Source: Chitinophaga niabensis (GTDB lineage: Bacteria; Bacteroidota; Bacteroidia; Chitinophagales; Chitinophagaceae). From it: a stretch of 64,000 nucleotides of DNA. Of the stretch, positions 1 to 64,000 are shown piece by piece. Numbering within the stretch: position 1 is the first letter of the stretch; the number at the start of each line of letters is the position of its first letter. A program made the translations under genes and the position numbers. The stretch covers positions 1 to 64,000 of the forward strand of contig JAFIGY010000008.1 of assembly GCA_017849435.1 (NCBI GenBank). The letters run 5' to 3'. Below the pieces are notes generated by a model. It ran no database searches, had not been told where the DNA came from, and worked only from the letters and a program-made list of their open reading frames with translations.

Positions 1-252
1 CAACCTGATTGAAAACCTCAATGGCAAGATCAGGAAATACACGAAGAACAAACTATCATTCCCCAATGATGACGCGGTACTAAAGTCCGTGTACCTGGCC
101 TTGCGCGAGGTAACAAAAAAATGGACAATGCCCATTAGAAATTGTGGCATTGTCCTGGATCAGTTTTTAACTATTTTTGAAAACAGGATCAAGATATAGA
201 TCCTGCTACGAACTCCGTTTTTTGAAACTTACACAGTTAGTGAGATAGTCCC
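1..252 (+). mobile_element. 3' end of an IS256-family insertion sequence (truncated by window edge)
   Basis: The left edge holds the end of a transposase frame, followed by a terminal-repeat-like stretch at 228-252. Its outward-reading reverse complement starts GGGACTATCTCACTAACTGT, which resembles the GATAAAGTCC...TGTGTAA type ends known in the IS256 family. The element begins left of the window, so its left end, target duplication and completeness cannot be judged. The exact right boundary (about 249-253) is an estimate. Confidence 0.7.
2..199 (+). CDS. IS256-family (mutator type) transposase, C-terminal 65 residues, partial
   Basis: Frame 2 is open from the window edge to the TAG at 197-199. 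The translation begins [17 protein letters not shown] and includes [16 protein letters not shown]. This matches the conserved C-terminus of IS256/MULE-type transposases, where N-x-I-E-x-L-N and [11 protein letters not shown] are the hallmarks. The enzyme catalyses cut-and-paste or copy-out transposition through a DDE triad, and the visible part should contain the last region after the catalytic Glu. The 5' portion lies outside the window. The tryptophan usual in the PIRNWG motif is cysteine here. Whether the full copy is active cannot be told. Confidence 0.85.
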
Positions 253-446
253 GATTTACCTGATCTTTTACCTGCCAAGTGGATTAGTTTAGGCAATCAG
301 ATCAAGAGTATGAATCTTCTCCTCGCTACATTTACCTACAAACCTCCTGTGTTACTACGAGCCCTCAAATCTTTATTGATATCTTACTCCCTCGTAGAGA
401 AGAGGCTGACCCGATTAGATTGATAAACGAGCTGTATAATGTATAA
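253..446 (+). pseudogene. possible 3' remnant of a gene cut by the IS; otherwise an unassigned 360-base gap
   Basis: The stretch 200-559 has no complete gene. Just after the IS end two plus-strand frames stay open. One runs 253-423 and ends LVEKRLTRLD. The other runs 288-446 and ends EEADPIRLINELYNV, with its TAA directly at the base of a strong hairpin (445-474). The second looks like a genuine protein end because stop and terminator are adjacent, but both frames cannot be real. Neither is recognised. This may be the tail of a gene split by the IS256 insertion, or coincidence. Confidence 0.25.
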
Positions 447-474
447 GAAGCCCTGCAAGAATGCAGGGCTTCTT
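445..474. terminator. perfect 13-bp hairpin, probable transcription terminator
   Basis: AAGAAGCCCTGCA (445-457) and TGCAGGGCTTCTT (462-474) pair perfectly around the 4-nt loop AGAA. The T-run is short on either strand. It could end the remnant gene on the plus strand or the cytochrome gene that ends at 560 on the minus strand. Confidence 0.7.
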
Positions 475-559
475 TAGATAGATATCAGGAATTATAAACT
501 TTCACAATCACAACCAACCAGGCCACATTAAAAATAACCCCGCACCTCAAAGCACCAAC

Positions 560-3175
560 CTACTTCTTCTGCTGAGACAGGAAAGTTATCAGCGACGCCA
601 GCTCCTCATATGACAACGAGTTAGCAAGTCCCGTCGGCATCATCGACGTTTTCAATTCCTTCCGCGTAGCAATATTATTTGCATTAACGGTGAACACCTC
701 ACCCGCAATATTCCTCATCACCACCTTCGCAGCTGTTTCCTCTGTTACAAATCCCATATAGGACTTTTTATCCTTCGTGGTGATCATCACCGTCGCAAAC
801 CCTTGTGAAATAGAGGCGTTCGGTTTGAGGATAGATTCGGCGATCTGCTCCCGGTTCATAATAGATCCGATCTGCCCCATAAAAGGACCTTTCATCTTCT
901 CACCCTTATTGATACTGTGGCAGGCCACACAGCCCTGGGTGGTGAACAGCAGCTTCCCTTTCGCCGGATCTCCTTTCAACTTGTTAACGGCCAGCAGCAC
1001 ATCTTCAATAGACGATTTGCCTACTTGCCCTTTCTTACTTTTTATCTTCTCAAGATCTACTTTAGGTTCTTTATCCGGAGCTGCTGCCGCTTTTTTCGCT
1101 GCTGCGAATGCGGGGATCTCCATCCTGTGGCGGGCGTCAAGGTCCATGAAGAATTGCTTGCCGCCGGGTCCTGCTTTCAGCGCTTCTTTCTTAAGGAATT
1201 TTTCGATAGCGGGTGATCCTTCCCAGGTTACGGCTTTGTAGTACGGGCCATGTGAATCCGGCCGTGTACCCCACCACCATGATGCATCATATGCATCCTC
1301 TTTTTTATAAAGACGTGCCAGTGTAGTCAGGATTTCTTTCTTCTTTTTTACATTTTTCGGAAGCAGGTATGCGCTCATCAGACCGTTCACCGCTTTCATA
1401 TCATGCATGTAACGTAACGTCCACAACGCGAGGGTTGCATTTTCACTGTTGATCCCTGCCACAACAGCATCTACTGCATGAAGGTTTACAAGGGCCCGAA
1501 CAGCGAGGTGCGGCAGAACAATATCCGGATTCGGGGTAGCATGCGGGCCTTCCACATCTTTAGCCGGCGCTGTAAATGAAGCAGGAACTTTGGTTTTTAA
1601 CAGGGCAGTCGCATTTTCAACGCGGTCCAAACGGCCCAGCCCGATGATCGCAGCGGCGCGAACGCGTGGTGAAGGATCCTGAAGACCCTCAAGGAAAGGT
1701 TTATCCGAAACATCGTTCACGAGCCCTTTACGATCTGCCAAAGCGCGCAATGCGTGCTCCCTTACTGCCGCATCTTTTGTAAATTCCATCAGCGCGGGGA
1801 TACCATCTCTTCCGGTAACCTGCGCATAGGTATAGATACCGGCTACACGGGCATATAACGGCAATTGCTGATCCGAAGCGATCTTCAATGCTGCAGTGGA
1901 AACGGCTTGTTTATCAGTACGTGCGATGAGTTCCTGGGAAGCATTGAGGCGGGCCACTGCGCTGGCGGACTTCAGCAGTCCTGCCAGTTCTTCGATGGAA
2001 GCCTTCGCCAGATCCGGGAATGGCTGATAGGTCCAGTTATTCGGTACCGCACGGATCACATATCCTTTTTTAGGACTGCCGGAATATCCGGCGCCATCCC
2101 ATGCTGAAAGGAAAAGCCTGCCGGACCCGTCAACATCCAGATCGGTAATTTGGGGAAGTGCGAGAAATTCTTCATCCTTTTGGGTGAATGTAGGGCCATC
2201 CGGCGTTACCCTGTGAATGTAGAGCATGCTCCTGCCCCAATCCGCCATCATTGGAACATTATTGTATTTCTCGGGCCAGGTGGGTTCCGCCATGAACAAA
2301 GCCCCTGTACCGGACCCACCGCCAACGTCTACCAGTGCCGGTAATATCTCGTCCGTGAAATGTTGGAACAATACCGGGTATCCATATTCCCCGGATTGGA
2401 TATGGTGAGAAAACCGCACATTCCATCCTCCGCCATCATTCGTATTTTCTCTGGTAAAGACATTCATATACGGATCGATGGCCACATCATACACGTTGCG
2501 TGTTCCATGCGTAAACACCTCCATTTCGGTGCCATCCGGGCGAACCCGTATGATCCCGCCCCCAAGCATGGTCAGCTTCCTGCCGGAACGATCCGTCGCA
2601 TTATGGAATCCGAAATCACCCACAGCGATATATATCCAGCCGTCGATACCCATCCTGATGCCGTTGGTGGCATGATCGGTTCCCCGTTCCTGAATGTACT
2701 TTGTATTACTGAGATGTTCGATCAGCGGTTGCGGAGGACCGTCCGCTTTTCCATCTCCATCCTTATCTTCAAAAACTACGAGCGCCATTCCCGTAGCTTT
2801 ACCGGTTTCTTTGGAAAATGTGGTATGCAACACAAAAACGCGATTGCCCTGCACGAGGATGCCGCGGGGATTATCCACTTCGGCAAATTCAGTATGCTGG
2901 TCCATCTTGCCGTCATTGTCCGTATCAACCAGCTTGAGGATCCTGCCTTTCCCGGGATCTTTTCCCAGTGAACCGATCATATCCACTCCCACAAACACTT
3001 CGCCGGTAGGCGCCACCGCCAGGCAGGCGGGACTGGGTGTAACATCGGGACCGGAAAACCTGGTGATAGTAAGGTCCGGTGGATTGGAAGAAGTACGGGG
3101 AGCGTCACCCAAAAACTGTTTTGCGCCCATGAACACGGTTGCGGCATAGATGAGGGCAAGAGGAAATTTGATCAT
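560..3175 (-). CDS. secreted PVC-type dehydrogenase/HEAT-like/cytochrome c fusion protein
   Basis: 871 residues. A signal peptide (about 1-25) precedes a six-bladed propeller of the glucose/sorbosone dehydrogenase type (about 35-385). This contains DxDxDGK segments such as DTDNDGKMDQ and DKDGDGKADG, typical of membrane-bound dehydrogenases of the PVC superphylum and Bacteroidota. An alpha-helical HEAT-like stretch (about 400-600) follows, then a lysine-rich linker and a class I cytochrome c domain. Heme is bound at C749-V-A-C-H753, and a Met at 845/846 in SMMPTG is the probable axial ligand. The likely role is periplasmic oxidation of a sugar or polyol, with electrons passed to the heme. Substrate is unknown. 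A shorter paralogue lies at 28553. The gene stands alone; the intergenic space after its start is AT-rich. Confidence 0.8.
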   Translation of the reverse strand: MIKFPLALIYAATVFMGAKQFLGDAPRTSSNPPDLTITRFSGPDVTPSPACLAVAPTGEVFVGVDMIGSLGKDPGKGRILKLVDTDNDGKMDQHTEFAEVDNPRGILVQGNRVFVLHTTFSKETGKATGMALVVFEDKDGDGKADGPPQPLIEHLSNTKYIQERGTDHATNGIRMGIDGWIYIAVGDFGFHNATDRSGRKLTMLGGGIIRVRPDGTEMEVFTHGTRNVYDVAIDPYMNVFTRENTNDGGGWNVRFSHHIQSGEYGYPVLFQHFTDEILPALVDVGGGSGTGALFMAEPTWPEKYNNVPMMADWGRSMLYIHRVTPDGPTFTQKDEEFLALPQITDLDVDGSGRLFLSAWDGAGYSGSPKKGYVIRAVPNNWTYQPFPDLAKASIEELAGLLKSASAVARLNASQELIARTDKQAVSTAALKIASDQQLPLYARVAGIYTYAQVTGRDGIPALMEFTKDAAVREHALRALADRKGLVNDVSDKPFLEGLQDPSPRVRAAAIIGLGRLDRVENATALLKTKVPASFTAPAKDVEGPHATPNPDIVLPHLAVRALVNLHAVDAVVAGINSENATLALWTLRYMHDMKAVNGLMSAYLLPKNVKKKKEILTTLARLYKKEDAYDASWWWGTRPDSHGPYYKAVTWEGSPAIEKFLKKEALKAGPGGKQFFMDLDARHRMEIPAFAAAKKAAAAPDKEPKVDLEKIKSKKGQVGKSSIEDVLLAVNKLKGDPAKGKLLFTTQGCVACHSINKGEKMKGPFMGQIGSIMNREQIAESILKPNASISQGFATVMITTKDKKSYMGFVTEETAAKVVMRNIAGEVFTVNANNIATRKELKTSMMPTGLANSLSYEELASLITFLSQQKK

Positions 3176-3320
3176 TTGTTTGTGCTGTTAATTAAATATA
3201 GTACTGTGGAATGCTTATCAAAGAATTGGTCAAATTATAAAAAATAAAATTTCAGAGGGGAAATTTTTTTTTGAAGGGAAATAATCATGCATCTTTTCCC
3301 TTTGCAATTGATCAAAATAT

Positions 3321-3349
3321 AAAAGCCCGCTTGCTTTGAGCGGGCTTTT
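3321..3349 (-). terminator. rho-independent terminator of the cupin/aldolase operon
   Basis: AAAAGCCCGCT (3321-3331) pairs with AGCGGGCTTTT (3339-3349) around a 7-nt loop. Read on the minus strand the stem ends in a TTTT run, and it lies just after the stop codon at 3357. Confidence 0.85.
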
Positions 3350-3356
3350 ATAACAC

Positions 3357-4235
3357 CTAATTCCCCAACGCTGCCAGTATATCCCTCAACCGCCCGTCAT
3401 CTTCTGTTCCCAGCGGCTGCAAGGGACTGCGCAGGTAACCGCTTTCAATCCCCTGTATCTGCAACCCCGCCTGTATCGTTCGTGGCAACCCTTTACCGGA
3501 TATGAACTGCAGCAGCTCCTGTTGCCGGTAGAAGAGCGTTCTAGCCGTATCCAGCTTGTTCCGGGTAATAGCGGCATACAATTGGTTGTTCAGATCGGGT
3601 ATCAGGTTGGGTGCAGCTGTGCACCAGCCTTTTGCGCCGGCGGCGAAAGCAGCGAGCGCCAGCGGGTTGGAGCCGTTGAAGAATTCCACATCGTCTCCCA
3701 GTTCCCGGCGCAGGTAATGCATGCGCTGTACATCTCCCGTGCTTTCCTTGATCATCGTTACGTTCGGGATCTGCAGCAAACGCTTCAGCAGGGCGGGAGA
3801 CATGTCAATCCCTCCGGTGGCGGGATTGTTGTAAGCCATGATAGGAATGGAAATACCGGCCGCAATTTTTTCGTAGTGACGGAAGATCTCCTCGTCCGTC
3901 AGCTTCCAATAACTTGCCGGGATCACCATCACCGCCGCCGCTCCTGCTTTCTCCGCAAATTTTGCGTGATAGAGCGTGCGCTCGGTAGTAAGGCAGGATA
4001 CGCCGACCAGTACAGGCAGTCGTTTGTTCACCTGTTGCAGTGCAGCTTCGGTAACGGCTTCTTTCTCTGCATCGTTCAGGTACGGCAGCACGCCGGTGCT
4101 GCCGAGGGGAGCGATGCCGTTGGCCCCTGATTGCACAAGACGTTCGAGGAGTGTTTTGAATAAAGGAAGATCTATTTTTTCTTCCCGGTCGAAAGGAGTG
4201 ATCGGGTATGCGATGATGCCCTTGAAAATATTCAT
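3357..4235 (-). CDS. dihydrodipicolinate synthase/N-acetylneuraminate lyase family aldolase
   Basis: 292 residues from the ATG at 4235. An upstream in-frame extension runs into the preceding gene and is not used. The fold is the class I aldolase TIM barrel of the DapA/NanA/KDG-aldolase superfamily. The substrate-carboxylate motif is G45-S-T-G48, the catalytic tyrosine is Y135 in MAYNNP, and the Schiff-base lysine is K163 in MIKEST. These enzymes cleave or form 2-oxo acids through a lysine imine. A lysine-biosynthesis role is unlikely, because the gene sits 20 bp behind a cupin gene and opposite a MocR regulator, which suggests an inducible catabolic pathway. KDG-type aldolase/dehydratase or hydroxyproline pathway enzymes are alternatives. 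The substrate is not determinable from sequence. Confidence 0.85.
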   Translation of the reverse strand: MNIFKGIIAYPITPFDREEKIDLPLFKTLLERLVQSGANGIAPLGSTGVLPYLNDAEKEAVTEAALQQVNKRLPVLVGVSCLTTERTLYHAKFAEKAGAAAVMVIPASYWKLTDEEIFRHYEKIAAGISIPIMAYNNPATGGIDMSPALLKRLLQIPNVTMIKESTGDVQRMHYLRRELGDDVEFFNGSNPLALAAFAAGAKGWCTAAPNLIPDLNNQLYAAITRNKLDTARTLFYRQQELLQFISGKGLPRTIQAGLQIQGIESGYLRSPLQPLGTEDDGRLRDILAALGN

Positions 4236-4255
4236 ATGTTGTATCGATTTAAGTT

Positions 4256-4729
4256 TTACAGATCTCTTCCCTCTTCTTCCCGCAGGGCTACGCCCAGGTT
4301 TTGCAGCTGCGGCGCATTTTCGCAGGCGATATATCGCGCCGGCTCGCTGTCGCTCAGGTTCTGATGGCGGTGCCAGGCCCAGCCCGGGATGTAGACTGCA
4401 TCGCCGGCCTGCCATTCTACTTTCTCATCCTCTACTTCGGTATATCCTTTCCCTTCGAGTACGTATAATACCGTTTCATACGTATGCCGGTGACGATTCG
4501 TCAATTGCCCCGGCAGCAGTCCACCGATGGTCATGCTCACATTTTTTGTGGGCAGGTCTACGAAGAAAACAGGATGTTTACGTTCACCGGAGAACTGCCC
4601 GTGCTCGCCGGCCTGCTCTACCTGGCGGTGAATGAGTTTCCCGGGTTTGACATACACCGGACGGGCGAAGGTCTTGTGGAAATCCTTCGAGGAGAATTGT
4701 TCCTGATCTTTTACAGTGGCTTGTTTCAT
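4256..4729 (-). CDS. single-domain cupin protein
   Basis: 157 residues with one cupin barrel. The first cupin motif is in RHRHTYETVLYVLEGKGY (His, His, Glu metal ligands), and the second is GDAVYIPGWAWHRH, with the last histidines completing the metal site. Such proteins may be dioxygenases, isomerases or small-molecule sensors. The motifs resemble the gentisate/hydroxyanthranilate dioxygenase type and sugar-binding cupins about equally. It is the first gene of a two-gene operon with the DapA-like aldolase, 20 bp downstream. Both are transcribed away from the MocR regulator, so it probably acts in the same small pathway. The metal and substrate are unknown. Confidence 0.8.
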   Translation of the reverse strand: MKQATVKDQEQFSSKDFHKTFARPVYVKPGKLIHRQVEQAGEHGQFSGERKHPVFFVDLPTKNVSMTIGGLLPGQLTNRHRHTYETVLYVLEGKGYTEVEDEKVEWQAGDAVYIPGWAWHRHQNLSDSEPARYIACENAPQLQNLGVALREEEGRDL

Positions 4730-4768
4730 GTGCTGATCGTGTTGAATGTTGAAGAATATTGTTCCGTT

Positions 4769-4783
4769 ATCAAACCGTTTGAT
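4769..4783. promoter_or_regulatory. 15-bp palindrome, candidate operator for the MocR regulator
   Basis: ATCAAACCGTTTGAT is a perfect inverted repeat (7-bp arms, 1-bp centre) in the 111-bp divergent intergenic region. Its right arm contains the TTTG of the candidate -33 element at 4778-4781. Binding here would therefore block the regulator's own promoter and could also act on the cupin promoter. The symmetry is seen directly; the operator role is inferred. Confidence 0.5.
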
Positions 4784-4806
4784 GATGCAAAATTTGTGTA
4801 TTTTTG
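4778..4806 (+). promoter_or_regulatory. candidate Bacteroidota promoter for the MocR-type regulator gene
   Basis: TTTG (4778-4781), 17 nt, then TATTTTTG (4799-4806), which matches the TTTG / TAnnTTTG consensus of the Bacteroidota housekeeping sigma factor. The start codon at 4841 follows about 34 nt downstream. Confidence 0.5.
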
Positions 4807-4840
4807 GATGACGTAAATAATCCAGTTTTCAAACAAATAG

Positions 4841-6292
4841 ATGGTCCAGATGCTTAGACCCTGGAAAACGATCCTCACCATTGACCTTGGACATGAATTG
4901 TCTGTTTACCGCCAGATAGCGGATGGTATTATCGCGGAGATCCGCAAAGGGCGGCTGAAACCGGGCACTCCGCTGCCGGGCAGCCGTGTGCTGGCGGAAG
5001 ACATCGGCGTGAACCGCAAAACGGTGGTATTGGCCTATGAGGCGCTGATCGCGGAAGGATGGCTGGAAACGGCGGACAAGAAAGGGACTTTTGTATCGGG
5101 AGAACTGCCGCGGCGGAAGAAGCCGGAACAAAAACAGGAAAGCAATTTTTCATTCAACAGCTTTGAGGCGATCGCCACCATGCGGCCATCTGCATCTTCC
5201 GGTCTGATCACCTTCAGCGATGGTCTTCCGGATGTGCGCCTGGCGCCACTGGATGAACTGGCGAAGGCGTATAAACGCATCTTTCAGCAAAAAGCCCGCT
5301 GGCGGATGATGGGGTACGGGCATGAGAAGGGAGATGAGCGGCTGCGTGCGGCGCTCTCCACCATGTTGCTGCACAAAAGAGGAATGAGTGTGCGGAAGGA
5401 AGATATCTGCGTTACGAGAGGCAGCCAGATGGCATTGTACCTGTCGGCGCAAACCCTGATCCGCAAAGGAGATATCGTTGCGGTGGAATGCCCGGGTTAT
5501 CAACCGGCCTGGGAGATCTTCACGCATGCAGGTGCAAAGCTGATCAGCATACAGGTGGATGATAAGGGAATGGTGATCGATGATCTGGAAAAACACTGCC
5601 GGCTGAAACGTATCAAAGCGGTATATGTGACGCCGCATCACCAGTTCCCGACCACGGTGAGCATGAAGGCAGAGCGCCGTTTGAAACTGATCGAACTATC
5701 CAATCGCTACGGCTTTGCCATTATAGAAGATGATTACGATCACGAATATCATTTCGATACAAGAAGCCTGTTGCCGCTTGCAAGCGATGAACAGGCCGTG
5801 AATGTGATCTACATCAGTTCCCTGAGCAAACTGGTAGCGCCCGCCGTGAGAGTGGGTTATGTAACGGGGCCGCCGGCATTCATCGACTCGCTCGCGAAAT
5901 TGCGCGCGGGTATCGACCGGCAGGGGGATACGATCATGGAACAGGCGATCGCGGAACTAATGGAAGAGGGCGCGGTCAGCCGCCATGCACGGAGAGCGTT
6001 GAATGTTTACCGGGAAAGGAGGGAGCTGATGGATGAATATCTGCAAACCTATCTCGGCCGGGAAGTGGAATACGAGAAACCGGAAGGAGGGCTCGCCTAC
6101 TGGGTAAGGTTCCATCATCCGGTTTGCACGGGAGACCTCTCCCGCAAACTTCTCAAAAAAGGAGTGAGCATTCTTCCAACAGAACGTTTTTCATTCGACG
6201 GGGTACCGCTGAACGCGCTTCGGCTGGGCTATGGATCGCTGACGCCCGCGGAGCTGGAAACGGGCATCCGCGCCATTGCAGCCGCCCTGTAA
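4841..6292 (+). CDS. MocR-type transcriptional regulator (GntR DNA-binding domain + aminotransferase-like domain)
   Basis: 483 residues; a second ATG at 4850 is an equally possible start. A GntR winged-helix domain occupies about residues 10-85 (YRQIADGIIAEIRKGRLKPGTPLPGSR). A fold-type I aminotransferase domain fills the rest, with the PLP-binding lysine at K330 in SSLSKLVAPAVRVGY and the PLP-contacting Asp in EDDYDHEY. MocR/GabR/PdxR proteins sense an amine, amino acid or PLP itself and often control a divergent operon. Here that operon is the cupin + aldolase pair. A palindrome overlapping its promoter suggests autoregulation. No enzymatic aminotransferase role is expected. Confidence 0.9.
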   Translation: MVQMLRPWKTILTIDLGHELSVYRQIADGIIAEIRKGRLKPGTPLPGSRVLAEDIGVNRKTVVLAYEALIAEGWLETADKKGTFVSGELPRRKKPEQKQESNFSFNSFEAIATMRPSASSGLITFSDGLPDVRLAPLDELAKAYKRIFQQKARWRMMGYGHEKGDERLRAALSTMLLHKRGMSVRKEDICVTRGSQMALYLSAQTLIRKGDIVAVECPGYQPAWEIFTHAGAKLISIQVDDKGMVIDDLEKHCRLKRIKAVYVTPHHQFPTTVSMKAERRLKLIELSNRYGFAIIEDDYDHEYHFDTRSLLPLASDEQAVNVIYISSLSKLVAPAVRVGYVTGPPAFIDSLAKLRAGIDRQGDTIMEQAIAELMEEGAVSRHARRALNVYRERRELMDEYLQTYLGREVEYEKPEGGLAYWVRFHHPVCTGDLSRKLLKKGVSILPTERFSFDGVPLNALRLGYGSLTPAELETGIRAIAAAL

Positions 6293-6296
6293 AAAT

Positions 6297-6330
6297 AAAA
6301 AGCGCTCCAATGGTATTGGAACGCTTTACT
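6297..6330 (-). terminator. hairpin terminator, strongest in the minus direction
   Basis: AAAGCG (6299-6304) pairs with CGCTTT (6322-6327). After one mismatch, TCCAAT pairs with ATTGGA around the loop GGT. On the minus strand the stem is followed by TTTTTATTTTT, so it ends the thioredoxin-like gene at 6351. It may also help end the regulator gene. Confidence 0.75.
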
Positions 6331-6350
6331 AACCATGTCTCTCCAACAGA

Positions 6351-6581
6351 TCATTTCAGATCATCGATACCTGCCCCGAAATTGATGTGGAGCACATTGC
6401 CGGACGTAGTGACCAGCGCGGGCACGGATTTTACACCGTAGTGCTCCGCTTCCGCGATCTTTCCTTTGTCTTCTCCGAGGTGGATCACCTCTATCTTATC
6501 TGCTCCGATCACTGCGATCAGTTCTTTTTCTGCTGTGACGCACACCGGGCAACCGGCGTGGTAAAATTTGGGCTTGTTCAT
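6351..6581 (-). CDS. small thioredoxin/glutaredoxin-like protein with CPVC motif
   Basis: 76 residues from the ATG at 6581 (a GTG two codons upstream is also possible). The redox motif C11-P-V-C14 follows a beta strand (KFYHAG). The cis-proline of the thioredoxin fold is visible in VKSVPALVT. It is shorter than a full thioredoxin (about 105) and nearer to glutaredoxin-like or TM0979-type mini-thioredoxins. It is probably a cytoplasmic thiol-disulfide oxidoreductase. The neighbours give no pathway link: it lies between a regulator and an unknown membrane protein, with its own terminator. Confidence 0.75.
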   Translation of the reverse strand: MNKPKFYHAGCPVCVTAEKELIAVIGADKIEVIHLGEDKGKIAEAEHYGVKSVPALVTTSGNVLHINFGAGIDDLK

Positions 6582-6739
6582 GATCACTGTTTTTATGACA
6601 GAACAATATTAGATCATGTGTGAATTTGTTACATCGTCCAGAAACGCCTCATTCCCGGAAAGCTGGACCATCCCGGGTCAGATAATGCCTGCGCCAAATA
6701 CAAGCTGCAGGAGCTTCAGTAATAACAGGATTAGTATGC

Positions 6740-8170
6740 TCATTGGTCGTTATAATGCAGGTTGATCTCTTCCAGTATCTTTTCCGTTTCTTCCATATTC
6801 CCTTCCGCGTGGCGGCGCGCCCAGAAAGAAATGTACCATACAGCCACCCGTTGTTGGGGCACTTCATCGATCCTGACCCGTTGCTGTTCCAAAGCGGGAC
6901 GGAAAGGATCGAGGTCCGGCAGGTATTGCTCGGTGAGCCGGTATTGATCGTGCGTGGTGTTCATTTTGTTGTACAGCTTTGCCAGCTTCTCTTCGTAATC
7001 GGGCAGCTGTTTGAGCTCGTAGTAGAGGTTGATGAGGTTTTGTACATACCGGTCAAGAAAAGATTCGCGGAAGGCCCTTTCCGGCAGCGCATCGTAGATA
7101 AGATCGCCGAAGTTGTCGAAGAAAGCGCGGATCCGGCGGGGATGGCGTTCGTGGAAAGCGTAATTGAGCGCGGGGATGAGGGAGTTGGCTGTGTTGGCGT
7201 TCAGCGCTTCGGATAGGCGTTGCACGGTAAAGGTATCGTTCTTGTCCTGCCAGTTCAATTGCAGGTTGGAAGAAAAATAATACCAGTCGTATGCCAGATC
7301 GGAAATCACGGCATTATCCGGGCGCCGCTCGCCGAAGTCCATATGTTTGTAGAAAATATTCCTGAAAACAGCGCTGAGACTGTCCCGGTCAACCGCCGGA
7401 CCATCCCAGCGAATGAGTGCACGTTCCGCGATGCTGGTATCCCGATAGGTGGGATAGGCGGCGGCATCTGCTACCGCGGCGGCTGCCGTTGCGGCTTCCG
7501 GCGAATCGTTGTGCATCGCGAATGCAGACCGCGCGGGAAGGAATGCTTTCAATGTTACAAATCCAACGGCGAGTACGCCCACCATCACTGCACTGGCCAT
7601 CACCACTCCCGCGGCCCTGTTCCGTTTCCAGAGTTTTTCCGTGAGCAGCCAGCAGGTGCCGGTGATGAAAGAGCCCGTCACGGTAGCCAGTGTGATCTCC
7701 ATCTGGCGGGCATAGAGCCATTGCAGGCTGAATCCGTCGGAAGGCTCGTACAGGTTGGTGACCAGCAGAAGCAGTATACTGATGAATGCGATAGCCGCGA
7801 GCAGGAGATTGGCGAGGAACACCCTCTTCCAGAAAAGCCCTTTCTCCCGCTCCGCCGCCTGGGCCTTACGCCGGGAAAGCCGGATGATGAACAGCACGAT
7901 GCCGCACCACATGCTGAAGCTTAGCAAACTGATCATGGGTGTCATGAGCACATCTGCATAGGAAACGCCATCGCTGTTCATGGGAACGCCTGCCGCCTGA
8001 TCCAGCAGCATCAGCGCGCCGAAAGGAAGGTGAATGTACATGTAATGCGCATAAACATATGCAACGGCTTCATCGAGTCCTTTAACATAAGTTGTGGCCT
8101 GGGAAATAAATACGAGGGCAACAAAAAAGGCCTGGGTTAGAACGGCCCACTTGTATAATCTGTTTTCCAT
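6740..8170 (-). CDS. unknown multi-pass membrane protein with a soluble C-terminal half
   Basis: 476 residues, family not recognised. Hydrophobic segments lie at about 8-28, 75-100, 118-141, 160-180 and 190-212, so about five transmembrane helices. Two proline-containing motifs, HLPFGALMLL and MTPMISLLSF, occur in the membrane part. From about 215 on the chain is soluble: an Ala-rich linker, then a charged helical region rich in Tyr, Leu and Arg (ALNYAFHERHPRRIRAFF, LYYELKQLPDYEEKLAKLY) that might form TPR-like hairpins. It is divergent from the ECF sigma gene 154 bp away. A link to that signalling system is possible but unsupported. Confidence 0.6.
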   Translation of the reverse strand: MENRLYKWAVLTQAFFVALVFISQATTYVKGLDEAVAYVYAHYMYIHLPFGALMLLDQAAGVPMNSDGVSYADVLMTPMISLLSFSMWCGIVLFIIRLSRRKAQAAEREKGLFWKRVFLANLLLAAIAFISILLLLVTNLYEPSDGFSLQWLYARQMEITLATVTGSFITGTCWLLTEKLWKRNRAAGVVMASAVMVGVLAVGFVTLKAFLPARSAFAMHNDSPEAATAAAAVADAAAYPTYRDTSIAERALIRWDGPAVDRDSLSAVFRNIFYKHMDFGERRPDNAVISDLAYDWYYFSSNLQLNWQDKNDTFTVQRLSEALNANTANSLIPALNYAFHERHPRRIRAFFDNFGDLIYDALPERAFRESFLDRYVQNLINLYYELKQLPDYEEKLAKLYNKMNTTHDQYRLTEQYLPDLDPFRPALEQQRVRIDEVPQQRVAVWYISFWARRHAEGNMEETEKILEEINLHYNDQ

Positions 8171-8324
8171 GGTTTCGTCAGTAGGTGGGTAAATATATTG
8201 TAAAATTGTGATTGTACTATAAAAGAATGGTATAATTACATTAGGAAATATTTTTACGTTGCGATAATTTTAATATCCGTTCAAATCAACTAAACTTATC
8301 TCGTTGATCCCTGCTGACCACGAT

Positions 8325-8867
8325 ATGGATTGGGCACGTCTGAAAGAAGGTGATCAGGCTGCCTTTGAGAGAATTTACAGTACTCATGTGAAACTGCTGG
8401 TGCTTTACGGGCTAAAGATCACGGACGATCATGCCCTGGTGCAGGACAGTATCCAGGATCTTTTTATCGAGATATGGCGCAACCGGCGCAATCTGTCGCA
8501 TACCACCCATCCCAAATACTATCTCTTCCGCGCCCTCCGCAATAAACTTTCCAGGTCGCATCCGAAACAATCTTACGTCAGTGAAGGAGAACTGTTACTG
8601 GCTTCCGGTGATCTGCAGGTGGATTATGTGGAACTGGATATCATGGCGCGGGAGGCGGAGGCGCAGCACCGGCAAACTCTGCGGCAGATGCTGAACGGGC
8701 TTCCACGGCGACAGCAGGAGGCGATCTACCTGCGCTTCTATAATAACATCGCCTATGAAAAGATTGCGGAGATGATGGGCATGAACTATCAATCCGTACT
8801 GAACCTCATGCAACGTGCGCTAAAGACCCTCCGGAAAGCCTATTCCAACCGCACTTCCCGATCCTGA
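8325..8867 (+). CDS. ECF-type RNA polymerase sigma factor
   Basis: 180 residues from the ATG at 8325; a TTG 21 nt upstream is in frame but less likely. Region 2 (LKEGDQAAFERIYSTH ... QDLFIEIWRNR) and region 4 (LPRRQQEAIYLRFYNNIAYEKIAEMMGMNYQSV) are both clear, separated by a short linker. Region 3 is absent, as in all ECF factors. Genes follow in the order sigma, FecR anti-sigma factor, SusC, SusD. This is the standard Bacteroidota trans-envelope signalling arrangement, in which ligand bound at the outer membrane receptor releases the sigma factor to transcribe the susCD genes. Confidence 0.93.
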   Translation: MDWARLKEGDQAAFERIYSTHVKLLVLYGLKITDDHALVQDSIQDLFIEIWRNRRNLSHTTHPKYYLFRALRNKLSRSHPKQSYVSEGELLLASGDLQVDYVELDIMAREAEAQHRQTLRQMLNGLPRRQQEAIYLRFYNNIAYEKIAEMMGMNYQSVLNLMQRALKTLRKAYSNRTSRS

Positions 8868-8941
8868 AAAAAAAGCTTCCCGGAATTGAGTATATTTTTA
8901 CCCTGACCTGCCATTACTATATATACAGGCCTGTTATTCGC

Positions 8942-9994
8942 ATGCACGAGCATCAAGATAAAATAGACGCATTGTTACTGGACAACCGGTTCATAGACTG
9001 GGTACTGAACCCGCAAAGCCCTTATGCCGGTTACTGGATGGAGTGGATCGCCGCACATCCGGAGCATGCTGCCATAGCAGAAGAAGCAAAAGCTTTGCTG
9101 CTGGAAATGAGAAGGGAGGAAGATGTGGCACAGGCAACCGTTAGTGATGAACAGGTGGCACAAATGCTGGAGCATATCCGAACCGGTATTGCCCGCCCCC
9201 GGCCGCTACGCCGCTTCTGGGCTGCAGCTGCCGCCGTTCTTGCACTGGCAACGATCACCACCATTTTTTTTCAGCTCACCGGCGATCGCCGGATGCAGCC
9301 CGATGTCAAAAAAGCAAAGCAGACCGCAGAAGTGGTGAGATATAACGGCAATCAGGAGAATGAGCTCCTGTTTCTGCCGGACGGCTCAAAGGTAAGCCTG
9401 TCCAAAGGAGCGCGCATCTCCTATAATCTTCTGATGGACGGCAACAAACGGGAAATCACGCTTTCGGGGGATGCATTCTTTGATGTGGCAAAAGACCCGC
9501 AGAAACCTTTTTACATCTATACGGAGAATGTGGTGGTGAAAGTGTTAGGCACCAGTTTTCGCGTGACGGCCACAGAAGGCAACGAAACAGTAGCGGTAAA
9601 AACGGGGAAGGTGTCGGTGTACCTGAAAGGGCAGGACCTGGAGCAGTCCGGCGCGAAGATCGTACTGCCGCAACAGATATGCCGGCATGTGCAGGGCACA
9701 CGCGAGCTGATCACCGAAGTCTACAACGGGAAACATTTCCCGGATAAAGATCCGGAAGCCTTGCAAAATATCTCGTTTGAAGATGCTCCTCTGGCCACCG
9801 TGCTGAAAACACTGGAGAAAATGTATGCGGTTCCCGTAAGGTTCAATCCTGAAACATTTAATAATTGCTATATCACAATTTCGCTTGGTAATGAAAGTCT
9901 GGAAGAGATATTGAAAGTTATCACCAGAACCGTGGACGCGTCTTACAGCATGAGCACCTATGGAATCATTGTAGAAGGTAAAGGATGTAAATAG
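8942..9994 (+). CDS. FecR-family anti-sigma factor
   Basis: 350 residues. The cytoplasmic N-terminal region (1-90) should bind the sigma factor. A single membrane helix at about 92-112 (FWAAAAAVLALATITTIFF) places the rest in the periplasm. The FecR domain (about 125-240) has the typical LPDGSKVSLSKGARISY and GDAFFDVAKDPQKPFYIYT motifs. The C-terminal DUF4974 domain (about 270-345) is an STN-like fold that should contact the STN domain of the partner receptor. It lies 74 bp after the sigma gene and 140 bp before susC. It represses the sigma factor until the receptor is occupied. Confidence 0.93.
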   Translation: MHEHQDKIDALLLDNRFIDWVLNPQSPYAGYWMEWIAAHPEHAAIAEEAKALLLEMRREEDVAQATVSDEQVAQMLEHIRTGIARPRPLRRFWAAAAAVLALATITTIFFQLTGDRRMQPDVKKAKQTAEVVRYNGNQENELLFLPDGSKVSLSKGARISYNLLMDGNKREITLSGDAFFDVAKDPQKPFYIYTENVVVKVLGTSFRVTATEGNETVAVKTGKVSVYLKGQDLEQSGAKIVLPQQICRHVQGTRELITEVYNGKHFPDKDPEALQNISFEDAPLATVLKTLEKMYAVPVRFNPETFNNCYITISLGNESLEEILKVITRTVDASYSMSTYGIIVEGKGCK

Positions 9995-10134
9995 CCACCA
10001 GTCGAGAGAAGCAAAGAACAACTAAAATCCGGATAATTCAATTAAAAAGGTAGCCCTTGGTCTGCCCGGCCTGCTATTCTCTGCAGGTACCGGATCGGAG
10101 ACCTCTATTCACAAAATGCTAAATCGTTTTAAGT

Positions 10135-13100
10135 ATGAAGAAAATCTATTCCACTTCCCTTTTTATGAAAGTCGCGCTGATACACGTTGCCCTCATACAG
10201 GTGGTGACCGCATCGGGATATGCGGGGCCTGCAAATGAACAGGGGGTGCTCGACAGAAAAATATCCATAGTGGTCGAGAATGAAGCCTTCAAAATGGTAT
10301 TGGGAAAGATCAGTCAGAAAGCTGACATCAAATTTTCCTACACCCGCAACACCATTCCGGAACGGGAGAAAATCTCCATCACGGCAAGGGATGAAACCCT
10401 CTCCAAAGTCTTCAGTGCGCTCTTCCGGCCTTATAATATCTATTTCGAAGCGATCGGCAATCAGATCGTATTGAAGAAAGAAAGAGCCGGTAGTTTGTCG
10501 GCAGACGAAGCAGATCCGGAAGTAACGCTTTCATATGCCCGTTTCAAAAAAGTGAATGGAACGGTGCGCGATGCCGCCGGCAATACTCCCGTTCCCGGTG
10601 TAAGCGTTGCCGTGAAAGGCACGCGCAGAGGCACGAGCACAGGTGCGAACGGTGAGTTCGAGATAGAAGCGAATGAAGGGGATGTGCTGGTGTTCTCGGC
10701 CATCGGGTTCCGGCAGAAAGAAGTGCGGATCACATCGGAAGCTGCTTACGCCGTATCGCTCGAAACGGATGAAAAAGCGTTGGGCGAAGTAGTGGTAACA
10801 GCGATGGGCGTGAAGCGTTCCCCGCGTTCCCTCGGATATGCTGTACAAAAGGTAACAGGCGACGATATCAAAGTGGCGCAGGCGCCTACGATCGCACAGG
10901 GTTTGATGGGCAAGGTGGCGGGACTCAATATCAGCCAGGCCTCCGGCGGCGTGGAAGGAGGTTCTTCCAGGCTGGTGATACGCGGGAATACAACACTCAC
11001 CGGTGATAACCGCGCACTCATTATCGTAGACGGAGTAGCGATCAACAATGATCCTGTCAATAATAATGGCAACAATGGCGGCGGTGGTGCCGTAGGTACA
11101 CAACTGGGCGCGGATGTTTCCAGTTATAACGACTGGGGTACGGGCCTGAACTTCATCAATCCCCAGGATATTGAAAACGTGACCGTGCTGAAAGGGCCTG
11201 CCGCCGCTGCATTATACGGCGCCAGGGGCGCTAATGGCGTGATCCTCGTGACCAGGAAGAAGGGGGAAAAACGGAGCGGACTGGGGGTGGATTATTCTTT
11301 CTCCACCCGTAAGACCCAGGCATACCAGTTCCTGGATTTTCAGAATGAATACGGCTCCGGACTTGTGGGGTCTATGTGGACGGCCGATCAGCAAAAGCAA
11401 TTTCCTGTAAACGCCGCAGGAAAACGTTACCAGATAGGTACCTACACCGGCTCTTACGCAGCAGGGGATTATAAAACAGGGGCTTATGGCATGCTGCCTT
11501 ATAATAACAGCACGCAGGCCTGGGACCTGTTCTCCTTTCCCAGCGGCCTTTCCTGGGGACCCCGTTTCGATAATCAGCCGATACTCTGGTACGACGGCGT
11601 GCAGCGGCCCTATTCCGCGCAACCGAACAATTGGAAGGAATATTTTCCGGACGGCAATGTAAGCCAGCACAATATTTCGGTTTCCGGTGGCGGGGATTTT
11701 GGTACGATTCGTTTTTCTTATACACGGGATGACAGCAAGGCCAATATCCTCAACAGCAACTACAAGACCAATACCTTCAACCTGGGCTCCAGCATCAGGA
11801 TCAGCAAGATGCTGACCGCCGATATTACCGGCAGCTACATCAATTATCACCGCCTGAACACCCCGCCGGTAGGCGCAGGCGCGTTCATGGCAGGTTTCTC
11901 CTATGCAGCCACAAGGGATTTCAGGTCTGATGTGGAAAGGTTGAACAACTTCGCACAAGACGGTTCACAGCGGGATGTAACCAACTCCAGCAATTTTCCA
12001 CCCGGATCACCGGCTTATCCGTACTATTCCTATATGGCGAATTCCTACTGGAACATTTACAAAAACAATACGGAATTCACCCGCAACCAGCTGATCGGCG
12101 GGATAAAACTTACTGCTAATCTAACCGACTGGCTCACACTGACCGGGCAGGGAAGTGTGGATAATTCCAACGACGGCGCCGAGATACGGGAATACCCCAA
12201 GAATGTACAGGGAACTACCGGTGCCTATAAAGAAGCCAACGCCCGCAATTTTAGCCGCAACCTCAATGCGATGCTGCGCATATATAAGGACGGGCTTTTC
12301 AACAAAGACTTTAATGCAAGCCTCACCGGCGGCGTAGAATCGTACTACCGGAACGACTATACGGTAAGCAATCGCACCAAAGGCAATTTCCTCAACCCGT
12401 TCATATTTTCCCTGAACAACGGCTCCGAAAACCCTGATCCGGCGGACGAGATCAGGTTTGCGAAGAAGATCAACTCCACTTTCGGGTTCCTCGACCTTTC
12501 CTACCGGAATTATCTCTATTTGCAACTGACCGGCCGCAATGACTGGTCTTCCACTCTCGCCAATGGAAAGAATGCTTATTTCTATCCATCAGCCAACCTG
12601 AGCTATGTGTTCACAGACGGGATCAATGGCATGCAAAATGCGCTGCCCTGGCTGAGTTTCGGTAAACTGAGCCTCTCTTATGCAGAAACAGGCAGCGATA
12701 CAGACCCTTATTCCATCTTCAATGTACTGAACACCACGGCGTTTAACGGACAGGCCGCACAATCTTTCCCCAATACGCTTAAATTCCCCGGCATCGAGCC
12801 GCAGCGCAGCCGGCAATATGAAATAGGTCTTACGCTTGGATTGCTGGAGAACAGGGTGAATGTGGAATTGACGGCTTACACCATGAAAACCTTCAACCAG
12901 ATCCTCACGAATGCATTGCCTATTTCTTCCGGCTTTAACAGCATCCAGCTAAACAAGGGATCGCTGGGTAACAAAGGCATTGAGTTCGTGATCAGTGCCA
13001 CGCCGGTACGTACAAGGGATTTCAGCTGGAACGTGGCGCTGAACGGCGCACATGCGCAGAATAAAATCCTTTCGCTGGATGAAGGGGTGAAGGAGATTAC

Positions 13101-13917
13101 CCTGGGTTCTTTCTTTGGCGGCAACGGGGTTTCCCAGCGCGTGAAAGTAGGCGAGAATTATGGAACGATCTATGGCCGGGACTTTACATATCTGAATGGG
13201 AAGAAGGTTGTGAAGAGAGCGGTAAACCCGCAATCACAGCAATTACTGTCTTATGTGGTGAATGGTCAAACAGTGGCCGCGGGAACGCAATGGGTGCTGA
13301 CGCAGAATGAAGTGCCGATCGGCAATTCCCAGCCATTCCTGACAGGAGGTATCGCCAATACTTTCCGCTACAAAAACCTGTCACTTTACGTGATGGCGGA
13401 TGGTAAGTTTGGCGGCGATACTTACTTCGGTACCTATGCTGCAGCGATGGGTAACGGATTGCTGAAGGAAACGCTGAAAGAGCGCGATGGCGGCGGTCTG
13501 CCGATGACGTACCCTGATGGCACCACCGCCAACAGCGGCGTGAAATTCGACGGGGTGTTTGCAGACGGCAAGGCAAATGAAGATGTAGTGAGCTATCACT
13601 GGTATTACCTGGGCACCTTCACCTCCTGGAATCACCTGGGTGTGCCGAGATCAGCTTCAGTGTTCCAGAACTCCTGGATGAAACTCCGTGAAGTGGCACT
13701 TACCTATCAGCTGCCTTCCAACATCGTGCGGAAAACGAGAGTCTTCCAGAACCTGAGTCTGTCACTCATCGGGCGTGATCTGTTCTACATCTTTACCACT
13801 ATCCCGAAAGGACTCAATCCGGAAGGCGTGAACGGTATCGGTAATATGCAGGGTATTGAATATTCCTCTATGCCGAGGATCCGCTCATTTGGTTTCACTG
13901 TTAAAGCAGCTCTCTAA
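10135..13917 (+). CDS. SusC/RagA-family TonB-dependent outer membrane receptor with STN signalling domain
   Basis: 1260 residues. Order: signal peptide (about 1-30); secretin/TonB short N-terminal (STN) domain (about 40-115, ISIVVENEAFKMVLGKISQKA); CarboxypepD_reg-like domain (about 137-220); TonB-dependent plug with the SusC signature GARGANGVILVTRKKG (about residues 360-375); and a 22-strand barrel ending RIRSFGFTVKAAL. The STN domain marks it as a transducer able to signal through the FecR protein upstream. It pairs with the SusD lipoprotein 17 bp downstream to import a ligand, usually an oligosaccharide or peptide, across the outer membrane. No hydrolase gene is adjacent, so the substrate cannot be inferred. 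Confidence 0.95.
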   Translation: MKKIYSTSLFMKVALIHVALIQVVTASGYAGPANEQGVLDRKISIVVENEAFKMVLGKISQKADIKFSYTRNTIPEREKISITARDETLSKVFSALFRPYNIYFEAIGNQIVLKKERAGSLSADEADPEVTLSYARFKKVNGTVRDAAGNTPVPGVSVAVKGTRRGTSTGANGEFEIEANEGDVLVFSAIGFRQKEVRITSEAAYAVSLETDEKALGEVVVTAMGVKRSPRSLGYAVQKVTGDDIKVAQAPTIAQGLMGKVAGLNISQASGGVEGGSSRLVIRGNTTLTGDNRALIIVDGVAINNDPVNNNGNNGGGGAVGTQLGADVSSYNDWGTGLNFINPQDIENVTVLKGPAAAALYGARGANGVILVTRKKGEKRSGLGVDYSFSTRKTQAYQFLDFQNEYGSGLVGSMWTADQQKQFPVNAAGKRYQIGTYTGSYAAGDYKTGAYGMLPYNNSTQAWDLFSFPSGLSWGPRFDNQPILWYDGVQRPYSAQPNNWKEYFPDGNVSQHNISVSGGGDFGTIRFSYTRDDSKANILNSNYKTNTFNLGSSIRISKMLTADITGSYINYHRLNTPPVGAGAFMAGFSYAATRDFRSDVERLNNFAQDGSQRDVTNSSNFPPGSPAYPYYSYMANSYWNIYKNNTEFTRNQLIGGIKLTANLTDWLTLTGQGSVDNSNDGAEIREYPKNVQGTTGAYKEANARNFSRNLNAMLRIYKDGLFNKDFNASLTGGVESYYRNDYTVSNRTKGNFLNPFIFSLNNGSENPDPADEIRFAKKINSTFGFLDLSYRNYLYLQLTGRNDWSSTLANGKNAYFYPSANLSYVFTDGINGMQNALPWLSFGKLSLSYAETGSDTDPYSIFNVLNTTAFNGQAAQSFPNTLKFPGIEPQRSRQYEIGLTLGLLENRVNVELTAYTMKTFNQILTNALPISSGFNSIQLNKGSLGNKGIEFVISATPVRTRDFSWNVALNGAHAQNKILSLDEGVKEITLGSFFGGNGVSQRVKVGENYGTIYGRDFTYLNGKKVVKRAVNPQSQQLLSYVVNGQTVAAGTQWVLTQNEVPIGNSQPFLTGGIANTFRYKNLSLYVMADGKFGGDTYFGTYAAAMGNGLLKETLKERDGGGLPMTYPDGTTANSGVKFDGVFADGKANEDVVSYHWYYLGTFTSWNHLGVPRSASVFQNSWMKLREVALTYQLPSNIVRKTRVFQNLSLSLIGRDLFYIFTTIPKGLNPEGVNGIGNMQGIEYSSMPRIRSFGFTVKAAL

Positions 13918-13934
13918 TCTTAAAACGACTGAAA

Positions 13935-15548
13935 ATGAAAAGAACACTATATATCATCATTGCCGGCGGAATGTTGACGGGGGCTGTTGCCTGCAAGAAA
14001 GGGTTTGAAGACCTCAACCGACCGTACAAACAAGCCAGCGAGGAAACCGCATCCATACCGGGACTTTTCAACGGGCTGATATCTTCTCTTTCAAAATACG
14101 GAGATGATGCCCTGAACGTAAGCCTGCTGTATCCTATCACCAATCAGCAGGCCTACCAGAATACCGTTGCGCCTTATCTCAACTATGCAAGTACCTTCTG
14201 GAACCAGTATTATCCGGACCTGCACAATTACAAGATATTGCTGAAGAAGATCAATGCACAATCCAACCCACAGTCTTTCAACAATGTCAAATATATGGCC
14301 ACTATTCTGCTGGCATCGAAAACCTTGCGCATGCTGGATTATTATGGGGATATCCCGTACAGCCAGGCGTCGCAGGCGGAACAGGGCAGCACTTACTTCA
14401 GGCCCGTTTACGATGACCAGGCAAGCGTATACAAGAGTGTGCTGGCTGATCTGAAAGCAGCAGCAGATGGATTGGCGGCTGATCCGGCCCAGGTGAACAT
14501 CGGGGCTTCTGAAAGCTTCCTGAAGAACGATTTCACAGCCTGGCAGAAGTTCGCGAATGCCCTGCGCCTCCGGTATGCAGTCAGGATTTATAATCAGGAC
14601 AATGCATTGGCTTCATCCATTATTACAGATATAATCGGCGGCAACAAACCGTTGCCCAACAATCAGTCGAGCGCAAATTTATGGAAAGACAATTTTGGGT
14701 TCTGGCCGGGGAATATGAGTCCGGCCGGAACCACTTTTGGCGCGCTGGACAGCAAATGGGATTCGTACCGGGAGCTGTCTATTTCCAACATCCGCATGAG
14801 CAGCAATGTCTGGAACCAGATGTCATCTACCAACGACCCCTCAGGCGCAGGCATCTACGATCCCCGCTGTTATGTCTTCTTCCAGACGAACAATGCGGAT
14901 AAATGGGTGCCGCAGCCGCAGAATGGCTCCCAGCCTGAAGGCGGACGGCCATTCGAGAACGGTTTCACCGCGCGGAAACCTGTCGGCAGCGATCCTGCTA
15001 ACAAATTTGCCTGCGTGAATTTCTTCATGGCCTATGACCGGCTGTTCTATCCGATTCTTGTGATCACGGAAGCAGATGTACATTTCCTGAAAGCGGAGAT
15101 CTATCAGCGAGGAATGGGTGTAGGAAAGGATATTGCAACGGCTAAAACGGAGTATGAAGCAGGTCTGAAAGCTTCCGTGGATTTCTGGTACGCCTACACG
15201 CAGTTGTCTTCCATATGGAGCGCCAAACCCACGCCGCCCACGCCTGCGCAGATGACGGCATTTGTCACAAATCCCGCGGTGGCCTATAATGGCGCAAACG
15301 ATGCAGATGCCCTGAAGAAGATCGCCACACAGGCCTGGCTCGCTACCATGTTCCAGCCCTGGGAAGCCTGGGCCATCGTGCGCCGCACCGGGCTTACACC
15401 CAAAGATCCTACCTACACACCGAGTGTAGTGAACAAGCTGCCTTACCCGGATGATGAGAGTATCAACAACAACGCCAACTGGCAGAAAGCCACAGGCGGC
15501 CAGGGACCGGCGCAGCAGGTGCTTAAAAAAGTATATTGGATGCCCTGA
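13935..15548 (+). CDS. SusD/RagB-family nutrient-binding lipoprotein
   Basis: 537 residues. The lipoprotein signal ends at C20 in GAVACKK. The C-terminal part has SusD-2-type features: YFLKAEIY-like helix (ADVHFLKAEIYQRG), the KKIATQAWLATMFQPWEAW segment, and a closing TPKDPTYTPSV...LPYPDDE motif typical of SusD proteins working with STN-type SusC receptors. It should act as a surface lid on the SusC barrel and bind the ligand. It is translated from its own ATG 17 bp after susC, clearly in the same operon. It converges with a glycosyltransferase gene whose stop lies only 3 bp away, leaving no room for a separate terminator. Confidence 0.93.
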   Translation: MKRTLYIIIAGGMLTGAVACKKGFEDLNRPYKQASEETASIPGLFNGLISSLSKYGDDALNVSLLYPITNQQAYQNTVAPYLNYASTFWNQYYPDLHNYKILLKKINAQSNPQSFNNVKYMATILLASKTLRMLDYYGDIPYSQASQAEQGSTYFRPVYDDQASVYKSVLADLKAAADGLAADPAQVNIGASESFLKNDFTAWQKFANALRLRYAVRIYNQDNALASSIITDIIGGNKPLPNNQSSANLWKDNFGFWPGNMSPAGTTFGALDSKWDSYRELSISNIRMSSNVWNQMSSTNDPSGAGIYDPRCYVFFQTNNADKWVPQPQNGSQPEGGRPFENGFTARKPVGSDPANKFACVNFFMAYDRLFYPILVITEADVHFLKAEIYQRGMGVGKDIATAKTEYEAGLKASVDFWYAYTQLSSIWSAKPTPPTPAQMTAFVTNPAVAYNGANDADALKKIATQAWLATMFQPWEAWAIVRRTGLTPKDPTYTPSVVNKLPYPDDESINNNANWQKATGGQGPAQQVLKKVYWMP

Positions 15549-15551
15549 ATA

Positions 15552-16601
15552 CTAGATGCCGCTACTGCCCGCCACTTCGGCGGGCAGTTTTTTGAGGGCC
15601 AGCACGGCCTGGTAAACTTTGATGTAATCTTCCACCATCCGGTCCATACTAAACAATCCTATGGCATGGTTCCGGCAATCTTCCCGCCGGATCCGTGAAA
15701 GCAGCGCTACCCGTTCAATAGCGTCCGCGATCCCGGAAACAAGGAACCCCGTTTCCCCGTCTTTGATCAGTTCACTCATGGCGCCGCGCCGGTAGGCGAT
15801 CACCGGCGTACCGCACATCATGGCTTCCGCCACGCTGAGGCCAAAGGGCTCTTCGAAATGAACGGGATGCAGGAGCGCTCTTGCATGACCGAGGAGGGCG
15901 TCGCGTTCGGCAGGGCCCGCGGGGCCGACGAACTGTATTTTTTTCCCATCCACATAAGGTGCTACTTTTTCATGGAAATAGGCTTTATCCTGCACAATAC
16001 CGGCAATGACTAAACGAAGATTTGCCTGCTGCGCGATGGTGATGGCATCGTGCGTGCCTTTATCAGGGTGGATACGCCCGAAGTAAAGCAGGTAATCTTC
16101 CGGTTGCGCACAATAGTGGAACACGCTTGTGTCGATGCCATTGTAGACGGTGGCGATGTAGGTGAGGAGCGGGCTTCTGTCGGAATAGCTGATGGAAACG
16201 TAGTGATTGATGTCGTTATACCGCTGATACACGGGAATGATCTTCGGGGAAGAAAAGCCGTGAATGGTAGTCACCATCGGCGTTTGAATGAGCCGGGAAT
16301 AGGTAAGCGGAAGGAAATCGAAATGATTATGGATGATGTCGAAATCACCGGCCCTTTCCATCAGGTGACTGATATGCAGGCATTCCATTACCTTGGCATC
16401 GAGGGTACTGTCTTCTTCGTACCCGGTAGCACAAACGGCTTCGAGCTTGCCGGCAGTGCCGGAATTGGCGGTGGCGAACAATGTTACGTCCAGTCCGTGT
16501 TGAACGAGCCCCTCCGCTACATTAGCGGCGATCTGTTCCCAGGGGCCATAATGCAATGGAGGGGTTCGCCAGGCTACAGGGGCCAATACCGCGATCTTCA
16601 T
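15552..16601 (-). CDS. GT4-family glycosyltransferase
   Basis: 349 residues from the ATG at 16601, where the start MKIAVLAPVAWRTPP is typical; the longer frame is not needed. GT-B fold: the N-terminal acceptor domain includes HGFSSPK. The C-terminal nucleotide-sugar domain has LYFGRIHPDKGTHDAI and the E-x7-E motif in HFEEPFGLSVAEAMMCGTPVIAYRRG. These are the signatures of retaining GT4 enzymes. It resembles the GT4 proteins often found next to sugar-phosphorylase genes in Bacteroidota, although no phosphorylase is present here. It follows the GT4-fusion gene after a 4-bp gap, so the two form one operon. Donor and acceptor are unknown. Confidence 0.88.
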   Translation of the reverse strand: MKIAVLAPVAWRTPPLHYGPWEQIAANVAEGLVQHGLDVTLFATANSGTAGKLEAVCATGYEEDSTLDAKVMECLHISHLMERAGDFDIIHNHFDFLPLTYSRLIQTPMVTTIHGFSSPKIIPVYQRYNDINHYVSISYSDRSPLLTYIATVYNGIDTSVFHYCAQPEDYLLYFGRIHPDKGTHDAITIAQQANLRLVIAGIVQDKAYFHEKVAPYVDGKKIQFVGPAGPAERDALLGHARALLHPVHFEEPFGLSVAEAMMCGTPVIAYRRGAMSELIKDGETGFLVSGIADAIERVALLSRIRREDCRNHAIGLFSMDRMVEDYIKVYQAVLALKKLPAEVAGSSGI

Positions 16602-16605
16602 GTAT

Positions 16606-18861
16606 CTAACTGATTTTAACGATGGCGGTCTGGAACGCCTTTTCCGGTTTTGGCAGCGTTGTACAGCTCTGCAATACCGCCAGGTGCGAAATAAAGTAAG
16701 CCAGTGTACTCTCCGCACCCTGGTTACGATTCAGACCGGAAGGGGATAAACCATCGCAGCAGCCGTGGGTTTCATGATCATACAGCGAAACACGCAAAGT
16801 GTTCTCGCCGAGAAACCATTTGTAACAGGTGTACATCTTCTGTAAATAGTTCTTGTTGCCAGTCATCGCATGCGCCTGCTGGTAAAGCAGTACCATGGCC
16901 ATGGTTTCGATCGCCTGCTGATCGAACAAAGGGCATTCGCCGCCTTGCCGGTACCAGCCATCATTGCCAACAGGTGTGAAGAACCCTTGCCCCAACGTCA
17001 CCTCTTCCAGGAACCCGAGGCTCTCCAGTCCGATCGCGCGGAGGGAGGCGCTGCCGGTAGTGGCGGCCGCGTGAAGCAACGCCAGCGGCAGGATACCGTT
17101 GTCATAGGACATCGTTTTCTCAAACCACCGCCAGTGGTCTGTTCTGTTTGTTTCCCAGGCTTTCACGATCGGTTGTACCAGCGCATCCAGCGCGGAGAAC
17201 AATCGTTCGTCGGAAGGATGGAATTGCAGGTAATGGCATACGCCGATGATAGCATTGGCTCTTCCGCGCAGATATTCCAGTGTTTCAAAGTGCATGACGG
17301 AACGATGGAAAAGCTCGCTGGCAAACTCGCGGTAGGAATTGTTAGGGGCGTTACGGATGAGGTAGCCCAGGGCCCATACCGTTCTGCCGAAGGAGTCTTC
17401 AGACCCGACCTCGTCCAGGTACTGCCGGGAGAAGCTGAGGAAATTATGGAAGTTGCCATCGGGCCGTTGCATGTAATGGATGAAGCTTAGATAGACGGGC
17501 AGCAGGTCTGGTATATCCCTGCTTTTGCGATGCTGCTGTGCCATGAGCGTCATCATAAGTGCGCGGGAATTATCGTCGAGGCAGTACCCTTCCTTCAGGT
17601 TGGGGATGCCGAACTTTGCGTGCTGCACGATACCGGTATCGTCTGTCATTCTCCGGAGGTGGGTGAAATGCAGCGGCGGTAGCTGTGCGATATTCGGAAA
17701 GCTCCGCCCGTTTGCAGTCGCCGGTTTCGGGAGACTGATCACTCTGCGGGCGAGCTGGCGGTAACGTGTGCCTATTTTACTCCATTGCAGTTCGCGGCCA
17801 TAGTCGCTGGCCTTTTCGCGGAGGGCTTCAAGGGTGGAGGGGGCGTCCAGCAGTTCGGTAATGATGCCGCTCAGCTCATCATGACGGGAGAATCCAAATA
17901 GCCGGCCTCTGCCTTCATCCAGTAATTCCCTGGCATGCCAGTAGGGCGTGCTCAGCACGGCGGCCCCTGCACCCACGGCGTAGGTAAGCGTGCCACTGGT
18001 GATCTGTGTTTCACTAAGGTAAGGGGTGATGTAGATGTCGCTGCGGAGCAGATAAGCAAACAGGTCGTTCTCGGAAAGGAACTCGTTCAGGAAAAGCACA
18101 TGGCCTTCCAGTTTCAGCTCCCGTATCAGCTCATACAGACTGCTGCGGTATTCTTCCCCGGAATGCCGCAGCACGGCGGGGTGGGTTCTTCCGGCGATGA
18201 CGTAGAGCACGTCGGGGTGCCTGCCAATCACATCAGGTAAAGCATTGATGACGGTTTCGATGCCCTTGTTGCGGCTGAGCAGGCCGAAAGTGAAAAGTAC
18301 CCTGCGACCGCGCAGCGCCTGCGGCAGCGTATCCGTACGGATGGACAAAGTGTCGAAATCCGGTACCCCATGCGGAATGAGCATCACAGTATCCGGTGGA
18401 ACATCATAACAATCTTCCAGGAAATCCATCGCCATTCTGCTCATCACCACTATTTTAGCCGCGTGCCGGGCGATTTCCTTTACGATAAGACGCTGCAGGA
18501 AGGAGGGTTCGCGAAGAATAGTATGGAACGTAACGATGTAAGGTATCTTCAGCCTGTTCAGAAAAGGAAGGATATAGATCCCGCTTTCGCCGCCGAAAAT
18601 GCCGAATTCATGCTGCAGGATGCAGATGTCCGCGCCGCTTTCATTGACATGATCCGCGGCATGCAGGTAATCCTGCATGTTCTGCTGCCGGATCGTAAAA
18701 CTGACCTCAGGCGGATAATCATAAGTCTGCCCTTCATCGTTCAACGCTATTACGGAAACTTCGGAAAGATTATTGCCGGAAACAGCATGGATAAGGTGTT
18801 CTGTGAAAGTCGCAATGCCACATTCCCGGGGGAAATAGGAGGATATGTACGCAATCTTCAT
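16606..18861 (-). CDS. GT4 glycosyltransferase fused to a C-terminal (alpha/alpha)-barrel glycosidase-like domain
   Basis: 751 residues. The first 380 are a GT4 GT-B enzyme (start MKIAYISSYFPRECGIATFTEHL; donor-domain motifs LLSRNKGIETVINALPDVI and SETQITSGTLTYAVGAGA). The remaining 360 are rich in helix pairs with aromatic and acidic residues (GYCLDDNSRALMMTLMA, DSFGRTVWALGYLIRN, GGECPLFDQQAIETMAMVLL) and resemble an (alpha/alpha)6 glycoside-hydrolase or lyase fold. DDNSRA near residue 430 and GNDGWYRQGG near 625 could line an active site. The fusion of synthesis and trimming or acceptor-binding domains in one cytoplasmic protein is notable. It is the first gene of a two-gene operon with the GT4 downstream. 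Function is not established. Confidence 0.8.
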   Translation of the reverse strand: MKIAYISSYFPRECGIATFTEHLIHAVSGNNLSEVSVIALNDEGQTYDYPPEVSFTIRQQNMQDYLHAADHVNESGADICILQHEFGIFGGESGIYILPFLNRLKIPYIVTFHTILREPSFLQRLIVKEIARHAAKIVVMSRMAMDFLEDCYDVPPDTVMLIPHGVPDFDTLSIRTDTLPQALRGRRVLFTFGLLSRNKGIETVINALPDVIGRHPDVLYVIAGRTHPAVLRHSGEEYRSSLYELIRELKLEGHVLFLNEFLSENDLFAYLLRSDIYITPYLSETQITSGTLTYAVGAGAAVLSTPYWHARELLDEGRGRLFGFSRHDELSGIITELLDAPSTLEALREKASDYGRELQWSKIGTRYRQLARRVISLPKPATANGRSFPNIAQLPPLHFTHLRRMTDDTGIVQHAKFGIPNLKEGYCLDDNSRALMMTLMAQQHRKSRDIPDLLPVYLSFIHYMQRPDGNFHNFLSFSRQYLDEVGSEDSFGRTVWALGYLIRNAPNNSYREFASELFHRSVMHFETLEYLRGRANAIIGVCHYLQFHPSDERLFSALDALVQPIVKAWETNRTDHWRWFEKTMSYDNGILPLALLHAAATTGSASLRAIGLESLGFLEEVTLGQGFFTPVGNDGWYRQGGECPLFDQQAIETMAMVLLYQQAHAMTGNKNYLQKMYTCYKWFLGENTLRVSLYDHETHGCCDGLSPSGLNRNQGAESTLAYFISHLAVLQSCTTLPKPEKAFQTAIVKIS

Positions 18862-19031
18862 AAGGTAAACTTTTTAACTGTGTAACATTCACGGGGTAAA
18901 GTTGCGGTGCAAAATCCCCGCCAAGACGGGACAAATTGTGATAAATGGTAATGTTTGGGGATGCCGGATGGTGTAATTTCAAGGCCGGAATAGGTAATTG
19001 CTATATCTTCGTGCATTGAAATTTTGAATAC

Positions 19032-20648
19032 GTGATCAATCATATACAGCCGGTAGTTAGTCATCATTACCTGCCATTCACAGAAACAGGTTACTGCAGC
19101 CCGATCATATCCGATTTTTTATCCGGTCGCCAGCCGCTGCGTTCATTTTATGAGTACAATCCCGTGTCGCCGGACTTCCGGAAAGCCATACTGGCCAAGG
19201 CCGCACAGCCGCTTCGCCGGGATCTGCTGACAGAGGCCCTGTATCATCAATACAGCAAAGTGAACATCGGGGAAGAAGTAAGGGCCAATATCGGTTTATT
19301 GCAGGCTGCCAATACCTTCACCGTTTGTACTGCGCATCAGCCTAATATTTTTACAGGATATCTCTACTTCGTATACAAGATTTTGCAGACCGTGAAGCTT
19401 GCGCAGGAGCTTCAACAGCAATTCCCTGACAAGCATTTTGTGCCGGTATACTATATGGGCAGCGAGGATGCGGATCTGGATGAGCTGGGTTCCATCCGCC
19501 TCGATGGTCGCACGCTTACCTGGGATACCGATCAGAAGGGGGCCGTGGGCCGGATGCATACGAAAGGACTGGAAGAAATGATCGGCCACATTGCCGATAG
19601 TATCGGATACGGACCACATGGAGCCGGGTTGCTGGACATCCTGCGAAAGGCTTACCTGGAGCATAGTAACATCCAGGAAGCCACGCTGCACCTCGTGAAT
19701 GAGTTGTTCGGCTGTTATGGTCTCGTAGTGCTCATCCCTGATAATCCCGTCTTCAAGCGGCAACTGATCCCCGTGATGGAAGAAGAGCTTTGGGAGCAAA
19801 GCTCCCAGGCCATTGTCAGCAAAACGATCGGGAAACTGGCAGAGCATTATAAAGTACAGGCCAATCCGCGGGAAATAAATCTTTTTTACCTCAAAGATGA
19901 TATCCGGGAGCGGATCGTGAAAGATGGGGAATTGTGGAAAATTCTTCACACATCGTTGACGTTCACCGGGGAGGAACTGAAGAATGAACTGCATGCCCAT
20001 CCGGAACGGTTTTCTCCGAACGTGATCCTACGGGGTATCCTGCAGGAAACCATCCTGCCCAATATCGCATTCATCGGAGGTGGCGGGGAAGTGGCTTACT
20101 GGCTGGAACTCAGAGAACTCTTCCATCATCATAAAGTACCCTACCCGGTGGTGCTATTGCGTAATTCTTTCCTGTGGATCAAACAGGGAGAGTACGCGCG
20201 CCAGCATAAGCTTGGTATCAGCACGACACAGCTGTTTGAGGACACGGAGCTGCTGGTGAACCGCTTCGTGCATGAACATACCAATACCGCGCTCGTGTTG
20301 CGGGATGAGTATGCTGCAGTGGAAAAACTGTATAACGAGCTGGAGGAAAAAGCCAAAACGATCGACATCACCCTGGTGGCAACCGTGAATGCAGAACGCA
20401 GTCGCGCTTTGAAATCTATCGGCAGGCTCGAACATAAATTCCTGAAAGCAGAGAAGAAAAAGTTCACCTGGCAAACGGAACAGATCCGTCAGTTGAAGCA
20501 GCGTTTGTTCCCCGGGAATTCATTGCAGGAACGAAAAGAGAATTTCCTTCCATATTATGCGGAATACGGACCGGCCTTCTTTGAATATATTCTGCAGGCG
20601 CTGAATCCCGTTACAGATCAGTTTTGCGTGATCATAGAAGAACGATGA
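19032..20648 (+). CDS. bshC: bacillithiol biosynthesis cysteine-adding enzyme BshC
   Basis: 538 residues, GTG start. The BshC family signature is present: TAHQPNIFTGYLYFVYKILQ (family form TGQQPGLFGGPLY), VPVYYMGSEDADLDEL (family form VFWIAGEDHDFEE), then the coiled-coil C-terminal half with EKKKFTWQTEQIRQLKQRLFP. The enzyme is proposed to add cysteine to glucosaminyl-malate in the last step of bacillithiol synthesis, the low-molecular-weight thiol of Firmicutes and many Bacteroidota. The gene is alone; bshA and bshB are not in the window. It is divergent from the GT4 operon with a 170-bp intergenic region. Confidence 0.9.
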   Translation: MINHIQPVVSHHYLPFTETGYCSPIISDFLSGRQPLRSFYEYNPVSPDFRKAILAKAAQPLRRDLLTEALYHQYSKVNIGEEVRANIGLLQAANTFTVCTAHQPNIFTGYLYFVYKILQTVKLAQELQQQFPDKHFVPVYYMGSEDADLDELGSIRLDGRTLTWDTDQKGAVGRMHTKGLEEMIGHIADSIGYGPHGAGLLDILRKAYLEHSNIQEATLHLVNELFGCYGLVVLIPDNPVFKRQLIPVMEEELWEQSSQAIVSKTIGKLAEHYKVQANPREINLFYLKDDIRERIVKDGELWKILHTSLTFTGEELKNELHAHPERFSPNVILRGILQETILPNIAFIGGGGEVAYWLELRELFHHHKVPYPVVLLRNSFLWIKQGEYARQHKLGISTTQLFEDTELLVNRFVHEHTNTALVLRDEYAAVEKLYNELEEKAKTIDITLVATVNAERSRALKSIGRLEHKFLKAEKKKFTWQTEQIRQLKQRLFPGNSLQERKENFLPYYAEYGPAFFEYILQALNPVTDQFCVIIEER

Positions 20649-20794
20649 GATGATAGTATAAGAACCATTTCTGCAGGCGCATAAAAAGATTTAATTTCAT
20701 TGAATTTTAAATTTTTTTTATGAGGGAAATGGAAATTTTAAAACAAATTTTGGAGAAGGTAAGAAGTGTTGTATAACCCTTGATGATACTTAAC

Positions 20795-20821
20795 AGGTCT
20801 CACGGTGTTTCCGTGAGACCT
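20795..20821. terminator. hairpin terminator between bshC and the FUSC gene
   Basis: AGGTCTCACGG (20795-20805) pairs with CCGTGAGACCT (20811-20821) around the loop TGTTT. It is followed by TTATTATTTT on the plus strand. It sits between two convergent genes and probably serves both. Confidence 0.75.
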
Positions 20822-20829
20822 TATTATTT

Positions 20830-23064
20830 TCATCCTTCCGCAATCACCGCTCCATGTACCGCAGCTTTCTTCATATCTTTTAAAACAGTGAACAGCGCCT
20901 GGAACTGATCCCGAACATGTTTGATCTCCAGCATTTCCTCCCGCTCGGCAGTATGCCCCTGACCTTCATTGATCTGCTGCTGCCGGGTATGCAGTAACTG
21001 CTCCAGCCGGTCTTCGATGGACTGAAAAGCGGCGGGCGTCGGTGGATCGGGCATTATGGCGCCTGTGACTACATACTGTTGTATCTGATCCATAATCGTG
21101 AGCAGGAAAAGGAGGATGTCCCTGTACTCCGACCGCTTGTATTTCAGCTGGTGCTGCAGTGCGTAAGCGGATAATTGTGCGATGTGGGAGGAAAGGGAAT
21201 GGCTCAGCACTACAAAATGGTATAACTCCGACCCATGTTTCCGCTTGCTTTTGGGTTCAGACAACATCCGCTGGAAAGCCGCGGTAAGGTTGGCTGTGTT
21301 CACATGCACGTCCTTGCGGGCCAGTTTATAAGCGATGAGATTGAAAGGACGGTCTGTGTACAGGTTCATCACCTGCTGCAGGTATTGCTTGTTGGCTATG
21401 ATGGTCCTGGTCATATAATCCGGCAGGAACTTGTATTCCCAGCTGGGCCAGAAGAGGTAATTGAAAATAAAGGCGATGCCTCCTCCGATAACCGTATCCA
21501 TTACCCGGAGCATTACATTGTCGAAATCGGAAGGGTGGAGGAAGTGAAGAAGGAAGATGATGAACGGCGTCATGAACACCACGCTGGTAACGTAGTGATA
21601 GGTTGTGAAACTGTACGCACCAAGGATACAGAGCAGCATAATGCTAAAGATGATCCGTGAATCTTTGGTCAGGTACAGGATGCCTGCGGCAAAGAACGCC
21701 CCGATAAATGTGCCGAGTATACGCTGGTAGCTCCGGGTTTTGGTAAGACTAAACCCCGGTTTCATGATCACCACAATGGTGAGGAGTATCCAGTAGGTTC
21801 TGCTGAGGTTCAGTATTTCTCCCAGTATGAAGCCTGTCATCATCGCCACGCCGGTACGCACCGCATGCCGGAAGATGTGCGAGCTGAAGGTAAGGTTATT
21901 GCGAAAGGTGGTGAGATCATACTGCTGCCGGGTAGTGAATTTCGATAACTCGAGCTGATGATCGAAGGCCGCTTCTTTCACACGCTCCAGCCGGGTCAGC
22001 CGGTGCATGTTGTAAATCCTTTGCGTGATATGTTGCAGGTTGTCAAAGATGGATTCGAAAGGAATGAGCTCCGTCCGCTCTTTTAAGGTAGAAAGGGAAG
22101 TCTGGTAAGCTTTGAATTCCCGCCGGGATTTTTCCAGTTCCAGTTTTAGGTTGGCTTTTGGAAGGGATCGCTGGCTCGCGGAAACGGCGATGCCGATGCT
22201 GTTCAGTTCTTCCGCAAACTGCAGGATGGCGTGATGCAGGGTGGCGATCACCTTTGTGCCGGCAAACCTTTTTTGCAGGGTGGTATAATCGATCTGGGAA
22301 GCCATGATCTGTTCATACATATCCACCAGGTCCAGGAAAATGAGTACCATGCTTTTACTGATACTGGTAGTGCCCTGCTGGGCGGAACGCATTTTCAACA
22401 ACAGCTCCCGCACAGCCTCCTGCTTGTCGTTCACAATCACCTGTTGGGCCAGTACATCCCGGTAAGTATCCGTAATGTCCTTTCCCGGATCATAAAAATC
22501 GGCCCGCAACCGAAGATATTTAGCCGTTTGCTGTATGCAATCGCCCAGTGTCTGTTGTACTGTGAGATAAGGACGGATTTGCCAAAGTAAAAGTGCAAGT
22601 AACGCGTACCATACACTACCGCTCAATGTTAAAATGGAAACCTGGATGGCCATCTGCCAGGAATATTGTTCCGCCATGATACTCACCATCACCAGCATCC
22701 CGCCTATCCCGATATTCCCGCCCCGGTTGCCATAGATCAGCAACATGCTGTAAAAGAAGCTGCAAAGTCCTACCCAGATGGTCAACAGGGGCTTGTAAGG
22801 CAGCAACAGGCCGGTGATGAGGGCGGTTAGAAAGATTAATACTGTGCTGATGATCAGTCCATTACGTTTATGGATGATGGTGCCAGGAACATCTGCAAGC
22901 GCGGTACACAAAGCCCCCATCGATATGGCGATACCGGTGCCTAAATGGCCGATGGCGGCAAAAATAAGGGAGGGGACAACAACGCTCAGGGTAGTACGAA
23001 GTCCGTTGCTGAAATGGTAACTGAATATAAAGGCTTTCGCTTCTTTGAACCAACGATCTTGCAT
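20830..23064 (-). CDS. FUSC-family (YccS/YhfK-like) inner membrane protein
   Basis: 744 residues from the ATG at 23064; a TTG three codons upstream is also open. There are two membrane blocks: about 20-165 (six helices, with GIAISMGALCTALADVPG) and about 395-530 (GVAMMTGFILGEILNLSRTYWILLTIVVIMKPGFSLTKTRSYQRILGT). Between and after them lie helical soluble regions. The duplicated layout and the motif PGFSLTKTRSYQRILGT are those of the fusaric acid resistance/aromatic acid efflux superfamily. It probably exports small aromatic acids or affects envelope stress; the substrate is unknown. It is a single gene with an AT-rich 260-bp region in front, shared with divergent smc. Confidence 0.85.
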   Translation of the reverse strand: MQDRWFKEAKAFIFSYHFSNGLRTTLSVVVPSLIFAAIGHLGTGIAISMGALCTALADVPGTIIHKRNGLIISTVLIFLTALITGLLLPYKPLLTIWVGLCSFFYSMLLIYGNRGGNIGIGGMLVMVSIMAEQYSWQMAIQVSILTLSGSVWYALLALLLWQIRPYLTVQQTLGDCIQQTAKYLRLRADFYDPGKDITDTYRDVLAQQVIVNDKQEAVRELLLKMRSAQQGTTSISKSMVLIFLDLVDMYEQIMASQIDYTTLQKRFAGTKVIATLHHAILQFAEELNSIGIAVSASQRSLPKANLKLELEKSRREFKAYQTSLSTLKERTELIPFESIFDNLQHITQRIYNMHRLTRLERVKEAAFDHQLELSKFTTRQQYDLTTFRNNLTFSSHIFRHAVRTGVAMMTGFILGEILNLSRTYWILLTIVVIMKPGFSLTKTRSYQRILGTFIGAFFAAGILYLTKDSRIIFSIMLLCILGAYSFTTYHYVTSVVFMTPFIIFLLHFLHPSDFDNVMLRVMDTVIGGGIAFIFNYLFWPSWEYKFLPDYMTRTIIANKQYLQQVMNLYTDRPFNLIAYKLARKDVHVNTANLTAAFQRMLSEPKSKRKHGSELYHFVVLSHSLSSHIAQLSAYALQHQLKYKRSEYRDILLFLLTIMDQIQQYVVTGAIMPDPPTPAAFQSIEDRLEQLLHTRQQQINEGQGHTAEREEMLEIKHVRDQFQALFTVLKDMKKAAVHGAVIAEG

Positions 23065-23153
23065 TGCGTGCAAAATTACAACATATGAAGGAGGAATTAT
23101 ATCTTGATAAACATATCATGATGATTGCCAAAAATAAGTGTTTAATTATCTCA

Positions 23154-23288
23154 TTATCAATAAATTAATAATAGTTGTTTTATATTCTGATGTATAATTT
23201 ATCCCCAATTGTGTATAAGTAAATACTAAATATTATGTGTTCTCTGTTAATTTACCAGTGATTCATATGTTGCCATATCTTATCAACA
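23154..23288. promoter_or_regulatory. cluster of DnaA-box-like 9-mers in the AT-rich region upstream of smc
   Basis: The 255-bp FUSC/smc intergenic region is very AT-rich. It holds TTATCAATA (23154-23162), TTATCCCCA (23199-23207), TGTGTATAA (23210-23218; complement TTATACACA, an exact TTATnCACA match) and TTATCAACA (23280-23288). AT-rich DNA gives such words by chance, so a functional role is only a suggestion. Confidence 0.25.
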
Positions 23289-23297
23289 GAATTCAAT

Positions 23298-23305
23298 TAT
23301 CTTTG
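23298..23305 (+). promoter_or_regulatory. candidate -7 element for smc
   Basis: TATCTTTG matches TAnnTTTG exactly and lies 24 bp before the GTG start. No convincing -33 TTTG was found at the proper distance, so confidence is moderate at best. Confidence 0.4.
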
Positions 23306-23328
23306 GCGGCCCGAAAAAAAGGAATATT

Positions 23329-26300
23329 GTGCGTTTAAAAACACTAGAGATCAAAGGCTTTAAAAGTTTTGCGGATAAAACCGTGCTGCACTTCGATGAA
23401 GGTGTGACCGGCGTTATCGGCCCGAATGGCTGCGGCAAGAGTAATATCATCGACTCCATCCGCTGGGTGATTGGGGAACACAAGATCAGTAACCTGCGTT
23501 CCGAGAACCAGGCCGGCCTGGTCTTCAACGGTTCCCGTACCCGCTCTGCCAGCGGTATGGCCGAAGTAAGTCTTACTTTTGAAAACACCAAGAATGTACT
23601 CCCCACGGAATTCACTACGGTAACCATTACACGTAAGTTCTACAAGAACGGCGATAGCGAATACCGCCTTAACGACGTGGCCTGCCGTCTGAAAGACATC
23701 CACAACCTTTTCCTCGATACCGGTGTGAGCACAGATTCCTATGCGATCATAGAGCTGGGGATGGTGGACGATATTATCAAGGATAAGGAGAACAGTCGCC
23801 GCCGTATGCTGGAACAGGCAGCCGGCATTTCGATCTATAAAACGCGAAAGAAGGAAGCCAAAACCAAGCTGGACGCTACGGAAGGCGATCTGAACAGGAT
23901 CGAGGACCTGCTGTTCGAGATCAATAACAACCTCAAAACCCTCGAAAGCCAGGCCAAGAAAGCGGAACGTTACTACGAGATTAAAAAGGAATATAAAGAG
24001 GTCAGCATAGAACTTGCCAAAGCAGCGCTGGAAGGCTTTAACATCACTTTTAAAGACCTTACGGAGCAGCAGCAGCAGGAAACGGACCGGAAAATGGCCC
24101 TGGAAGCGGAAATATCTACAGATGAGGCGGCGGTGGAGCAGGACAAGCTGCATTTCGTGGCCAAGGAAAGAGAATTGCAGGTATTACAACGCTCTTTCAA
24201 TGAACTGGTATCTACGATCCGCACCAAGGAAAATGATAAGAACCTCGCCACACAACAGCTGACCTACCTTCGCGAACGCGAGAAGAGCCTGACGGACTTC
24301 CTCAACAACGCAGAAAGCCAGCTGAAGGGGCTCAGTGATTCCATCGCCTTCACAGAAAAACAGGTGACGGAAGAGCAGGAAGTTTTTGATTCCATGCAGG
24401 ACGAACTGGAAACCCTGCATGAAATGGTGGAAGAGAAGAAAGTGCATTTCCACGATAAGAAACAACATCTTGAAAATCAGCGGAAAGACCAGCAACAGTG
24501 GCAGCGCCAGCAGTTTGAAGCGGAAAAGAAAGTGGCGATAGCAGATACCTCCGTTCAGAACCTCCAACGGGGTATTCAACAACTCCAGGAAGAACGAACG
24601 AACCGGCAAACCCAGATACAACAGCTCGAGGAAGAGAAAAGCGGTCTCCAGGAAACGCTGGAAAGCAGCAAAGAGGAACTGGCGGAAATGATCCGTTTCC
24701 AGGAGGAAACAAAAGGAAAGATCCTCGCCACACAAGGGGAGATCGAAGGGTTGCGGGACAGACTGGTAGATGAGAACCGGAAACTGGATGCCAAAAAGAA
24801 CGAGTACGATCTGCTGAAATCTTTAGTGGACAGTCTGGAAGGGTATCCGGAAAGTATCAAGTTCCTGAAAAAGAACAGCGACTGGAACAATAAAGCGCCC
24901 ATCCTCAGTGATATCTTTTTCTGTAAAGAAGCTTACCGCACCTGTATCGAGAACCTGCTGGAGCCTTATCTGAACTATTATGTGGTGAACAACGCGGAAG
25001 AGGCCATCCAGGCCATTCAGCTGCTGGACCTTCACAAAAAAGGGAAAGCGAATTTCTTCATCCTCGATCAGTTCAATCACCAGGCCGGCCACCTCTTCAC
25101 GCCCCCCGGCACAATCCCGGCACTGGAAGTAGTGGAGATCGATGAAAAATACAAAGGACTGGGCAACTATCTGCTTGGCAAGGTGTTCATTTCCGAAGAC
25201 CTTACCACGTTGAATTTTACAGAACTGCCGGATCAGGATGTGCTGATCACCGAGAAAAGCGGTCGCGTTCACCGTGGAAAATACAGCATGAATGGCGGCT
25301 CCGTAGGGTTGTTCGAAGGAAAGAAGCTCGGCAGGGCTAAAAACCTGGAAAAGCTGGACGTTGAGATCAAAGAACTTGAAACGGTCTGCAGCAGCCTGAA
25401 AACACAGTTACAGGCCAAGCACGACGAGGTACTGGGGTACAACGGCCAGTTGAATGAGCATAACATCAATAACCTGAAGGAAAAGGTGAACCAGCTGAAT
25501 AATCAGCTGTTTGGCCTCCAGAACAGGATCGAGAACTTCTATCACCTGATAGAGACCGGGAACAAACGGCTCACGGAAATGGAACAGTCGCTGGAAGCCA
25601 ATGAACAAAGTATTTCCAGCGTGCGGGATGAACTGGACACGTTGAATGACCGGGTACATCAGCTGCACGATAGTATCGTTGCCGCTGACAGGGCTTCCCA
25701 GGAAGCAGAGCAGCAGTTCAACCAGGCCAGCGTACAGTTCAATAACCAGAACCTCCAGCATACCCGTCAGCATAGTAAAGTGCAGGGATTGAAACAGGAA
25801 CTGGACTTCAAACGCAAACAGCTGACCGACCTGCACACACAGATCACCAGTAATAAAACACAACTCGAAGATACCACCGGTAACATCGCCGCGGCTGAGG
25901 ACCGCCTCACACTGGCGGAAGACGGCCTCCTTGAACTGTTCCGCCGCCGTGAAGAAGAAGAAAAAGCGGTGAACGAAAAAGACCAGGAATACTACAACTT
26001 CCGCAATCATCTCCAGGAGCTGGAAAGCATACTGCGTTCCAAACAGAAAACGCGGGATATGCTGGAACAGAACCTCAACCAGATCAAAGACAAGGTGAAC
26101 GAGCTCAAACTGCAGCTCGCCTCCATGAAAGAACGATTGAGCGTAGAGTTCAAAGTGAACCTTGATGAGATACTGGACGAGGAGCGCACCGGTAGCCAGG
26201 CCCTGGAAGACCTGCAAGCCACCGCGGAGCGCCTGAAGAAAAGGCTGGAGAACATGGGCGAGATCAATCCCACTGCCATTGAGGCCTATACAGAAATGAA

Positions 26301-26859
26301 GAAACGTTACGAGTTCATCCTTGAACAGAAGAATGACCTCGTAAACGCGAAAGAATCGCTGCTGGCTACGATACAGGAAGTGGAATCCACCGCCAACCAG
26401 AAATTCCTTGATACTTTCAATCAGGTAAAGGAGAATTTCATCCGCGTGTTCAAGGCGTTGTTCACGGAAGAAGACCAGTGTGATATGGTGCTGAATGACC
26501 CCGCCAACCTTGCGGATACAGGCATTGAGATCATTGCGAAGCCTAAAGGCAAGCGGCCTGCGGCTATTACGCAGCTCTCCGGAGGAGAGAAAACCCTCAC
26601 CGCCACCGCCCTGTTGTTCGCCATTTACCTGATCAAACCCGCACCGTTCTGTATCCTCGATGAGGTGGACGCTCCGCTGGACGATGCCAACGTGGGCAAA
26701 TTCACGAATATGATCCGCAAGTTCTCCGATAACTCACAGTTCATCATCGTGACTCACAATAAACAGACCATGGCGGCGGTAGACGTGATCTACGGCGTTA
26801 CCATGCAGGAGCCGGGTGTGAGCAAGCTGGTGCCGGTGGACTTCAGAAGCCTGAATTAA
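23329..26859 (+). CDS. smc: chromosome segregation ATPase SMC
   Basis: 1176 residues, GTG start. The N-terminal ATPase head has Walker A G31-PNGCGKS. Two long coiled-coil arms (about 165-495 and 660-1000) flank a hinge at about 500-655. The C-terminal head has the ABC signature L1083-SGGEK and Walker B FCILDEVDAPL with D1111 and E1112. The length is normal for the family. SMC dimers load with ScpA/ScpB and organise origin regions of the chromosome; scpAB are not in this window. The gene is monocistronic, closed by a strong terminator at 26888. Confidence 0.97.
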   Translation: MRLKTLEIKGFKSFADKTVLHFDEGVTGVIGPNGCGKSNIIDSIRWVIGEHKISNLRSENQAGLVFNGSRTRSASGMAEVSLTFENTKNVLPTEFTTVTITRKFYKNGDSEYRLNDVACRLKDIHNLFLDTGVSTDSYAIIELGMVDDIIKDKENSRRRMLEQAAGISIYKTRKKEAKTKLDATEGDLNRIEDLLFEINNNLKTLESQAKKAERYYEIKKEYKEVSIELAKAALEGFNITFKDLTEQQQQETDRKMALEAEISTDEAAVEQDKLHFVAKERELQVLQRSFNELVSTIRTKENDKNLATQQLTYLREREKSLTDFLNNAESQLKGLSDSIAFTEKQVTEEQEVFDSMQDELETLHEMVEEKKVHFHDKKQHLENQRKDQQQWQRQQFEAEKKVAIADTSVQNLQRGIQQLQEERTNRQTQIQQLEEEKSGLQETLESSKEELAEMIRFQEETKGKILATQGEIEGLRDRLVDENRKLDAKKNEYDLLKSLVDSLEGYPESIKFLKKNSDWNNKAPILSDIFFCKEAYRTCIENLLEPYLNYYVVNNAEEAIQAIQLLDLHKKGKANFFILDQFNHQAGHLFTPPGTIPALEVVEIDEKYKGLGNYLLGKVFISEDLTTLNFTELPDQDVLITEKSGRVHRGKYSMNGGSVGLFEGKKLGRAKNLEKLDVEIKELETVCSSLKTQLQAKHDEVLGYNGQLNEHNINNLKEKVNQLNNQLFGLQNRIENFYHLIETGNKRLTEMEQSLEANEQSISSVRDELDTLNDRVHQLHDSIVAADRASQEAEQQFNQASVQFNNQNLQHTRQHSKVQGLKQELDFKRKQLTDLHTQITSNKTQLEDTTGNIAAAEDRLTLAEDGLLELFRRREEEEKAVNEKDQEYYNFRNHLQELESILRSKQKTRDMLEQNLNQIKDKVNELKLQLASMKERLSVEFKVNLDEILDEERTGSQALEDLQATAERLKKRLENMGEINPTAIEAYTEMKKRYEFILEQKNDLVNAKESLLATIQEVESTANQKFLDTFNQVKENFIRVFKALFTEEDQCDMVLNDPANLADTGIEIIAKPKGKRPAAITQLSGGEKTLTATALLFAIYLIKPAPFCILDEVDAPLDDANVGKFTNMIRKFSDNSQFIIVTHNKQTMAAVDVIYGVTMQEPGVSKLVPVDFRSLN

Positions 26860-26887
26860 CACAACTATCATACATATTGTAAGAAAG

Positions 26888-26917
26888 TGCGTCGCCATAT
26901 TGCGATGCATTTTTTTT
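26888..26917 (+). terminator. rho-independent terminator of smc
   Basis: TGCGTCGC (26888-26895) pairs with GCGATGCA (26902-26909), with one G.U pair and a 6-nt loop, followed by eight T residues. Its position also argues against the TTG at 26916 as start of the next gene. Confidence 0.85.
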
Positions 26918-26945
26918 GTGCCCCCAAAAACCGAAAGCTGGTACA

Positions 26946-28451
26946 ATGATTGCCGCAATCCATCAAAACCGGAACATGGATCTGCAGCCCCGCAATATAC
27001 TGACGGAGGAGGACGTCAAAAAAGGTCTGAGGCTGGTAATAGGCGATGGTCTTACTACCGAGATCATGACCACCCTCACGGGCGGTACGTTCATTGTAGC
27101 GATGGCCTTGTTGTTGGGGGCCAGTAACTTCCAGCTCGGCCTGATCGCCGCATTGCCTACGCTGGTCAATATTTTCCAGCTGATCTCCATCTGGCTGATC
27201 CGGCGGTTCAACAACCGCCGGGCCATTACGGTCACTTGTGCCGCACTGGCACGCCTTCCGCTGATCCTGATCGGTCTGCTGCCTTTGCTCATACCGCATG
27301 CGGTAACCATCAGCGCCATCATTCCCGTATTATTCTTTTACTACCTGTCCGGCGCTATTGCGGGCGCCAGCTGGAATGCGTGGATGAAGGACCTCGTTCC
27401 CGAGAAACAGCTGGGTGCGTATTTTGCACGGCGCAGCAGTTATATGCAGACCACCAATGCGATATTGAGCCTGGTGCTGGCGCTCGGTGTGGATTATGTG
27501 AGGGATCATTACCCCGCTTTTGAATTGAGCGTGTATGGATGGATGTTCATTGCGGCCGGAGTGTCCGGCCTCACCGGCGTACTGCTGCTGTCCGCCACAC
27601 CAGAGCCCCGGTCCATTATGGCAAAGGAGAATATTTTTAAAATGTTGCAGCGCCCGCTGCGGGATCATAATTTCAAGCGACTGCTGGCATTTAACTCCGC
27701 CTGGGTGTTTGCCGTCAACATCGCAATGCCGTTCTTCACAGTGTTTATGATGAAGGGCATGGGGTTAGGGCTTTCCTGGATCATCGGGCTTAGCATCCTG
27801 AGTCAGATCTGCAGCATTCTCACCATTCGCATCTGGGGACTGTTTGCCGATCGCTATAGTAACAAAACGATCATCGCCATCGGCGCACCATTATATATTG
27901 CCTGCCTCGTGGCCTGGTGTTATGTGGGTATTTACACCGAATCCTGGGCGAACCTGCTCCTGTTGGCGATCATCCATATTTTCATGGGCATCGCCAATGC
28001 CGGCATCAATCTTTCTCTTACCAACATCGGCCTGAAACTGGCCCCGCAATCGGATGCCGTTATTTACCTGTCCACCAAGAATATCATTTCTGCTGTCTTT
28101 TCTTCCATTGCGCCTTTACTGGGTGGTTATCTGGCAGATTACTTTATGGGCCGGCATTTGAGTATCGATGCGGAATGGAGTGGGCCCAAGTGGACGAAAA
28201 CGCTGCATCTCGTAGAACTGCATGAATGGAATTTCCTTTTCCTCTTTGGGGCGCTGTTGGGGCTGGTAGCAATAGAGCTGCTCCGGCGCGTAAAGGAAAC
28301 AGGGGAGGTGGAAAAAGATATCGTGGTGCGTATTATGCGCAGCGCCCTTCGCAACAACCTCAAAGAAAGCTTCCTTATCGGTAACCTCATTTCCGGCTAT
28401 TCACACCTGCGCAGCGTCTTTCGCTGGCGTAAATTTTCCGCTCGTAAATAA
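26946..28451 (+). CDS. MFS-family transporter
   Basis: 501 residues from the ATG at 26946; an ATG at 26976 (MDLQPRN) is also possible. Twelve hydrophobic segments are visible. The loop after TM2 (WLIRRFNNRRAIT) is the equivalent of the MFS motif A, and a long loop separates TM6 and TM7. The segment SGAIAGASWNAWMKDLVPEKQLGAYFARRS is characteristic of an MFS subgroup common in Bacteroidota and other environmental bacteria. A cytoplasmic Arg/Lys-rich tail closes the protein. It is a secondary transporter driven by an ion gradient; the substrate is unknown. It stands alone between smc and a cytochrome lipoprotein gene. Confidence 0.85.
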   Translation: MIAAIHQNRNMDLQPRNILTEEDVKKGLRLVIGDGLTTEIMTTLTGGTFIVAMALLLGASNFQLGLIAALPTLVNIFQLISIWLIRRFNNRRAITVTCAALARLPLILIGLLPLLIPHAVTISAIIPVLFFYYLSGAIAGASWNAWMKDLVPEKQLGAYFARRSSYMQTTNAILSLVLALGVDYVRDHYPAFELSVYGWMFIAAGVSGLTGVLLLSATPEPRSIMAKENIFKMLQRPLRDHNFKRLLAFNSAWVFAVNIAMPFFTVFMMKGMGLGLSWIIGLSILSQICSILTIRIWGLFADRYSNKTIIAIGAPLYIACLVAWCYVGIYTESWANLLLLAIIHIFMGIANAGINLSLTNIGLKLAPQSDAVIYLSTKNIISAVFSSIAPLLGGYLADYFMGRHLSIDAEWSGPKWTKTLHLVELHEWNFLFLFGALLGLVAIELLRRVKETGEVEKDIVVRIMRSALRNNLKESFLIGNLISGYSHLRSVFRWRKFSARK

Positions 28452-28552
28452 ATCCGGGTTCCTGCCGGAGCGTATGCTATTTTAGCCGCCACATTTGAAA
28501 ATTAGCGAAAGCAGTATTATTTTACAGGTCCAATTTCAATCGATTTCAAAAC

Positions 28553-30847
28553 ATGCATTTTAATGCTATGAGTAAGGGCAAATTACTGGTGGGTAGTGTG
28601 TTTGCGGGAATCTTGCTGGTATCCTGCAACCAGTCTGGAAAAAATCCGAAAGCAGATTCGCTGGCGATGCGGAAACAATACGCGGAATCTCCGGTATTAA
28701 GCCCACAGGCATCTTTGGAGCATATGAGAACGGAGGATGGTTTTTCCGTACAGCTGGTGGCGGCAGAACCGCTGGTGATTGTGCCCGTGGCAATGACCTT
28801 TGACGAGAAAGGCAGGCTGTGGGTAGCGGAAATGACGGGCTATATGCCGGATACGGCAGGTACCGGGGAAAGTGCGCGGAATGGCAAGATCGTGATACTG
28901 GAAGATACAACAGGAGACGGGGTGATGGATAAACGCACTGTATTCCTGGACTCCCTCGTATTACCCCGCGCGCTCTGCATCGTAGAAAACGGCCTCCTCG
29001 TGGCAGAACCCCCTCGCCTCTGGTACGTGCAAATGAACGGAGATAAAGCCGGCGCCCGTACACTCGTGGATTCCGCCTATACCGAAGGCGGAAACGTGGA
29101 ACATCAGCCGAATGGACTGCTCCGCGCGATAGACAACTGGATATATAACGCCAAATCCGGTAAACGCTACCGCAAATCGGGTAACCGCTGGCTGAAGGAA
29201 GACACGCATTTCCGCGGCCAATGGGGTATTACACAGGATAACTACGGAAGGCTTTTCTATAATAATAACTCGGAGAACCTGCTGGGAGATTATTTCAGTC
29301 CGGGCCTGGGCGCCGGGAATCCCAATCAGCGCAAAGTGAACGGATATGACGAGAACATTGTACCGGATAACCGCGTATATCCCATCCGCCCCACGCCGGG
29401 CGTAAACCGTGGGTATATGAAAGGCGTGCTGGACGACAGCCTCCGGCTGGTGAATTTTACAGCCGCCTGCGGTCCCCTCATCTACCGGGGAGGACTATAC
29501 GGCGAAGCCTATGAAGGAAATGCTTTCGTGGCGGAACCCTCTGCCAATCTCATCAAAAGGGATATCCTGAAAGACAGCAGCTTTGTAGTAAAGGGCCGCC
29601 AGGCTTACCAGCACAAGGAATTCCTCGCCAGCACGGACGAACGCTTCCGCCCTGTGAACCTGCACCTTGGTCCGGATGGAACGATGTATGTGCTGGACAT
29701 GTACCGGGGTATCATCCAGCATAAAACCTATCTCACACCTTATCTCAAAAGCGAGATCGGTCGCCGTGATCTGACACAGCCGCTCAATTGCGGCCGTATC
29801 TATCGTATATTGCCCAAAGGTGCTAACCCCGCGGTGGTAAAGCTTTCCACTGATCCGGCACAGCTGGTGGCTTCCCTGGATCATGCTAATGGCGAGATCC
29901 GTGACAAGGCACAGCAGATGCTGGTGGACGGTCACTTTCAACAGGCCGTGCCTTTATTACGGCAACGCCTGCACGAAACTGCCAAATCACTCGGACTGCT
30001 CCACGCCATGTGGACGCTGGAAGGGCTGCAAGCACTCACCCTCACAGATCTGGAGCCGCTGCTGGAGCAGGCAGACCCTTATGTTCGTGCAGCTGCAGTA
30101 GCAGCTATTCCCTCCGTGTTAAATAATGGTAACAAAGCCGCTGTGGGCGCCCTGCTGGAAAAACAGCTGAAAGACCAGCAACTGGCTCCGCTGGCGACAT
30201 CCGTATTTCCTGCCCTGCAACGAGTGGACGCCGCAACGGCCAAACGCCTGCTGCAACTGGCTTACAGGAGTTATCCGAATAATAAGTACGTGGCGGATGC
30301 AGTGATCAGCAACGTGAAAGACAAAGAAGCGGAACTGATGAACGAGATTACTGCCTGGAATCCTGATTCCACGCTGGTGATCAGCATGCATCTCAAAAAA
30401 GTACTAAAGGATATTGCCAATCGCCGCAAAGCGAAACTGGATGAAGCTTTGGTGAAAGAGTTCCCACGTGGTAACCTGATGTTCAAAACCATCTGCCAAA
30501 CCTGTCACGGGGTGGATGGCGAGGGCATCAACTCCCTGGCCCCGCCACTGAACCATTCAGAGATCGTGACCGGCAGAAAGGACCGGCTGATCAACATTGT
30601 GTTGTACGGTCTCACAGGTCCCGTTCAGGTGAACGGTAAACTCTACAAGGCCCCCGAGATAGCCGGGGATATGCCTGGTATTGCCAGCAACGATGAATTC
30701 TCGGATGCGGATATCGCGCAGCTGCTGAGCTTCATCCGCAATGCATGGAGCAATAAAGGAGACAAAGTGATAGAGAAAGATATTCAGAATATCCGTCAGA
30801 AAAATAAAGGCCGCCAGAAGTCCTTTACAATGGAGGAACTAAAATAA
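28553..30847 (+). CDS. PVC-type dehydrogenase/cytochrome c lipoprotein
   Basis: 764 residues; starting at the ATG at 28568 would give a tidier lipoprotein signal (lipidated Cys at C25 by the longer numbering, LLVSCNQ). A sorbosone-dehydrogenase-like propeller (about 55-415) carries the family motifs PVAMTFDEKGRLWVAEMTGY and LHLGPDGTMYVLDMYRGIIQH. A HEAT-like helical region follows (about 430-640), then a cytochrome c domain with C648-Q-T-C-H652 and probable axial Met M707 in GDMPG. It should be membrane-anchored in the periplasm and oxidise an unknown alcohol or sugar. It is a paralogue of the 871-residue protein at 560-3175. Its 3' end overlaps the convergent GT87-like gene by 23 bp. Confidence 0.82.
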   Translation: MHFNAMSKGKLLVGSVFAGILLVSCNQSGKNPKADSLAMRKQYAESPVLSPQASLEHMRTEDGFSVQLVAAEPLVIVPVAMTFDEKGRLWVAEMTGYMPDTAGTGESARNGKIVILEDTTGDGVMDKRTVFLDSLVLPRALCIVENGLLVAEPPRLWYVQMNGDKAGARTLVDSAYTEGGNVEHQPNGLLRAIDNWIYNAKSGKRYRKSGNRWLKEDTHFRGQWGITQDNYGRLFYNNNSENLLGDYFSPGLGAGNPNQRKVNGYDENIVPDNRVYPIRPTPGVNRGYMKGVLDDSLRLVNFTAACGPLIYRGGLYGEAYEGNAFVAEPSANLIKRDILKDSSFVVKGRQAYQHKEFLASTDERFRPVNLHLGPDGTMYVLDMYRGIIQHKTYLTPYLKSEIGRRDLTQPLNCGRIYRILPKGANPAVVKLSTDPAQLVASLDHANGEIRDKAQQMLVDGHFQQAVPLLRQRLHETAKSLGLLHAMWTLEGLQALTLTDLEPLLEQADPYVRAAAVAAIPSVLNNGNKAAVGALLEKQLKDQQLAPLATSVFPALQRVDAATAKRLLQLAYRSYPNNKYVADAVISNVKDKEAELMNEITAWNPDSTLVISMHLKKVLKDIANRRKAKLDEALVKEFPRGNLMFKTICQTCHGVDGEGINSLAPPLNHSEIVTGRKDRLINIVLYGLTGPVQVNGKLYKAPEIAGDMPGIASNDEFSDADIAQLLSFIRNAWSNKGDKVIEKDIQNIRQKNKGRQKSFTMEELK

Positions 30848-32054
30848 TGCGCTGGAACTGCCTGCTGAGTACCTGGTAGATGATCGTCAGCCAGACCAGC
30901 AGGCAGGGCAGCGCCTTGATGGCATAAGGCTGCGCCACGTTATTCCGCATCCACGGCGTCAGCAGATCGGAATGTGAGAAGCTGCAGAAGAGCAGCGCCA
31001 GCAAAAAGAATATATCCGTTCGCCGGGAAGGTTCCTGCATCACATACCAGATACAGACAGCCGGAAATGCAATGATATAGGTAGGCGCCTCGGAACTCGT
31101 GCTAAAGAGCACGGGAAACATAAGTGTAGTACACAGCAGATAGAAGCGATACTGCCGGTTCTCCAAGGGCAGCATCACATATTGCAGCAGGAACAGGGCA
31201 AGCGCCGGAGCCAGTACCCATATGTTTTTCAGATCGGGTAACTGAAAGGTCCGCCGGATGAAACCCATCGCGGAAATATCCTGTAACAGCACGCCCTCCT
31301 CAAACTGCACGTTCCGCGCATTTTTCTCCACCAGCGCGGCCATCCACTCCTGGTAAGTCTGCAGGATGTAGGAGGGGGAAGACAGCAACATGGGCAGCAG
31401 GAACAGCACGATCCCCCATAACAGCAGACTCCAGACAAGTTTCCGTTTGTCATCGCTGAAAAAGAAAAAAGCAAGTCCCACTATGCCATAAAGCTTAGTA
31501 AGCGTGCCCAGCACAATGAAGAAAGCCGCCCAGAAATTCTTTCCTTTTAATATCAACGCAAAGCTGAGGATGATGCAGGCTGCAATGGTCTGGTTGAACT
31601 GTAGATAACTGCTGGCCCCGGGTAGTTCGCTGCTGGCGAATATCAGCACAATGTTCTGCTGCAGCCGCGAAAGCGGCAGCTGCCGGATGGCTATGAAGAG
31701 CAGGGTAGTGTTGAAGATCGCCCAGCATAAAGCCCCCAGCTGGTCGGGCAGCCAGGCAAACGGCGCTATAACGAAACTGAAAAGCGGTCCATAGAGATTG
31801 ACGTCTGAATAACTTTCCGGATAAGGAATGTAAAGCGGCTGTTGCGCAATCACATGCAGGTACACATGTTTGAAAACAAGATAGTTGTTGATCTTGTCAG
31901 CCCATATTTCTTTACCGGCGCCGAAAATTGATAAGCCGAACCATAACAACAGCACCAGCCATTCTTTCTCACCCAGCTTTGCAAAAAGCGGACGTTTGGA
32001 GGCAATAAACGGTGCGCTGACAGGTTGCTGGCATACTGCTGCAGTTGACAACAT
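30825..32054 (-). CDS. GT87 (DUF2029)-like membrane glycosyltransferase
   Basis: 409 residues with about 10-11 transmembrane helices. The first large periplasmic loop contains YPESYSDVNLYGPLFSFVIAPFAWLP, which resembles the catalytic loop of polyprenol-phosphate-sugar dependent GT-C enzymes (DUF2029/GT87, PimE-like mannosyltransferases). These use lipid-linked sugars on the outer face of the inner membrane. Donor and acceptor are unknown. The last 23 bp overlap the end of the convergent cytochrome gene. No operon partner: the upstream DUF192 gene is 127 bp away. Confidence 0.75.
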   Translation of the reverse strand: MLSTAAVCQQPVSAPFIASKRPLFAKLGEKEWLVLLLWFGLSIFGAGKEIWADKINNYLVFKHVYLHVIAQQPLYIPYPESYSDVNLYGPLFSFVIAPFAWLPDQLGALCWAIFNTTLLFIAIRQLPLSRLQQNIVLIFASSELPGASSYLQFNQTIAACIILSFALILKGKNFWAAFFIVLGTLTKLYGIVGLAFFFFSDDKRKLVWSLLLWGIVLFLLPMLLSSPSYILQTYQEWMAALVEKNARNVQFEEGVLLQDISAMGFIRRTFQLPDLKNIWVLAPALALFLLQYVMLPLENRQYRFYLLCTTLMFPVLFSTSSEAPTYIIAFPAVCIWYVMQEPSRRTDIFFLLALLFCSFSHSDLLTPWMRNNVAQPYAIKALPCLLVWLTIIYQVLSRQFQRIILVPPL

Positions 32055-32181
32055 GTACAGTTAGGTCTAAGTTCCCGAAATTTTAATAAAGGTCTTCGGC
32101 GGAGGGTTGGATGAATGGGATGAAATGGAAATAGTGAGGGAAAATTACGAAATAAAGATGATAGCGGATGAAAATAATCTG

Positions 32182-32700
32182 TTAAGGTCTTGTAAATGAG
32201 ATCTTATCGCCATATTTGATCTTGTTTTTATCGGCAAAGCCTGCATTCACCTCCACTACATATTGTGCTTTTTTGAAAGATGGCAAACTTTCTTCAGATA
32301 ATGGCGTAGCGTATTTCTGAATGGATACGATCTCCTGATGTTCATCAATATAAATAATATCGAGCGAGATGTAGGTATTCTTCATCCAGAAAGATTGCTC
32401 TTCCGGTGCGGAAAAGATGAAGAGCATACCCTGGGAATCCAGCATGGACTTACGATCCATTAATCCCCTCGCTCTTTCTTCATCTGTTTCGGCAATTTCA
32501 ATATCGATGGTGCGGATAGTATCCTTCTTTTCTTTGCTGATGAAAGACAATACACCTTCTTTTTTGAACACTGGTCCGTCATTCACTACCGGTGTAGTAG
32601 CCACGGCATTGCTGTCGGTATTTTTCTGTTGCGCCGGTTTACTTTGACAGGAAGCAATGTACAGGCAGCTCCATACGGCCAGTATGATCTTGAAATTCAT
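32182..32700 (-). CDS. DUF192-family lipoprotein
   Basis: 172 residues. The lipoprotein signal ends at C18 (LYIASCQSK). The DUF192 domain spans about 62-170 and has the family hallmarks: ETDEERARGLMDRKSMLDSQGMLFIF, FWMKNTYISLDIIYID and VVEVNAGFADKNKIKYGD. The domain is widespread in bacteria and archaea, but its biochemical role is not settled. It is predicted to face the periplasm. The gene is divergent from the WG-repeat gene with an 89-bp gap. Confidence 0.9.
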   Translation of the reverse strand: MNFKIILAVWSCLYIASCQSKPAQQKNTDSNAVATTPVVNDGPVFKKEGVLSFISKEKKDTIRTIDIEIAETDEERARGLMDRKSMLDSQGMLFIFSAPEEQSFWMKNTYISLDIIYIDEHQEIVSIQKYATPLSEESLPSFKKAQYVVEVNAGFADKNKIKYGDKISFTRP

Positions 32701-32789
32701 AAATAGCGTTTAGCGCGATGAAGATAGCAAAATTATTCTTTTGGCAAAATGATGTATTATTGCCCCGTTAACCGTACATACGCGAAACC

Positions 32790-34808
32790 ATGTCGATCTA
32801 TCGAATCTTTTTATTGTCCGGTGTTTTGTTATGCACCGCCTTCGGGGCCTACGCCCAGTCATCTGTTATTGATGAAGATCTGGGGAAACTCAGCTTGCAG
32901 GAAGCGAAGAATTATTTGAAGGAACAAGTGGAAGCCATCGGGCAATTACACCGACTTGCCGGCATCCGGCTGGTAGTTATGCCCGGCAATCCCGCTGTGA
33001 AAGAAGAGTTTGAAACACCTTTCATGGAGAAGGACCTTGCTGCCATTCAACAGGATTTTGACAGTCTTTTCCGCACAGTCACTTTCCGGCAAAAGATCGA
33101 TGTTCCGCATTCCGTGATTGAAGTGAAAGAGGATTGGGATACCAGGCACCGGGTGAGGAATGCTTATGAATATGAAGGGCAATATCAGCTAAAGAAGATA
33201 TTCTTCCGCGATGGCACCACAAAGGATTTCAATGAAGTTTTTTCCGGGTCGTCCATCACACTGGAGAACATCGCAAAGCCGATAGAACGCATTGAACTGG
33301 CGGTGAAGTATGATCGCCCCGGAGTCATCCGCAGGCTGACACTGGATCAGAACACGCCCAAAGTCAGCTTCCCCGGCGGATCTGCGGAGTTGAAAAGCAT
33401 CAACGGCGGTACGGTGGATCTTTTGATGAGCGGATTGAATAAGCAGAATCTGGCGAAGATAAATGGACTCAACACACAGGGGAAAGTACTCTTCATGTCC
33501 GGCAACAACACGCAGTCCCTTCCTTCGGAGGAGATGATGAAGGTGTTGGATGTTTACAGGAATGTTTGCAGCAAAGCATTGGATAATTTCGGCAGTTATA
33601 AAAATACAGCGGAGCTGAAGAAGTACCTGGAAAAAGAAATGCAGCCCTATCCTGTCCCCGCGGATCAGGGAAATATAACGTACGGCAACTATCATTTCCG
33701 CGGGAATGTTGCAACGATCAACATTTACCTGAAAGAAGAGGCGAAGCCGGAAACCCGCATGCTGACTCTCTCCAAAGGTCCTGCGGCAGGACCGGCGATA
33801 GCACGTAACAGCAGTACTAAGCGCTTTGGATTGCTGGATAACAGTGGCAAATGGATCATGGAGCCTTCTTTTGATATGCTGGAATATGGTCCGTTCGGTT
33901 TCTTCCGAGGCGTTGCAGGCGGTGCAATGCCAAAAGAGGGGCTCATCCCCGTGAAGGATTATGCATTGGACAAGCAGACCAACACCCTGAAACCCTTGCC
34001 CTTCGAACTCAACGAACAGATCAACGAAGAACTTATCCTCGTGGAAAGGGAAACCAACGGCCCTTACGGCATCTATAACCTGAAAACAGAACAGCTGGTG
34101 CTGCCGATGAATTATGTGAATGTGAAGTTCGTGAATGATCTGCTCACCTGCAGGATCGGGCAGCGTACTTACGCAACGGAAGGGAAGTACGGAGGATTTA
34201 CGATCTACGGCAAATCCATCGTACCAGCACAATATGACGATGTAGAAACCGATGGCAATTATTTCTACACCAATTCCGGCGAGGAAGAGATCGCTGGTAA
34301 ATTCCTGCGCCTCATCACGCGGAATGAAGTGTTTGACCGCAACGGCCGCAAGATCAATCCGGACGGGCAGTATACCATTGGTGGCTTCATAGCTGGCCAA
34401 CCCATCCTCACGATCACTAAAAATGAAAAATACGGCTTCATTGACAGCACCGGGAAGAAAGTGATCGACGCTTCGCAGTATGATGAGGTGGAGCCCTTTT
34501 CCAACGGCATGGCTATTGTGAAAAAGGGTAAAAAATCCGGCGCCATCAACCTTAAAGGGGAATTGACGGTGCCATTGCTATACGATAACATTTCCCGCTT
34601 TCAGGAACGGTATGCATTGGTGCAAAACTACACCAGTTCCGGGTATAAGACCCTGCTGATCGATAAACGGAACCTGGTGGTGAAGGAGTTTAAAGGGCAT
34701 TTCCGCGGCAGTACTGTTCCTGCAAATGCGAACAGCGCCACTTACAATTTCCTGGAAAACGACAGGGTAGTAGTGTATGATGCGGATGGGAAACGAACGG
34801 AGAAATGA
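32790..34808 (+). CDS. secreted WG-repeat protein
   Basis: 672 residues. A signal peptide (about 1-23, ending AYAQ) is followed by a non-repetitive N-terminal part (to about 330), then WG-type repeats in the C-terminal half. Recognisable units include KRFGLLDNSGKWIMEPSFD, GPYGIYNLKTEQLVLPMNY, EKYGFIDSTGKKVIDASQYD and KSGAINLKGELTVPLLYD. Each carries the pattern (F/Y)G-(F/L/I)-D-x-x-G-K. WG proteins are common on the cell surface or in the periplasm of Bacteroidota; their function is unknown. The stop lies 2 bp before the convergent mqnE stop. Confidence 0.8.
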   Translation: MSIYRIFLLSGVLLCTAFGAYAQSSVIDEDLGKLSLQEAKNYLKEQVEAIGQLHRLAGIRLVVMPGNPAVKEEFETPFMEKDLAAIQQDFDSLFRTVTFRQKIDVPHSVIEVKEDWDTRHRVRNAYEYEGQYQLKKIFFRDGTTKDFNEVFSGSSITLENIAKPIERIELAVKYDRPGVIRRLTLDQNTPKVSFPGGSAELKSINGGTVDLLMSGLNKQNLAKINGLNTQGKVLFMSGNNTQSLPSEEMMKVLDVYRNVCSKALDNFGSYKNTAELKKYLEKEMQPYPVPADQGNITYGNYHFRGNVATINIYLKEEAKPETRMLTLSKGPAAGPAIARNSSTKRFGLLDNSGKWIMEPSFDMLEYGPFGFFRGVAGGAMPKEGLIPVKDYALDKQTNTLKPLPFELNEQINEELILVERETNGPYGIYNLKTEQLVLPMNYVNVKFVNDLLTCRIGQRTYATEGKYGGFTIYGKSIVPAQYDDVETDGNYFYTNSGEEEIAGKFLRLITRNEVFDRNGRKINPDGQYTIGGFIAGQPILTITKNEKYGFIDSTGKKVIDASQYDEVEPFSNGMAIVKKGKKSGAINLKGELTVPLLYDNISRFQERYALVQNYTSSGYKTLLIDKRNLVVKEFKGHFRGSTVPANANSATYNFLENDRVVVYDADGKRTEK

Positions 34809-34810
34809 AC

Positions 34811-35989
34811 TTAATGCATTAACTCCTCTTCCGAAAACACAACATCGGAATAATCTTTCACTTCGTTATACACAGTATCCCTTTCCACCGGCGTTCTTCC
34901 GGCCTGCCTGATAAGCATGGCCAGCTGCGCCGTATTCATGGAAGGATGTTGCTCTTCAGAACCTGCCATGGAGTAGATCTTTGTGGTATCATCTATCGTT
35001 CCGTCCAGGTCATTCACACCGAAGCTGAGGGTGAGCTGCGCGGTATTCCTCCCCAGCATGGGCCAGTAAGCCTTCAGGTGCGGGAAGTTATCCATATAAA
35101 GACGGGCTACGGCATATACTTTCAGGTCTTCCACGATCGTGGATTCCGGGATGTGCGCCATTTCATTGTCTTTATTCCGGAATTTCAGCGGAATGAAGGT
35201 GTTGAAACCGTGCGTTTCATCCTGCAATGCGCGCAGGCGTTCCATATGATCGATGCGGTGCCAGTATTTTTCGATGTGGCCGTACAGCATAGTGGCGTTC
35301 GTGACCATGCCCATGCTGTGTGCAGTGCGGTGTATCTCCAGCCATCCGTCTGTATCTACTTTGTCATGGCAGATCTGCGTGCGGACCTCCGGGTGGAAGA
35401 TCTCCGCGCCGCCGCCGGGGAGCGACTGTAATCCGGCCTCGTGCATCATGCGCATGCCTTCCGCTACGCTCACTTTGGCTTTACGGAACATGTAATCCAG
35501 TTCCACAGGTGTAAAACCTTTGACGTGCAGGTCGGGGCGATGTGCTTTGATCTTGCGGATCAGCTCTGTGAAGAAATCCAGGTTCATCTTGGGATGAACG
35601 CCGCCTACGATGTGCACTTCGGTAACAGGCTGCGCATCGTATCCTTTTACAATATCCAGCATCTGGTCAATGCTGAGTTCCCAACCTTCTTCACGGTTTT
35701 TATATAAGCGGGAGTAAGAGCAGAATTTGCAGGTAAAGACGCAAACGTTGGTAGGCTCGATATGAAAATTGCGGTTGAAGTAGGTTTTATTGCCGTGCAT
35801 CCTTTCGCGGACGTGGTTGGCCAATGCCCCGAGTAAGCCGATGTCTCCTTTTTCAAACAGCGTTACGCCGTCTTCCTGCGTAAGCCTTTCCTGTTGCAGT
35901 ACTTTGTCAGCGATGCGGCTCAATGCCTTATCCAGAGAAGGTGCTGCAAGTATGGTCTGCAATCCCGGCTGCTTTGCGATGGTCGTCAT
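34811..35989 (-). CDS. mqnE: aminofutalosine synthase MqnE (radical SAM)
   Basis: 392 residues. The radical SAM cluster motif is C83-x3-C87-x2-C90 inside HIEPTNVCVFTCKFCSYSR, the form typical of MqnE. Further family motifs are HIVGGVHPKMNLDF, LPGGGAEIFHPEVR and MLYGHIE. It converts 3-((1-carboxyvinyl)oxy)benzoate and SAM to aminofutalosine in the futalosine route to menaquinone, the only respiratory quinone of most Bacteroidota. The start ATG overlaps the stop of the M43 protease gene in an ATGA (35986-35989), so translation is probably coupled to it. MqnC is the closest alternative, but the motifs favour MqnE. Confidence 0.88.
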   Translation of the reverse strand: MTTIAKQPGLQTILAAPSLDKALSRIADKVLQQERLTQEDGVTLFEKGDIGLLGALANHVRERMHGNKTYFNRNFHIEPTNVCVFTCKFCSYSRLYKNREEGWELSIDQMLDIVKGYDAQPVTEVHIVGGVHPKMNLDFFTELIRKIKAHRPDLHVKGFTPVELDYMFRKAKVSVAEGMRMMHEAGLQSLPGGGAEIFHPEVRTQICHDKVDTDGWLEIHRTAHSMGMVTNATMLYGHIEKYWHRIDHMERLRALQDETHGFNTFIPLKFRNKDNEMAHIPESTIVEDLKVYAVARLYMDNFPHLKAYWPMLGRNTAQLTLSFGVNDLDGTIDDTTKIYSMAGSEEQHPSMNTAQLAMLIRQAGRTPVERDTVYNEVKDYSDVVFSEEELMH

Positions 35990-38136
35990 TTTACTTTCAC
36001 TATTTTATAAGTCCTCACGTGTTGCCTGTAAAACAATTTTACAAAGTAAACACCATTTGCCTCATTTACCAAATCAATTGTCAGCCGGTTTCCTGAGCGG
36101 TTGGGCGGCTGTTGCTGGTACACACGCCGGCCTGCAGCATCGTATATCACGAGGGCCTGCAGATCATCCGGCCAGGTGGCGAATTCGATGTAGAACTGCC
36201 GGCTGAATGCATTGGGCCAGATGAGGATACCTGTTTCCCTGAGGGTTTTATTAATATCTTTTTGAACGATGTTGATCTGATCGATATAGATGTTATTCTC
36301 GTAGTTCGATGTATTTCTGAATACCACCCTGAATTTGTTATGATAAATAAAAGGAGTGAGATCAATGGAATCTGTGCGCCATTCATTCCGGCCGGGCACA
36401 AACTCCCCGGCCACCGGTGCCTGGCGGGTCACCAGAGATGCTCCCCACCGCTTGTAGCCGGTTTTGATGAACGTTTTTCCGCAATCCGTTGTGAGCAATA
36501 CTTCCAGCGTATCCCAGGGATTGTTGGGCGTGGTGAGCGGTGTGCTCACTGCTGCCGCTACATCAAAGAACAGGAACACGGAATCTGATCTGGTGGCATC
36601 TGTAACCGGACCCAGCAGATCGTCTATCTGGTTGTTGGTAGCGTAGCCGAGGTTGCGCATCACGGCGGAACTACTGCTGCCGCGGCTCCCGACAGACGCG
36701 CGTTCCCATGTGAAGCTGCGGTCAGGGTTATTGATACTGAACCCGGCAGGCGGGAAAGCAGTGCCTTCAAATGTTTCGAGGAACGGTAGCACAACATCCC
36801 TGCGGTAATTGAAGGATGCAAAAGAAGTATCGTTCTCCGGCTGCTGGTCTGCGGCGCCGTTGGGCAGTTGGGTATAGACTTTCATATTGAAGGATCCTTC
36901 TCCGGCCTGCAGTACAGGAAGAGTCACTGTTGTTTGCTGAAGGGAGGCCAGGTTGCCGGTCCAGTTGAAATCCACCGGCGCCCCGTTATTGATGCTGTAA
37001 CGGATGATTACGCTGGTGAGCGGATCTAATCCGCGGTTCTTGAGCGTTACCACTGGTGCCTGCGAGGGGTCGCAGAGATAGCCTTGTGGCTGCTGCACTT
37101 CTGTAATGCTGGCATCCCGGTTGCGAAGGATAACGGGAGTGCAGCCGTTGGAAGAGAGCAGAGACAGGCGGTTGGCGTCCAGCGCGTTCCGCATACGGTC
37201 CACCTGGCCGTTGGTGAAAAGATACATGCAGGCATCATTCACATAATCCATGTAATTCATGAACATGATGCCCGGAAAATTCGGGCTGCAGAGGTCCATC
37301 TGCGGGAAGGAAGGACAGCCGTAAGTATGGTTGCTTTGCTGCGGGGTATCGTCTACGCCGTCGTCCGAGGTGCAGGTGCCGTTATTGTCGCCCCAGACAT
37401 GTTTTAGTGCAAAGTAGTGGCCTATTTCATGCGTGAGGGTGCGACCGAGATTGAAGGGGGCCTGTGCGCTGCCGATGTTGCCGAATGCGCGGTAATGAAC
37501 CACCACGCCATCTTCGTCGGCAGGAAAGATATTACCGGGAGGTGTGGCTACGCCGAGGTAGTTATCCTGCAGGTTGCAGATCCATACATTGAGATAACGG
37601 GTATTGTCCCAGGATTCAATACCGCCGGTGCTGCTGTGCTTTACTTCCGGTGCGGCGCCGCTGATGGAAAAAGAAGCCTGCGTGGTGACGGTGCGTGTGA
37701 TCCCGGAGGTAGGGTCGCCATCAGGTGTGCGCTGGGCAAGGCAGAATTGGATCTCTGAATTACCGATCAGTGGTTGCCATACAGAGGGCACCTTACTGAT
37801 ATCTGTATTCGCTGCGCGATAATCGAGATTAAGACTTGCGATCTGGTTCAGTATCTGCTGATCCGTCACTACATCCGGGTTAGGCAGCACGATGTGTACC
37901 ACAATGGGAATATAAACCCTTGGGTTGACGCGGAAGATCTGCAGGGGAGGGCGTTTCTTTCGGAAGACGGTTTCCATATCCTGCATCTTCTTCACCAGCC
38001 TGGGCTGCGCTTTCAATTGTTCTGTCAAAGCAATGTCCGACCCGCACTTACGTTGTGCGGTTACTCCGGAACAAAAGAAGAGTAAGAGGAAGGCAAGGGT
38101 AAAATTACGCAACTTGTGATCGTTAAAATTTAACAA
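35986..38136 (-). CDS. secreted M43-family zinc metalloprotease with type IX sorting domain
   Basis: 716 residues. The start is TTG; a second TTG at 38112 would give a tight signal peptide ending SGVTAQ. The pappalysin-type (M43) catalytic domain spans about 60-325, with the zinc motif H236-E-x-x-H240-x5-H246 (HEIGHYFALKHVW) and the Met-turn FMNYMDY downstream. A linker and a beta-sandwich domain (about 455-625, FLETFEGTAFPPAGFS, jelly-roll like) follow. The C-terminal 75 residues (ILIWPNAFSRQFYIE ... GVYFVKLFYRQHVRTYKIVKVK in part) form a type A T9SS sorting domain. The enzyme should be exported by the type IX system and anchored or released. The overlap with mqnE is unusual. Confidence 0.88.
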   Translation of the reverse strand: MLNFNDHKLRNFTLAFLLLFFCSGVTAQRKCGSDIALTEQLKAQPRLVKKMQDMETVFRKKRPPLQIFRVNPRVYIPIVVHIVLPNPDVVTDQQILNQIASLNLDYRAANTDISKVPSVWQPLIGNSEIQFCLAQRTPDGDPTSGITRTVTTQASFSISGAAPEVKHSSTGGIESWDNTRYLNVWICNLQDNYLGVATPPGNIFPADEDGVVVHYRAFGNIGSAQAPFNLGRTLTHEIGHYFALKHVWGDNNGTCTSDDGVDDTPQQSNHTYGCPSFPQMDLCSPNFPGIMFMNYMDYVNDACMYLFTNGQVDRMRNALDANRLSLLSSNGCTPVILRNRDASITEVQQPQGYLCDPSQAPVVTLKNRGLDPLTSVIIRYSINNGAPVDFNWTGNLASLQQTTVTLPVLQAGEGSFNMKVYTQLPNGAADQQPENDTSFASFNYRRDVVLPFLETFEGTAFPPAGFSINNPDRSFTWERASVGSRGSSSSAVMRNLGYATNNQIDDLLGPVTDATRSDSVFLFFDVAAAVSTPLTTPNNPWDTLEVLLTTDCGKTFIKTGYKRWGASLVTRQAPVAGEFVPGRNEWRTDSIDLTPFIYHNKFRVVFRNTSNYENNIYIDQINIVQKDINKTLRETGILIWPNAFSRQFYIEFATWPDDLQALVIYDAAGRRVYQQQPPNRSGNRLTIDLVNEANGVYFVKLFYRQHVRTYKIVKVK

Positions 38137-38197
38137 TAAATGTACGCAGTACCGATGATATCTGCATCTTTTTTCGATCCATCCTTCTAATTTGACA

Positions 38198-39829
38198 CTA
38201 ACTCAAAGCGCCTGCAATACAACCACACATTAAGCAGGCGATGGTTCCGCCGATCAGTGCTTTTACGCCAAGTTCCGTCAGATTTTTCCGCTGATTGGGC
38301 GCCAGCTGACTGATGCCGCCAATCTGTATGCCGATAGACGCGAAATTGGCAAAGCCGCAGAGCGCATACGTAGCGATGAGCAGCGACTTCGGATCCTGTA
38401 TCACGTGGGCATTCTTCATTTCGCCCAGGGTTTTGTAGGCGAGGAACTCGTTCAGTACCGTTTTCTCGCCCAGCAGCTGCCCGATGGCCAGCATATCCTG
38501 TTGCGCCACGCCAATGAGCCAGGCAACAGGAGAGAATACATAACCGAGGAGCATTTCGAGTGACAGTTCCTTGTATCTCCCGCCGCTGAAAGCCGCAACC
38601 TGCGAGTTGAGGCCGGTTTGCGCACCGGCCCAGCCCAGCATGGCATCGGCCACATACATGAGTGCGGTGAATACGATAAGCATGGCGCCTACGTTCACGG
38701 CCAGTTTCAGACCGTCTGTGGTGCCGAGGGAAAGGGCGTCCAGGAAATTGTCGCCCAGCTTTTCCTTGGGTATTTTCAGATCTTTGGAGATCAGGTGTTC
38801 CTGTGTTTCAGGGAAAAGTATTTTGGAGCAGACGATGGCCGCAGGAGCGCTCATGATACTCTGGCTGAGCATGTGCAGGGCAAAATAATGCTGCTGGTCG
38901 ATGTCCGAACCGCCGAGCATGCTTACATAAGCTGCCAGTACGCTGCCGGCCGTATTCGCCATACCGCCCACCATGATACAAAGTATCTCCGAGCGGGTCA
39001 TCTTTTCAAGGTAAGGCCGGATCATCAGCGGCGCTTCCGTTTGACCCAAAAAGATATTCGCGGCAGTGGAAAGACTTTCCGCACCGGAAACTTTCAGTTT
39101 GTTCAGCATGTATGCAAATACGAACACGATCTTTTGGAGAACGCCGAGATAGTAGAGCACAGAGGATAATGCTGCGAAAAAGATGATGTTGGGCAACACC
39201 TGCACTGCGAAAATATACCCCCAGGCCCCCTTGAAATCCGCAAGACCCTCAAACATGAACTCCGTCCCCTTGTGGCTGATATTGATCAGGCTCACGAACG
39301 ACTCCGATGCCGAAGAAAGCGTTTCCCGGAAAACCTTCGGAGAACACAGTTTAAGGTAAACAGATACTGTGAGGATCAAGCATGCAGCGAGGATAGTCCA
39401 CTTCAGCAGCTCTATATTGCGTTTCTGCAGATATTTGATCATCACCACAATGGGGATCAGACCAATGAAGAAAGCGATGGCAGGATAGGCGAACTGCTGG
39501 CTTCGCACGATGCCAAAGAAAAAGCCGGCAATGCCTGCCAGCGCCAGCAACCAGCTCTGCGCATCTTTAGGCAGGTCAAAGCCTTCCCGCTGCTTACGCC
39601 GGAAGCGGTTGAAAGTGAAGAGAAGGATCATGGCTCCGAAAAGCAGCCAGAAAACCGGCTGACCGCCAAGTTCCGTATGCAGTACCCCCATCGCGAACAT
39701 CACCTGCGCGCACACGCCTACAGCAACGAGTTTCCAGCTGACGGCCTTGCGATTATTGCTCAATACATAACAAACGAGGATAAGAAAAGCCATTCCCAAA
39801 GCTCCACGGGCAATATTTTCCCAATTCAT
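38198..39829 (-). CDS. concentrative nucleoside transporter (CNT/NupC family)
   Basis: 543 residues, longer than E. coli NupC (about 400) because of extra N-terminal helices and a periplasmic or cytoplasmic insertion at about 160-200. The CNT core is present: GAESLSTAANIFLGQTEAPLMIRPYL (family GQTEAP motif), TRSEILCIMVGGMANTAGSVLAAYVSML, and the C-terminal CGFANFASIGIQIGGIS. It takes up nucleosides by Na+ or H+ symport across the inner membrane. The gene is alone on its strand, with the thioredoxin terminator ahead of it. Confidence 0.92.
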   Translation of the reverse strand: MNWENIARGALGMAFLILVCYVLSNNRKAVSWKLVAVGVCAQVMFAMGVLHTELGGQPVFWLLFGAMILLFTFNRFRRKQREGFDLPKDAQSWLLALAGIAGFFFGIVRSQQFAYPAIAFFIGLIPIVVMIKYLQKRNIELLKWTILAACLILTVSVYLKLCSPKVFRETLSSASESFVSLINISHKGTEFMFEGLADFKGAWGYIFAVQVLPNIIFFAALSSVLYYLGVLQKIVFVFAYMLNKLKVSGAESLSTAANIFLGQTEAPLMIRPYLEKMTRSEILCIMVGGMANTAGSVLAAYVSMLGGSDIDQQHYFALHMLSQSIMSAPAAIVCSKILFPETQEHLISKDLKIPKEKLGDNFLDALSLGTTDGLKLAVNVGAMLIVFTALMYVADAMLGWAGAQTGLNSQVAAFSGGRYKELSLEMLLGYVFSPVAWLIGVAQQDMLAIGQLLGEKTVLNEFLAYKTLGEMKNAHVIQDPKSLLIATYALCGFANFASIGIQIGGISQLAPNQRKNLTELGVKALIGGTIACLMCGCIAGALS

Positions 39830-39909
39830 GTAACGATTGATTTCGGTTTAGAGTCAAAATAAAGGGCAAAATAAGGGAATATCGTCATATCAGGAGAAAA
39901 GGCATAAAA

Positions 39910-39938
39910 AAAACGCAGGCGAAGAATGCCTGCGTTTT
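39910..39938 (-). terminator. rho-independent terminator of trxA
   Basis: AAAACGCAGGC (39910-39920) pairs with GCCTGCGTTTT (39928-39938) around a 7-nt loop. The minus-strand transcript ends in a long T run. Confidence 0.88.
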
Positions 39939-39959
39939 CCTTTTTATATTTTCCCGCGA

Positions 39960-40277
39960 CTAAAGGTTCGCCTGAATTTTCTTTTCCAGTACGGATTTGG
40001 GAACAGCACCTACCTGTTTGTCAACCACCTGGCCATTTTTGATGAACAGGATGGCAGGGATGCTGGTGATGCCGTAGTTCATGGAGATCTGCGGGTTGTT
40101 GTCCACATTCACCTTGCCTACATTCACTTTCCCATCGTAGTCCTTGGACAGTTCCTCGATCACGGGACCGATCGCGCGGCAGGGACCGCACCATTCTGCC
40201 CAAAAATCTACCACACTCAGTTTATCCGAGTTCAATACGGTGGATTGGAAGTTCGCATCTGTGAATTCTAAAGCCAT
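39960..40277 (-). CDS. trxA: thioredoxin
   Basis: 105 residues, full family length. The active site is W-C30-G-P-C33 (DFWAEWCGPCRAIGP) and the cis-Pro is in ITSIPAILF. No signal peptide, so cytoplasmic. It reduces disulfides and is recycled by thioredoxin reductase. It lies between dnaE and the nucleoside transporter, with its own terminator. Confidence 0.95.
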   Translation of the reverse strand: MALEFTDANFQSTVLNSDKLSVVDFWAEWCGPCRAIGPVIEELSKDYDGKVNVGKVNVDNNPQISMNYGITSIPAILFIKNGQVVDKQVGAVPKSVLEKKIQANL

Positions 40278-40409
40278 TTTTATAGATTTAAAAGTTTATA
40301 ATTTTTATAAATGATTGGTTCCGAATATTTTGATGATTTTTCTTTTCAAATCGTCACGCAATATATGCAAAAACCAAACCGGTGTAAAACTACTGCTTTT
40401 TTGACATGC

Positions 40410-43400
40410 TTACCTATTGAATATGTCGATATAGGTATCGATATCCTGCTGTTTGTCTAAAAACTGAGCCAACTCGTCATTCATCTCAATATGGCGGTTG
40501 AAAGTATGCAGTTTTACGGTCAGATCATCCTGCCGGTCTATCAGCTGAAGATAGATCTCGCATTTACCGGGGTATCTGGCGGTATTATCGGACAGAAAAT
40601 CAATGATCTCGGGGGTGATGAACTGCGGCATGGTCACCAGGCCCAATTTGCGCGTATGCGTTCTTTTTACTTCCTGAAGCAGCTGCATACCCTGTACCTT
40701 GAACTCATACTCGTTCTCGTTGAACCGCCTGGGTTTGAAAGCGCCGTTCACATAGAGGCAGATACCGGGTTTGAAGTGGGTGGTGAATTTCAGGTAATCT
40801 TCACTCCATAACGCAAACTCGAACTTGCCGGTGTAGTCTTCCAGCGTCATGATCCCGAACTGTTTGTTATTCCGCGAGATCCTTTCTACTGCGCCGGTTA
40901 CGTAAACAGCCATGCGGAAGGAGCGTTCCCTGCCTTTGTTATTCTCAGATACGCCGCTGATCTGGTTCTGGTATTCCAGTACTTCGGCGATGGTGTTCAT
41001 ATGGTAATGCTTCAGCTCGAACTTGTAATCATCCAGCGGATGGCCGGAGATGTAAATGCCGGTCACCTCGCGTTCGTTGTTGAGCTTGATGGTAAGCGGC
41101 CAGGGATCGCAGGGTGGGATCTTGGGTGGTTGTACTTCGGGCATGATATCGTCCCCGAAAAGGCTGCCGGAGTTTTGTCCGCCGGCCTGTACCTGGTTCC
41201 CGAACCGGATGATCTTCTCCAGACCGTTGTTGGTATCGCCGTCCGGCTTATGGAAATATTGTGCACGGTGCAGTTCCGGGAAACAGTCGAAAGCGCCGGA
41301 CATGGCCAGGGCCTCCATGGATTTCTTGTTCACGGCGCGTTGGTTCACCCTTTTCGCCATATCAAAAATACTGGTATAGGCGCCGCTTTTCTCGCGTTCT
41401 TCGATAATGCTTTCGATGGCGGCTTCGCCTACACCTTTCAGTCCGGCCAGCCCGAAACGTACCTGACCCTTCTTGTTCACGGCAAAACCTTTGAAAGATT
41501 CATTCACATCGGGCGGCAATACATCCAATCCCATGCGCTTACATTCTTCCATGAAGAAGGTGATCTTTTCCAGGCTGCTGGCGTTGTTCAGCACGGAGGC
41601 CATGTATTCGGCAGGGTAGTGAGCTTTGAGATAAGCGGTCTGGTAGGCCACGAACGCGTAGCAGGTGGCATGGGATTTATTGAAGGCGTAGGATGCAAAG
41701 GCTTCCCAGTCCGTCCACACTTTATCGCACATCTTCAGATCGTGGCCGTTTTCTTTACATCCGGCCATGAACTGGGCTTTCATCTTGTCCAGCACGGCTT
41801 TTTGTTTCTTACCCATGGCTTTCCGGAGCACGTCCGCATCGCCTTTGGAGAAGTTGGCCATTTTCTGACTGAGGAGCATTACCTGTTCCTGGTATACGTT
41901 AATGCCGTAGGTTTCGGCGAGGTATTCCTCCATCACGGGTACATCGTAGGTCACGGGCTCGAGGCCGTGCTTGCGGCGGATGAAAGTGGGGATATACTCG
42001 AGCGGGCCGGGACGGTACAAGGCGTTCATCGCAATGAGGTCATCGAATTTGTCCGGCTTGAGCTCGCGGAGATATTTTTGCATACCCGGACTTTCGAACT
42101 GGAACGTTGCGTTTGTTTCCGCACGTTGATAGAGTTCGTAGGTTTTGGCATCGTCCAGCGGAATGGTATCGATATCGATCTCTACTCCGTGATTCTTCCT
42201 GATCAGTTCCAGTGCGCCTTTGATGATGGTGAGGGTTTTCAGCCCGAGGAAGTCCATCTTGATCACACCGGCGCTTTCGATCACGTTACCTTCGAACTGC
42301 GTCACCAGCAGGTCAGAATCCTTGGCCGTGGCTACGGGGATCAGTTCGGAAAGATCTTTCGGGGCGATGATGATCCCTGCGGCGTGGATGCCGGTATTCC
42401 GTACGGAGCCTTCGAGTACGCAGGCTTCCCGCAATACTTCCCCCTGCAGGTCGCTGCCTTTGATCAGCTCGCGGAGTTTTTTTACATTCTCGATATCCTC
42501 ACCCGCCAGCCCCTCTTTATCCGCGAGGCTTTTCTCACCCTCGAGCGGAGCATTGAAGATACGGTCGAGCTGTATGCCGGGCTTGTCCGGTACCAGTTTG
42601 GCAAGACCGTTGGAATCCGGCAAAGGAAGGTCGAGTACGCGGGCCACGTCTTTGATACTCATTTTCGCGGCCATGGTGCCGTAGGTGATGATCTGCGCCA
42701 CCTGTTGCTTACCGTATTTCTCTACTACGTAGTCGATCACTTTCTGACGGCCTTCATCATCGAAGTCCGTATCAATATCGGGCATGCTTTTACGCTCGGG
42801 GTTGAGGAAACGTTCGAACAGCAGGTTGTATTTGACTGGGTCGATATTGGTGATGCCGATGCAATAGGCCACCGCAGAACCCGCTGCGGATCCGCGGCCC
42901 GGACCGATGAACACGCCGAGGTCGCGGCCGGCCTTGATGAAATCTGATACAATGAGGAAGTAGCCTGCAAATCCCATATTCTCGATCACGTTCAGTTCAA
43001 AGTTGATCCGTTCTTCGATCTCGGGCGTCATTTCCGCGTATCGCTTGTGCGCGCCTTCCATGGTGAGATGGCGCAGGTATTGATCCTGAGTGAGGAAGTT
43101 GGGCGGAATGGGGAAGTTGGGCAGGAGGATGTCCCGCTTCAGGTCCAGCAGTTCCACCTTGTCGATGATCTCGTTGGTATTGTCGATAGCCTGCGGGAGA
43201 TCGGCGAAGAGCGTGGTCATCTCCTGTGTGGTCTTGAAATAGAACTGATCGTTATAAAAAGCGAAACGTTTGTTCTTGATCATCACATCGTCATCCGCAA
43301 ATTCCTTCATCGTAGGCGTACTTTTCTTTTCGCCGGTGTTGATACAGAGCAGGATGTCATGCGCGTTGGCGTCTTCCTGTTCCACATAATGGGAATCGTT

Positions 43401-44048
43401 GGAGGCGATGATCTTTACGTTGTATTTCTGCGCAAACCGCACCAGCACTTCATTCACCTGTATTTGTTCGGGAATGCCGTGGCGTTGCATTTCCACGTAG
43501 AAATCTTCTCCGAAAATGTTCAGCCACCATTTGAATTCCTCTTCCCCCGCGGCTTCTCCTTTTTTGAGGATGGTTTTGGGAACGGAAGCGCCGAGGCAGC
43601 AGGTGGTAGCGATCAAACCTTTATGATGTTGCAGAATCAGTTCTTTGTCGATACGGGGATATTTACCGTACAGCCCTTCCATATACCCGAGGGAACAAAG
43701 CTTGATGAGGTTGCGGTATCCTTCTTCATTTTTGGCAAGCAGCACCTGGTGATAACGGATGTCTTTTTCTTCCCGTGTAAACTGCCGTTTGTGGCGGTTC
43801 TCCACAAGATAAAATTCGCAACCCACAATAGGCTTCACTTTCAGGCGTTTATCTTTTGGGTCTTCCGGGTTCAGCTTGTGGTTATAAGCTTCTGCCACAA
43901 ACTGGAAAGCCCCGAACATGTTACCATGGTCTGTGATGGCCAGTGCGGGCATATTATCGGCCATTGCTTTCTTATACAGCTGCTTGATATCAGCAGCCCC
44001 GTCCAGCAGGGAGAATTGCGTGTGTACGTGCAGGTGAGAAAACTTCAT
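40410..44048 (-). CDS. dnaE: DNA polymerase III alpha subunit
   Basis: 1212 residues from the ATG at 44048 (MKFSHLHVHTQFSLLDG); the 15-codon upstream extension is not part of the gene. Order: PHP domain (about 1-300, with the H5-L-H7-V-H9 metal motif), palm/fingers with PDIDTDFDD (catalytic D424 and D426) and the later IKMDFLGL aspartate, beta-binding/HhH region, and OB-fold domain (about 990-1085) followed by a C-terminal domain. It is the replicative polymerase. It is the DnaE1 type by length. Divergent from an NlpC/P60 lipoprotein gene, 90 bp apart. Confidence 0.97.
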   Translation of the reverse strand: MKFSHLHVHTQFSLLDGAADIKQLYKKAMADNMPALAITDHGNMFGAFQFVAEAYNHKLNPEDPKDKRLKVKPIVGCEFYLVENRHKRQFTREEKDIRYHQVLLAKNEEGYRNLIKLCSLGYMEGLYGKYPRIDKELILQHHKGLIATTCCLGASVPKTILKKGEAAGEEEFKWWLNIFGEDFYVEMQRHGIPEQIQVNEVLVRFAQKYNVKIIASNDSHYVEQEDANAHDILLCINTGEKKSTPTMKEFADDDVMIKNKRFAFYNDQFYFKTTQEMTTLFADLPQAIDNTNEIIDKVELLDLKRDILLPNFPIPPNFLTQDQYLRHLTMEGAHKRYAEMTPEIEERINFELNVIENMGFAGYFLIVSDFIKAGRDLGVFIGPGRGSAAGSAVAYCIGITNIDPVKYNLLFERFLNPERKSMPDIDTDFDDEGRQKVIDYVVEKYGKQQVAQIITYGTMAAKMSIKDVARVLDLPLPDSNGLAKLVPDKPGIQLDRIFNAPLEGEKSLADKEGLAGEDIENVKKLRELIKGSDLQGEVLREACVLEGSVRNTGIHAAGIIIAPKDLSELIPVATAKDSDLLVTQFEGNVIESAGVIKMDFLGLKTLTIIKGALELIRKNHGVEIDIDTIPLDDAKTYELYQRAETNATFQFESPGMQKYLRELKPDKFDDLIAMNALYRPGPLEYIPTFIRRKHGLEPVTYDVPVMEEYLAETYGINVYQEQVMLLSQKMANFSKGDADVLRKAMGKKQKAVLDKMKAQFMAGCKENGHDLKMCDKVWTDWEAFASYAFNKSHATCYAFVAYQTAYLKAHYPAEYMASVLNNASSLEKITFFMEECKRMGLDVLPPDVNESFKGFAVNKKGQVRFGLAGLKGVGEAAIESIIEEREKSGAYTSIFDMAKRVNQRAVNKKSMEALAMSGAFDCFPELHRAQYFHKPDGDTNNGLEKIIRFGNQVQAGGQNSGSLFGDDIMPEVQPPKIPPCDPWPLTIKLNNEREVTGIYISGHPLDDYKFELKHYHMNTIAEVLEYQNQISGVSENNKGRERSFRMAVYVTGAVERISRNNKQFGIMTLEDYTGKFEFALWSEDYLKFTTHFKPGICLYVNGAFKPRRFNENEYEFKVQGMQLLQEVKRTHTRKLGLVTMPQFITPEIIDFLSDNTARYPGKCEIYLQLIDRQDDLTVKLHTFNRHIEMNDELAQFLDKQQDIDTYIDIFNR

Positions 44049-44138
44049 CGTCGATTCAAAATATGCGTTCAGAAGGAGGGTACCAAACAGCAAAAAAACG
44101 AAATTTTTTTATATTGCAGCCATTTTAAACGGGTGTTC

Positions 44139-44810
44139 ATGATGAGAAGTTCGGGAAAGATATATTTGTTACTACCAGCCTGTGCATTCCTTTTCGGAAG
44201 CTGTGCGATATTGAAGCCAAAGGAGCCTGCCGTTGCGGCAAAACCGGCGGAACAGAAAGTAGAATTCATTGACGGTATTGCTGTTTCCCGTAGTGCCAGA
44301 TCGTCTGAACATCACTCCAGAGGCCGTAATGCCGGCACACAGATAAAGTCTTTCCCCTCCGGTGTGAACAGTATTGAAGAAGCCCGCCCCTGGCAGTTCA
44401 AATATGCGCAGCTGCTGGATCTCCCGGTGGAAAGCGTGATCAACGAAAAGCTGTTTGGCTTTATTGAGGAATGGTGGGGTGCGCCTTATCGAATGGGGGG
44501 CAACAGCAAAGACGGGATCGATTGTTCCAATTTTGTGAATACGTTAATGGCCGCTGTTTTCCAGATCAACCTCGTGGGAAATTCCCTTCAGCTCTTTCAT
44601 CAGGTAAAGCGATTGGGGAAAAAAGGGGAGCTGCAGCTGGGCGACCTGGTGTTTTTTGCGATCAACCGTCACCGGCGCATCTCGCATGTAGGTATTTACC
44701 TCGAAAACGACCGCTTTGTACACGCCTCCTCCAGCTCGGGCGTGATGATCAGCGATCTCAAAGAACCCTACTGGACAAAATATTACGCCGGCGCAGGGAG
44801 GATTAACTAG
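44139..44810 (+). CDS. NlpC/P60 cell-wall peptidase lipoprotein
   Basis: 223 residues, ATG at 44139 or the next codon. The lipoprotein signal ends at C22 (FLFGSCAIL). A linker of about 75 residues precedes the NlpC/P60 domain with the catalytic Cys C129 in GIDCSNFV, His H183 in ISHVGIYL and a third polar residue at H195. It should cleave the D-Glu-diaminopimelate bond of peptidoglycan stem peptides in the periplasm. The longer upstream frame antisense to dnaE is not coding. A methyltransferase gene follows after 35 bp. Confidence 0.9.
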   Translation: MMRSSGKIYLLLPACAFLFGSCAILKPKEPAVAAKPAEQKVEFIDGIAVSRSARSSEHHSRGRNAGTQIKSFPSGVNSIEEARPWQFKYAQLLDLPVESVINEKLFGFIEEWWGAPYRMGGNSKDGIDCSNFVNTLMAAVFQINLVGNSLQLFHQVKRLGKKGELQLGDLVFFAINRHRRISHVGIYLENDRFVHASSSSGVMISDLKEPYWTKYYAGAGRIN

Positions 44811-44845
44811 TTTTCTTTATTTTTAGCGGCATTAACAATTTACGC

Positions 44846-45580
44846 ATGGATCTCGTTGACCAGCAGTACTGGGACGCTTCTTACAGCAACTTTCAATATT
44901 TTGTGGCAGAGGATGCCATCACCCGCTGGCTGGACCAATACGCAGCCTGGCTGCCCGCAGGCGGACAGATGTTCGAGTTCGGATGTTTTCCGGGCAGGTA
45001 TATGGCGCATATCGGTAAAAAAGGACTGACCGTGAACGGGATGGACCTGGTGCCGAATATGAATGAAGGGTTTTCCGGATGGCTGCAAAGCCTCGGCATC
45101 CGCACAGGCCGGCTGGAACGCGCGGATGTGCTGGCGTATGCTGCCGATACACCGGATCGCTATGACCTGGTTTGCTCTTTCGGCTTTATCGAACATTTCC
45201 GCAATTTCGAGGAGATCATTGCGCTGCACGACAGGATACTGAAACCCGGCGGCGCGCTTTTTATCACTACGCCCAATTTCCGCGGCGGCCTGCAGCATTT
45301 TCTGCGCAGTAACCTGGATAAAGAGAACCTGGCGCGACATTATATCCCTTCCATGCAGCCACAACAGTGGAAAACGCAGCTGGAGCAGTCAGGGTATGAT
45401 GTAAAATATGCCGGTTGCTTCGGTAAGTTCGATTTCTGGTTCGATCCCCAGTCCCGGAACGGCCTGCAAAAGTTAGGTGTGCGCATGGCCCTGAAGCTGA
45501 TCCCACTGATGAAAGCGCTTCCCGATGCATCTTTCCATTCGCCTTACTGCGGTATCATTGCGCAAAAAAAGCATACATGA
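44846..45580 (+). CDS. class I SAM-dependent methyltransferase
   Basis: 244 residues. The Rossmann motif I is degenerate but visible as MFEFGCFPGRYMAHIG (about 42-57); the acidic ribose contact is in GMDLVPN and motif IV/post I is LVCSFGFIEHF. LKPGGALFITTPN is the usual post-motif. It overlaps the next gene (GT6) by an ATGA at 45577-45580 and so is translationally coupled with it. This suggests that it methylates the same glycan or its lipid carrier intermediate. The acceptor is unknown. Confidence 0.85.
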   Translation: MDLVDQQYWDASYSNFQYFVAEDAITRWLDQYAAWLPAGGQMFEFGCFPGRYMAHIGKKGLTVNGMDLVPNMNEGFSGWLQSLGIRTGRLERADVLAYAADTPDRYDLVCSFGFIEHFRNFEEIIALHDRILKPGGALFITTPNFRGGLQHFLRSNLDKENLARHYIPSMQPQQWKTQLEQSGYDVKYAGCFGKFDFWFDPQSRNGLQKLGVRMALKLIPLMKALPDASFHSPYCGIIAQKKHT

Positions 45581-46359
45581 AGATCGCTATCCTGTATATC
45601 TGCACCGGGCATTACAAGGTGTTCTGGGATGAATTCTACACCAGCGCCGAGCAATACTTCATTCCCGGGGCCGCCAAAACCTACTTCGTTTTTACAGATG
45701 CGAAAGACCTTCCGTACCAGGATGCCCCCAATGTGCAGGTGCGGGAACAGGAGCTGCTCAGCTGGCCTTATGCCACATTGATGCGCTTTCACATCTTCTC
45801 CCGCATCCGGGAAGAACTGCAACATTTTGATTATATCTTCTTTTTTAATGCAAACGCAAAATTCCTGCGTACGATCACTGCGGAAGAATTCCTGCCCGGT
45901 CCGCAGGATGATGGCCTGACGGTGGTATTGAGCCCCGGTTTTCATGCCACCCCGCCGGAGGCATTACCGTATGAAAAACATCAGAAACGCTCTACTGCCT
46001 ATATGCCCAAAGCATACCGGAAGATCTATGTGCAGGGCGGTGTGAATGGCGGTATGGCGGCAGCTTATCTGCAGATGATCGAAACATTGCGGGAGCATGT
46101 GCAGCGGGATCTGGACAATGGGATCATTGCCATCTGGCACGATGAATCGCATCTGAACAGGTATATTGCAGATAAACATCCGCGTTTGCTGTCTCCTTCC
46201 TATATTTTCCCGGAAGATCGTCCTGATCTGCCTTTTGAGCCGATTATCCTTATCCGCGACAAGAAACCCTACGGCGGGAATTCCCTCATGCGCAAAGATA
46301 TGACGGACCGGAAACTGAGCCTTTGGCAAAGGATCCTGCGCCGGTTAAAAAATCTCTGA
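45577..46359 (+). CDS. GT6-family (ABO/alpha-1,3-Gal(NAc)-transferase family) glycosyltransferase
   Basis: 260 residues, no membrane anchor. Family motifs: TYFVFTDA, YIFFFNANAKF, AYMPKAYRKIYVQGGVNGG and the strongly conserved GIIAIWHDESHLNRY with the catalytic Glu E190. Animal GT6 enzymes have a DxD metal motif; here the site is N91-A-N93, the NxN form known from bacterial, metal-independent GT6 enzymes. Aligning YVQGGVNGG with human YYLGGFFGG puts Gly155 at human position 268, Gly in the A enzyme and Ala in the B enzyme. This hints at GalNAc transfer. GT6 enzymes usually add alpha-1,3-GalNAc or -Gal to Gal, often Fuc-alpha-1,2-Gal. A GT11 fucosyltransferase lies 1.5 kb away. Confidence 0.9.
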   Translation: MKIAILYICTGHYKVFWDEFYTSAEQYFIPGAAKTYFVFTDAKDLPYQDAPNVQVREQELLSWPYATLMRFHIFSRIREELQHFDYIFFFNANAKFLRTITAEEFLPGPQDDGLTVVLSPGFHATPPEALPYEKHQKRSTAYMPKAYRKIYVQGGVNGGMAAAYLQMIETLREHVQRDLDNGIIAIWHDESHLNRYIADKHPRLLSPSYIFPEDRPDLPFEPIILIRDKKPYGGNSLMRKDMTDRKLSLWQRILRRLKNL

Positions 46360-47853
46360 TCAACCGATCTTTTTCTTCACGAATGCTAATGCCTTGCGGT
46401 AAGTGTCCGTAACATCCTGTGACCAGCGGAACCGGATAATGGGACTAAGAAAGATGGTCAGGAAAGCCGTTGTGCGGAGCAATACGCTCAGGTAGGGGTT
46501 TTCCGGCCGGATCAGGTATTGTCCCACAAACCATCCCAGCACAGCCAGCGATAATACATACAACGTTTTGCGTGTGAAGGGTTGCATGTTGAATCTGTAG
46601 ACGAGGAAAACATAGCGCAGGCTGTTGTATACAAATGCAGATACCAATGCCGCGATGCCGGAGCCGGTGATACCGAATTGCTTGATGAAATAGATGTTCA
46701 TGGGAATGCTCAGCGCGAGCAGTATCAGCGTGGAGTAGAACTGGAAGCGCCACATATTGGAAGTGCCGATGATCTGTTCGTTCACGCCGGTACCAAGGTC
46801 CAGCACCTTGCTAAGGCCAAGGAAAAGCACGATATACCGCCCTTCTTCGTAGATAGGGGGGATATGCAATATCCGGAAGGCCGCGTCGAAGTTCAGCCAG
46901 ATCAGCACGAAGATCAGCGTAGCAAAAATGAGCATGGTAAGGGATGATCGTTTATACATGCTGCGTATCATGTCATGATCCTTATCCTTCCATGCCTTGG
47001 CCAGTACCGGAATGGCAATGGCAATCACACTGCGCTGCGGCACGGCAATCACATTGCTGATGTATGTGCTGAATTCCAGCACGCCCGTAGAAACGAGTCC
47101 CAGTGTACTCCCCACCACCAGCGCATCGATGTTCTGGGACAATATGCCGAATACACTGCCGCCAAAAATGAGCACGTTGAAAGAGATCATTTTGTCGGAC
47201 AGCTTGCGGGTAACATGGCTTATGCGGAAGGAAAAATGAAGGACGTCCTGCTGCTTCAGATAGATCAACAGCGCCAGAAAAATGATCGCATACAGGAAAG
47301 CAAACCCCCAGATGAATTCCACCGAATTGAATATCTGCAATACCATCAGCCCGATCAGCACTAGTGTAATGAACCGCATACCGATCTCTTTTAAAAAGAT
47401 CGGGAAGATAGATTTGTAATGATTGTTGCTGAAATGCTCGAAGAGCGTGAACAGCATCATAAAAAAAGTAAAGGGGTAGAGGAGATAGAAGTAATGGACG
47501 AAGAGCGGTGAATTCTTACCGTACTTTCTTACTACCAGATCGTGAAACACAAAGGTGCCCACTGTTACGAGCAGGAAACCGATACAGCTGACCAGGAGCA
47601 CGATGCCGAAGAGGTCCCGCTGTTTTGGTTGCAGATGATCGCGGTAGTACGGATAAAATTTGTTGAGCAGGGTTGCGGTGCCCATGGAGGCGATGGAATA
47701 GAATACCATGGATGTACTGAACATCAGACGGGTGAGCCCGTAAATGTCGGCCGGTACGAACCTGGTGAAGAGATATGTATTAAGCGCCCCGATCGCAAAT
47801 CCGATATAAGTAAGGATAGACGATCGGATGCTCTGGCTTCTGATAATTCCCAT
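46360..47853 (-). CDS. oligosaccharide flippase (Wzx-like, MOP superfamily)
   Basis: 497 residues from the ATG at 47853 (MGIIRSQSIRSS). About 14 transmembrane segments occur in two halves, with the start IRSSILTYIGFAIGALNTYLFTRFV typical of polysaccharide biosynthesis flippases. It should move undecaprenyl-linked oligosaccharide repeat units across the inner membrane for O-antigen, capsule or similar assembly. The gene faces the opposite way from its neighbours: its stop codon abuts the GT6 stop (46359/46360) and its start is 60 bp from that of GT11. Confidence 0.88.
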   Translation of the reverse strand: MGIIRSQSIRSSILTYIGFAIGALNTYLFTRFVPADIYGLTRLMFSTSMVFYSIASMGTATLLNKFYPYYRDHLQPKQRDLFGIVLLVSCIGFLLVTVGTFVFHDLVVRKYGKNSPLFVHYFYLLYPFTFFMMLFTLFEHFSNNHYKSIFPIFLKEIGMRFITLVLIGLMVLQIFNSVEFIWGFAFLYAIIFLALLIYLKQQDVLHFSFRISHVTRKLSDKMISFNVLIFGGSVFGILSQNIDALVVGSTLGLVSTGVLEFSTYISNVIAVPQRSVIAIAIPVLAKAWKDKDHDMIRSMYKRSSLTMLIFATLIFVLIWLNFDAAFRILHIPPIYEEGRYIVLFLGLSKVLDLGTGVNEQIIGTSNMWRFQFYSTLILLALSIPMNIYFIKQFGITGSGIAALVSAFVYNSLRYVFLVYRFNMQPFTRKTLYVLSLAVLGWFVGQYLIRPENPYLSVLLRTTAFLTIFLSPIIRFRWSQDVTDTYRKALAFVKKKIG

Positions 47854-47913
47854 ATATCCGCAAAGCAATAATGAACGCGAAAATAGATATTTTTGCAGCT
47901 TAATCGGCAGAAT

Positions 47914-48768
47914 TTGATCATTGTTCAGTTAAAAGGAGGACTGGGAAACCAGATGTTTCAATATGCGGCAGGCCGAAGTCTGTCCCTGCAATACCGGGTT
48001 CCGCTGATGCTGGATACTGCCAGCTTTGAGCCGCGGCAGGCAGGCATGTACGCACTGAATGCCTTGCAGATCAAAGCGGGGATTGCCGCGGAGGAAGATA
48101 TCGCGCCCTTTACGCCTTCTGTATGGCGGAAGATCCTGTATCGTATCGCGCCACTGAGCATGCGGCGGGTGTACCGGGAGCCGCATTTCCATTTTGATCC
48201 CCGTTTCTTCAGCGCCCGTCCGCCGCTTTATATGAAAGGCTACTGGCAAAGCTGGCGCTACTTCCAGTCCGTGGAGCAGGTAATCCGGGAAGATTTCGGT
48301 TTCAGGGAGGATTTCTCTGATGCCATACAGGCCAAAGCCGCCCGTTTGCAGGAACATCATAGCGTGGCCATGCATTTTCGCCGTGGCGACTATACGAATC
48401 CTGAAACCGCCGCCTATCACGGCGTTTGCGGCCCCGATTATTACAAGGATGCTGCAAAATGGATGCAGGAGCAGTTCCCGGACGCATATTTCTATATCTT
48501 CACTAATGATCCCGCCTGGGTGCGCGGCAATCTGCCGGAAGGTATCCGATACGAGATCCTGAGCGGCGACCTGAGCCATACACAATACGAAGATCTTTTC
48601 CTGATGAGCCGATGCCGGCACCAGATCATCGCCAACAGCAGCTACAGCTGGTGGGCCGCCTGGCTGAACCCTTACCCGGCCAAACAGGTAGTGGCACCCC
48701 GCAAATGGTTTGATGGCGCCCGCCTCAATACCGGAGACCTCATTCCTTCAAACTGGAAAAGCATCTGA
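47914..48768 (+). CDS. GT11-family alpha-1,2-fucosyltransferase
   Basis: 284 residues if started at the TTG at 47914 (IIVQLKGGLGNQMFQYAAG, the usual start point of this family). A TTG at 47893 gives seven more residues; no ATG is available near. The GDP-binding motif is H154-F-R-R-G-D-Y160 (HxRRGDY), with the family motifs YFYIFTNDPAWV and ISGDL-like ILSGDLSHTQYEDLFLMSRC, then IIANSSYSWWAAWLN. These are diagnostic of alpha-1,2/alpha-1,3 fucosyltransferases such as WbsJ and FutC. It transfers fucose from GDP-fucose, most often to galactose. Confidence 0.9.
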   Translation: MIIVQLKGGLGNQMFQYAAGRSLSLQYRVPLMLDTASFEPRQAGMYALNALQIKAGIAAEEDIAPFTPSVWRKILYRIAPLSMRRVYREPHFHFDPRFFSARPPLYMKGYWQSWRYFQSVEQVIREDFGFREDFSDAIQAKAARLQEHHSVAMHFRRGDYTNPETAAYHGVCGPDYYKDAAKWMQEQFPDAYFYIFTNDPAWVRGNLPEGIRYEILSGDLSHTQYEDLFLMSRCRHQIIANSSYSWWAAWLNPYPAKQVVAPRKWFDGARLNTGDLIPSNWKSI

Positions 48769-48772
48769 CCCT

Positions 48773-49606
48773 ATGATGGACACTCCGCTCATATCCGTAT
48801 TGCTGCCGGTGTACAACAGCGCCGGGTTCCTTACCGCCACTGTGGAGAGCATCCTGGCGCAGACGATGACGGACTTTGAGCTGTTGATACTCAACGACGG
48901 CTCAACGGACGGAAGCGAGGAAGTGATCCGTTCATTCCGGGATAGCCGTATCCGTTATTTCCATCATCCCAATCAGGGATTGGTATACACCCTCAACCGC
49001 GGAATCACTGAAGCCCGCGGCCGTTACATAGCCCGGATAGACGCGGATGACATCTGCCTGCCGGAACGCTTTGCCAGACAGGCCGCCTGGCTGGAAGAGC
49101 ATTCCGGAACTTCAGTGGTGAGCTGCTTTGTGACCTTCATCGATGAGAACGGAGCGCAAACAGGCAGTTGGGAGGAAGACCGGAAATACTATACGGCGCA
49201 GCAGATCCGGCAACAGCTGCCTTATATCAATTGCGTGGTACATCCCGGCGTGATGGCGCGCACGGCCGTATTCCGGGAATACCGCTATGATCCTGCACAA
49301 CAGCATATCGAAGATTATGACCTCTGGCTGCGGTTACTGTCAGACGGGCACGTGATAGAAAAGGTACCTGAAGTGCTGCTCCTGTACCGGGTTCACAACG
49401 CTTCCGTTACCGCCGCCAGCCTGAAAAAGAAGAACATCTTCCTCAAACAATATAACTGCAAGCGGAGATTCCTCGCCCGCAGGCTCTCAAAGGGATCTTT
49501 CCATATTTTTGACCTGCAGGTGGCGTTCGGCATGTGCAAAGATCTGCTGATCGGTACCGGAAAGTGGATTAAACAAAAAATGAATGTATCGACTGCTCAT
49601 TCTTAA
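48773..49606 (+). CDS. GT2-family glycosyltransferase
   Basis: 277 residues from the ATG at 48773; upstream in-frame codons overlap the fucosyltransferase and are excluded. GT-A fold: LISVLLPVYNSAGFLTATVE, ILNDGSTDG and the metal-binding D90-A-D92 in RIDADDICLPERF, then EDYDLWLRLL near the C-terminus. These are typical of inverting GT2 enzymes. It begins 4 bp after the GT11 stop. It overlaps the next GT4 gene by 23 bp and so belongs to the same transcript. Donor sugar unknown. Confidence 0.9.
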   Translation: MMDTPLISVLLPVYNSAGFLTATVESILAQTMTDFELLILNDGSTDGSEEVIRSFRDSRIRYFHHPNQGLVYTLNRGITEARGRYIARIDADDICLPERFARQAAWLEEHSGTSVVSCFVTFIDENGAQTGSWEEDRKYYTAQQIRQQLPYINCVVHPGVMARTAVFREYRYDPAQQHIEDYDLWLRLLSDGHVIEKVPEVLLLYRVHNASVTAASLKKKNIFLKQYNCKRRFLARRLSKGSFHIFDLQVAFGMCKDLLIGTGKWIKQKMNVSTAHS

Positions 49607-50750
49607 AAGACGCATAGAAGGTATTTTCATCTTCCCTTTTGCCTTCATAGGCAGACTGATCGCATATTTCAGACCATTGAGCGAGGAATATGACCTGTTC
49701 CTTATTTTCCCTTTTTATCATGTAGGTGGCGCCGAAAAAGTGCACAGCGATATCGCGCGGTTGTTCCCGGACAAGCGGGTGGCGATCTTCTTCACCAGGC
49801 GGTCCCGCAACGATGCGATGCTGCCCTTATTCCAGGCGCCCAATATCCGCTGGTACGATATCTCCGCATATACTGGCAGTAAGTGGCTGTATCCGCTGAA
49901 CCTTATCTATCGCGGGATCGTGGCGGGGTACATCAATCGCCAGAAGAAAGCGCCGGTGGTCTTTAACGGGCAATCCAATTTTGCTTACAAGCTGAGCCCG
50001 CATCTGCGCAGGGATATCCGCCAGGTAGAGCTGATCCACTCTTTCTGCAGTTTTTCGTATATCCGCATCCCGTTTCTGCCTTTTTACAGTACTTCGGTGA
50101 TGATCAGCAGGGATGCGATCTGTACGCATCTTGAGTTGTACCGGCGGTACAGGATACCTGCCGCATACGCAGAGTGCATACAGCTGATCATGAACGGCAT
50201 TCCGTTGCCGGAGGATACTTCGCCGCTGGCCGGGGATACGGCTTTGTTGTATGTTGGTCGCGGCACCTCGGAGAAGCGGCCGCAGCTTGTTGCCCGCATT
50301 GCCGCGAAGCTTGGGGTGAAAGCAGGATTTCTGGGGCTTGCGGAAGGGGATATGCCTGCATTCCTGCATCCATATTGTGTTTTCTATGGTCTGCAATCAG
50401 ATCCCGTGGTGATTGACCGTATTTACCGGCAGCACCGGGTTGTTACGATCACTTCCAGTCGCGAGGGATTCCCGATGGTGATCATGGAGGGAATGGCACG
50501 TGGATTGGCCGTGCTGGCCACGGATGTGGGAGATATTCCTTATCATGTGCAGAATGGCCTGAACGGCGGTCTGCTCGATCATACCCGTGCTGAGGAGGAG
50601 ATTGTACAGCAGGCGGCGGCGCAGCTTGGGGACTGGCTGGCGCATCCGGCGCAGCTGCAGGCCATCGCCCGGAACAATATTGCCTATGCACGGGAGCATT
50701 TCGGGATGGAAGCCTTTGCCCGGGCTTACCGGAAACTTTTGATATCATGA
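49584..50750 (+). CDS. GT4-family glycosyltransferase
   Basis: 388 residues. It starts inside the previous gene (23-bp overlap) and ends in an ATGA overlap with the following one. The N-terminal half includes PFYHVGGAEKVHSDIARLF, the usual GT4 acceptor-domain loop. The C-terminal half has LLYVGRGTSEKRPQLVARIAAKL and the E-x7-E motif in REGFPMVIMEGMARGLAVLATDVGDIPYHV. The order of overlapping genes indicates one surface-glycan operon. Donor and acceptor unknown. Confidence 0.88.
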   Translation: MYRLLILKRRIEGIFIFPFAFIGRLIAYFRPLSEEYDLFLIFPFYHVGGAEKVHSDIARLFPDKRVAIFFTRRSRNDAMLPLFQAPNIRWYDISAYTGSKWLYPLNLIYRGIVAGYINRQKKAPVVFNGQSNFAYKLSPHLRRDIRQVELIHSFCSFSYIRIPFLPFYSTSVMISRDAICTHLELYRRYRIPAAYAECIQLIMNGIPLPEDTSPLAGDTALLYVGRGTSEKRPQLVARIAAKLGVKAGFLGLAEGDMPAFLHPYCVFYGLQSDPVVIDRIYRQHRVVTITSSREGFPMVIMEGMARGLAVLATDVGDIPYHVQNGLNGGLLDHTRAEEEIVQQAAAQLGDWLAHPAQLQAIARNNIAYAREHFGMEAFARAYRKLLIS

Positions 50751-51664
50751 AACAGCTATCCGTTATCATTATCACTTACAACCGTCCGGATGATCTCCTG
50801 ATCCTGTTGCGCAATCTGGCGGAACAACAGGATGCTGCGGCATTGCTGGAGGAAGTGATCATTATCAATAATGCGTCCACTGCAGATTATAGTGCGGTGG
50901 AAGATTTCATTGGTAAACATTCGTATATACCTTTCCGTTATCAGTATTCCCCGGAGAACCTGGGAGTGGCGCGGGGGCGTAACCTCGGTATTTCGTTGGC
51001 GAAAGCGCCGTTGCTGGTAACGCTGGATGATGATGCGTGGTTCCGGGACGGGGATGCGTTGCGGAAGATTGCGGAGGCGTTCGGGCGAGGGTTTTTGCCG
51101 GAGAACAATGCCGGTATCCTTTGTTTCAAGGTGCTGTATGCCAGCAACGGACAGATGCAGGTCAATGCCTTCCCACACAAGCAGTTTGAAAAATACAGGA
51201 ACAAACCGCAATTCCTCGCGCCCTATTACATCGGTTGCGGGCATGCTATCCTCAAAACGGTGTATGAACAGGCTGGCCGTTATCCGGAGGATTTCTTTTA
51301 CGGGATGGAGGAATATGATCTTGCCTATCGCGCGCTGAACAAGGGCTTCAGCATTGCTTACAATGCGGGGATCGTGGTATTGCATAATGAATCCCCGTTG
51401 GGCAGAACGCCACAGATGATCAAAATGAAAATGTTGTGGATCAACAAAAGTAAGGTGGCCTATCGTTACCTGCCCTGGTGGTGCTTTATCAGCACGGCCG
51501 TGATGTGGTCGTTCGAATTTCTGAAAAAGACGTCGTGGAACTGGAAGGAGTGGTGGAAAGGATGGGGAAGTATCATGAAGATTCCCGGCGGGGAAAAGCG
51601 GCAGCCTTTGAATACAGCGGCACGCAGGTATTTACGGAAAACGGAAGCGCGATTGTGGTATTGA
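50747..51664 (+). CDS. GT2-family glycosyltransferase
   Basis: 305 residues. Motifs: LSVIIITYNRPDDLLILLRNL, IIINNAST, NLGVARGRNLGISLAKAPLLVTLDDDAWF (the DDD metal site) and YIGCGHAILK, then DFFYGMEEYDLAYRALNKGF, the acid-residue motif near the catalytic base. It fits the rhamnosyltransferase-like branch of GT2. Its start overlaps the previous GT4 gene by ATGA. A shared terminator follows at 51679, so this is the last gene of the glycan operon. Confidence 0.88.
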   Translation: MKQLSVIIITYNRPDDLLILLRNLAEQQDAAALLEEVIIINNASTADYSAVEDFIGKHSYIPFRYQYSPENLGVARGRNLGISLAKAPLLVTLDDDAWFRDGDALRKIAEAFGRGFLPENNAGILCFKVLYASNGQMQVNAFPHKQFEKYRNKPQFLAPYYIGCGHAILKTVYEQAGRYPEDFFYGMEEYDLAYRALNKGFSIAYNAGIVVLHNESPLGRTPQMIKMKMLWINKSKVAYRYLPWWCFISTAVMWSFEFLKKTSWNWKEWWKGWGSIMKIPGGEKRQPLNTAARRYLRKTEARLWY

Positions 51665-51678
51665 AAAGACATAGCATA

Positions 51679-51713
51679 AAAAAGGGGATGACTTTGTAGC
51701 GCATCCCCTTTTC
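51679..51713. terminator. bidirectional terminator between the glycan operon and the YfhO gene
   Basis: AAAAAGGGGATG (51679-51690) pairs with CATCCCCTTTTT (51702-51713). T-rich stretches follow on both strands. Confidence 0.85.
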
Positions 51714-51721
51714 TTTTTGCT

Positions 51722-54199
51722 TTATGACGGTAGTTGTGTTTTGAATCCTTTTCGCACCTCAAATAAGATGGCGCCTGCCAGCAGCAATACCATGATGAGG
51801 GAAGACCAGCGGGTGATCATGCTGCCGAGATAATAAGAGCGCGGCTCAAACTTCATTTCGATCTTGTGGTCGCCGGCGGGAATCTTCACCGCACGCAACA
51901 AATAGTTCGCCCGCACGATCTCGTCCTTCTTCCCGTCGATGTACACATTCCAGCCGGCAGGATAATAGATGTCGGAGAATATGGCCAGTCCGGCTTTACT
52001 ATTGGAGCTTTGGTATTCCAGCTGGTTGAGACCGTATTTTGTGAGCCTGATATGACTGGAAGAATCTTTGCCGGGTGTAAGGTCATTCAGTACGGATTTG
52101 AAACGCTGGTCCACCACGGCCGCGTGACTGGTAGGCAGGCTATCCAGCGTTTTCATCTCTTCATCCGCATTTTTGGCCCATACCAGGCTGTCAATAAACC
52201 ATGCGTTCCCCAACGCATCCGGATTGCGTTGAAATCCCGGTTGACCCTGTTGATCCGCGAAGATCACATATTTGGTATTGAGCATGTTCACTACCCGCGG
52301 ATTTCCTTTGGACAGCTGATGATCGATCAAATCCTGGTACAGCGCCAGTTTTACTGGACTGTAGCCGCCCACAGCCTTATGGTGGTAAGAGGTGAGTGCA
52401 TCCTGGAAATTAACGACATTGAATACACGATAATAAGGATCGGGATCTTTTTTGATCTCCAGGTCTACGGCTGTAGGTGCAAAAATATTAGAGTAATCAT
52501 GCGGGGTAACATAATTTTTCTTGCTTAGATAGCGCCAGTCGATCTGCATTTCGTCCAATGCCACCAACGCTACCAGGGCGCCGAGCATCACACCTGCCTT
52601 GATCTTTTGCTGAATGAAGGCCCAGATGAGACCTGCGCTGATCAGGATGATAGCGAGGGAACGGAAAGCATCTACCCGCAGCAGGGAAGCACGGTCGTCG
52701 ATGAGGGCTTTCATCAGCTGGTCCGCCGCTTGCTGGTTACCGCCGGCGAATTGCAGGTAGTACCCTTTGGCCGGGTCTTTCGCGGAAGTGAAATCTATCA
52801 GTCCAAAGGAAGCGAGGATGAACAGCAGGCAAAGGCCGCCGGTAATATAAAAAGCTTTCTTCACCTGTTTGAGCACCAGCTGCTTATCCAGCTGTCCGCT
52901 TACCACATCGTTCAGGGCCCAGCATGCGAGGAAAGGTACCAGCAGTTGCGGCAGTACCAACGCCTGGGAAGGTGCGCGGAACTTGTTATACATGGGCAGA
53001 TGATCGAACAGGAAATAGTTGAGCACGGAGAAATTGTCTCCCCAGGCCAACAGCACACCGAGTATGCAGGTGGCCAGTATCCACCATTTGTGATAACTTT
53101 TTACAATAAAGAGCGACAGTACAAAGAGGAAAATGATCACAGCGCCCCAGTAAATGGCCCCGTCCACCATGGGTTGAGGGCCCCAGTACCGCAGCACGCC
53201 GCCGCTGATGAACTGCTCTGCCTGCCCGGCCGGCATGCCCAGCTGTGTGAGCGTAGTGTAGGTTTTGCTCGATGTGGAAAGCGGGCCCTGGGTAGGACCG
53301 CCGTAGAAGTTAGGGACCAGCACGGTGAACGGTTCATATATACCGGTGCTCCATTGGAAAGCATAGCTTTTGTCCAACCCACCCGCTGTTTTGTCCGATT
53401 CCTGACCCGCTACGGGCGTCAGCTCGGAATGCCCGCCGCGCATGGTGTATTTACCGAACTCGGAAGTGGTCCACAGGCTGACCGTGGAAGGTAATATCGA
53501 CAGCAGGCCGAAGATCAGCAACACGCCGGTGGATTTCACAAATTGCGGTATCTGTTGCTGCCGGATGGCATGTATGAGGTGAACGATGCCGATGATGATG
53601 GACATCAGCAGTACATAGTACACCACCTGGTAGTGGCCGGAAGTAATCATCAGGCAAAGCGAGATACAGGTAATGATCCCCCCGATCCAGTAGCGGCCGC
53701 GGTAAACGAGGAGTATCCCCGCCAGCATCGGCGCCATATAGGCCATGGTGAACATTTTAGTATCGTGCCCGGCGAAAATGATCATGGCGTTGTAAGAGGC
53801 AAACCCGAAAGCGATAGCGCCCATCACATTGATCCACTGGCGGAACCGCATCACGGAGAGCAGCAGGTAGAAGCCCAGCATGGCGAGGAAAAAGAAGTTG
53901 GCCGGTTTAGGCAGACCCAGCGTCAGGATTGTATGGATATGATAGGTGTAGTTCTCTATCACCATATAGATCTGGTAAGTGGGCATACCACCGAACATGG
54001 CGTTGGTCCACAGCGGGCCGATGCCGGTTTTCTGGTGCCATTCCCTTGCTTCCTGGGACATTGCCTGCCATTGCACCGTATCATGCTGCCTGAGCTCCAG
54101 GCCTTCCAGCACCGGGCTGCAGAAAAGGAAAGACAGCCCCACGAAAATGAGGATAGCATATATATGCGGAAGAACAACCTTGAGCCAGTTTTGCTTCAT
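51722..54199 (-). CDS. YfhO-family membrane protein
   Basis: 825 residues with about 13 transmembrane helices. YfhO features: an N-terminal membrane segment and a periplasmic loop with HDTVQWQAMSQEAREW and FGGMPTYQI, several membrane stretches, and a C-terminal periplasmic domain (about 590-790, YYRVFNV, HHKAVGGYSPVKLALYQ, NMLNTKYVI, YPAGWNVYIDGK). Related proteins in Firmicutes modify teichoic or lipoteichoic acids with sugars using lipid-linked donors (GT-C fold). A role in adding sugars to envelope polymers next to this glycan locus is reasonable but not shown. It converges with the glycan operon. Confidence 0.8.
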   Translation of the reverse strand: MKQNWLKVVLPHIYAILIFVGLSFLFCSPVLEGLELRQHDTVQWQAMSQEAREWHQKTGIGPLWTNAMFGGMPTYQIYMVIENYTYHIHTILTLGLPKPANFFFLAMLGFYLLLSVMRFRQWINVMGAIAFGFASYNAMIIFAGHDTKMFTMAYMAPMLAGILLVYRGRYWIGGIITCISLCLMITSGHYQVVYYVLLMSIIIGIVHLIHAIRQQQIPQFVKSTGVLLIFGLLSILPSTVSLWTTSEFGKYTMRGGHSELTPVAGQESDKTAGGLDKSYAFQWSTGIYEPFTVLVPNFYGGPTQGPLSTSSKTYTTLTQLGMPAGQAEQFISGGVLRYWGPQPMVDGAIYWGAVIIFLFVLSLFIVKSYHKWWILATCILGVLLAWGDNFSVLNYFLFDHLPMYNKFRAPSQALVLPQLLVPFLACWALNDVVSGQLDKQLVLKQVKKAFYITGGLCLLFILASFGLIDFTSAKDPAKGYYLQFAGGNQQAADQLMKALIDDRASLLRVDAFRSLAIILISAGLIWAFIQQKIKAGVMLGALVALVALDEMQIDWRYLSKKNYVTPHDYSNIFAPTAVDLEIKKDPDPYYRVFNVVNFQDALTSYHHKAVGGYSPVKLALYQDLIDHQLSKGNPRVVNMLNTKYVIFADQQGQPGFQRNPDALGNAWFIDSLVWAKNADEEMKTLDSLPTSHAAVVDQRFKSVLNDLTPGKDSSSHIRLTKYGLNQLEYQSSNSKAGLAIFSDIYYPAGWNVYIDGKKDEIVRANYLLRAVKIPAGDHKIEMKFEPRSYYLGSMITRWSSLIMVLLLAGAILFEVRKGFKTQLPS

Positions 54200-54262
54200 C
54201 TGATATTTCAGGTTTGGTTTTTAAAGAATCCAAAATAACTGTATTTTATCCGAAATTTCAAT

Positions 54263-54544
54263 ATGAACTGGCTCCGGTTTCTGTTAAAGTTCAGTTTTAT
54301 CTGTAATTGCTGCTATCTGATCGGTTTTATTATTCGTATCACGGATTATAAGGATTCGCTGGAGGGGCTGATCAAACACATCCTGGTGCTGGGGTACATT
54401 GTGGCGCCGCTGTTGAATATCATTACCTGCCTGCTTGTAGTCATCCTGCTGCTGGCCAGGAAAATAAAATGGTGGGAAAACCATCCATACATATTTATTT
54501 TGAATGTTATTATCTTGCTGATCCAACTCGAACTCTTCATATGA
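54263..54544 (+). CDS. small three-helix membrane protein, unknown
   Basis: 93 residues, three hydrophobic segments (about 8-26, 42-66 and 73-92). No known family is recognised. The codon usage and its ATGA overlap with the queuosine-precursor transporter gene (54541-54544) indicate a real, coupled gene. It might assist that transporter. It is divergent from the YfhO gene. Confidence 0.6.
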   Translation: MNWLRFLLKFSFICNCCYLIGFIIRITDYKDSLEGLIKHILVLGYIVAPLLNIITCLLVVILLLARKIKWWENHPYIFILNVIILLIQLELFI

Positions 54545-55338
54545 TACATAATATACTGAAAGACAAACCGACGAAACTCTTCATTTTATTAGGCAGTTTT
54601 TTTGTGGCCAACGCACTGATAGCGGAAGTGATAGGGGTCAAGATCTTTTCGCTGGAAGGTACATTGGGACTGCCTCCCGCCAATCTGAAAATACTGGGCG
54701 GCGTATTCAGCTTCAATATGACGGCGGGCGTATTGCTCTGGCCGGTGGTTTTCATTATGACGGACACCATTAATGAATATTACGGTACGAAGGGGGTTCG
54801 CTTCCTTTCCTATATGACGGCCGCCCTGATCCTGTTCGCCTTTCTTTCGTTCTTCCTGGCCATTTATCTTTCACCCGCTGATTTCTTTGTAAACAGTAAG
54901 ATGAAATCCGGTGTGCCGGATATGGATAAGGCGTATCAGCAGATACTTGGCCAGAGTTCTCTGATCATAGCGGCCTCCCTTACGGCTTTCATCCTGAGCC
55001 AGCTGGTGGATGTATTCGCTTTCCACAAGATCAAGAAAGTAACGGGGGAAAAGAAGATATGGCTCCGGGCAACAGGCTCCACATTGATCTCGCAGTTGTT
55101 CGACAGTTTTGTGGTGCTGTTTCTCGCGTTCTATATCGGTCCCCGGCTCTATAATCCGGATGGAAATACAGTTTGGTCCATGAGCCTGGTGCTAAGCGTG
55201 TGCGTCATCAATTACATCTACAAATTCGTGATTGCCATTGTGCTGACGCCGGTCATTTACTGGCTCCACAACTGGATCGAGCGTTACCTCGGCCATGAGC
55301 TCGCCGCGGAGATGAAAACTTCCGTGATGCATAAATAA
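54541..55338 (+). CDS. queuosine precursor transporter (YhhQ/VUT-1 family)
   Basis: 265 residues from the ATG at 54541; the frame is open 24 codons further upstream but overlaps the small gene. About six transmembrane helices. Family motifs: FFVANALIAEVIGVKIFSL, FNMTAGVLLWPVVFIMTDTINEYYG (family FPLTFLITDIITEVYG form), and LVDVFAFHKIKK ... GSTLISQLFDSFVVLFLAFY. It is predicted to import 7-cyano-7-deazaguanine or a related base for queuosine tRNA modification. No queuosine enzyme lies nearby. Confidence 0.88.
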   Translation: MIHNILKDKPTKLFILLGSFFVANALIAEVIGVKIFSLEGTLGLPPANLKILGGVFSFNMTAGVLLWPVVFIMTDTINEYYGTKGVRFLSYMTAALILFAFLSFFLAIYLSPADFFVNSKMKSGVPDMDKAYQQILGQSSLIIAASLTAFILSQLVDVFAFHKIKKVTGEKKIWLRATGSTLISQLFDSFVVLFLAFYIGPRLYNPDGNTVWSMSLVLSVCVINYIYKFVIAIVLTPVIYWLHNWIERYLGHELAAEMKTSVMHK

Positions 55339-55362
55339 TCTCACATCGAAATAACAAGAACA

Positions 55363-55812
55363 ATGTCTCAATTCTCGATCCGCGTATATGGTATCATGAT
55401 CAATGCGCAGAAACAGGTGCTGGTAAGTGATGAATATATCCGCGGCGGTTATTATACAAAGTTCCCCGGTGGCGGTCTCGAATTTGGCGAGGGTACGCTG
55501 GAATGTATGGTACGGGAATGGAAGGAAGAATTGAATCAGGATATTGAGGTGGTGGAACATATTTACACGACCGACTTTTTCCAGATATCGGCTTTCGATA
55601 ACAAGTCACAGATTATCTCCATTTATTATCTTGTTAAACCCGTTTCCCCGTTCACTGCAAAACTGCTGGAGAAGCCGTTTGGCTTTGATATCCCGGAAGG
55701 CGCTACACAGGTAGAGGGCGTACGTTGGGTGGACTGGGAGCAATTCTCGGAAGAAGCCGTTACGCTCCCAATCGATAAGGTATTGGCGGGAATGGTGAAG
55801 CATCGCTATTGA
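55363..55812 (+). CDS. NUDIX hydrolase
   Basis: 149 residues. Nudix box: G37-x5-E43-x7-R51-E52-W-K-E55-E56, close to GX5EX7REUXEEXGU except that N58 replaces the usual Gly. The metal-binding glutamates are retained. It should hydrolyse a nucleoside diphosphate linked to another moiety. Substrate unknown. It lies 24 bp after the YhhQ gene and may be cotranscribed. Its stop codon abuts that of the convergent YciI-like gene. Confidence 0.85.
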   Translation: MSQFSIRVYGIMINAQKQVLVSDEYIRGGYYTKFPGGGLEFGEGTLECMVREWKEELNQDIEVVEHIYTTDFFQISAFDNKSQIISIYYLVKPVSPFTAKLLEKPFGFDIPEGATQVEGVRWVDWEQFSEEAVTLPIDKVLAGMVKHRY

Positions 55813-56199
55813 TTAGCGCTGCCCGGAAGGATACACGAAGGAAGTGCTTTCCTCCTTCATTTTAACCGGCCGTACTTCTATTCTGGCGGTAGCGGTGTAA
55901 GCCAGTTCCGGATTTTCTTTGGCGATAGCGATGGCGTCATTCAGATCTTCGGCCAACACATGATAATAGCCTACGATCACTTCTTTGCCTTCCTGGAAGC
56001 CCGTTTCCCGGAACTTTCCGGGCGTACCCGATATGAGGCTGCCTTCCCGCACGAGGGGCTGGGCACTTTTAAGATGCCCGTTCTTCACCAGTTTTTCGAT
56101 GTACACTTCGCAGGCTTTCAGGAATTCCTGGTGCTGCGCAGGCGTGAATGCCGCTTTGGCATCGCCTTCGTTCCGGATGAACAACATGAATTCTTTCAT
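55813..56199 (-). CDS. YciI-like (YCII-related domain) protein
   Basis: 128 residues from the ATG at 56199, 2 bp after the CorA stop; ATGs at 56211 and upstream lie inside corA. The beta-alpha-beta ferredoxin-like fold of YCII proteins is suggested by EFMLFIRNEG, LKSAQPLVREGSLIS, IVGYYHVLAEDLNDAIAIAKENPEL and IEVRPVK. It is the PhnB/YciI-like 'DGPF' type found mostly in Bacteroidota and Actinobacteria. Its biochemical role is unknown. It is the last gene of the four-gene operon. Confidence 0.75.
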   Translation of the reverse strand: MKEFMLFIRNEGDAKAAFTPAQHQEFLKACEVYIEKLVKNGHLKSAQPLVREGSLISGTPGKFRETGFQEGKEVIVGYYHVLAEDLNDAIAIAKENPELAYTATARIEVRPVKMKEESTSFVYPSGQR

Positions 56200-56201
56200 G
56201 A

Positions 56202-57140
56202 CTAGAACCATTTTTTCTTCATAAAATACCAACTCATGACCACGGCGGTAATGATGGCGATTGAAATGGGAATGTAGAAAGAATGTGGTGAGTGGGCATA
56301 GGGGATCTCCACGTTCATACCGTAGATGCTGGCTACCAGTACTGGGAGCGTCAGCACGATCGTGATAGAGGTCAGGCGTTTCATCACGAGGTTCAGGTTG
56401 TTGGAAATGATACTGGCGAAAGCATCCATGGTGCTGCTGAGGATGTTCGTGTAGATATTGGCCATTTCGAGCGCCTGTGAAGTATCTACGATCAGATCGT
56501 GGAGGAATTCTTTTTCGTCTTCGTTCAAACCCAGGAAGTTGGTGCGTTCCAGCTTCATCAGCAGCAATTCGTTGCTGCGGAGGGCAGTTACGAAATACAC
56601 CAGGCTTTTCTGGATCCGCATGAGATACAACAGCTCCTCGTTCCGGTTGGAGTCGTATAGTTTCTGCTCCAGGAGGTTGCGGCGCTGGTTAATCTCCTTC
56701 AGATAGTCCAGGAAGTTCATCACCACTTTCTCGAATATCTTCAACACCATCATGTTCCTTTTTTCCGGATGCCGGTTATGGAAGGTGTTGAGGAATTTTT
56801 TGATGGCGGCGTTATCGAAAGAGTTGACGGTGACGATTTGGTTATGGGTGAGGATGATTACGATGGGGATGGTGATGTAGTAGGCGTCGCTTTCGTTGAT
56901 GGAATTGTTTTCGGTAGGGGTTTTGATAACGATGAGCTTCACATTGTCCTCCAGTTCATACCGGCTTTTTTCATCAATGTCCAGCGAATCCGTGAGGAAG
57001 TCCAGCGGAATATCCAGCGTTTCTCCCAGTTGTTCGAATTCCGCCTGCCTGAGCGGCGGGGTAATGTTCACCCATGAGCCGTTCTCAGGCTCTTCTATGG
57101 CTACGGTGCGAGCGTCTATATTTTTGAAGTACTGGATCAT
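56202..57140 (-). CDS. corA: CorA-family magnesium/divalent cation transporter
   Basis: 312 residues. A long soluble helical domain (1-250) is followed by two C-terminal transmembrane helices. The first ends with the selectivity motif G274-M-N276 (ASIYGMNVEIP). The second is followed by a positively charged tail (KKKW). This is the standard CorA pentameric channel architecture, mediating Mg2+ (also Co2+/Ni2+) uptake. It lies 44 bp downstream of dapF on the same strand. Confidence 0.92.
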   Translation of the reverse strand: MIQYFKNIDARTVAIEEPENGSWVNITPPLRQAEFEQLGETLDIPLDFLTDSLDIDEKSRYELEDNVKLIVIKTPTENNSINESDAYYITIPIVIILTHNQIVTVNSFDNAAIKKFLNTFHNRHPEKRNMMVLKIFEKVVMNFLDYLKEINQRRNLLEQKLYDSNRNEELLYLMRIQKSLVYFVTALRSNELLLMKLERTNFLGLNEDEKEFLHDLIVDTSQALEMANIYTNILSSTMDAFASIISNNLNLVMKRLTSITIVLTLPVLVASIYGMNVEIPYAHSPHSFYIPISIAIITAVVMSWYFMKKKWF

Positions 57141-57184
57141 CCGGGCGCAAAGGTAGTGGAATTAATTCACCCGTCACCGGGGGA

Positions 57185-57964
57185 TCAAATTTTAATATTT
57201 CCTTCAAATACGGGAGTGGCGGGCCCGCAAAGCCAGATGCCGGAAAAACTGCGTTCGCCCGTGCGGGTCAGGCGCACTTCCAGCTGGCCTCCGATGGTTT
57301 CCACCGGGATAGTGTAATCGCCTTCTTCTGCTGGCGCGGATGTGAGTGCGGCTGCCGTAACGCCGGTACCGCAGGAGTAAGTTTCATCTTCCACGCCCCG
57401 CTCGTAAGTGCGCACAAAAATGCCATTATCCAGCTCCTGCACGAAGTTCACATTGGTGCCTTCGGCAGCAAAGCGTTCATTGTAGCGGATCTCCCGGCCC
57501 TGTGTGTATACGTCCACCTCTTGCACATCTGTTACAAACTTTACGAAGTGCGGGGAGCCCGTATTGAGGAAAAAATACATATTACCCACTTCCATCCAGT
57601 CCACATCCTGCATTTTGAGGTTCACCCATCCATTGTCCCGGAAGCTTGCTTCATGTGGACCGTCCACGGCAATGAACCGCACTTCTTTTTTGCCGACGCC
57701 CATGTCCCTGGCAAAAGCGGTGAGACAGCGGCCGCCATTCCCGCACATGCTGCCTTCACGGCCATCGGAGTTGTAGTATTTCATCCGGAAATCGTAGGCC
57801 GGATCATTTTCCAGCATCATCAGTCCATCCGCGCCGATACCAAACCGCCGGTCGCACAGATGTTCGATCTGGCTGGTGGTGAGGCTGTTGTAGGCGCCAT
57901 TGCGGTTGTCGAGGATCACGAAATCGTTGCCTGTGCCCTGATATTTATAGAAGTGAATGTTCAT
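57185..57964 (-). CDS. dapF: diaminopimelate epimerase
   Basis: 259 residues from the ATG at 57964. The two catalytic cysteines are C74 in MCGNGGRC and C198 in TYSCGTGVTAAAL. The N-terminal KYQGTGNDFV and RFGIGADGLM motifs are standard. The enzyme interconverts LL- and meso-diaminopimelate for lysine and peptidoglycan synthesis. It follows the nucleoside phosphorylase after 25 bp. Confidence 0.96.
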   Translation of the reverse strand: MNIHFYKYQGTGNDFVILDNRNGAYNSLTTSQIEHLCDRRFGIGADGLMMLENDPAYDFRMKYYNSDGREGSMCGNGGRCLTAFARDMGVGKKEVRFIAVDGPHEASFRDNGWVNLKMQDVDWMEVGNMYFFLNTGSPHFVKFVTDVQEVDVYTQGREIRYNERFAAEGTNVNFVQELDNGIFVRTYERGVEDETYSCGTGVTAAALTSAPAEEGDYTIPVETIGGQLEVRLTRTGERSFSGIWLCGPATPVFEGNIKI

Positions 57965-57989
57965 GATCACAAAGGTAAAAATAGTTTGG

Positions 57990-58862
57990 CTATTGTGCGA
58001 TCACTTCCAATGCGCGTGCGATCAGGCGTTCCACGGCGGCGTTCCCGTCTTTGCTGAATTCCTTTTGTATCCTGTTGGCCACGATGGCGCTGATGGAGAG
58101 GCATTGGTGGCCCAATACACGGCCCAGTCCGTATATCCCTGCCGTTTCCATTTCAAAATTGGTGATGTGGCGGTTCTCGAAGCTGAAGCGGGTCAGCTGG
58201 TCGATCAGGTCCGGGTGGGAGAGGGCGCCTCTTAATATGCGGCCCTGCGGGGCGTAGAAGCCGGGGCAGGTAACGGTGATGCCTGAATGAAAACCTTCCG
58301 TGAACCGCTCGCGCAATGTGGCGGAAGCCTCGATCAGGTAAGGGCGGGCGGCACTGGGCTGAAGGCGTATCTGACCGCGGAAGGCTTCCAGCAGCTGCAG
58401 TTCTTCCGGGGTGTTCTGGTAGGTGTAGAAGGGCAGGAGGTTATCGAGCCCGAGCCCGTGGGAAGAGACCACGAAGCTGTCTACAGGGATTGTGGGCTGG
58501 AGGGAGCCGGAGGTCCCCAGCCGGATGATCTCCAGCGAAACCGGCGTTTCCTTCACCGTGCGGGTGTTGAAATCGATATTGGCCAGCGCATCCAGCTCAT
58601 TCAGCACGATGTCGATATTATCCGTTCCAATGCCTGTAGACACTACAGATACCCTTTTCTGGCCGATAAAGCCTGTATGTGTCACGAATTCCCGGTGTTG
58701 CCAGGTGCCTTCTATCTGGTCAAAATGTTTGCTGACAGCTTTCACACGGTCAGGGTCGCCAACGGTGATGATCGTCTGCGCCAGCTCTTCCGGGCGTACA
58801 TTCAGGTGGTAGACGGCTCCGCGGGCATTGAGGATCAATTCTGATTCTGCAATTCTTGTCAT
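57990..58862 (-). CDS. nucleoside phosphorylase (uridine phosphorylase-like, PNP_UDP_1 family)
   Basis: 290 residues from the ATG at 58862; a longer open frame reads through the tRNA-Cys gene and is spurious. Motifs: ITVGDPDRVKAVSKHF (phosphate site), VVSTGIGTDNIDIVLNEL, IRLGTSGSLQPTIPVDSFVV and NFEMETAGIYGLGRVLGHQ (nucleoside site with Met-Glu). It splits nucleosides phosphorolytically to base and (deoxy)ribose-1-phosphate. It is nearer to uridine phosphorylase than to MTA/SAH nucleosidases. First gene of an operon with dapF, corA and the YciI gene. Confidence 0.85.
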   Translation of the reverse strand: MTRIAESELILNARGAVYHLNVRPEELAQTIITVGDPDRVKAVSKHFDQIEGTWQHREFVTHTGFIGQKRVSVVSTGIGTDNIDIVLNELDALANIDFNTRTVKETPVSLEIIRLGTSGSLQPTIPVDSFVVSSHGLGLDNLLPFYTYQNTPEELQLLEAFRGQIRLQPSAARPYLIEASATLRERFTEGFHSGITVTCPGFYAPQGRILRGALSHPDLIDQLTRFSFENRHITNFEMETAGIYGLGRVLGHQCLSISAIVANRIQKEFSKDGNAAVERLIARALEVIAQ

Positions 58863-58910
58863 AATATTTCGTAATTTTTTTAATCCGTAATTGAATATCC
58901 GGTAATCAGA

Positions 58911-58941
58911 TTTGGCAAATATCGAAAATTTACTACTTTTG
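58911..58941 (+). promoter_or_regulatory. consensus Bacteroidota promoter of tRNA-Cys
   Basis: TTTG (58911-58914), 19 nt, then TACTTTTG (58934-58941), an exact TAnnTTTG. It lies 18 bp upstream of the tRNA 5' end, fitting an RNA gene transcribed by the housekeeping sigma factor. Confidence 0.8.
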
Positions 58942-58959
58942 CAGTCCATCAAAATTGAT

Positions 58960-59030
58960 GGTTCCGTGGCCGAGTGGCTAGGCAGAGGTCTGCAAAACCT
59001 TTTACAGCGGTTCGAATCCGCTCGGAACCT
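58960..59030 (+). tRNA. tRNA-Cys (anticodon GCA)
   Basis: 71 nt. The acceptor stem GGTTCCG (58960-58966) pairs with CGGAACC (59023-59029), and the discriminator base is T, as required for cysteine tRNAs. The anticodon loop CTGCAAA (58990-58996) carries GCA. The T arm AGCGG-TTCGAAT-CCGCT is perfect. CCA is not encoded. Confidence 0.97.
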
Positions 59031-59035
59031 CAAAA

Positions 59036-59070
59036 AGAAAAAGGATCGCAATGCGATCCTTTTTCTTTTT
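59036..59070. terminator. terminator after tRNA-Cys (bidirectional)
   Basis: AGAAAAAGGATCGCA (59036-59050) pairs with TGCGATCCTTTTTCT (59052-59066), followed by TTTT. The same hairpin can end the convergent kelch gene (stop at 59086). Confidence 0.88.
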
Positions 59071-59085
59071 ACTCCCAAACCTTCA

Positions 59086-60183
59086 TCACCTTGAAACGGC
59101 AAAGACCTCTGCTTTCGCTGTCGTAATATTACCGTCAGCGTACCCGCCTGCTATTACCATCCTGGTGCCGGCCACCGCCGCCGCGGCTTCTCCATGACCG
59201 ATGCTCAGTTCCGTAACAGACCAGGTATTAGTAGTAACGTCGTAAATATCTACTGTTTTGGAGACAAAATCTCCGGCGGGACTGATGTTCCCGCTCGCAA
59301 AGAACACTTTGTTACCAATGGCTGCGGCCATAATATTGAAACGGCCTATGCTTAATTCAGCAGTTGTCCAAAGCCCTGTTACGGTATCGTAAATATCCAC
59401 GGATTTGGAGGGCACGCCTGTACTTCCTCCCGCAAAGAAAACTTTAGTACCTGAAGTGCAGGCGGATAATGCGGTACGGGCCCTGTTTAACCGGGCGGTT
59501 GTCCAAAGGCCTGTGTTGATGTCATAAATGTCCACAGTAGCGGAAAGACCGGTGGGGCTTACGCCACCTGCAAAGAAAATTTTATTCCCTGCTGCGGCCA
59601 CTGCCAGTCCGATGCGGGCTTCACTCAACTGGGAGCTTGTCCATGTTTTTGTATTGATGTCATAGATATCCACTACATTAGAATAGGTGGTGTTACCGGT
59701 TTTCCCTCCTGCAAAGAAGATCTTGTTTCCTGTGCCCACTGCCATTGCTCCTGCGCGTGCAACGCTAAGCTGCGAGGTGGTCCAGGTTTGGCTGCCTGCA
59801 TCGAAGATATCCACCACATTGGAGTATCCACCTGCAGGTAACTGCCCGCCTGCAAACAGCGCGAAGTTCCCCGCCGAGGCACCGGAGAGTAACGTTCTTG
59901 CCTGGCTTAGCTGAGCGGCGGACCAGGCGCTGGTATTAACATCGTAAATATCCACTGTTTTGGATACAGTGGTTCTGGTCCCTCCGCCGGCGAAGAGTAT
60001 CTGATTACGCACTCCTGCTGCAGTCAGATTGCCTCTGCTCTCAGAGAGATTGGCAGAGCCCAGGTAGGTCACTGTGGTGTAGGTATTATCAGGCTCGGCT
60101 GTTTTTCTTTTGCGACAGGCAGTTTGCAGGAATGTAATCCCGGTGATGATGCAAATCAGAAAGTATTGGATCCGTCTTTTCAT
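59086..60183 (-). CDS. kelch-repeat lipoprotein
   Basis: 365 residues. The lipoprotein signal ends at C23 (FLQTACRKR). The rest is about six kelch-like blades of roughly 50 residues. Each carries the pattern GNKIFFAGG ... VDIYD ... TWTTSQLSxAR, and the VDIYD element recurs in nearly every unit. A six- or seven-bladed beta-propeller on the outer surface or in the periplasm is expected. The near-identical units also make a DNA-level imperfect tandem repeat of about 150 bp. Binding partner unknown. It has no operon partner: the RHS-like gene lies upstream behind a terminator. Confidence 0.82.
   Translation of the reverse strand: MKRRIQYFLICIITGITFLQTACRKRKTAEPDNTYTTVTYLGSANLSESRGNLTAAGVRNQILFAGGGTRTTVSKTVDIYDVNTSAWSAAQLSQARTLLSGASAGNFALFAGGQLPAGGYSNVVDIFDAGSQTWTTSQLSVARAGAMAVGTGNKIFFAGGKTGNTTYSNVVDIYDINTKTWTSSQLSEARIGLAVAAAGNKIFFAGGVSPTGLSATVDIYDINTGLWTTARLNRARTALSACTSGTKVFFAGGSTGVPSKSVDIYDTVTGLWTTAELSIGRFNIMAAAIGNKVFFASGNISPAGDFVSKTVDIYDVTTNTWSVTELSIGHGEAAAAVAGTRMVIAGGYADGNITTAKAEVFAVSR
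59150..60040 (-). repeat. imperfect tandem repeats (about 150-bp period) in the kelch gene
   Basis: Runs such as GCAAAGAA(A/G)AT and ATCCACTAC(A)TTNGA recur at about 150-bp spacing, reflecting repeated FFAGG and VDIYD codons. The high nucleotide similarity of the units suggests recent internal duplication or gene conversion. Confidence 0.6.
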
Positions 60184-60281
60184 AATAATATTGGGTTGGG
60201 ATTGTTGGTCATGCAGTAAAATTAGGGAGGGAGGCGGGGTTTCTGTTGTAAAAAACCGTCAATTGTGGGACAGAACATAAA

Positions 60282-60309
60282 GGGCTGCGTGTATTATTGC
60301 ACGCAGCCC
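60282..60309 (-). terminator. hairpin terminator of the RHS-like gene
   Basis: GGGCTGCGTG (60282-60291) pairs with CACGCAGCCC (60300-60309). A short T run follows on the minus strand, 25 bp after the RHS-like stop. Confidence 0.75.
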
Positions 60310-60334
60310 GCTGTATCTATTTTGCAGATAGACG

Positions 60335-63300
60335 CTACTTGTTATTAAACTGATAGTCGATTTGCTTAATGATGTTTTTGTCCTGATCTCTTACAAGATT
60401 TAATCGTTGTAGTGGATCATATTCAAAGTAGTTTATTTTGTTAGCAGGGTCATTTTTACTGGTTATTCCTATCAATAATTTGTATGTGAAGGAGTTCATT
60501 AGGGCGTCACTGGGATGTATCCGCAGCTCGTCAATAATTCCGCTGCCTGAAATGCTTACAGCGTTGGTATTTGCTACTGTCTTCTGGTAATAGGTCCAAC
60601 CATTCTTTGTAGGCCCGGTTACGGAGGCAATAGTATTACTTACAGAAATATAAGCGCCACTTTTAGCCCAGAATGATAGAATATACTTTTTACCGCTATT
60701 GAGTCCGCTCTTGGTGATGGGATCATTCAAATTATAAGCCCTATTGCCGGAAATGCCATCATTGCTGATTACAAATCCCGGATTAAATGTCCAGTTACCT
60801 GTTCCTTCCGCTTCAAATCCGGTATAAGCAATCTCGTCATAGCTGGCATTTTGCGCTTCCGCCACTACATAATTGTTGTAGTAATCCCAGATATAAGATT
60901 GTTCGACATCTCCGGCTTTTGACATCTGAAGAATGTTACCGTTTGCATCATACTTTGTGAAAATCGCATATGGTTCGTAGGCTGCGTTTTTAACGAAGTT
61001 GCCACTAACAATGGCGGATGGCGTGAAGCTTACGGCCGGGGTACCGCTCTTCAGTCGGAATACCTGGGCAATTGTAGGGGCATTGGTATTATAAACTTTA
61101 AGGACAGCGGATTTTATTACGCTATCGGGTGAATTATGAGGCAATACTTTGGAAATAACCTCTACCGGCTCATTTATTATATGCAGGTTATGCAGATTGC
61201 TAATTCCCAATGAGGCGTTATCAGAGAAAATGCCGCTCCGATAATCTCCGGAGAACTGGGTAGTGGTAATTTCCTGGTCTCCCTTGCTATTCTGCACGAT
61301 TGTTTTATTGGGGATGATCAATTCCTTGCTGTAATTATAATCTGTTTTCACGACCAAGATTTTGGATGTGTTTTCATTGTCGTAAGTGGTTTCTATCTTG
61401 CCGGTAAGCAGTGCATTGTCAGATACAATATTGTATTCATCATGGATCACATCAATTGCATATAAAGGAGATTGCCATGATCCTGGATCCAGCTGCTGTT
61501 CGAATATTTCATCTGTTCCGGATATCACCCATCCTGTCTTCATTCCGATAGATGTATTGGTGGATAATCCTATACTATCCAGCGTTTTGTACTCGTATTC
61601 CACCTTTTTTACCCGATTATAATTTGAATTAACGTACCGGTAGTAGGATTCTTCCTTCAGGAGGCCTCTTAGATAATCATATGTTGTTGGTGCAACAAAG
61701 GGATATGTGCTGTGCACGTCATCCTGTATATCTCGGAAGGATGTGTATTGGTAGACTGTTTTCCCATTAGGGACACCGTTCTTCGTCTTTTTAACAGTAA
61801 CAGTTGCATATCCAACAGGACGCCCTTGTGTGTTTACCAGGGGATAGGTGGAATAAGAAAATCGTTTTATATATGAACAAACATTGGCAGTACCATTAAT
61901 TCTTGCCTTAGTTACTTTGTATGCATAATTACGATTAGGCTGTATACTACCGCTGCTGAAATCATCTGCTTCATTGTTATAGTTATATTCAGTGATCAGA
62001 TCGTTAGATGACCCTGAACCGTCTGAATCTATCACTCGTTTTATGCGTATTCCCCCCACTGGCTGGTTTTCTGCGGAAAACCCTTGTCTGGGCGCAAAAA
62101 CGATCGAACAATTAGTTCCGTTGTAATATTCGATCATATGACCAACACCTACCGCATAGTAAGGGTCGTGCGGAAACTCTACTTTGAGCCGGTATGTTCC
62201 ACGAGGGAGATTCTGGATCATCTGGGTATCTCCATAGCCGGTTTCAATCAAATGTGCCAATTGTGTATTGGGAGTACTTAGATTGACCAAGCTAACGATT
62301 GGAGTTGGGAGTGGATTGGGATCACCAGTGTTGATAGAGTAATTACGAACATCGTATCCGCTAATACCCAGAATGGCATATTGGGCATATTGTGCCGATC
62401 CCGTTATGGTTGAATCGATCGTGAAGGTAGTATCTATTGTTTGGGGAAAGACGTATCTTTGTTCGATTTGATCATAGTATATATGGTCACCCGGTGATAT
62501 GGCGAGCATGTTATTGATTTCTATGATTTTCTGACCTTTTACGGTGTTGCTTTCGTATTCAAAGGTAGTTCTCCCTCCGGTAGGATAGGTGATACTTTCC
62601 AGTGATCCGATGTTTGAACAGCTGGCGCATGCATTACGGTTAGCTCCAGGCAGCATTTGCCCTCCCGAAGGGGTAGGAAGAATTGCAGGGGGCACCATTG
62701 TGAATATGGAACCATTATTGTAATACCCCCAGTAATCCTGGGCATACGAGAGACGGTCTACCATATACCCATTGCCTACATATGTAAAGTAGTATGGTTT
62801 TCTGTACTGTGGGTTTTCAGGGAAAGATTTCTCATCCAGGCTGTCCAGTTTTAGCCTGAGCTTGTAGGCATCAGTAGCTGTGCAGGTATTTGTTTCTTCT
62901 CTCTTGAAATAATTATAGTGTAGGTTGATATTTTTGATCTGCTCGTTGAAATTGTTGTAGACAGTGATTGATTTTAATGCATAATCTCCCGGTAGATCAC
63001 ACCTTTGTGCGCTTTCCTTGTTAAACAGAATGTATCCATCCCTGAATGAGATCCTCTTTATGCGCCAGGTTTGGATTTCATTGGTCTTAAAAGTTTCCTC
63101 CCTGACAGGTTGCGGATTGTCTGCGTTGCAGGCCATCGGAATAGGAGTCTGGAGTACTTCTGCACCAATGGAAGTGAAAGTGTAGTTCGACGCTTCATAT
63201 TCGATATTCACTTCAGCCTGTGTTCTAGGATCGTATATCTTGTTTAGGTACCATGCAGTTCGAAGATCGGATTGAATGCCCTGCCCTGTCCGGTACGAAT

Positions 63301-63994
63301 TCTTGCTTATTTCCACTACGCCGAAGTAGTAAACCAGACCATCGGGAGCAGTGATCTTTACCTGGTTCGGGAAATCCGCTAGGTCGAGCTTCATTTTGTT
63401 TTGTGGCGAAAACAGGAAGTCGGCTTTCTCCTGGCTGTAAAAGAATTTTCCGGAGTATTGGGAAAAATTGTAGAAATAGGAATCTGGCTCACCATCATAC
63501 ATACCTAAAGCTGTTCTTGCAAGTTTGTCTTGCAGATAGTGCAGGGAATCTATATTTGAAACCGGGACTCGCAGAAGGTTGTAGATGGAAATAGGCTGAT
63601 GCATATATCCAAGGTCAGCTTCCGTATCGTCCAACCCTGCAATGCTTCTTGTTACAACGCCTCCGGCATTGAGGCTCCATCCCAAGCCTACCCAAGACGC
63701 CACTTCTTCTATTTTGATGCCGCCGGCATGGTAATTAAGGGATATCGGAAAGGAGATATTCCCTGTTTTGATTTCGTAGACAGGAATGGTAATATTGGGA
63801 ACGCCGGTATACAGGCTGACAGGGGTTTCTCCATATTTTCCCAATGAAGCTGCGTTAGGAGAGACCGGGATGATTTTGGGCAGGGCGTAGTTAGCATCCT
63901 GTGACTTTGCGATAAATGGAAAGGCGCTGATAATACAGCAAACTAAGCATTTAGTAAAATTTCGTAGAAAAGGGATCGGGTATAACTTTTGCAT
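60335..63994 (-). CDS. large secreted RHS/YD-repeat-like protein without core or toxin domain
   Basis: 1219 residues. A signal peptide (about 1-31, ending AKSQ) leads into the SpvB/RHS-type N-terminal region VSLYTGVPNITIPVYEI and PISLNYHAGGIKIEEVASWVGLGWSLNAGG, common in large Bacteroidota surface proteins. A long beta-rich body with YEYKTLDS/EYNYNNEADD-type elements follows, and a carbohydrate-binding-like jelly roll at about 1040-1170 (YDEIAYTGFEAEGTGNWTFNPG). It ends with a single YD-like unit, FEYDPLQRLNLVRDQDKNI. The typical RHS core and variable C-terminal toxin are missing. Such short forms are known in Bacteroidota. Function is unknown; adhesion or matrix roles are possible. Complete: start at 63994. 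Confidence 0.75.
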   Translation of the reverse strand: MQKLYPIPFLRNFTKCLVCCIISAFPFIAKSQDANYALPKIIPVSPNAASLGKYGETPVSLYTGVPNITIPVYEIKTGNISFPISLNYHAGGIKIEEVASWVGLGWSLNAGGVVTRSIAGLDDTEADLGYMHQPISIYNLLRVPVSNIDSLHYLQDKLARTALGMYDGEPDSYFYNFSQYSGKFFYSQEKADFLFSPQNKMKLDLADFPNQVKITAPDGLVYYFGVVEISKNSYRTGQGIQSDLRTAWYLNKIYDPRTQAEVNIEYEASNYTFTSIGAEVLQTPIPMACNADNPQPVREETFKTNEIQTWRIKRISFRDGYILFNKESAQRCDLPGDYALKSITVYNNFNEQIKNINLHYNYFKREETNTCTATDAYKLRLKLDSLDEKSFPENPQYRKPYYFTYVGNGYMVDRLSYAQDYWGYYNNGSIFTMVPPAILPTPSGGQMLPGANRNACASCSNIGSLESITYPTGGRTTFEYESNTVKGQKIIEINNMLAISPGDHIYYDQIEQRYVFPQTIDTTFTIDSTITGSAQYAQYAILGISGYDVRNYSINTGDPNPLPTPIVSLVNLSTPNTQLAHLIETGYGDTQMIQNLPRGTYRLKVEFPHDPYYAVGVGHMIEYYNGTNCSIVFAPRQGFSAENQPVGGIRIKRVIDSDGSGSSNDLITEYNYNNEADDFSSGSIQPNRNYAYKVTKARINGTANVCSYIKRFSYSTYPLVNTQGRPVGYATVTVKKTKNGVPNGKTVYQYTSFRDIQDDVHSTYPFVAPTTYDYLRGLLKEESYYRYVNSNYNRVKKVEYEYKTLDSIGLSTNTSIGMKTGWVISGTDEIFEQQLDPGSWQSPLYAIDVIHDEYNIVSDNALLTGKIETTYDNENTSKILVVKTDYNYSKELIIPNKTIVQNSKGDQEITTTQFSGDYRSGIFSDNASLGISNLHNLHIINEPVEVISKVLPHNSPDSVIKSAVLKVYNTNAPTIAQVFRLKSGTPAVSFTPSAIVSGNFVKNAAYEPYAIFTKYDANGNILQMSKAGDVEQSYIWDYYNNYVVAEAQNASYDEIAYTGFEAEGTGNWTFNPGFVISNDGISGNRAYNLNDPITKSGLNSGKKYILSFWAKSGAYISVSNTIASVTGPTKNGWTYYQKTVANTNAVSISGSGIIDELRIHPSDALMNSFTYKLLIGITSKNDPANKINYFEYDPLQRLNLVRDQDKNIIKQIDYQFNNK

Positions 63995-64000
63995 GTTCTT

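Follow-up and report, generated by a model that had tools for sequence, protein, structure and literature searches.

Discussion of bacterial sugars that resemble the A and B blood-group antigens has centred on species of the gut and other hosts, where they are seen as mimicry or as what elicits natural anti-A and anti-B antibodies. The products of the GT6 enzyme BoGT6a of Bacteroides ovatus are reported to be A-antigen-like. BoGT6a takes 2'-fucosyllactose as its acceptor and carries an NXN motif in replacement of DXD, a catalytic Glu and a diphosphate-binding Lys (PMC3961637). The E. coli O86 antigen is attributed, in the review's description, to the GT6 enzyme WbnI and an H-type fucosyltransferase (PMC4202792). 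In Helicobacter mustelae, a predicted A/B transferase, HMU12050, is numbered beside the single predicted fucosyltransferase, HMU12060, and the LPS is reported to bear the A epitope (PMC2846917). A/B/H-type bacterial loci are already known, and the Chitinophaga locus described here probably adds another, located in a 64,000-nucleotide stretch of Chitinophaga niabensis DNA (the window).

Compared by gene numbering and description, the Helicobacter mustelae case shares with the window the pairing of an A/B-type transferase and a fucosyltransferase. It differs in being host-associated with its A epitope placed on LPS, whereas the present system belongs to a Chitinophaga. E. coli O86 has the same pair of activities by the review's description; however, the O86 antigen is a polymer O-antigen, and no polymerase was present among the window genes tested. 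A GT6 and a fucosyltransferase standing together, with a source of GDP-fucose in the genome, are what an A/B/H antigen locus would contain, and all were found here.

A sequence-only reading of the window had placed a GT6, a GT11, a flippase, a methyltransferase, two GT2 and one GT4 gene in this region. All are intact open reading frames where it located them, and each is borne out by a Pfam match above the curated cut-off (Table 1). The methyltransferase and GT6 reading frames overlap by 4 nt, and the GT11-GT2-GT4-GT2 genes are tightly packed on the plus strand. Because the minus-strand flippase gene lies between GT6 and GT11, the methyltransferase-GT6 pair and the GT11-GT2-GT4-GT2 genes are two separate plus-strand groups, and GT6 and GT11 are without a common transcription unit here. 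An in-frame TTG lies upstream of the GT11 reading frame at 47893. Neither a Wzy polymerase nor an initiating sugar-phosphate transferase was detected by Pfam among the eight proteins encoded from 44846 to 54199. No tandem repeats were found, and Rfam at gathering thresholds returned a single tRNA.

Table 1. Features of the glycan locus, in window coordinates.
Feature	Coordinates	Strand	Evidence or remark
Methyltransf_23 SAM-dependent methyltransferase	44846..45580	+	Pfam
BoGT6a-like GT6 glycosyltransferase of the metal-independent NXN type, a predicted alpha-1,3-GalNAc/-Gal transferase	45577..46359	+	Pfam, NCBIfam, alignment, model
Asn-Ala-Asn codons (GT6 residues 91-93), in place of DXD	45847..45855	+	Alignment
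Wzx-type flippase (Polysacc_synt)	46360..47868	-	Pfam, 34.6 bits (cut-off 28.2)
GT11 fucosyltransferase, predicted alpha-1,2 on galactose	47914..48768	+	Pfam, motif, fold
HFRRGDY codons (GT11 residues 154-160), the family's conserved HxRRxD motif	48373..48393	+	
GT2 glycosyltransferase	48773..49606	+	Pfam; ATG at 48773, longest ORF from TTG 48710
GT4 glycosyltransferase	49584..50750	+	Pfam
Second GT2 glycosyltransferase	50747..51664	+	Pfam
YfhO-family membrane protein, end of locus	51722..54199	-	Pfam; close to flippase in many relatives

The GT6 protein scores 93.5 bits against Pfam PF03414 Glyco_transf_6 (cut-off 25) and 309.3 bits against NCBIfam NF041524 (cut-off 250), and is the sole GT6-family match in the 5.0-Mb genome. 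Its closest relative of solved structure is BoGT6a, at 48% identity, and the protein models onto the BoGT6a structure with the same fold (PDB 4ayj, 4cjc). Residues N91-A-N93, E190 and K229 align with those of BoGT6a and are invariant across 15 sequences, so that the NXN motif, catalytic Glu, diphosphate Lys and fold are common to both enzymes. Four substrate contacts of BoGT6a are nevertheless changed in the window protein (Asn69 to Ala, His122 to Ser, Thr134 to Pro and His239 to Asn), and the positions corresponding to 268 and 266 of human GTA are Gly and Gln respectively. On its profile scores and its NXN, Glu and Lys residues the protein is assigned to CAZy GT6, within the bacterial NXN clade. 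In a census of the motif, the 12 sequences read by eye carry NAN, the sole DXD-type enzyme was that of locus L056 (DAD), and the GT6 fragment of L061 was without the motif.

The GT11 protein scores 96.1 bits against Pfam PF01531 Glyco_transf_11 (cut-off 23.9), is likewise the sole match to its family in the genome, and matched no NCBIfam model. Structure comparison revealed a GDP-fucosyltransferase fold, and within the HxRRxD motif H154, R156 and D159 are invariant and R157 is conserved in at least 90% of 36 sequences. By profile, fold and motif it is a CAZy GT11 fucosyltransferase. The models and fold comparisons confirm both GT6 and GT11 at the level of family rather than of donor or acceptor specificity. 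Most characterised GT11 members covered by the review are alpha-1,2 enzymes, with HhFT2 an alpha-1,3 enzyme (PMC4202792). The sequence-only reading had proposed a search for GDP-fucose synthesis genes elsewhere in the genome; gmd and fcl are indeed present outside the locus, as is galE for UDP-Gal.

To place the pair in a wider context, 394 Chitinophagaceae genomes were surveyed, and in 11 of the 13 that bear a GT6 a GT11 lies no more than 2.0 kb away. A GT11 was found within 4 kb of the control families in 0 of 93 genomes for GT25 and 0 of 46 for GT32, these being only two of many possible controls that may favour other types of locus. Given this difference, the closeness of GT6 and GT11 is more than chance, and a general clustering of glycosyltransferase genes, considered as its cause, was not reproduced with GT25 or GT32. 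Across several phyla, a GT11 is within 4 kb in 67 of the 80 best GT6 loci drawn from 84,980 genomes, a set of best matches rather than a random sample of genomes. In four of these 80 loci GT6 and GT11 form one polypeptide, and both domain orders occur. The 544-aa protein of L146 is an example of such a fusion. A search of the open literature, judged from listings, found no report of a GT6-GT11 fusion or of this locus. The remaining 13 of the 80 best loci are without a close GT11, and six of those genomes, some of them MAGs or ending at contig boundaries, have no GT11 at all; GT6 is therefore not always tied to GT11. An apparent absence of GT11 from genome G440 (L077) was discarded, as an antisense ORF had displaced the gene, which tblastn recovered over 288 positions at 66% identity. 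The distances between GT6 sequences and between GT11 sequences are moderately correlated (Mantel r 0.39, 45 pairs, 0 of 2000 permutations as high); since the correlation is only moderate, strict co-inheritance was rejected.

Taken with the kinship to BoGT6a, the GDP-fucosyltransferase fold, the GDP-fucose genes and the Helicobacter mustelae case, the linkage across phyla and the fusions make it fairly likely that the genes form a bacterial glycan locus of A/B/H type, with GT11 acting first, GT6 then acting on the same galactose and the flippase exporting the product. Counting against this reading are the genomes that have GT6 but no GT11, the alpha-1,3 linkage made by HhFT2, the four changed substrate contacts, the merely moderate correlation of the two distances and the separate transcription of GT6 and GT11. 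In such a pathway, the GT2 and GT4 enzymes would build a short lipid-linked oligosaccharide holding a galactose. GT11 would transfer L-fucose from GDP-fucose to this galactose, most likely in alpha-1,2 linkage, giving an H-like structure. On that galactose GT6 would then place a GalNAc or Gal in alpha-1,3 linkage, so that the pair probably produces an A- or B-like sugar tip. The product may be O-methylated by the methyltransferase, and the flippase would carry it across the inner membrane. The sequence-only reading had suggested that the bacterium may display an H/A/B-like antigen. The enzyme families and the proposed action of GT11 then GT6 on one galactose are well supported, and the proposal as a whole is partly so.

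Within the genus, the flippase is present in all 60 genomes searched, the source genome included. The regions read show the locus arranged about this core flippase, frequently with dnaE on one side and YfhO on the other. The GT11-GT2-GT4-GT2 block is kept, whereas GT6 is variably present, as is the type of flippase that matches it. The same locus occurs in Chitinophaga alhagiae T22 and Chitinophaga sp. SYP-B3965. GT6 is an optional part of a shared Chitinophaga locus.

It is conceivable, if rather unlikely, that GT6 and GT11 act on different residues of one glycan; GT6 would then form an alpha-1,3-Gal or -GalNAc branch free of fucose, the fucose would be placed elsewhere, and no A/B/H determinant would result. 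The use of 2'-fucosyllactose by BoGT6a (PMC3961637), the tight linkage and fusion of the two genes, and the occurrence of a DXD-type GT6 in G166 and of a fragment in G028 all count against this arrangement.

The carrier of the glycan may be approached in two ways. It is plausible, though short of probable, that the glycan supplies the outer, species-specific portion of the general O-glycan that Bacteroidota attach to proteins, and that this locus builds and flips it for addition to many envelope proteins. The core flippase with variable glycosyltransferases across the genus, the lack of a polymerase among the eight proteins tested and the nearby methyltransferases agree with it, as does a review describing a species-variable outer glycan, a flippase locus, methyl groups and a layout not conserved phylum-wide (PMC12871550). 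The flippase, variable glycosyltransferases and modifying enzymes also resemble LFG, the Bacteroidota protein O-glycosylation locus; however, the window-type locus is not at metG and is closed by YfhO instead of following the LFG layout of metG then wzx. Two genomes were examined for this, those of C. alhagiae and Chitinophaga sp. SYP-B3965: in both, metG and the flippase locus lie on different contigs, and blast found no window genes in 20-kb stretches around metG. When a profile of 11 flippases was searched against a single Bacteroides genome, that of Bacteroides sp. GM023, two other places were matched but the metG-linked flippase, of another Pfam family (PF13440-type), was not. The LFG end with two conserved glycosyltransferases gave a weak GT4-GT4 match of 35.4 bits. 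LFG membership, considered for the core flippase and variable glycosyltransferases, was rejected because the metG layout failed in the two Chitinophaga genomes, and LFG is therefore retained only as a functional rival. Placement in an LPS O-antigen or exopolysaccharide is a serious possibility that likewise falls somewhat below likely. It has precedents in E. coli O86 and Helicobacter mustelae (PMC4202792, PMC2846917), and the family's other GT6-GT11 pairs (L052, L054, L057, L060) lie amid further GT2- and GT4-like genes outside the YfhO locus. The lack of a polymerase or initiating transferase among the eight proteins tested argues against such a placement, and a genus-wide flippase would be unusual for a serotype locus.

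Chitinophaga is known mainly from soil and plants, so the putative H-then-A/B enzyme pair in its conserved locus does not imply mimicry of a vertebrate host. Together with the tie between GT6 and GT11 across several phyla, this hints that bacterial ABO-type chemistry may have purposes unrelated to vertebrates. More tentatively, and less likely than not, GT6 and GT11 might constitute an old, free-standing bacterial ABO-type module, mobile and fusing across phyla and needing no vertebrate host, which in Chitinophaga would serve as an exchangeable cap for the glycan of the core flippase-YfhO locus, a glycan that envelope proteins in general might carry. If so, free-living bacteria would vary A/B-type by cassette exchange, with the methyltransferase-GT6 pair and matching flippase moving in and another GT2 moving out. 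The fusions are candidates for carrying out both steps of A/B synthesis in a single polypeptide. Together with the cross-phylum survey they allow a testable function to be predicted for many bacterial GT6 genes that are still uncharacterised.

The epitope may be altered or masked by the methyltransferase, whose gene overlaps that of GT6, since O-methylation of the product is possible. In 10 of 84 loci a relative of the methyltransferase lies no more than 300 nt from GT6, and the methyltransferase is present in four of the five same-genus GT6 loci fetched.

All seven genes that the sequence-only reading had placed at 44846 to 51664 scored above their Pfam cut-offs, in the order methyltransferase, GT6, flippase, GT11, GT2, GT4 and GT2, on a 66-kb contig of a 5.0-Mb genome that is 99.96% complete. 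Since the flippase is antisense between GT6 and GT11, the methyltransferase-GT6 and GT11-GT2-GT4-GT2 genes form separate plus-strand groups, with overlaps of 4 nt at the methyltransferase/GT6 and GT4/GT2 junctions and 23 nt at GT2/GT4. An NlpC/P60 protein and dnaE precede the locus.

Location of the features compared (window or fetched stretch)
Feature	Stretch	Position	Strand	Remark
Flippase-YfhO neighbourhood	window	46360-54199		
YfhO protein	window		minus	closes the locus
Flippase-YfhO neighbourhoods	L181	9740-16117		
	L191	9818-19277		
	L192	3423-7459		
GT6, DXD-type	L056	9777-10625		genome G166
GT6-GT11 in one frame	L112			Hoeflea MAG; both Pfam domains above cut-off
GT6-GT11 in one frame	L146			Planctomycetota MAG; both above cut-off
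GT6-GT11 in one frame	L164			Kuenenia MAG; both above cut-off
GT11-GT6 in one frame	L165			Gastranaerophilales MAG; both above cut-off
GT6, GT2 and GT4 in one ORF	L140	9974-12859		Dysgonamonadaceae MAG
Adhesin-like protein	L084	11107-13779		
Adhesin-like protein	L080	7081-9279		
Split dnaE	L079	3542-7176		genome G229

Within 394 Chitinophagaceae genomes, GT6 was present in 13 and GT11 in 107, and their co-presence per genome was significant (Fisher's test, p 1.9e-5). GT11 lay no more than 2.0 kb from GT6 in 11 of the 13, with a spacing of 96 to 1985 nt from match to match. Genome G166, in which GT11 was not found anywhere, has a GT6 of the DXD type that shares about 32% identity with that of the window, whereas 11 other genomes of the survey carry the NXN type. 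No GT11 was found in genome G028 either, where the GT6 match is fragmentary, covering 109 positions, and contains an in-frame TGA. GT25 and GT32 served as control families in the same 394 genomes. Neither had a GT11 within 4 kb, at 104 places in 93 genomes for GT25 (closest 4976 nt) and 53 places in 46 genomes for GT32 (closest 7425 nt); 28 and 10 of those genomes, respectively, carry GT11 somewhere.

A scan of 84,980 genomes with a GT6 alignment confirmed 244 relatives. GT11 was found within 4 kb in 67 of the best 80 of these 244, a set that is not random, having been picked by likeness to an alignment most of whose members are flanked by GT11, and that includes several loci of the family survey. 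Within the fetched stretch the count was 68 of 80, and after collapse at 70% identity 43 of 54 loci were linked. Among the 13 loci lacking GT11 within 4 kb, several of which are MAGs or contig ends, GT11 was farther away or elsewhere in 7 genomes and was not found in 6. Of this best 80, the GT6 loci nearest to that of the window come from an uncultured MAG of Chitinophaga (70% identity), from Chitinophaga sp. SYP-B3965 (59%) and from C. alhagiae T22 (57%); the host is accordingly assigned to this genus. Four records hold both domains in a single open frame, and because both domain orders occur, they point to at least two separate fusion events. GT6 and GT11 distances correlated moderately over 45 pairs (Mantel r 0.39; none of 2000 permutations as high), so the two partners are frequently, although not strictly, co-inherited. 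The 962-aa ORF of L140 and an adjoining GT11 gene together bring in all four of the glycosyltransferase activities found in the window locus.

Linkage, controls and fusions together make it probable that the two enzymes act in sequence, GT11 fucosylating galactose and GT6 capping the same galactose with alpha1,3-GalNAc or -Gal. The sequence-only reading, which proposed an H/A/B-like antigen, thus keeps its enzyme identities and gains support for that order. An outside precedent for the pair is described in Helicobacter mustelae, with a predicted A/B transferase (HMU12050), the sole predicted fucosyltransferase (HMU12060) and a reported A epitope on its LPS (PMC2846917). This kind of system is already known; the added interest lies in an optional cap within a core Chitinophaga locus and in the fusion enzymes. 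The methyltransferase could mask the epitope, so that the predicted antigen could escape antibodies.

As to the carrier, no polymerase or initiating transferase was detected by Pfam among eight window proteins tested. The glycan is possibly a product of protein O-glycosylation, for which the Bacteroidota locus (LFG) has metG followed by a wzx flippase. In two Chitinophaga genomes, however, metG and the flippase locus were on different contigs, with no blast match to window genes around metG, and the flippase profile misses the flippase beside metG in Bacteroides sp. GM023, a member of a different Pfam family. Protein O-glycosylation is nevertheless a possible route, since a review describes an LFG layout that lacks conservation over the phylum as a whole, and a pathway whose ligase and oligosaccharyltransferase are unknown (PMC12871550). 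A flippase of the window profile was also near YfhO in Olivibacter domesticus and in two MAGs, one of Mucilaginibacter and one of Bacteroidetes; the glycosyltransferases around the pair differ among these and Chitinophaga. YfhO may have a role in the periplasmic step of the pathway. The L191 YfhO is slightly below the Pfam cut-off and 38% identical to that of the window.

The flippase was present in all 60 same-genus genomes, the window's own included, and 20 of the other 59 regions were compared (the 18 best flippase matches plus genomes G006 and G445). GT11 occurred in 11 of the 20 and GT6 in five (L074-L078), with no case of GT6 without GT11; dnaE lay within the stretch in 13 and YfhO in 17, L074 being a 5-kb contig too short to show either. 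Identity to the window flippase was 61-74% in the five GT6 loci versus 46-50% in the six GT11-only loci, whereas GT11 (60-66%), GT4 (63-69%) and YfhO (66-75%), where seen, were similar with or without GT6. These identities suggest that GT6 is exchanged together with a matching type of flippase. The flippase may read the capped glycan. The methyltransferase is part of the swapped segment in four of the five GT6 loci; L078 has a different, weakly methyltransferase-like ORF in that place, and the GT6-less L084 another GT2 and an FkbM methyltransferase.

In the GT6-less L084 and L080, flippase and GT11 have between them an adhesin-like protein that combines CshA_NR2 and Ig-like domains with the CHU_C domain of type IX secretion; L083 and L085 have ORFs of similar size at the corresponding place. 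In L079, dnaE consists of two abutting ORFs of 514 and 698 aa, perhaps through a frameshift or assembly error.
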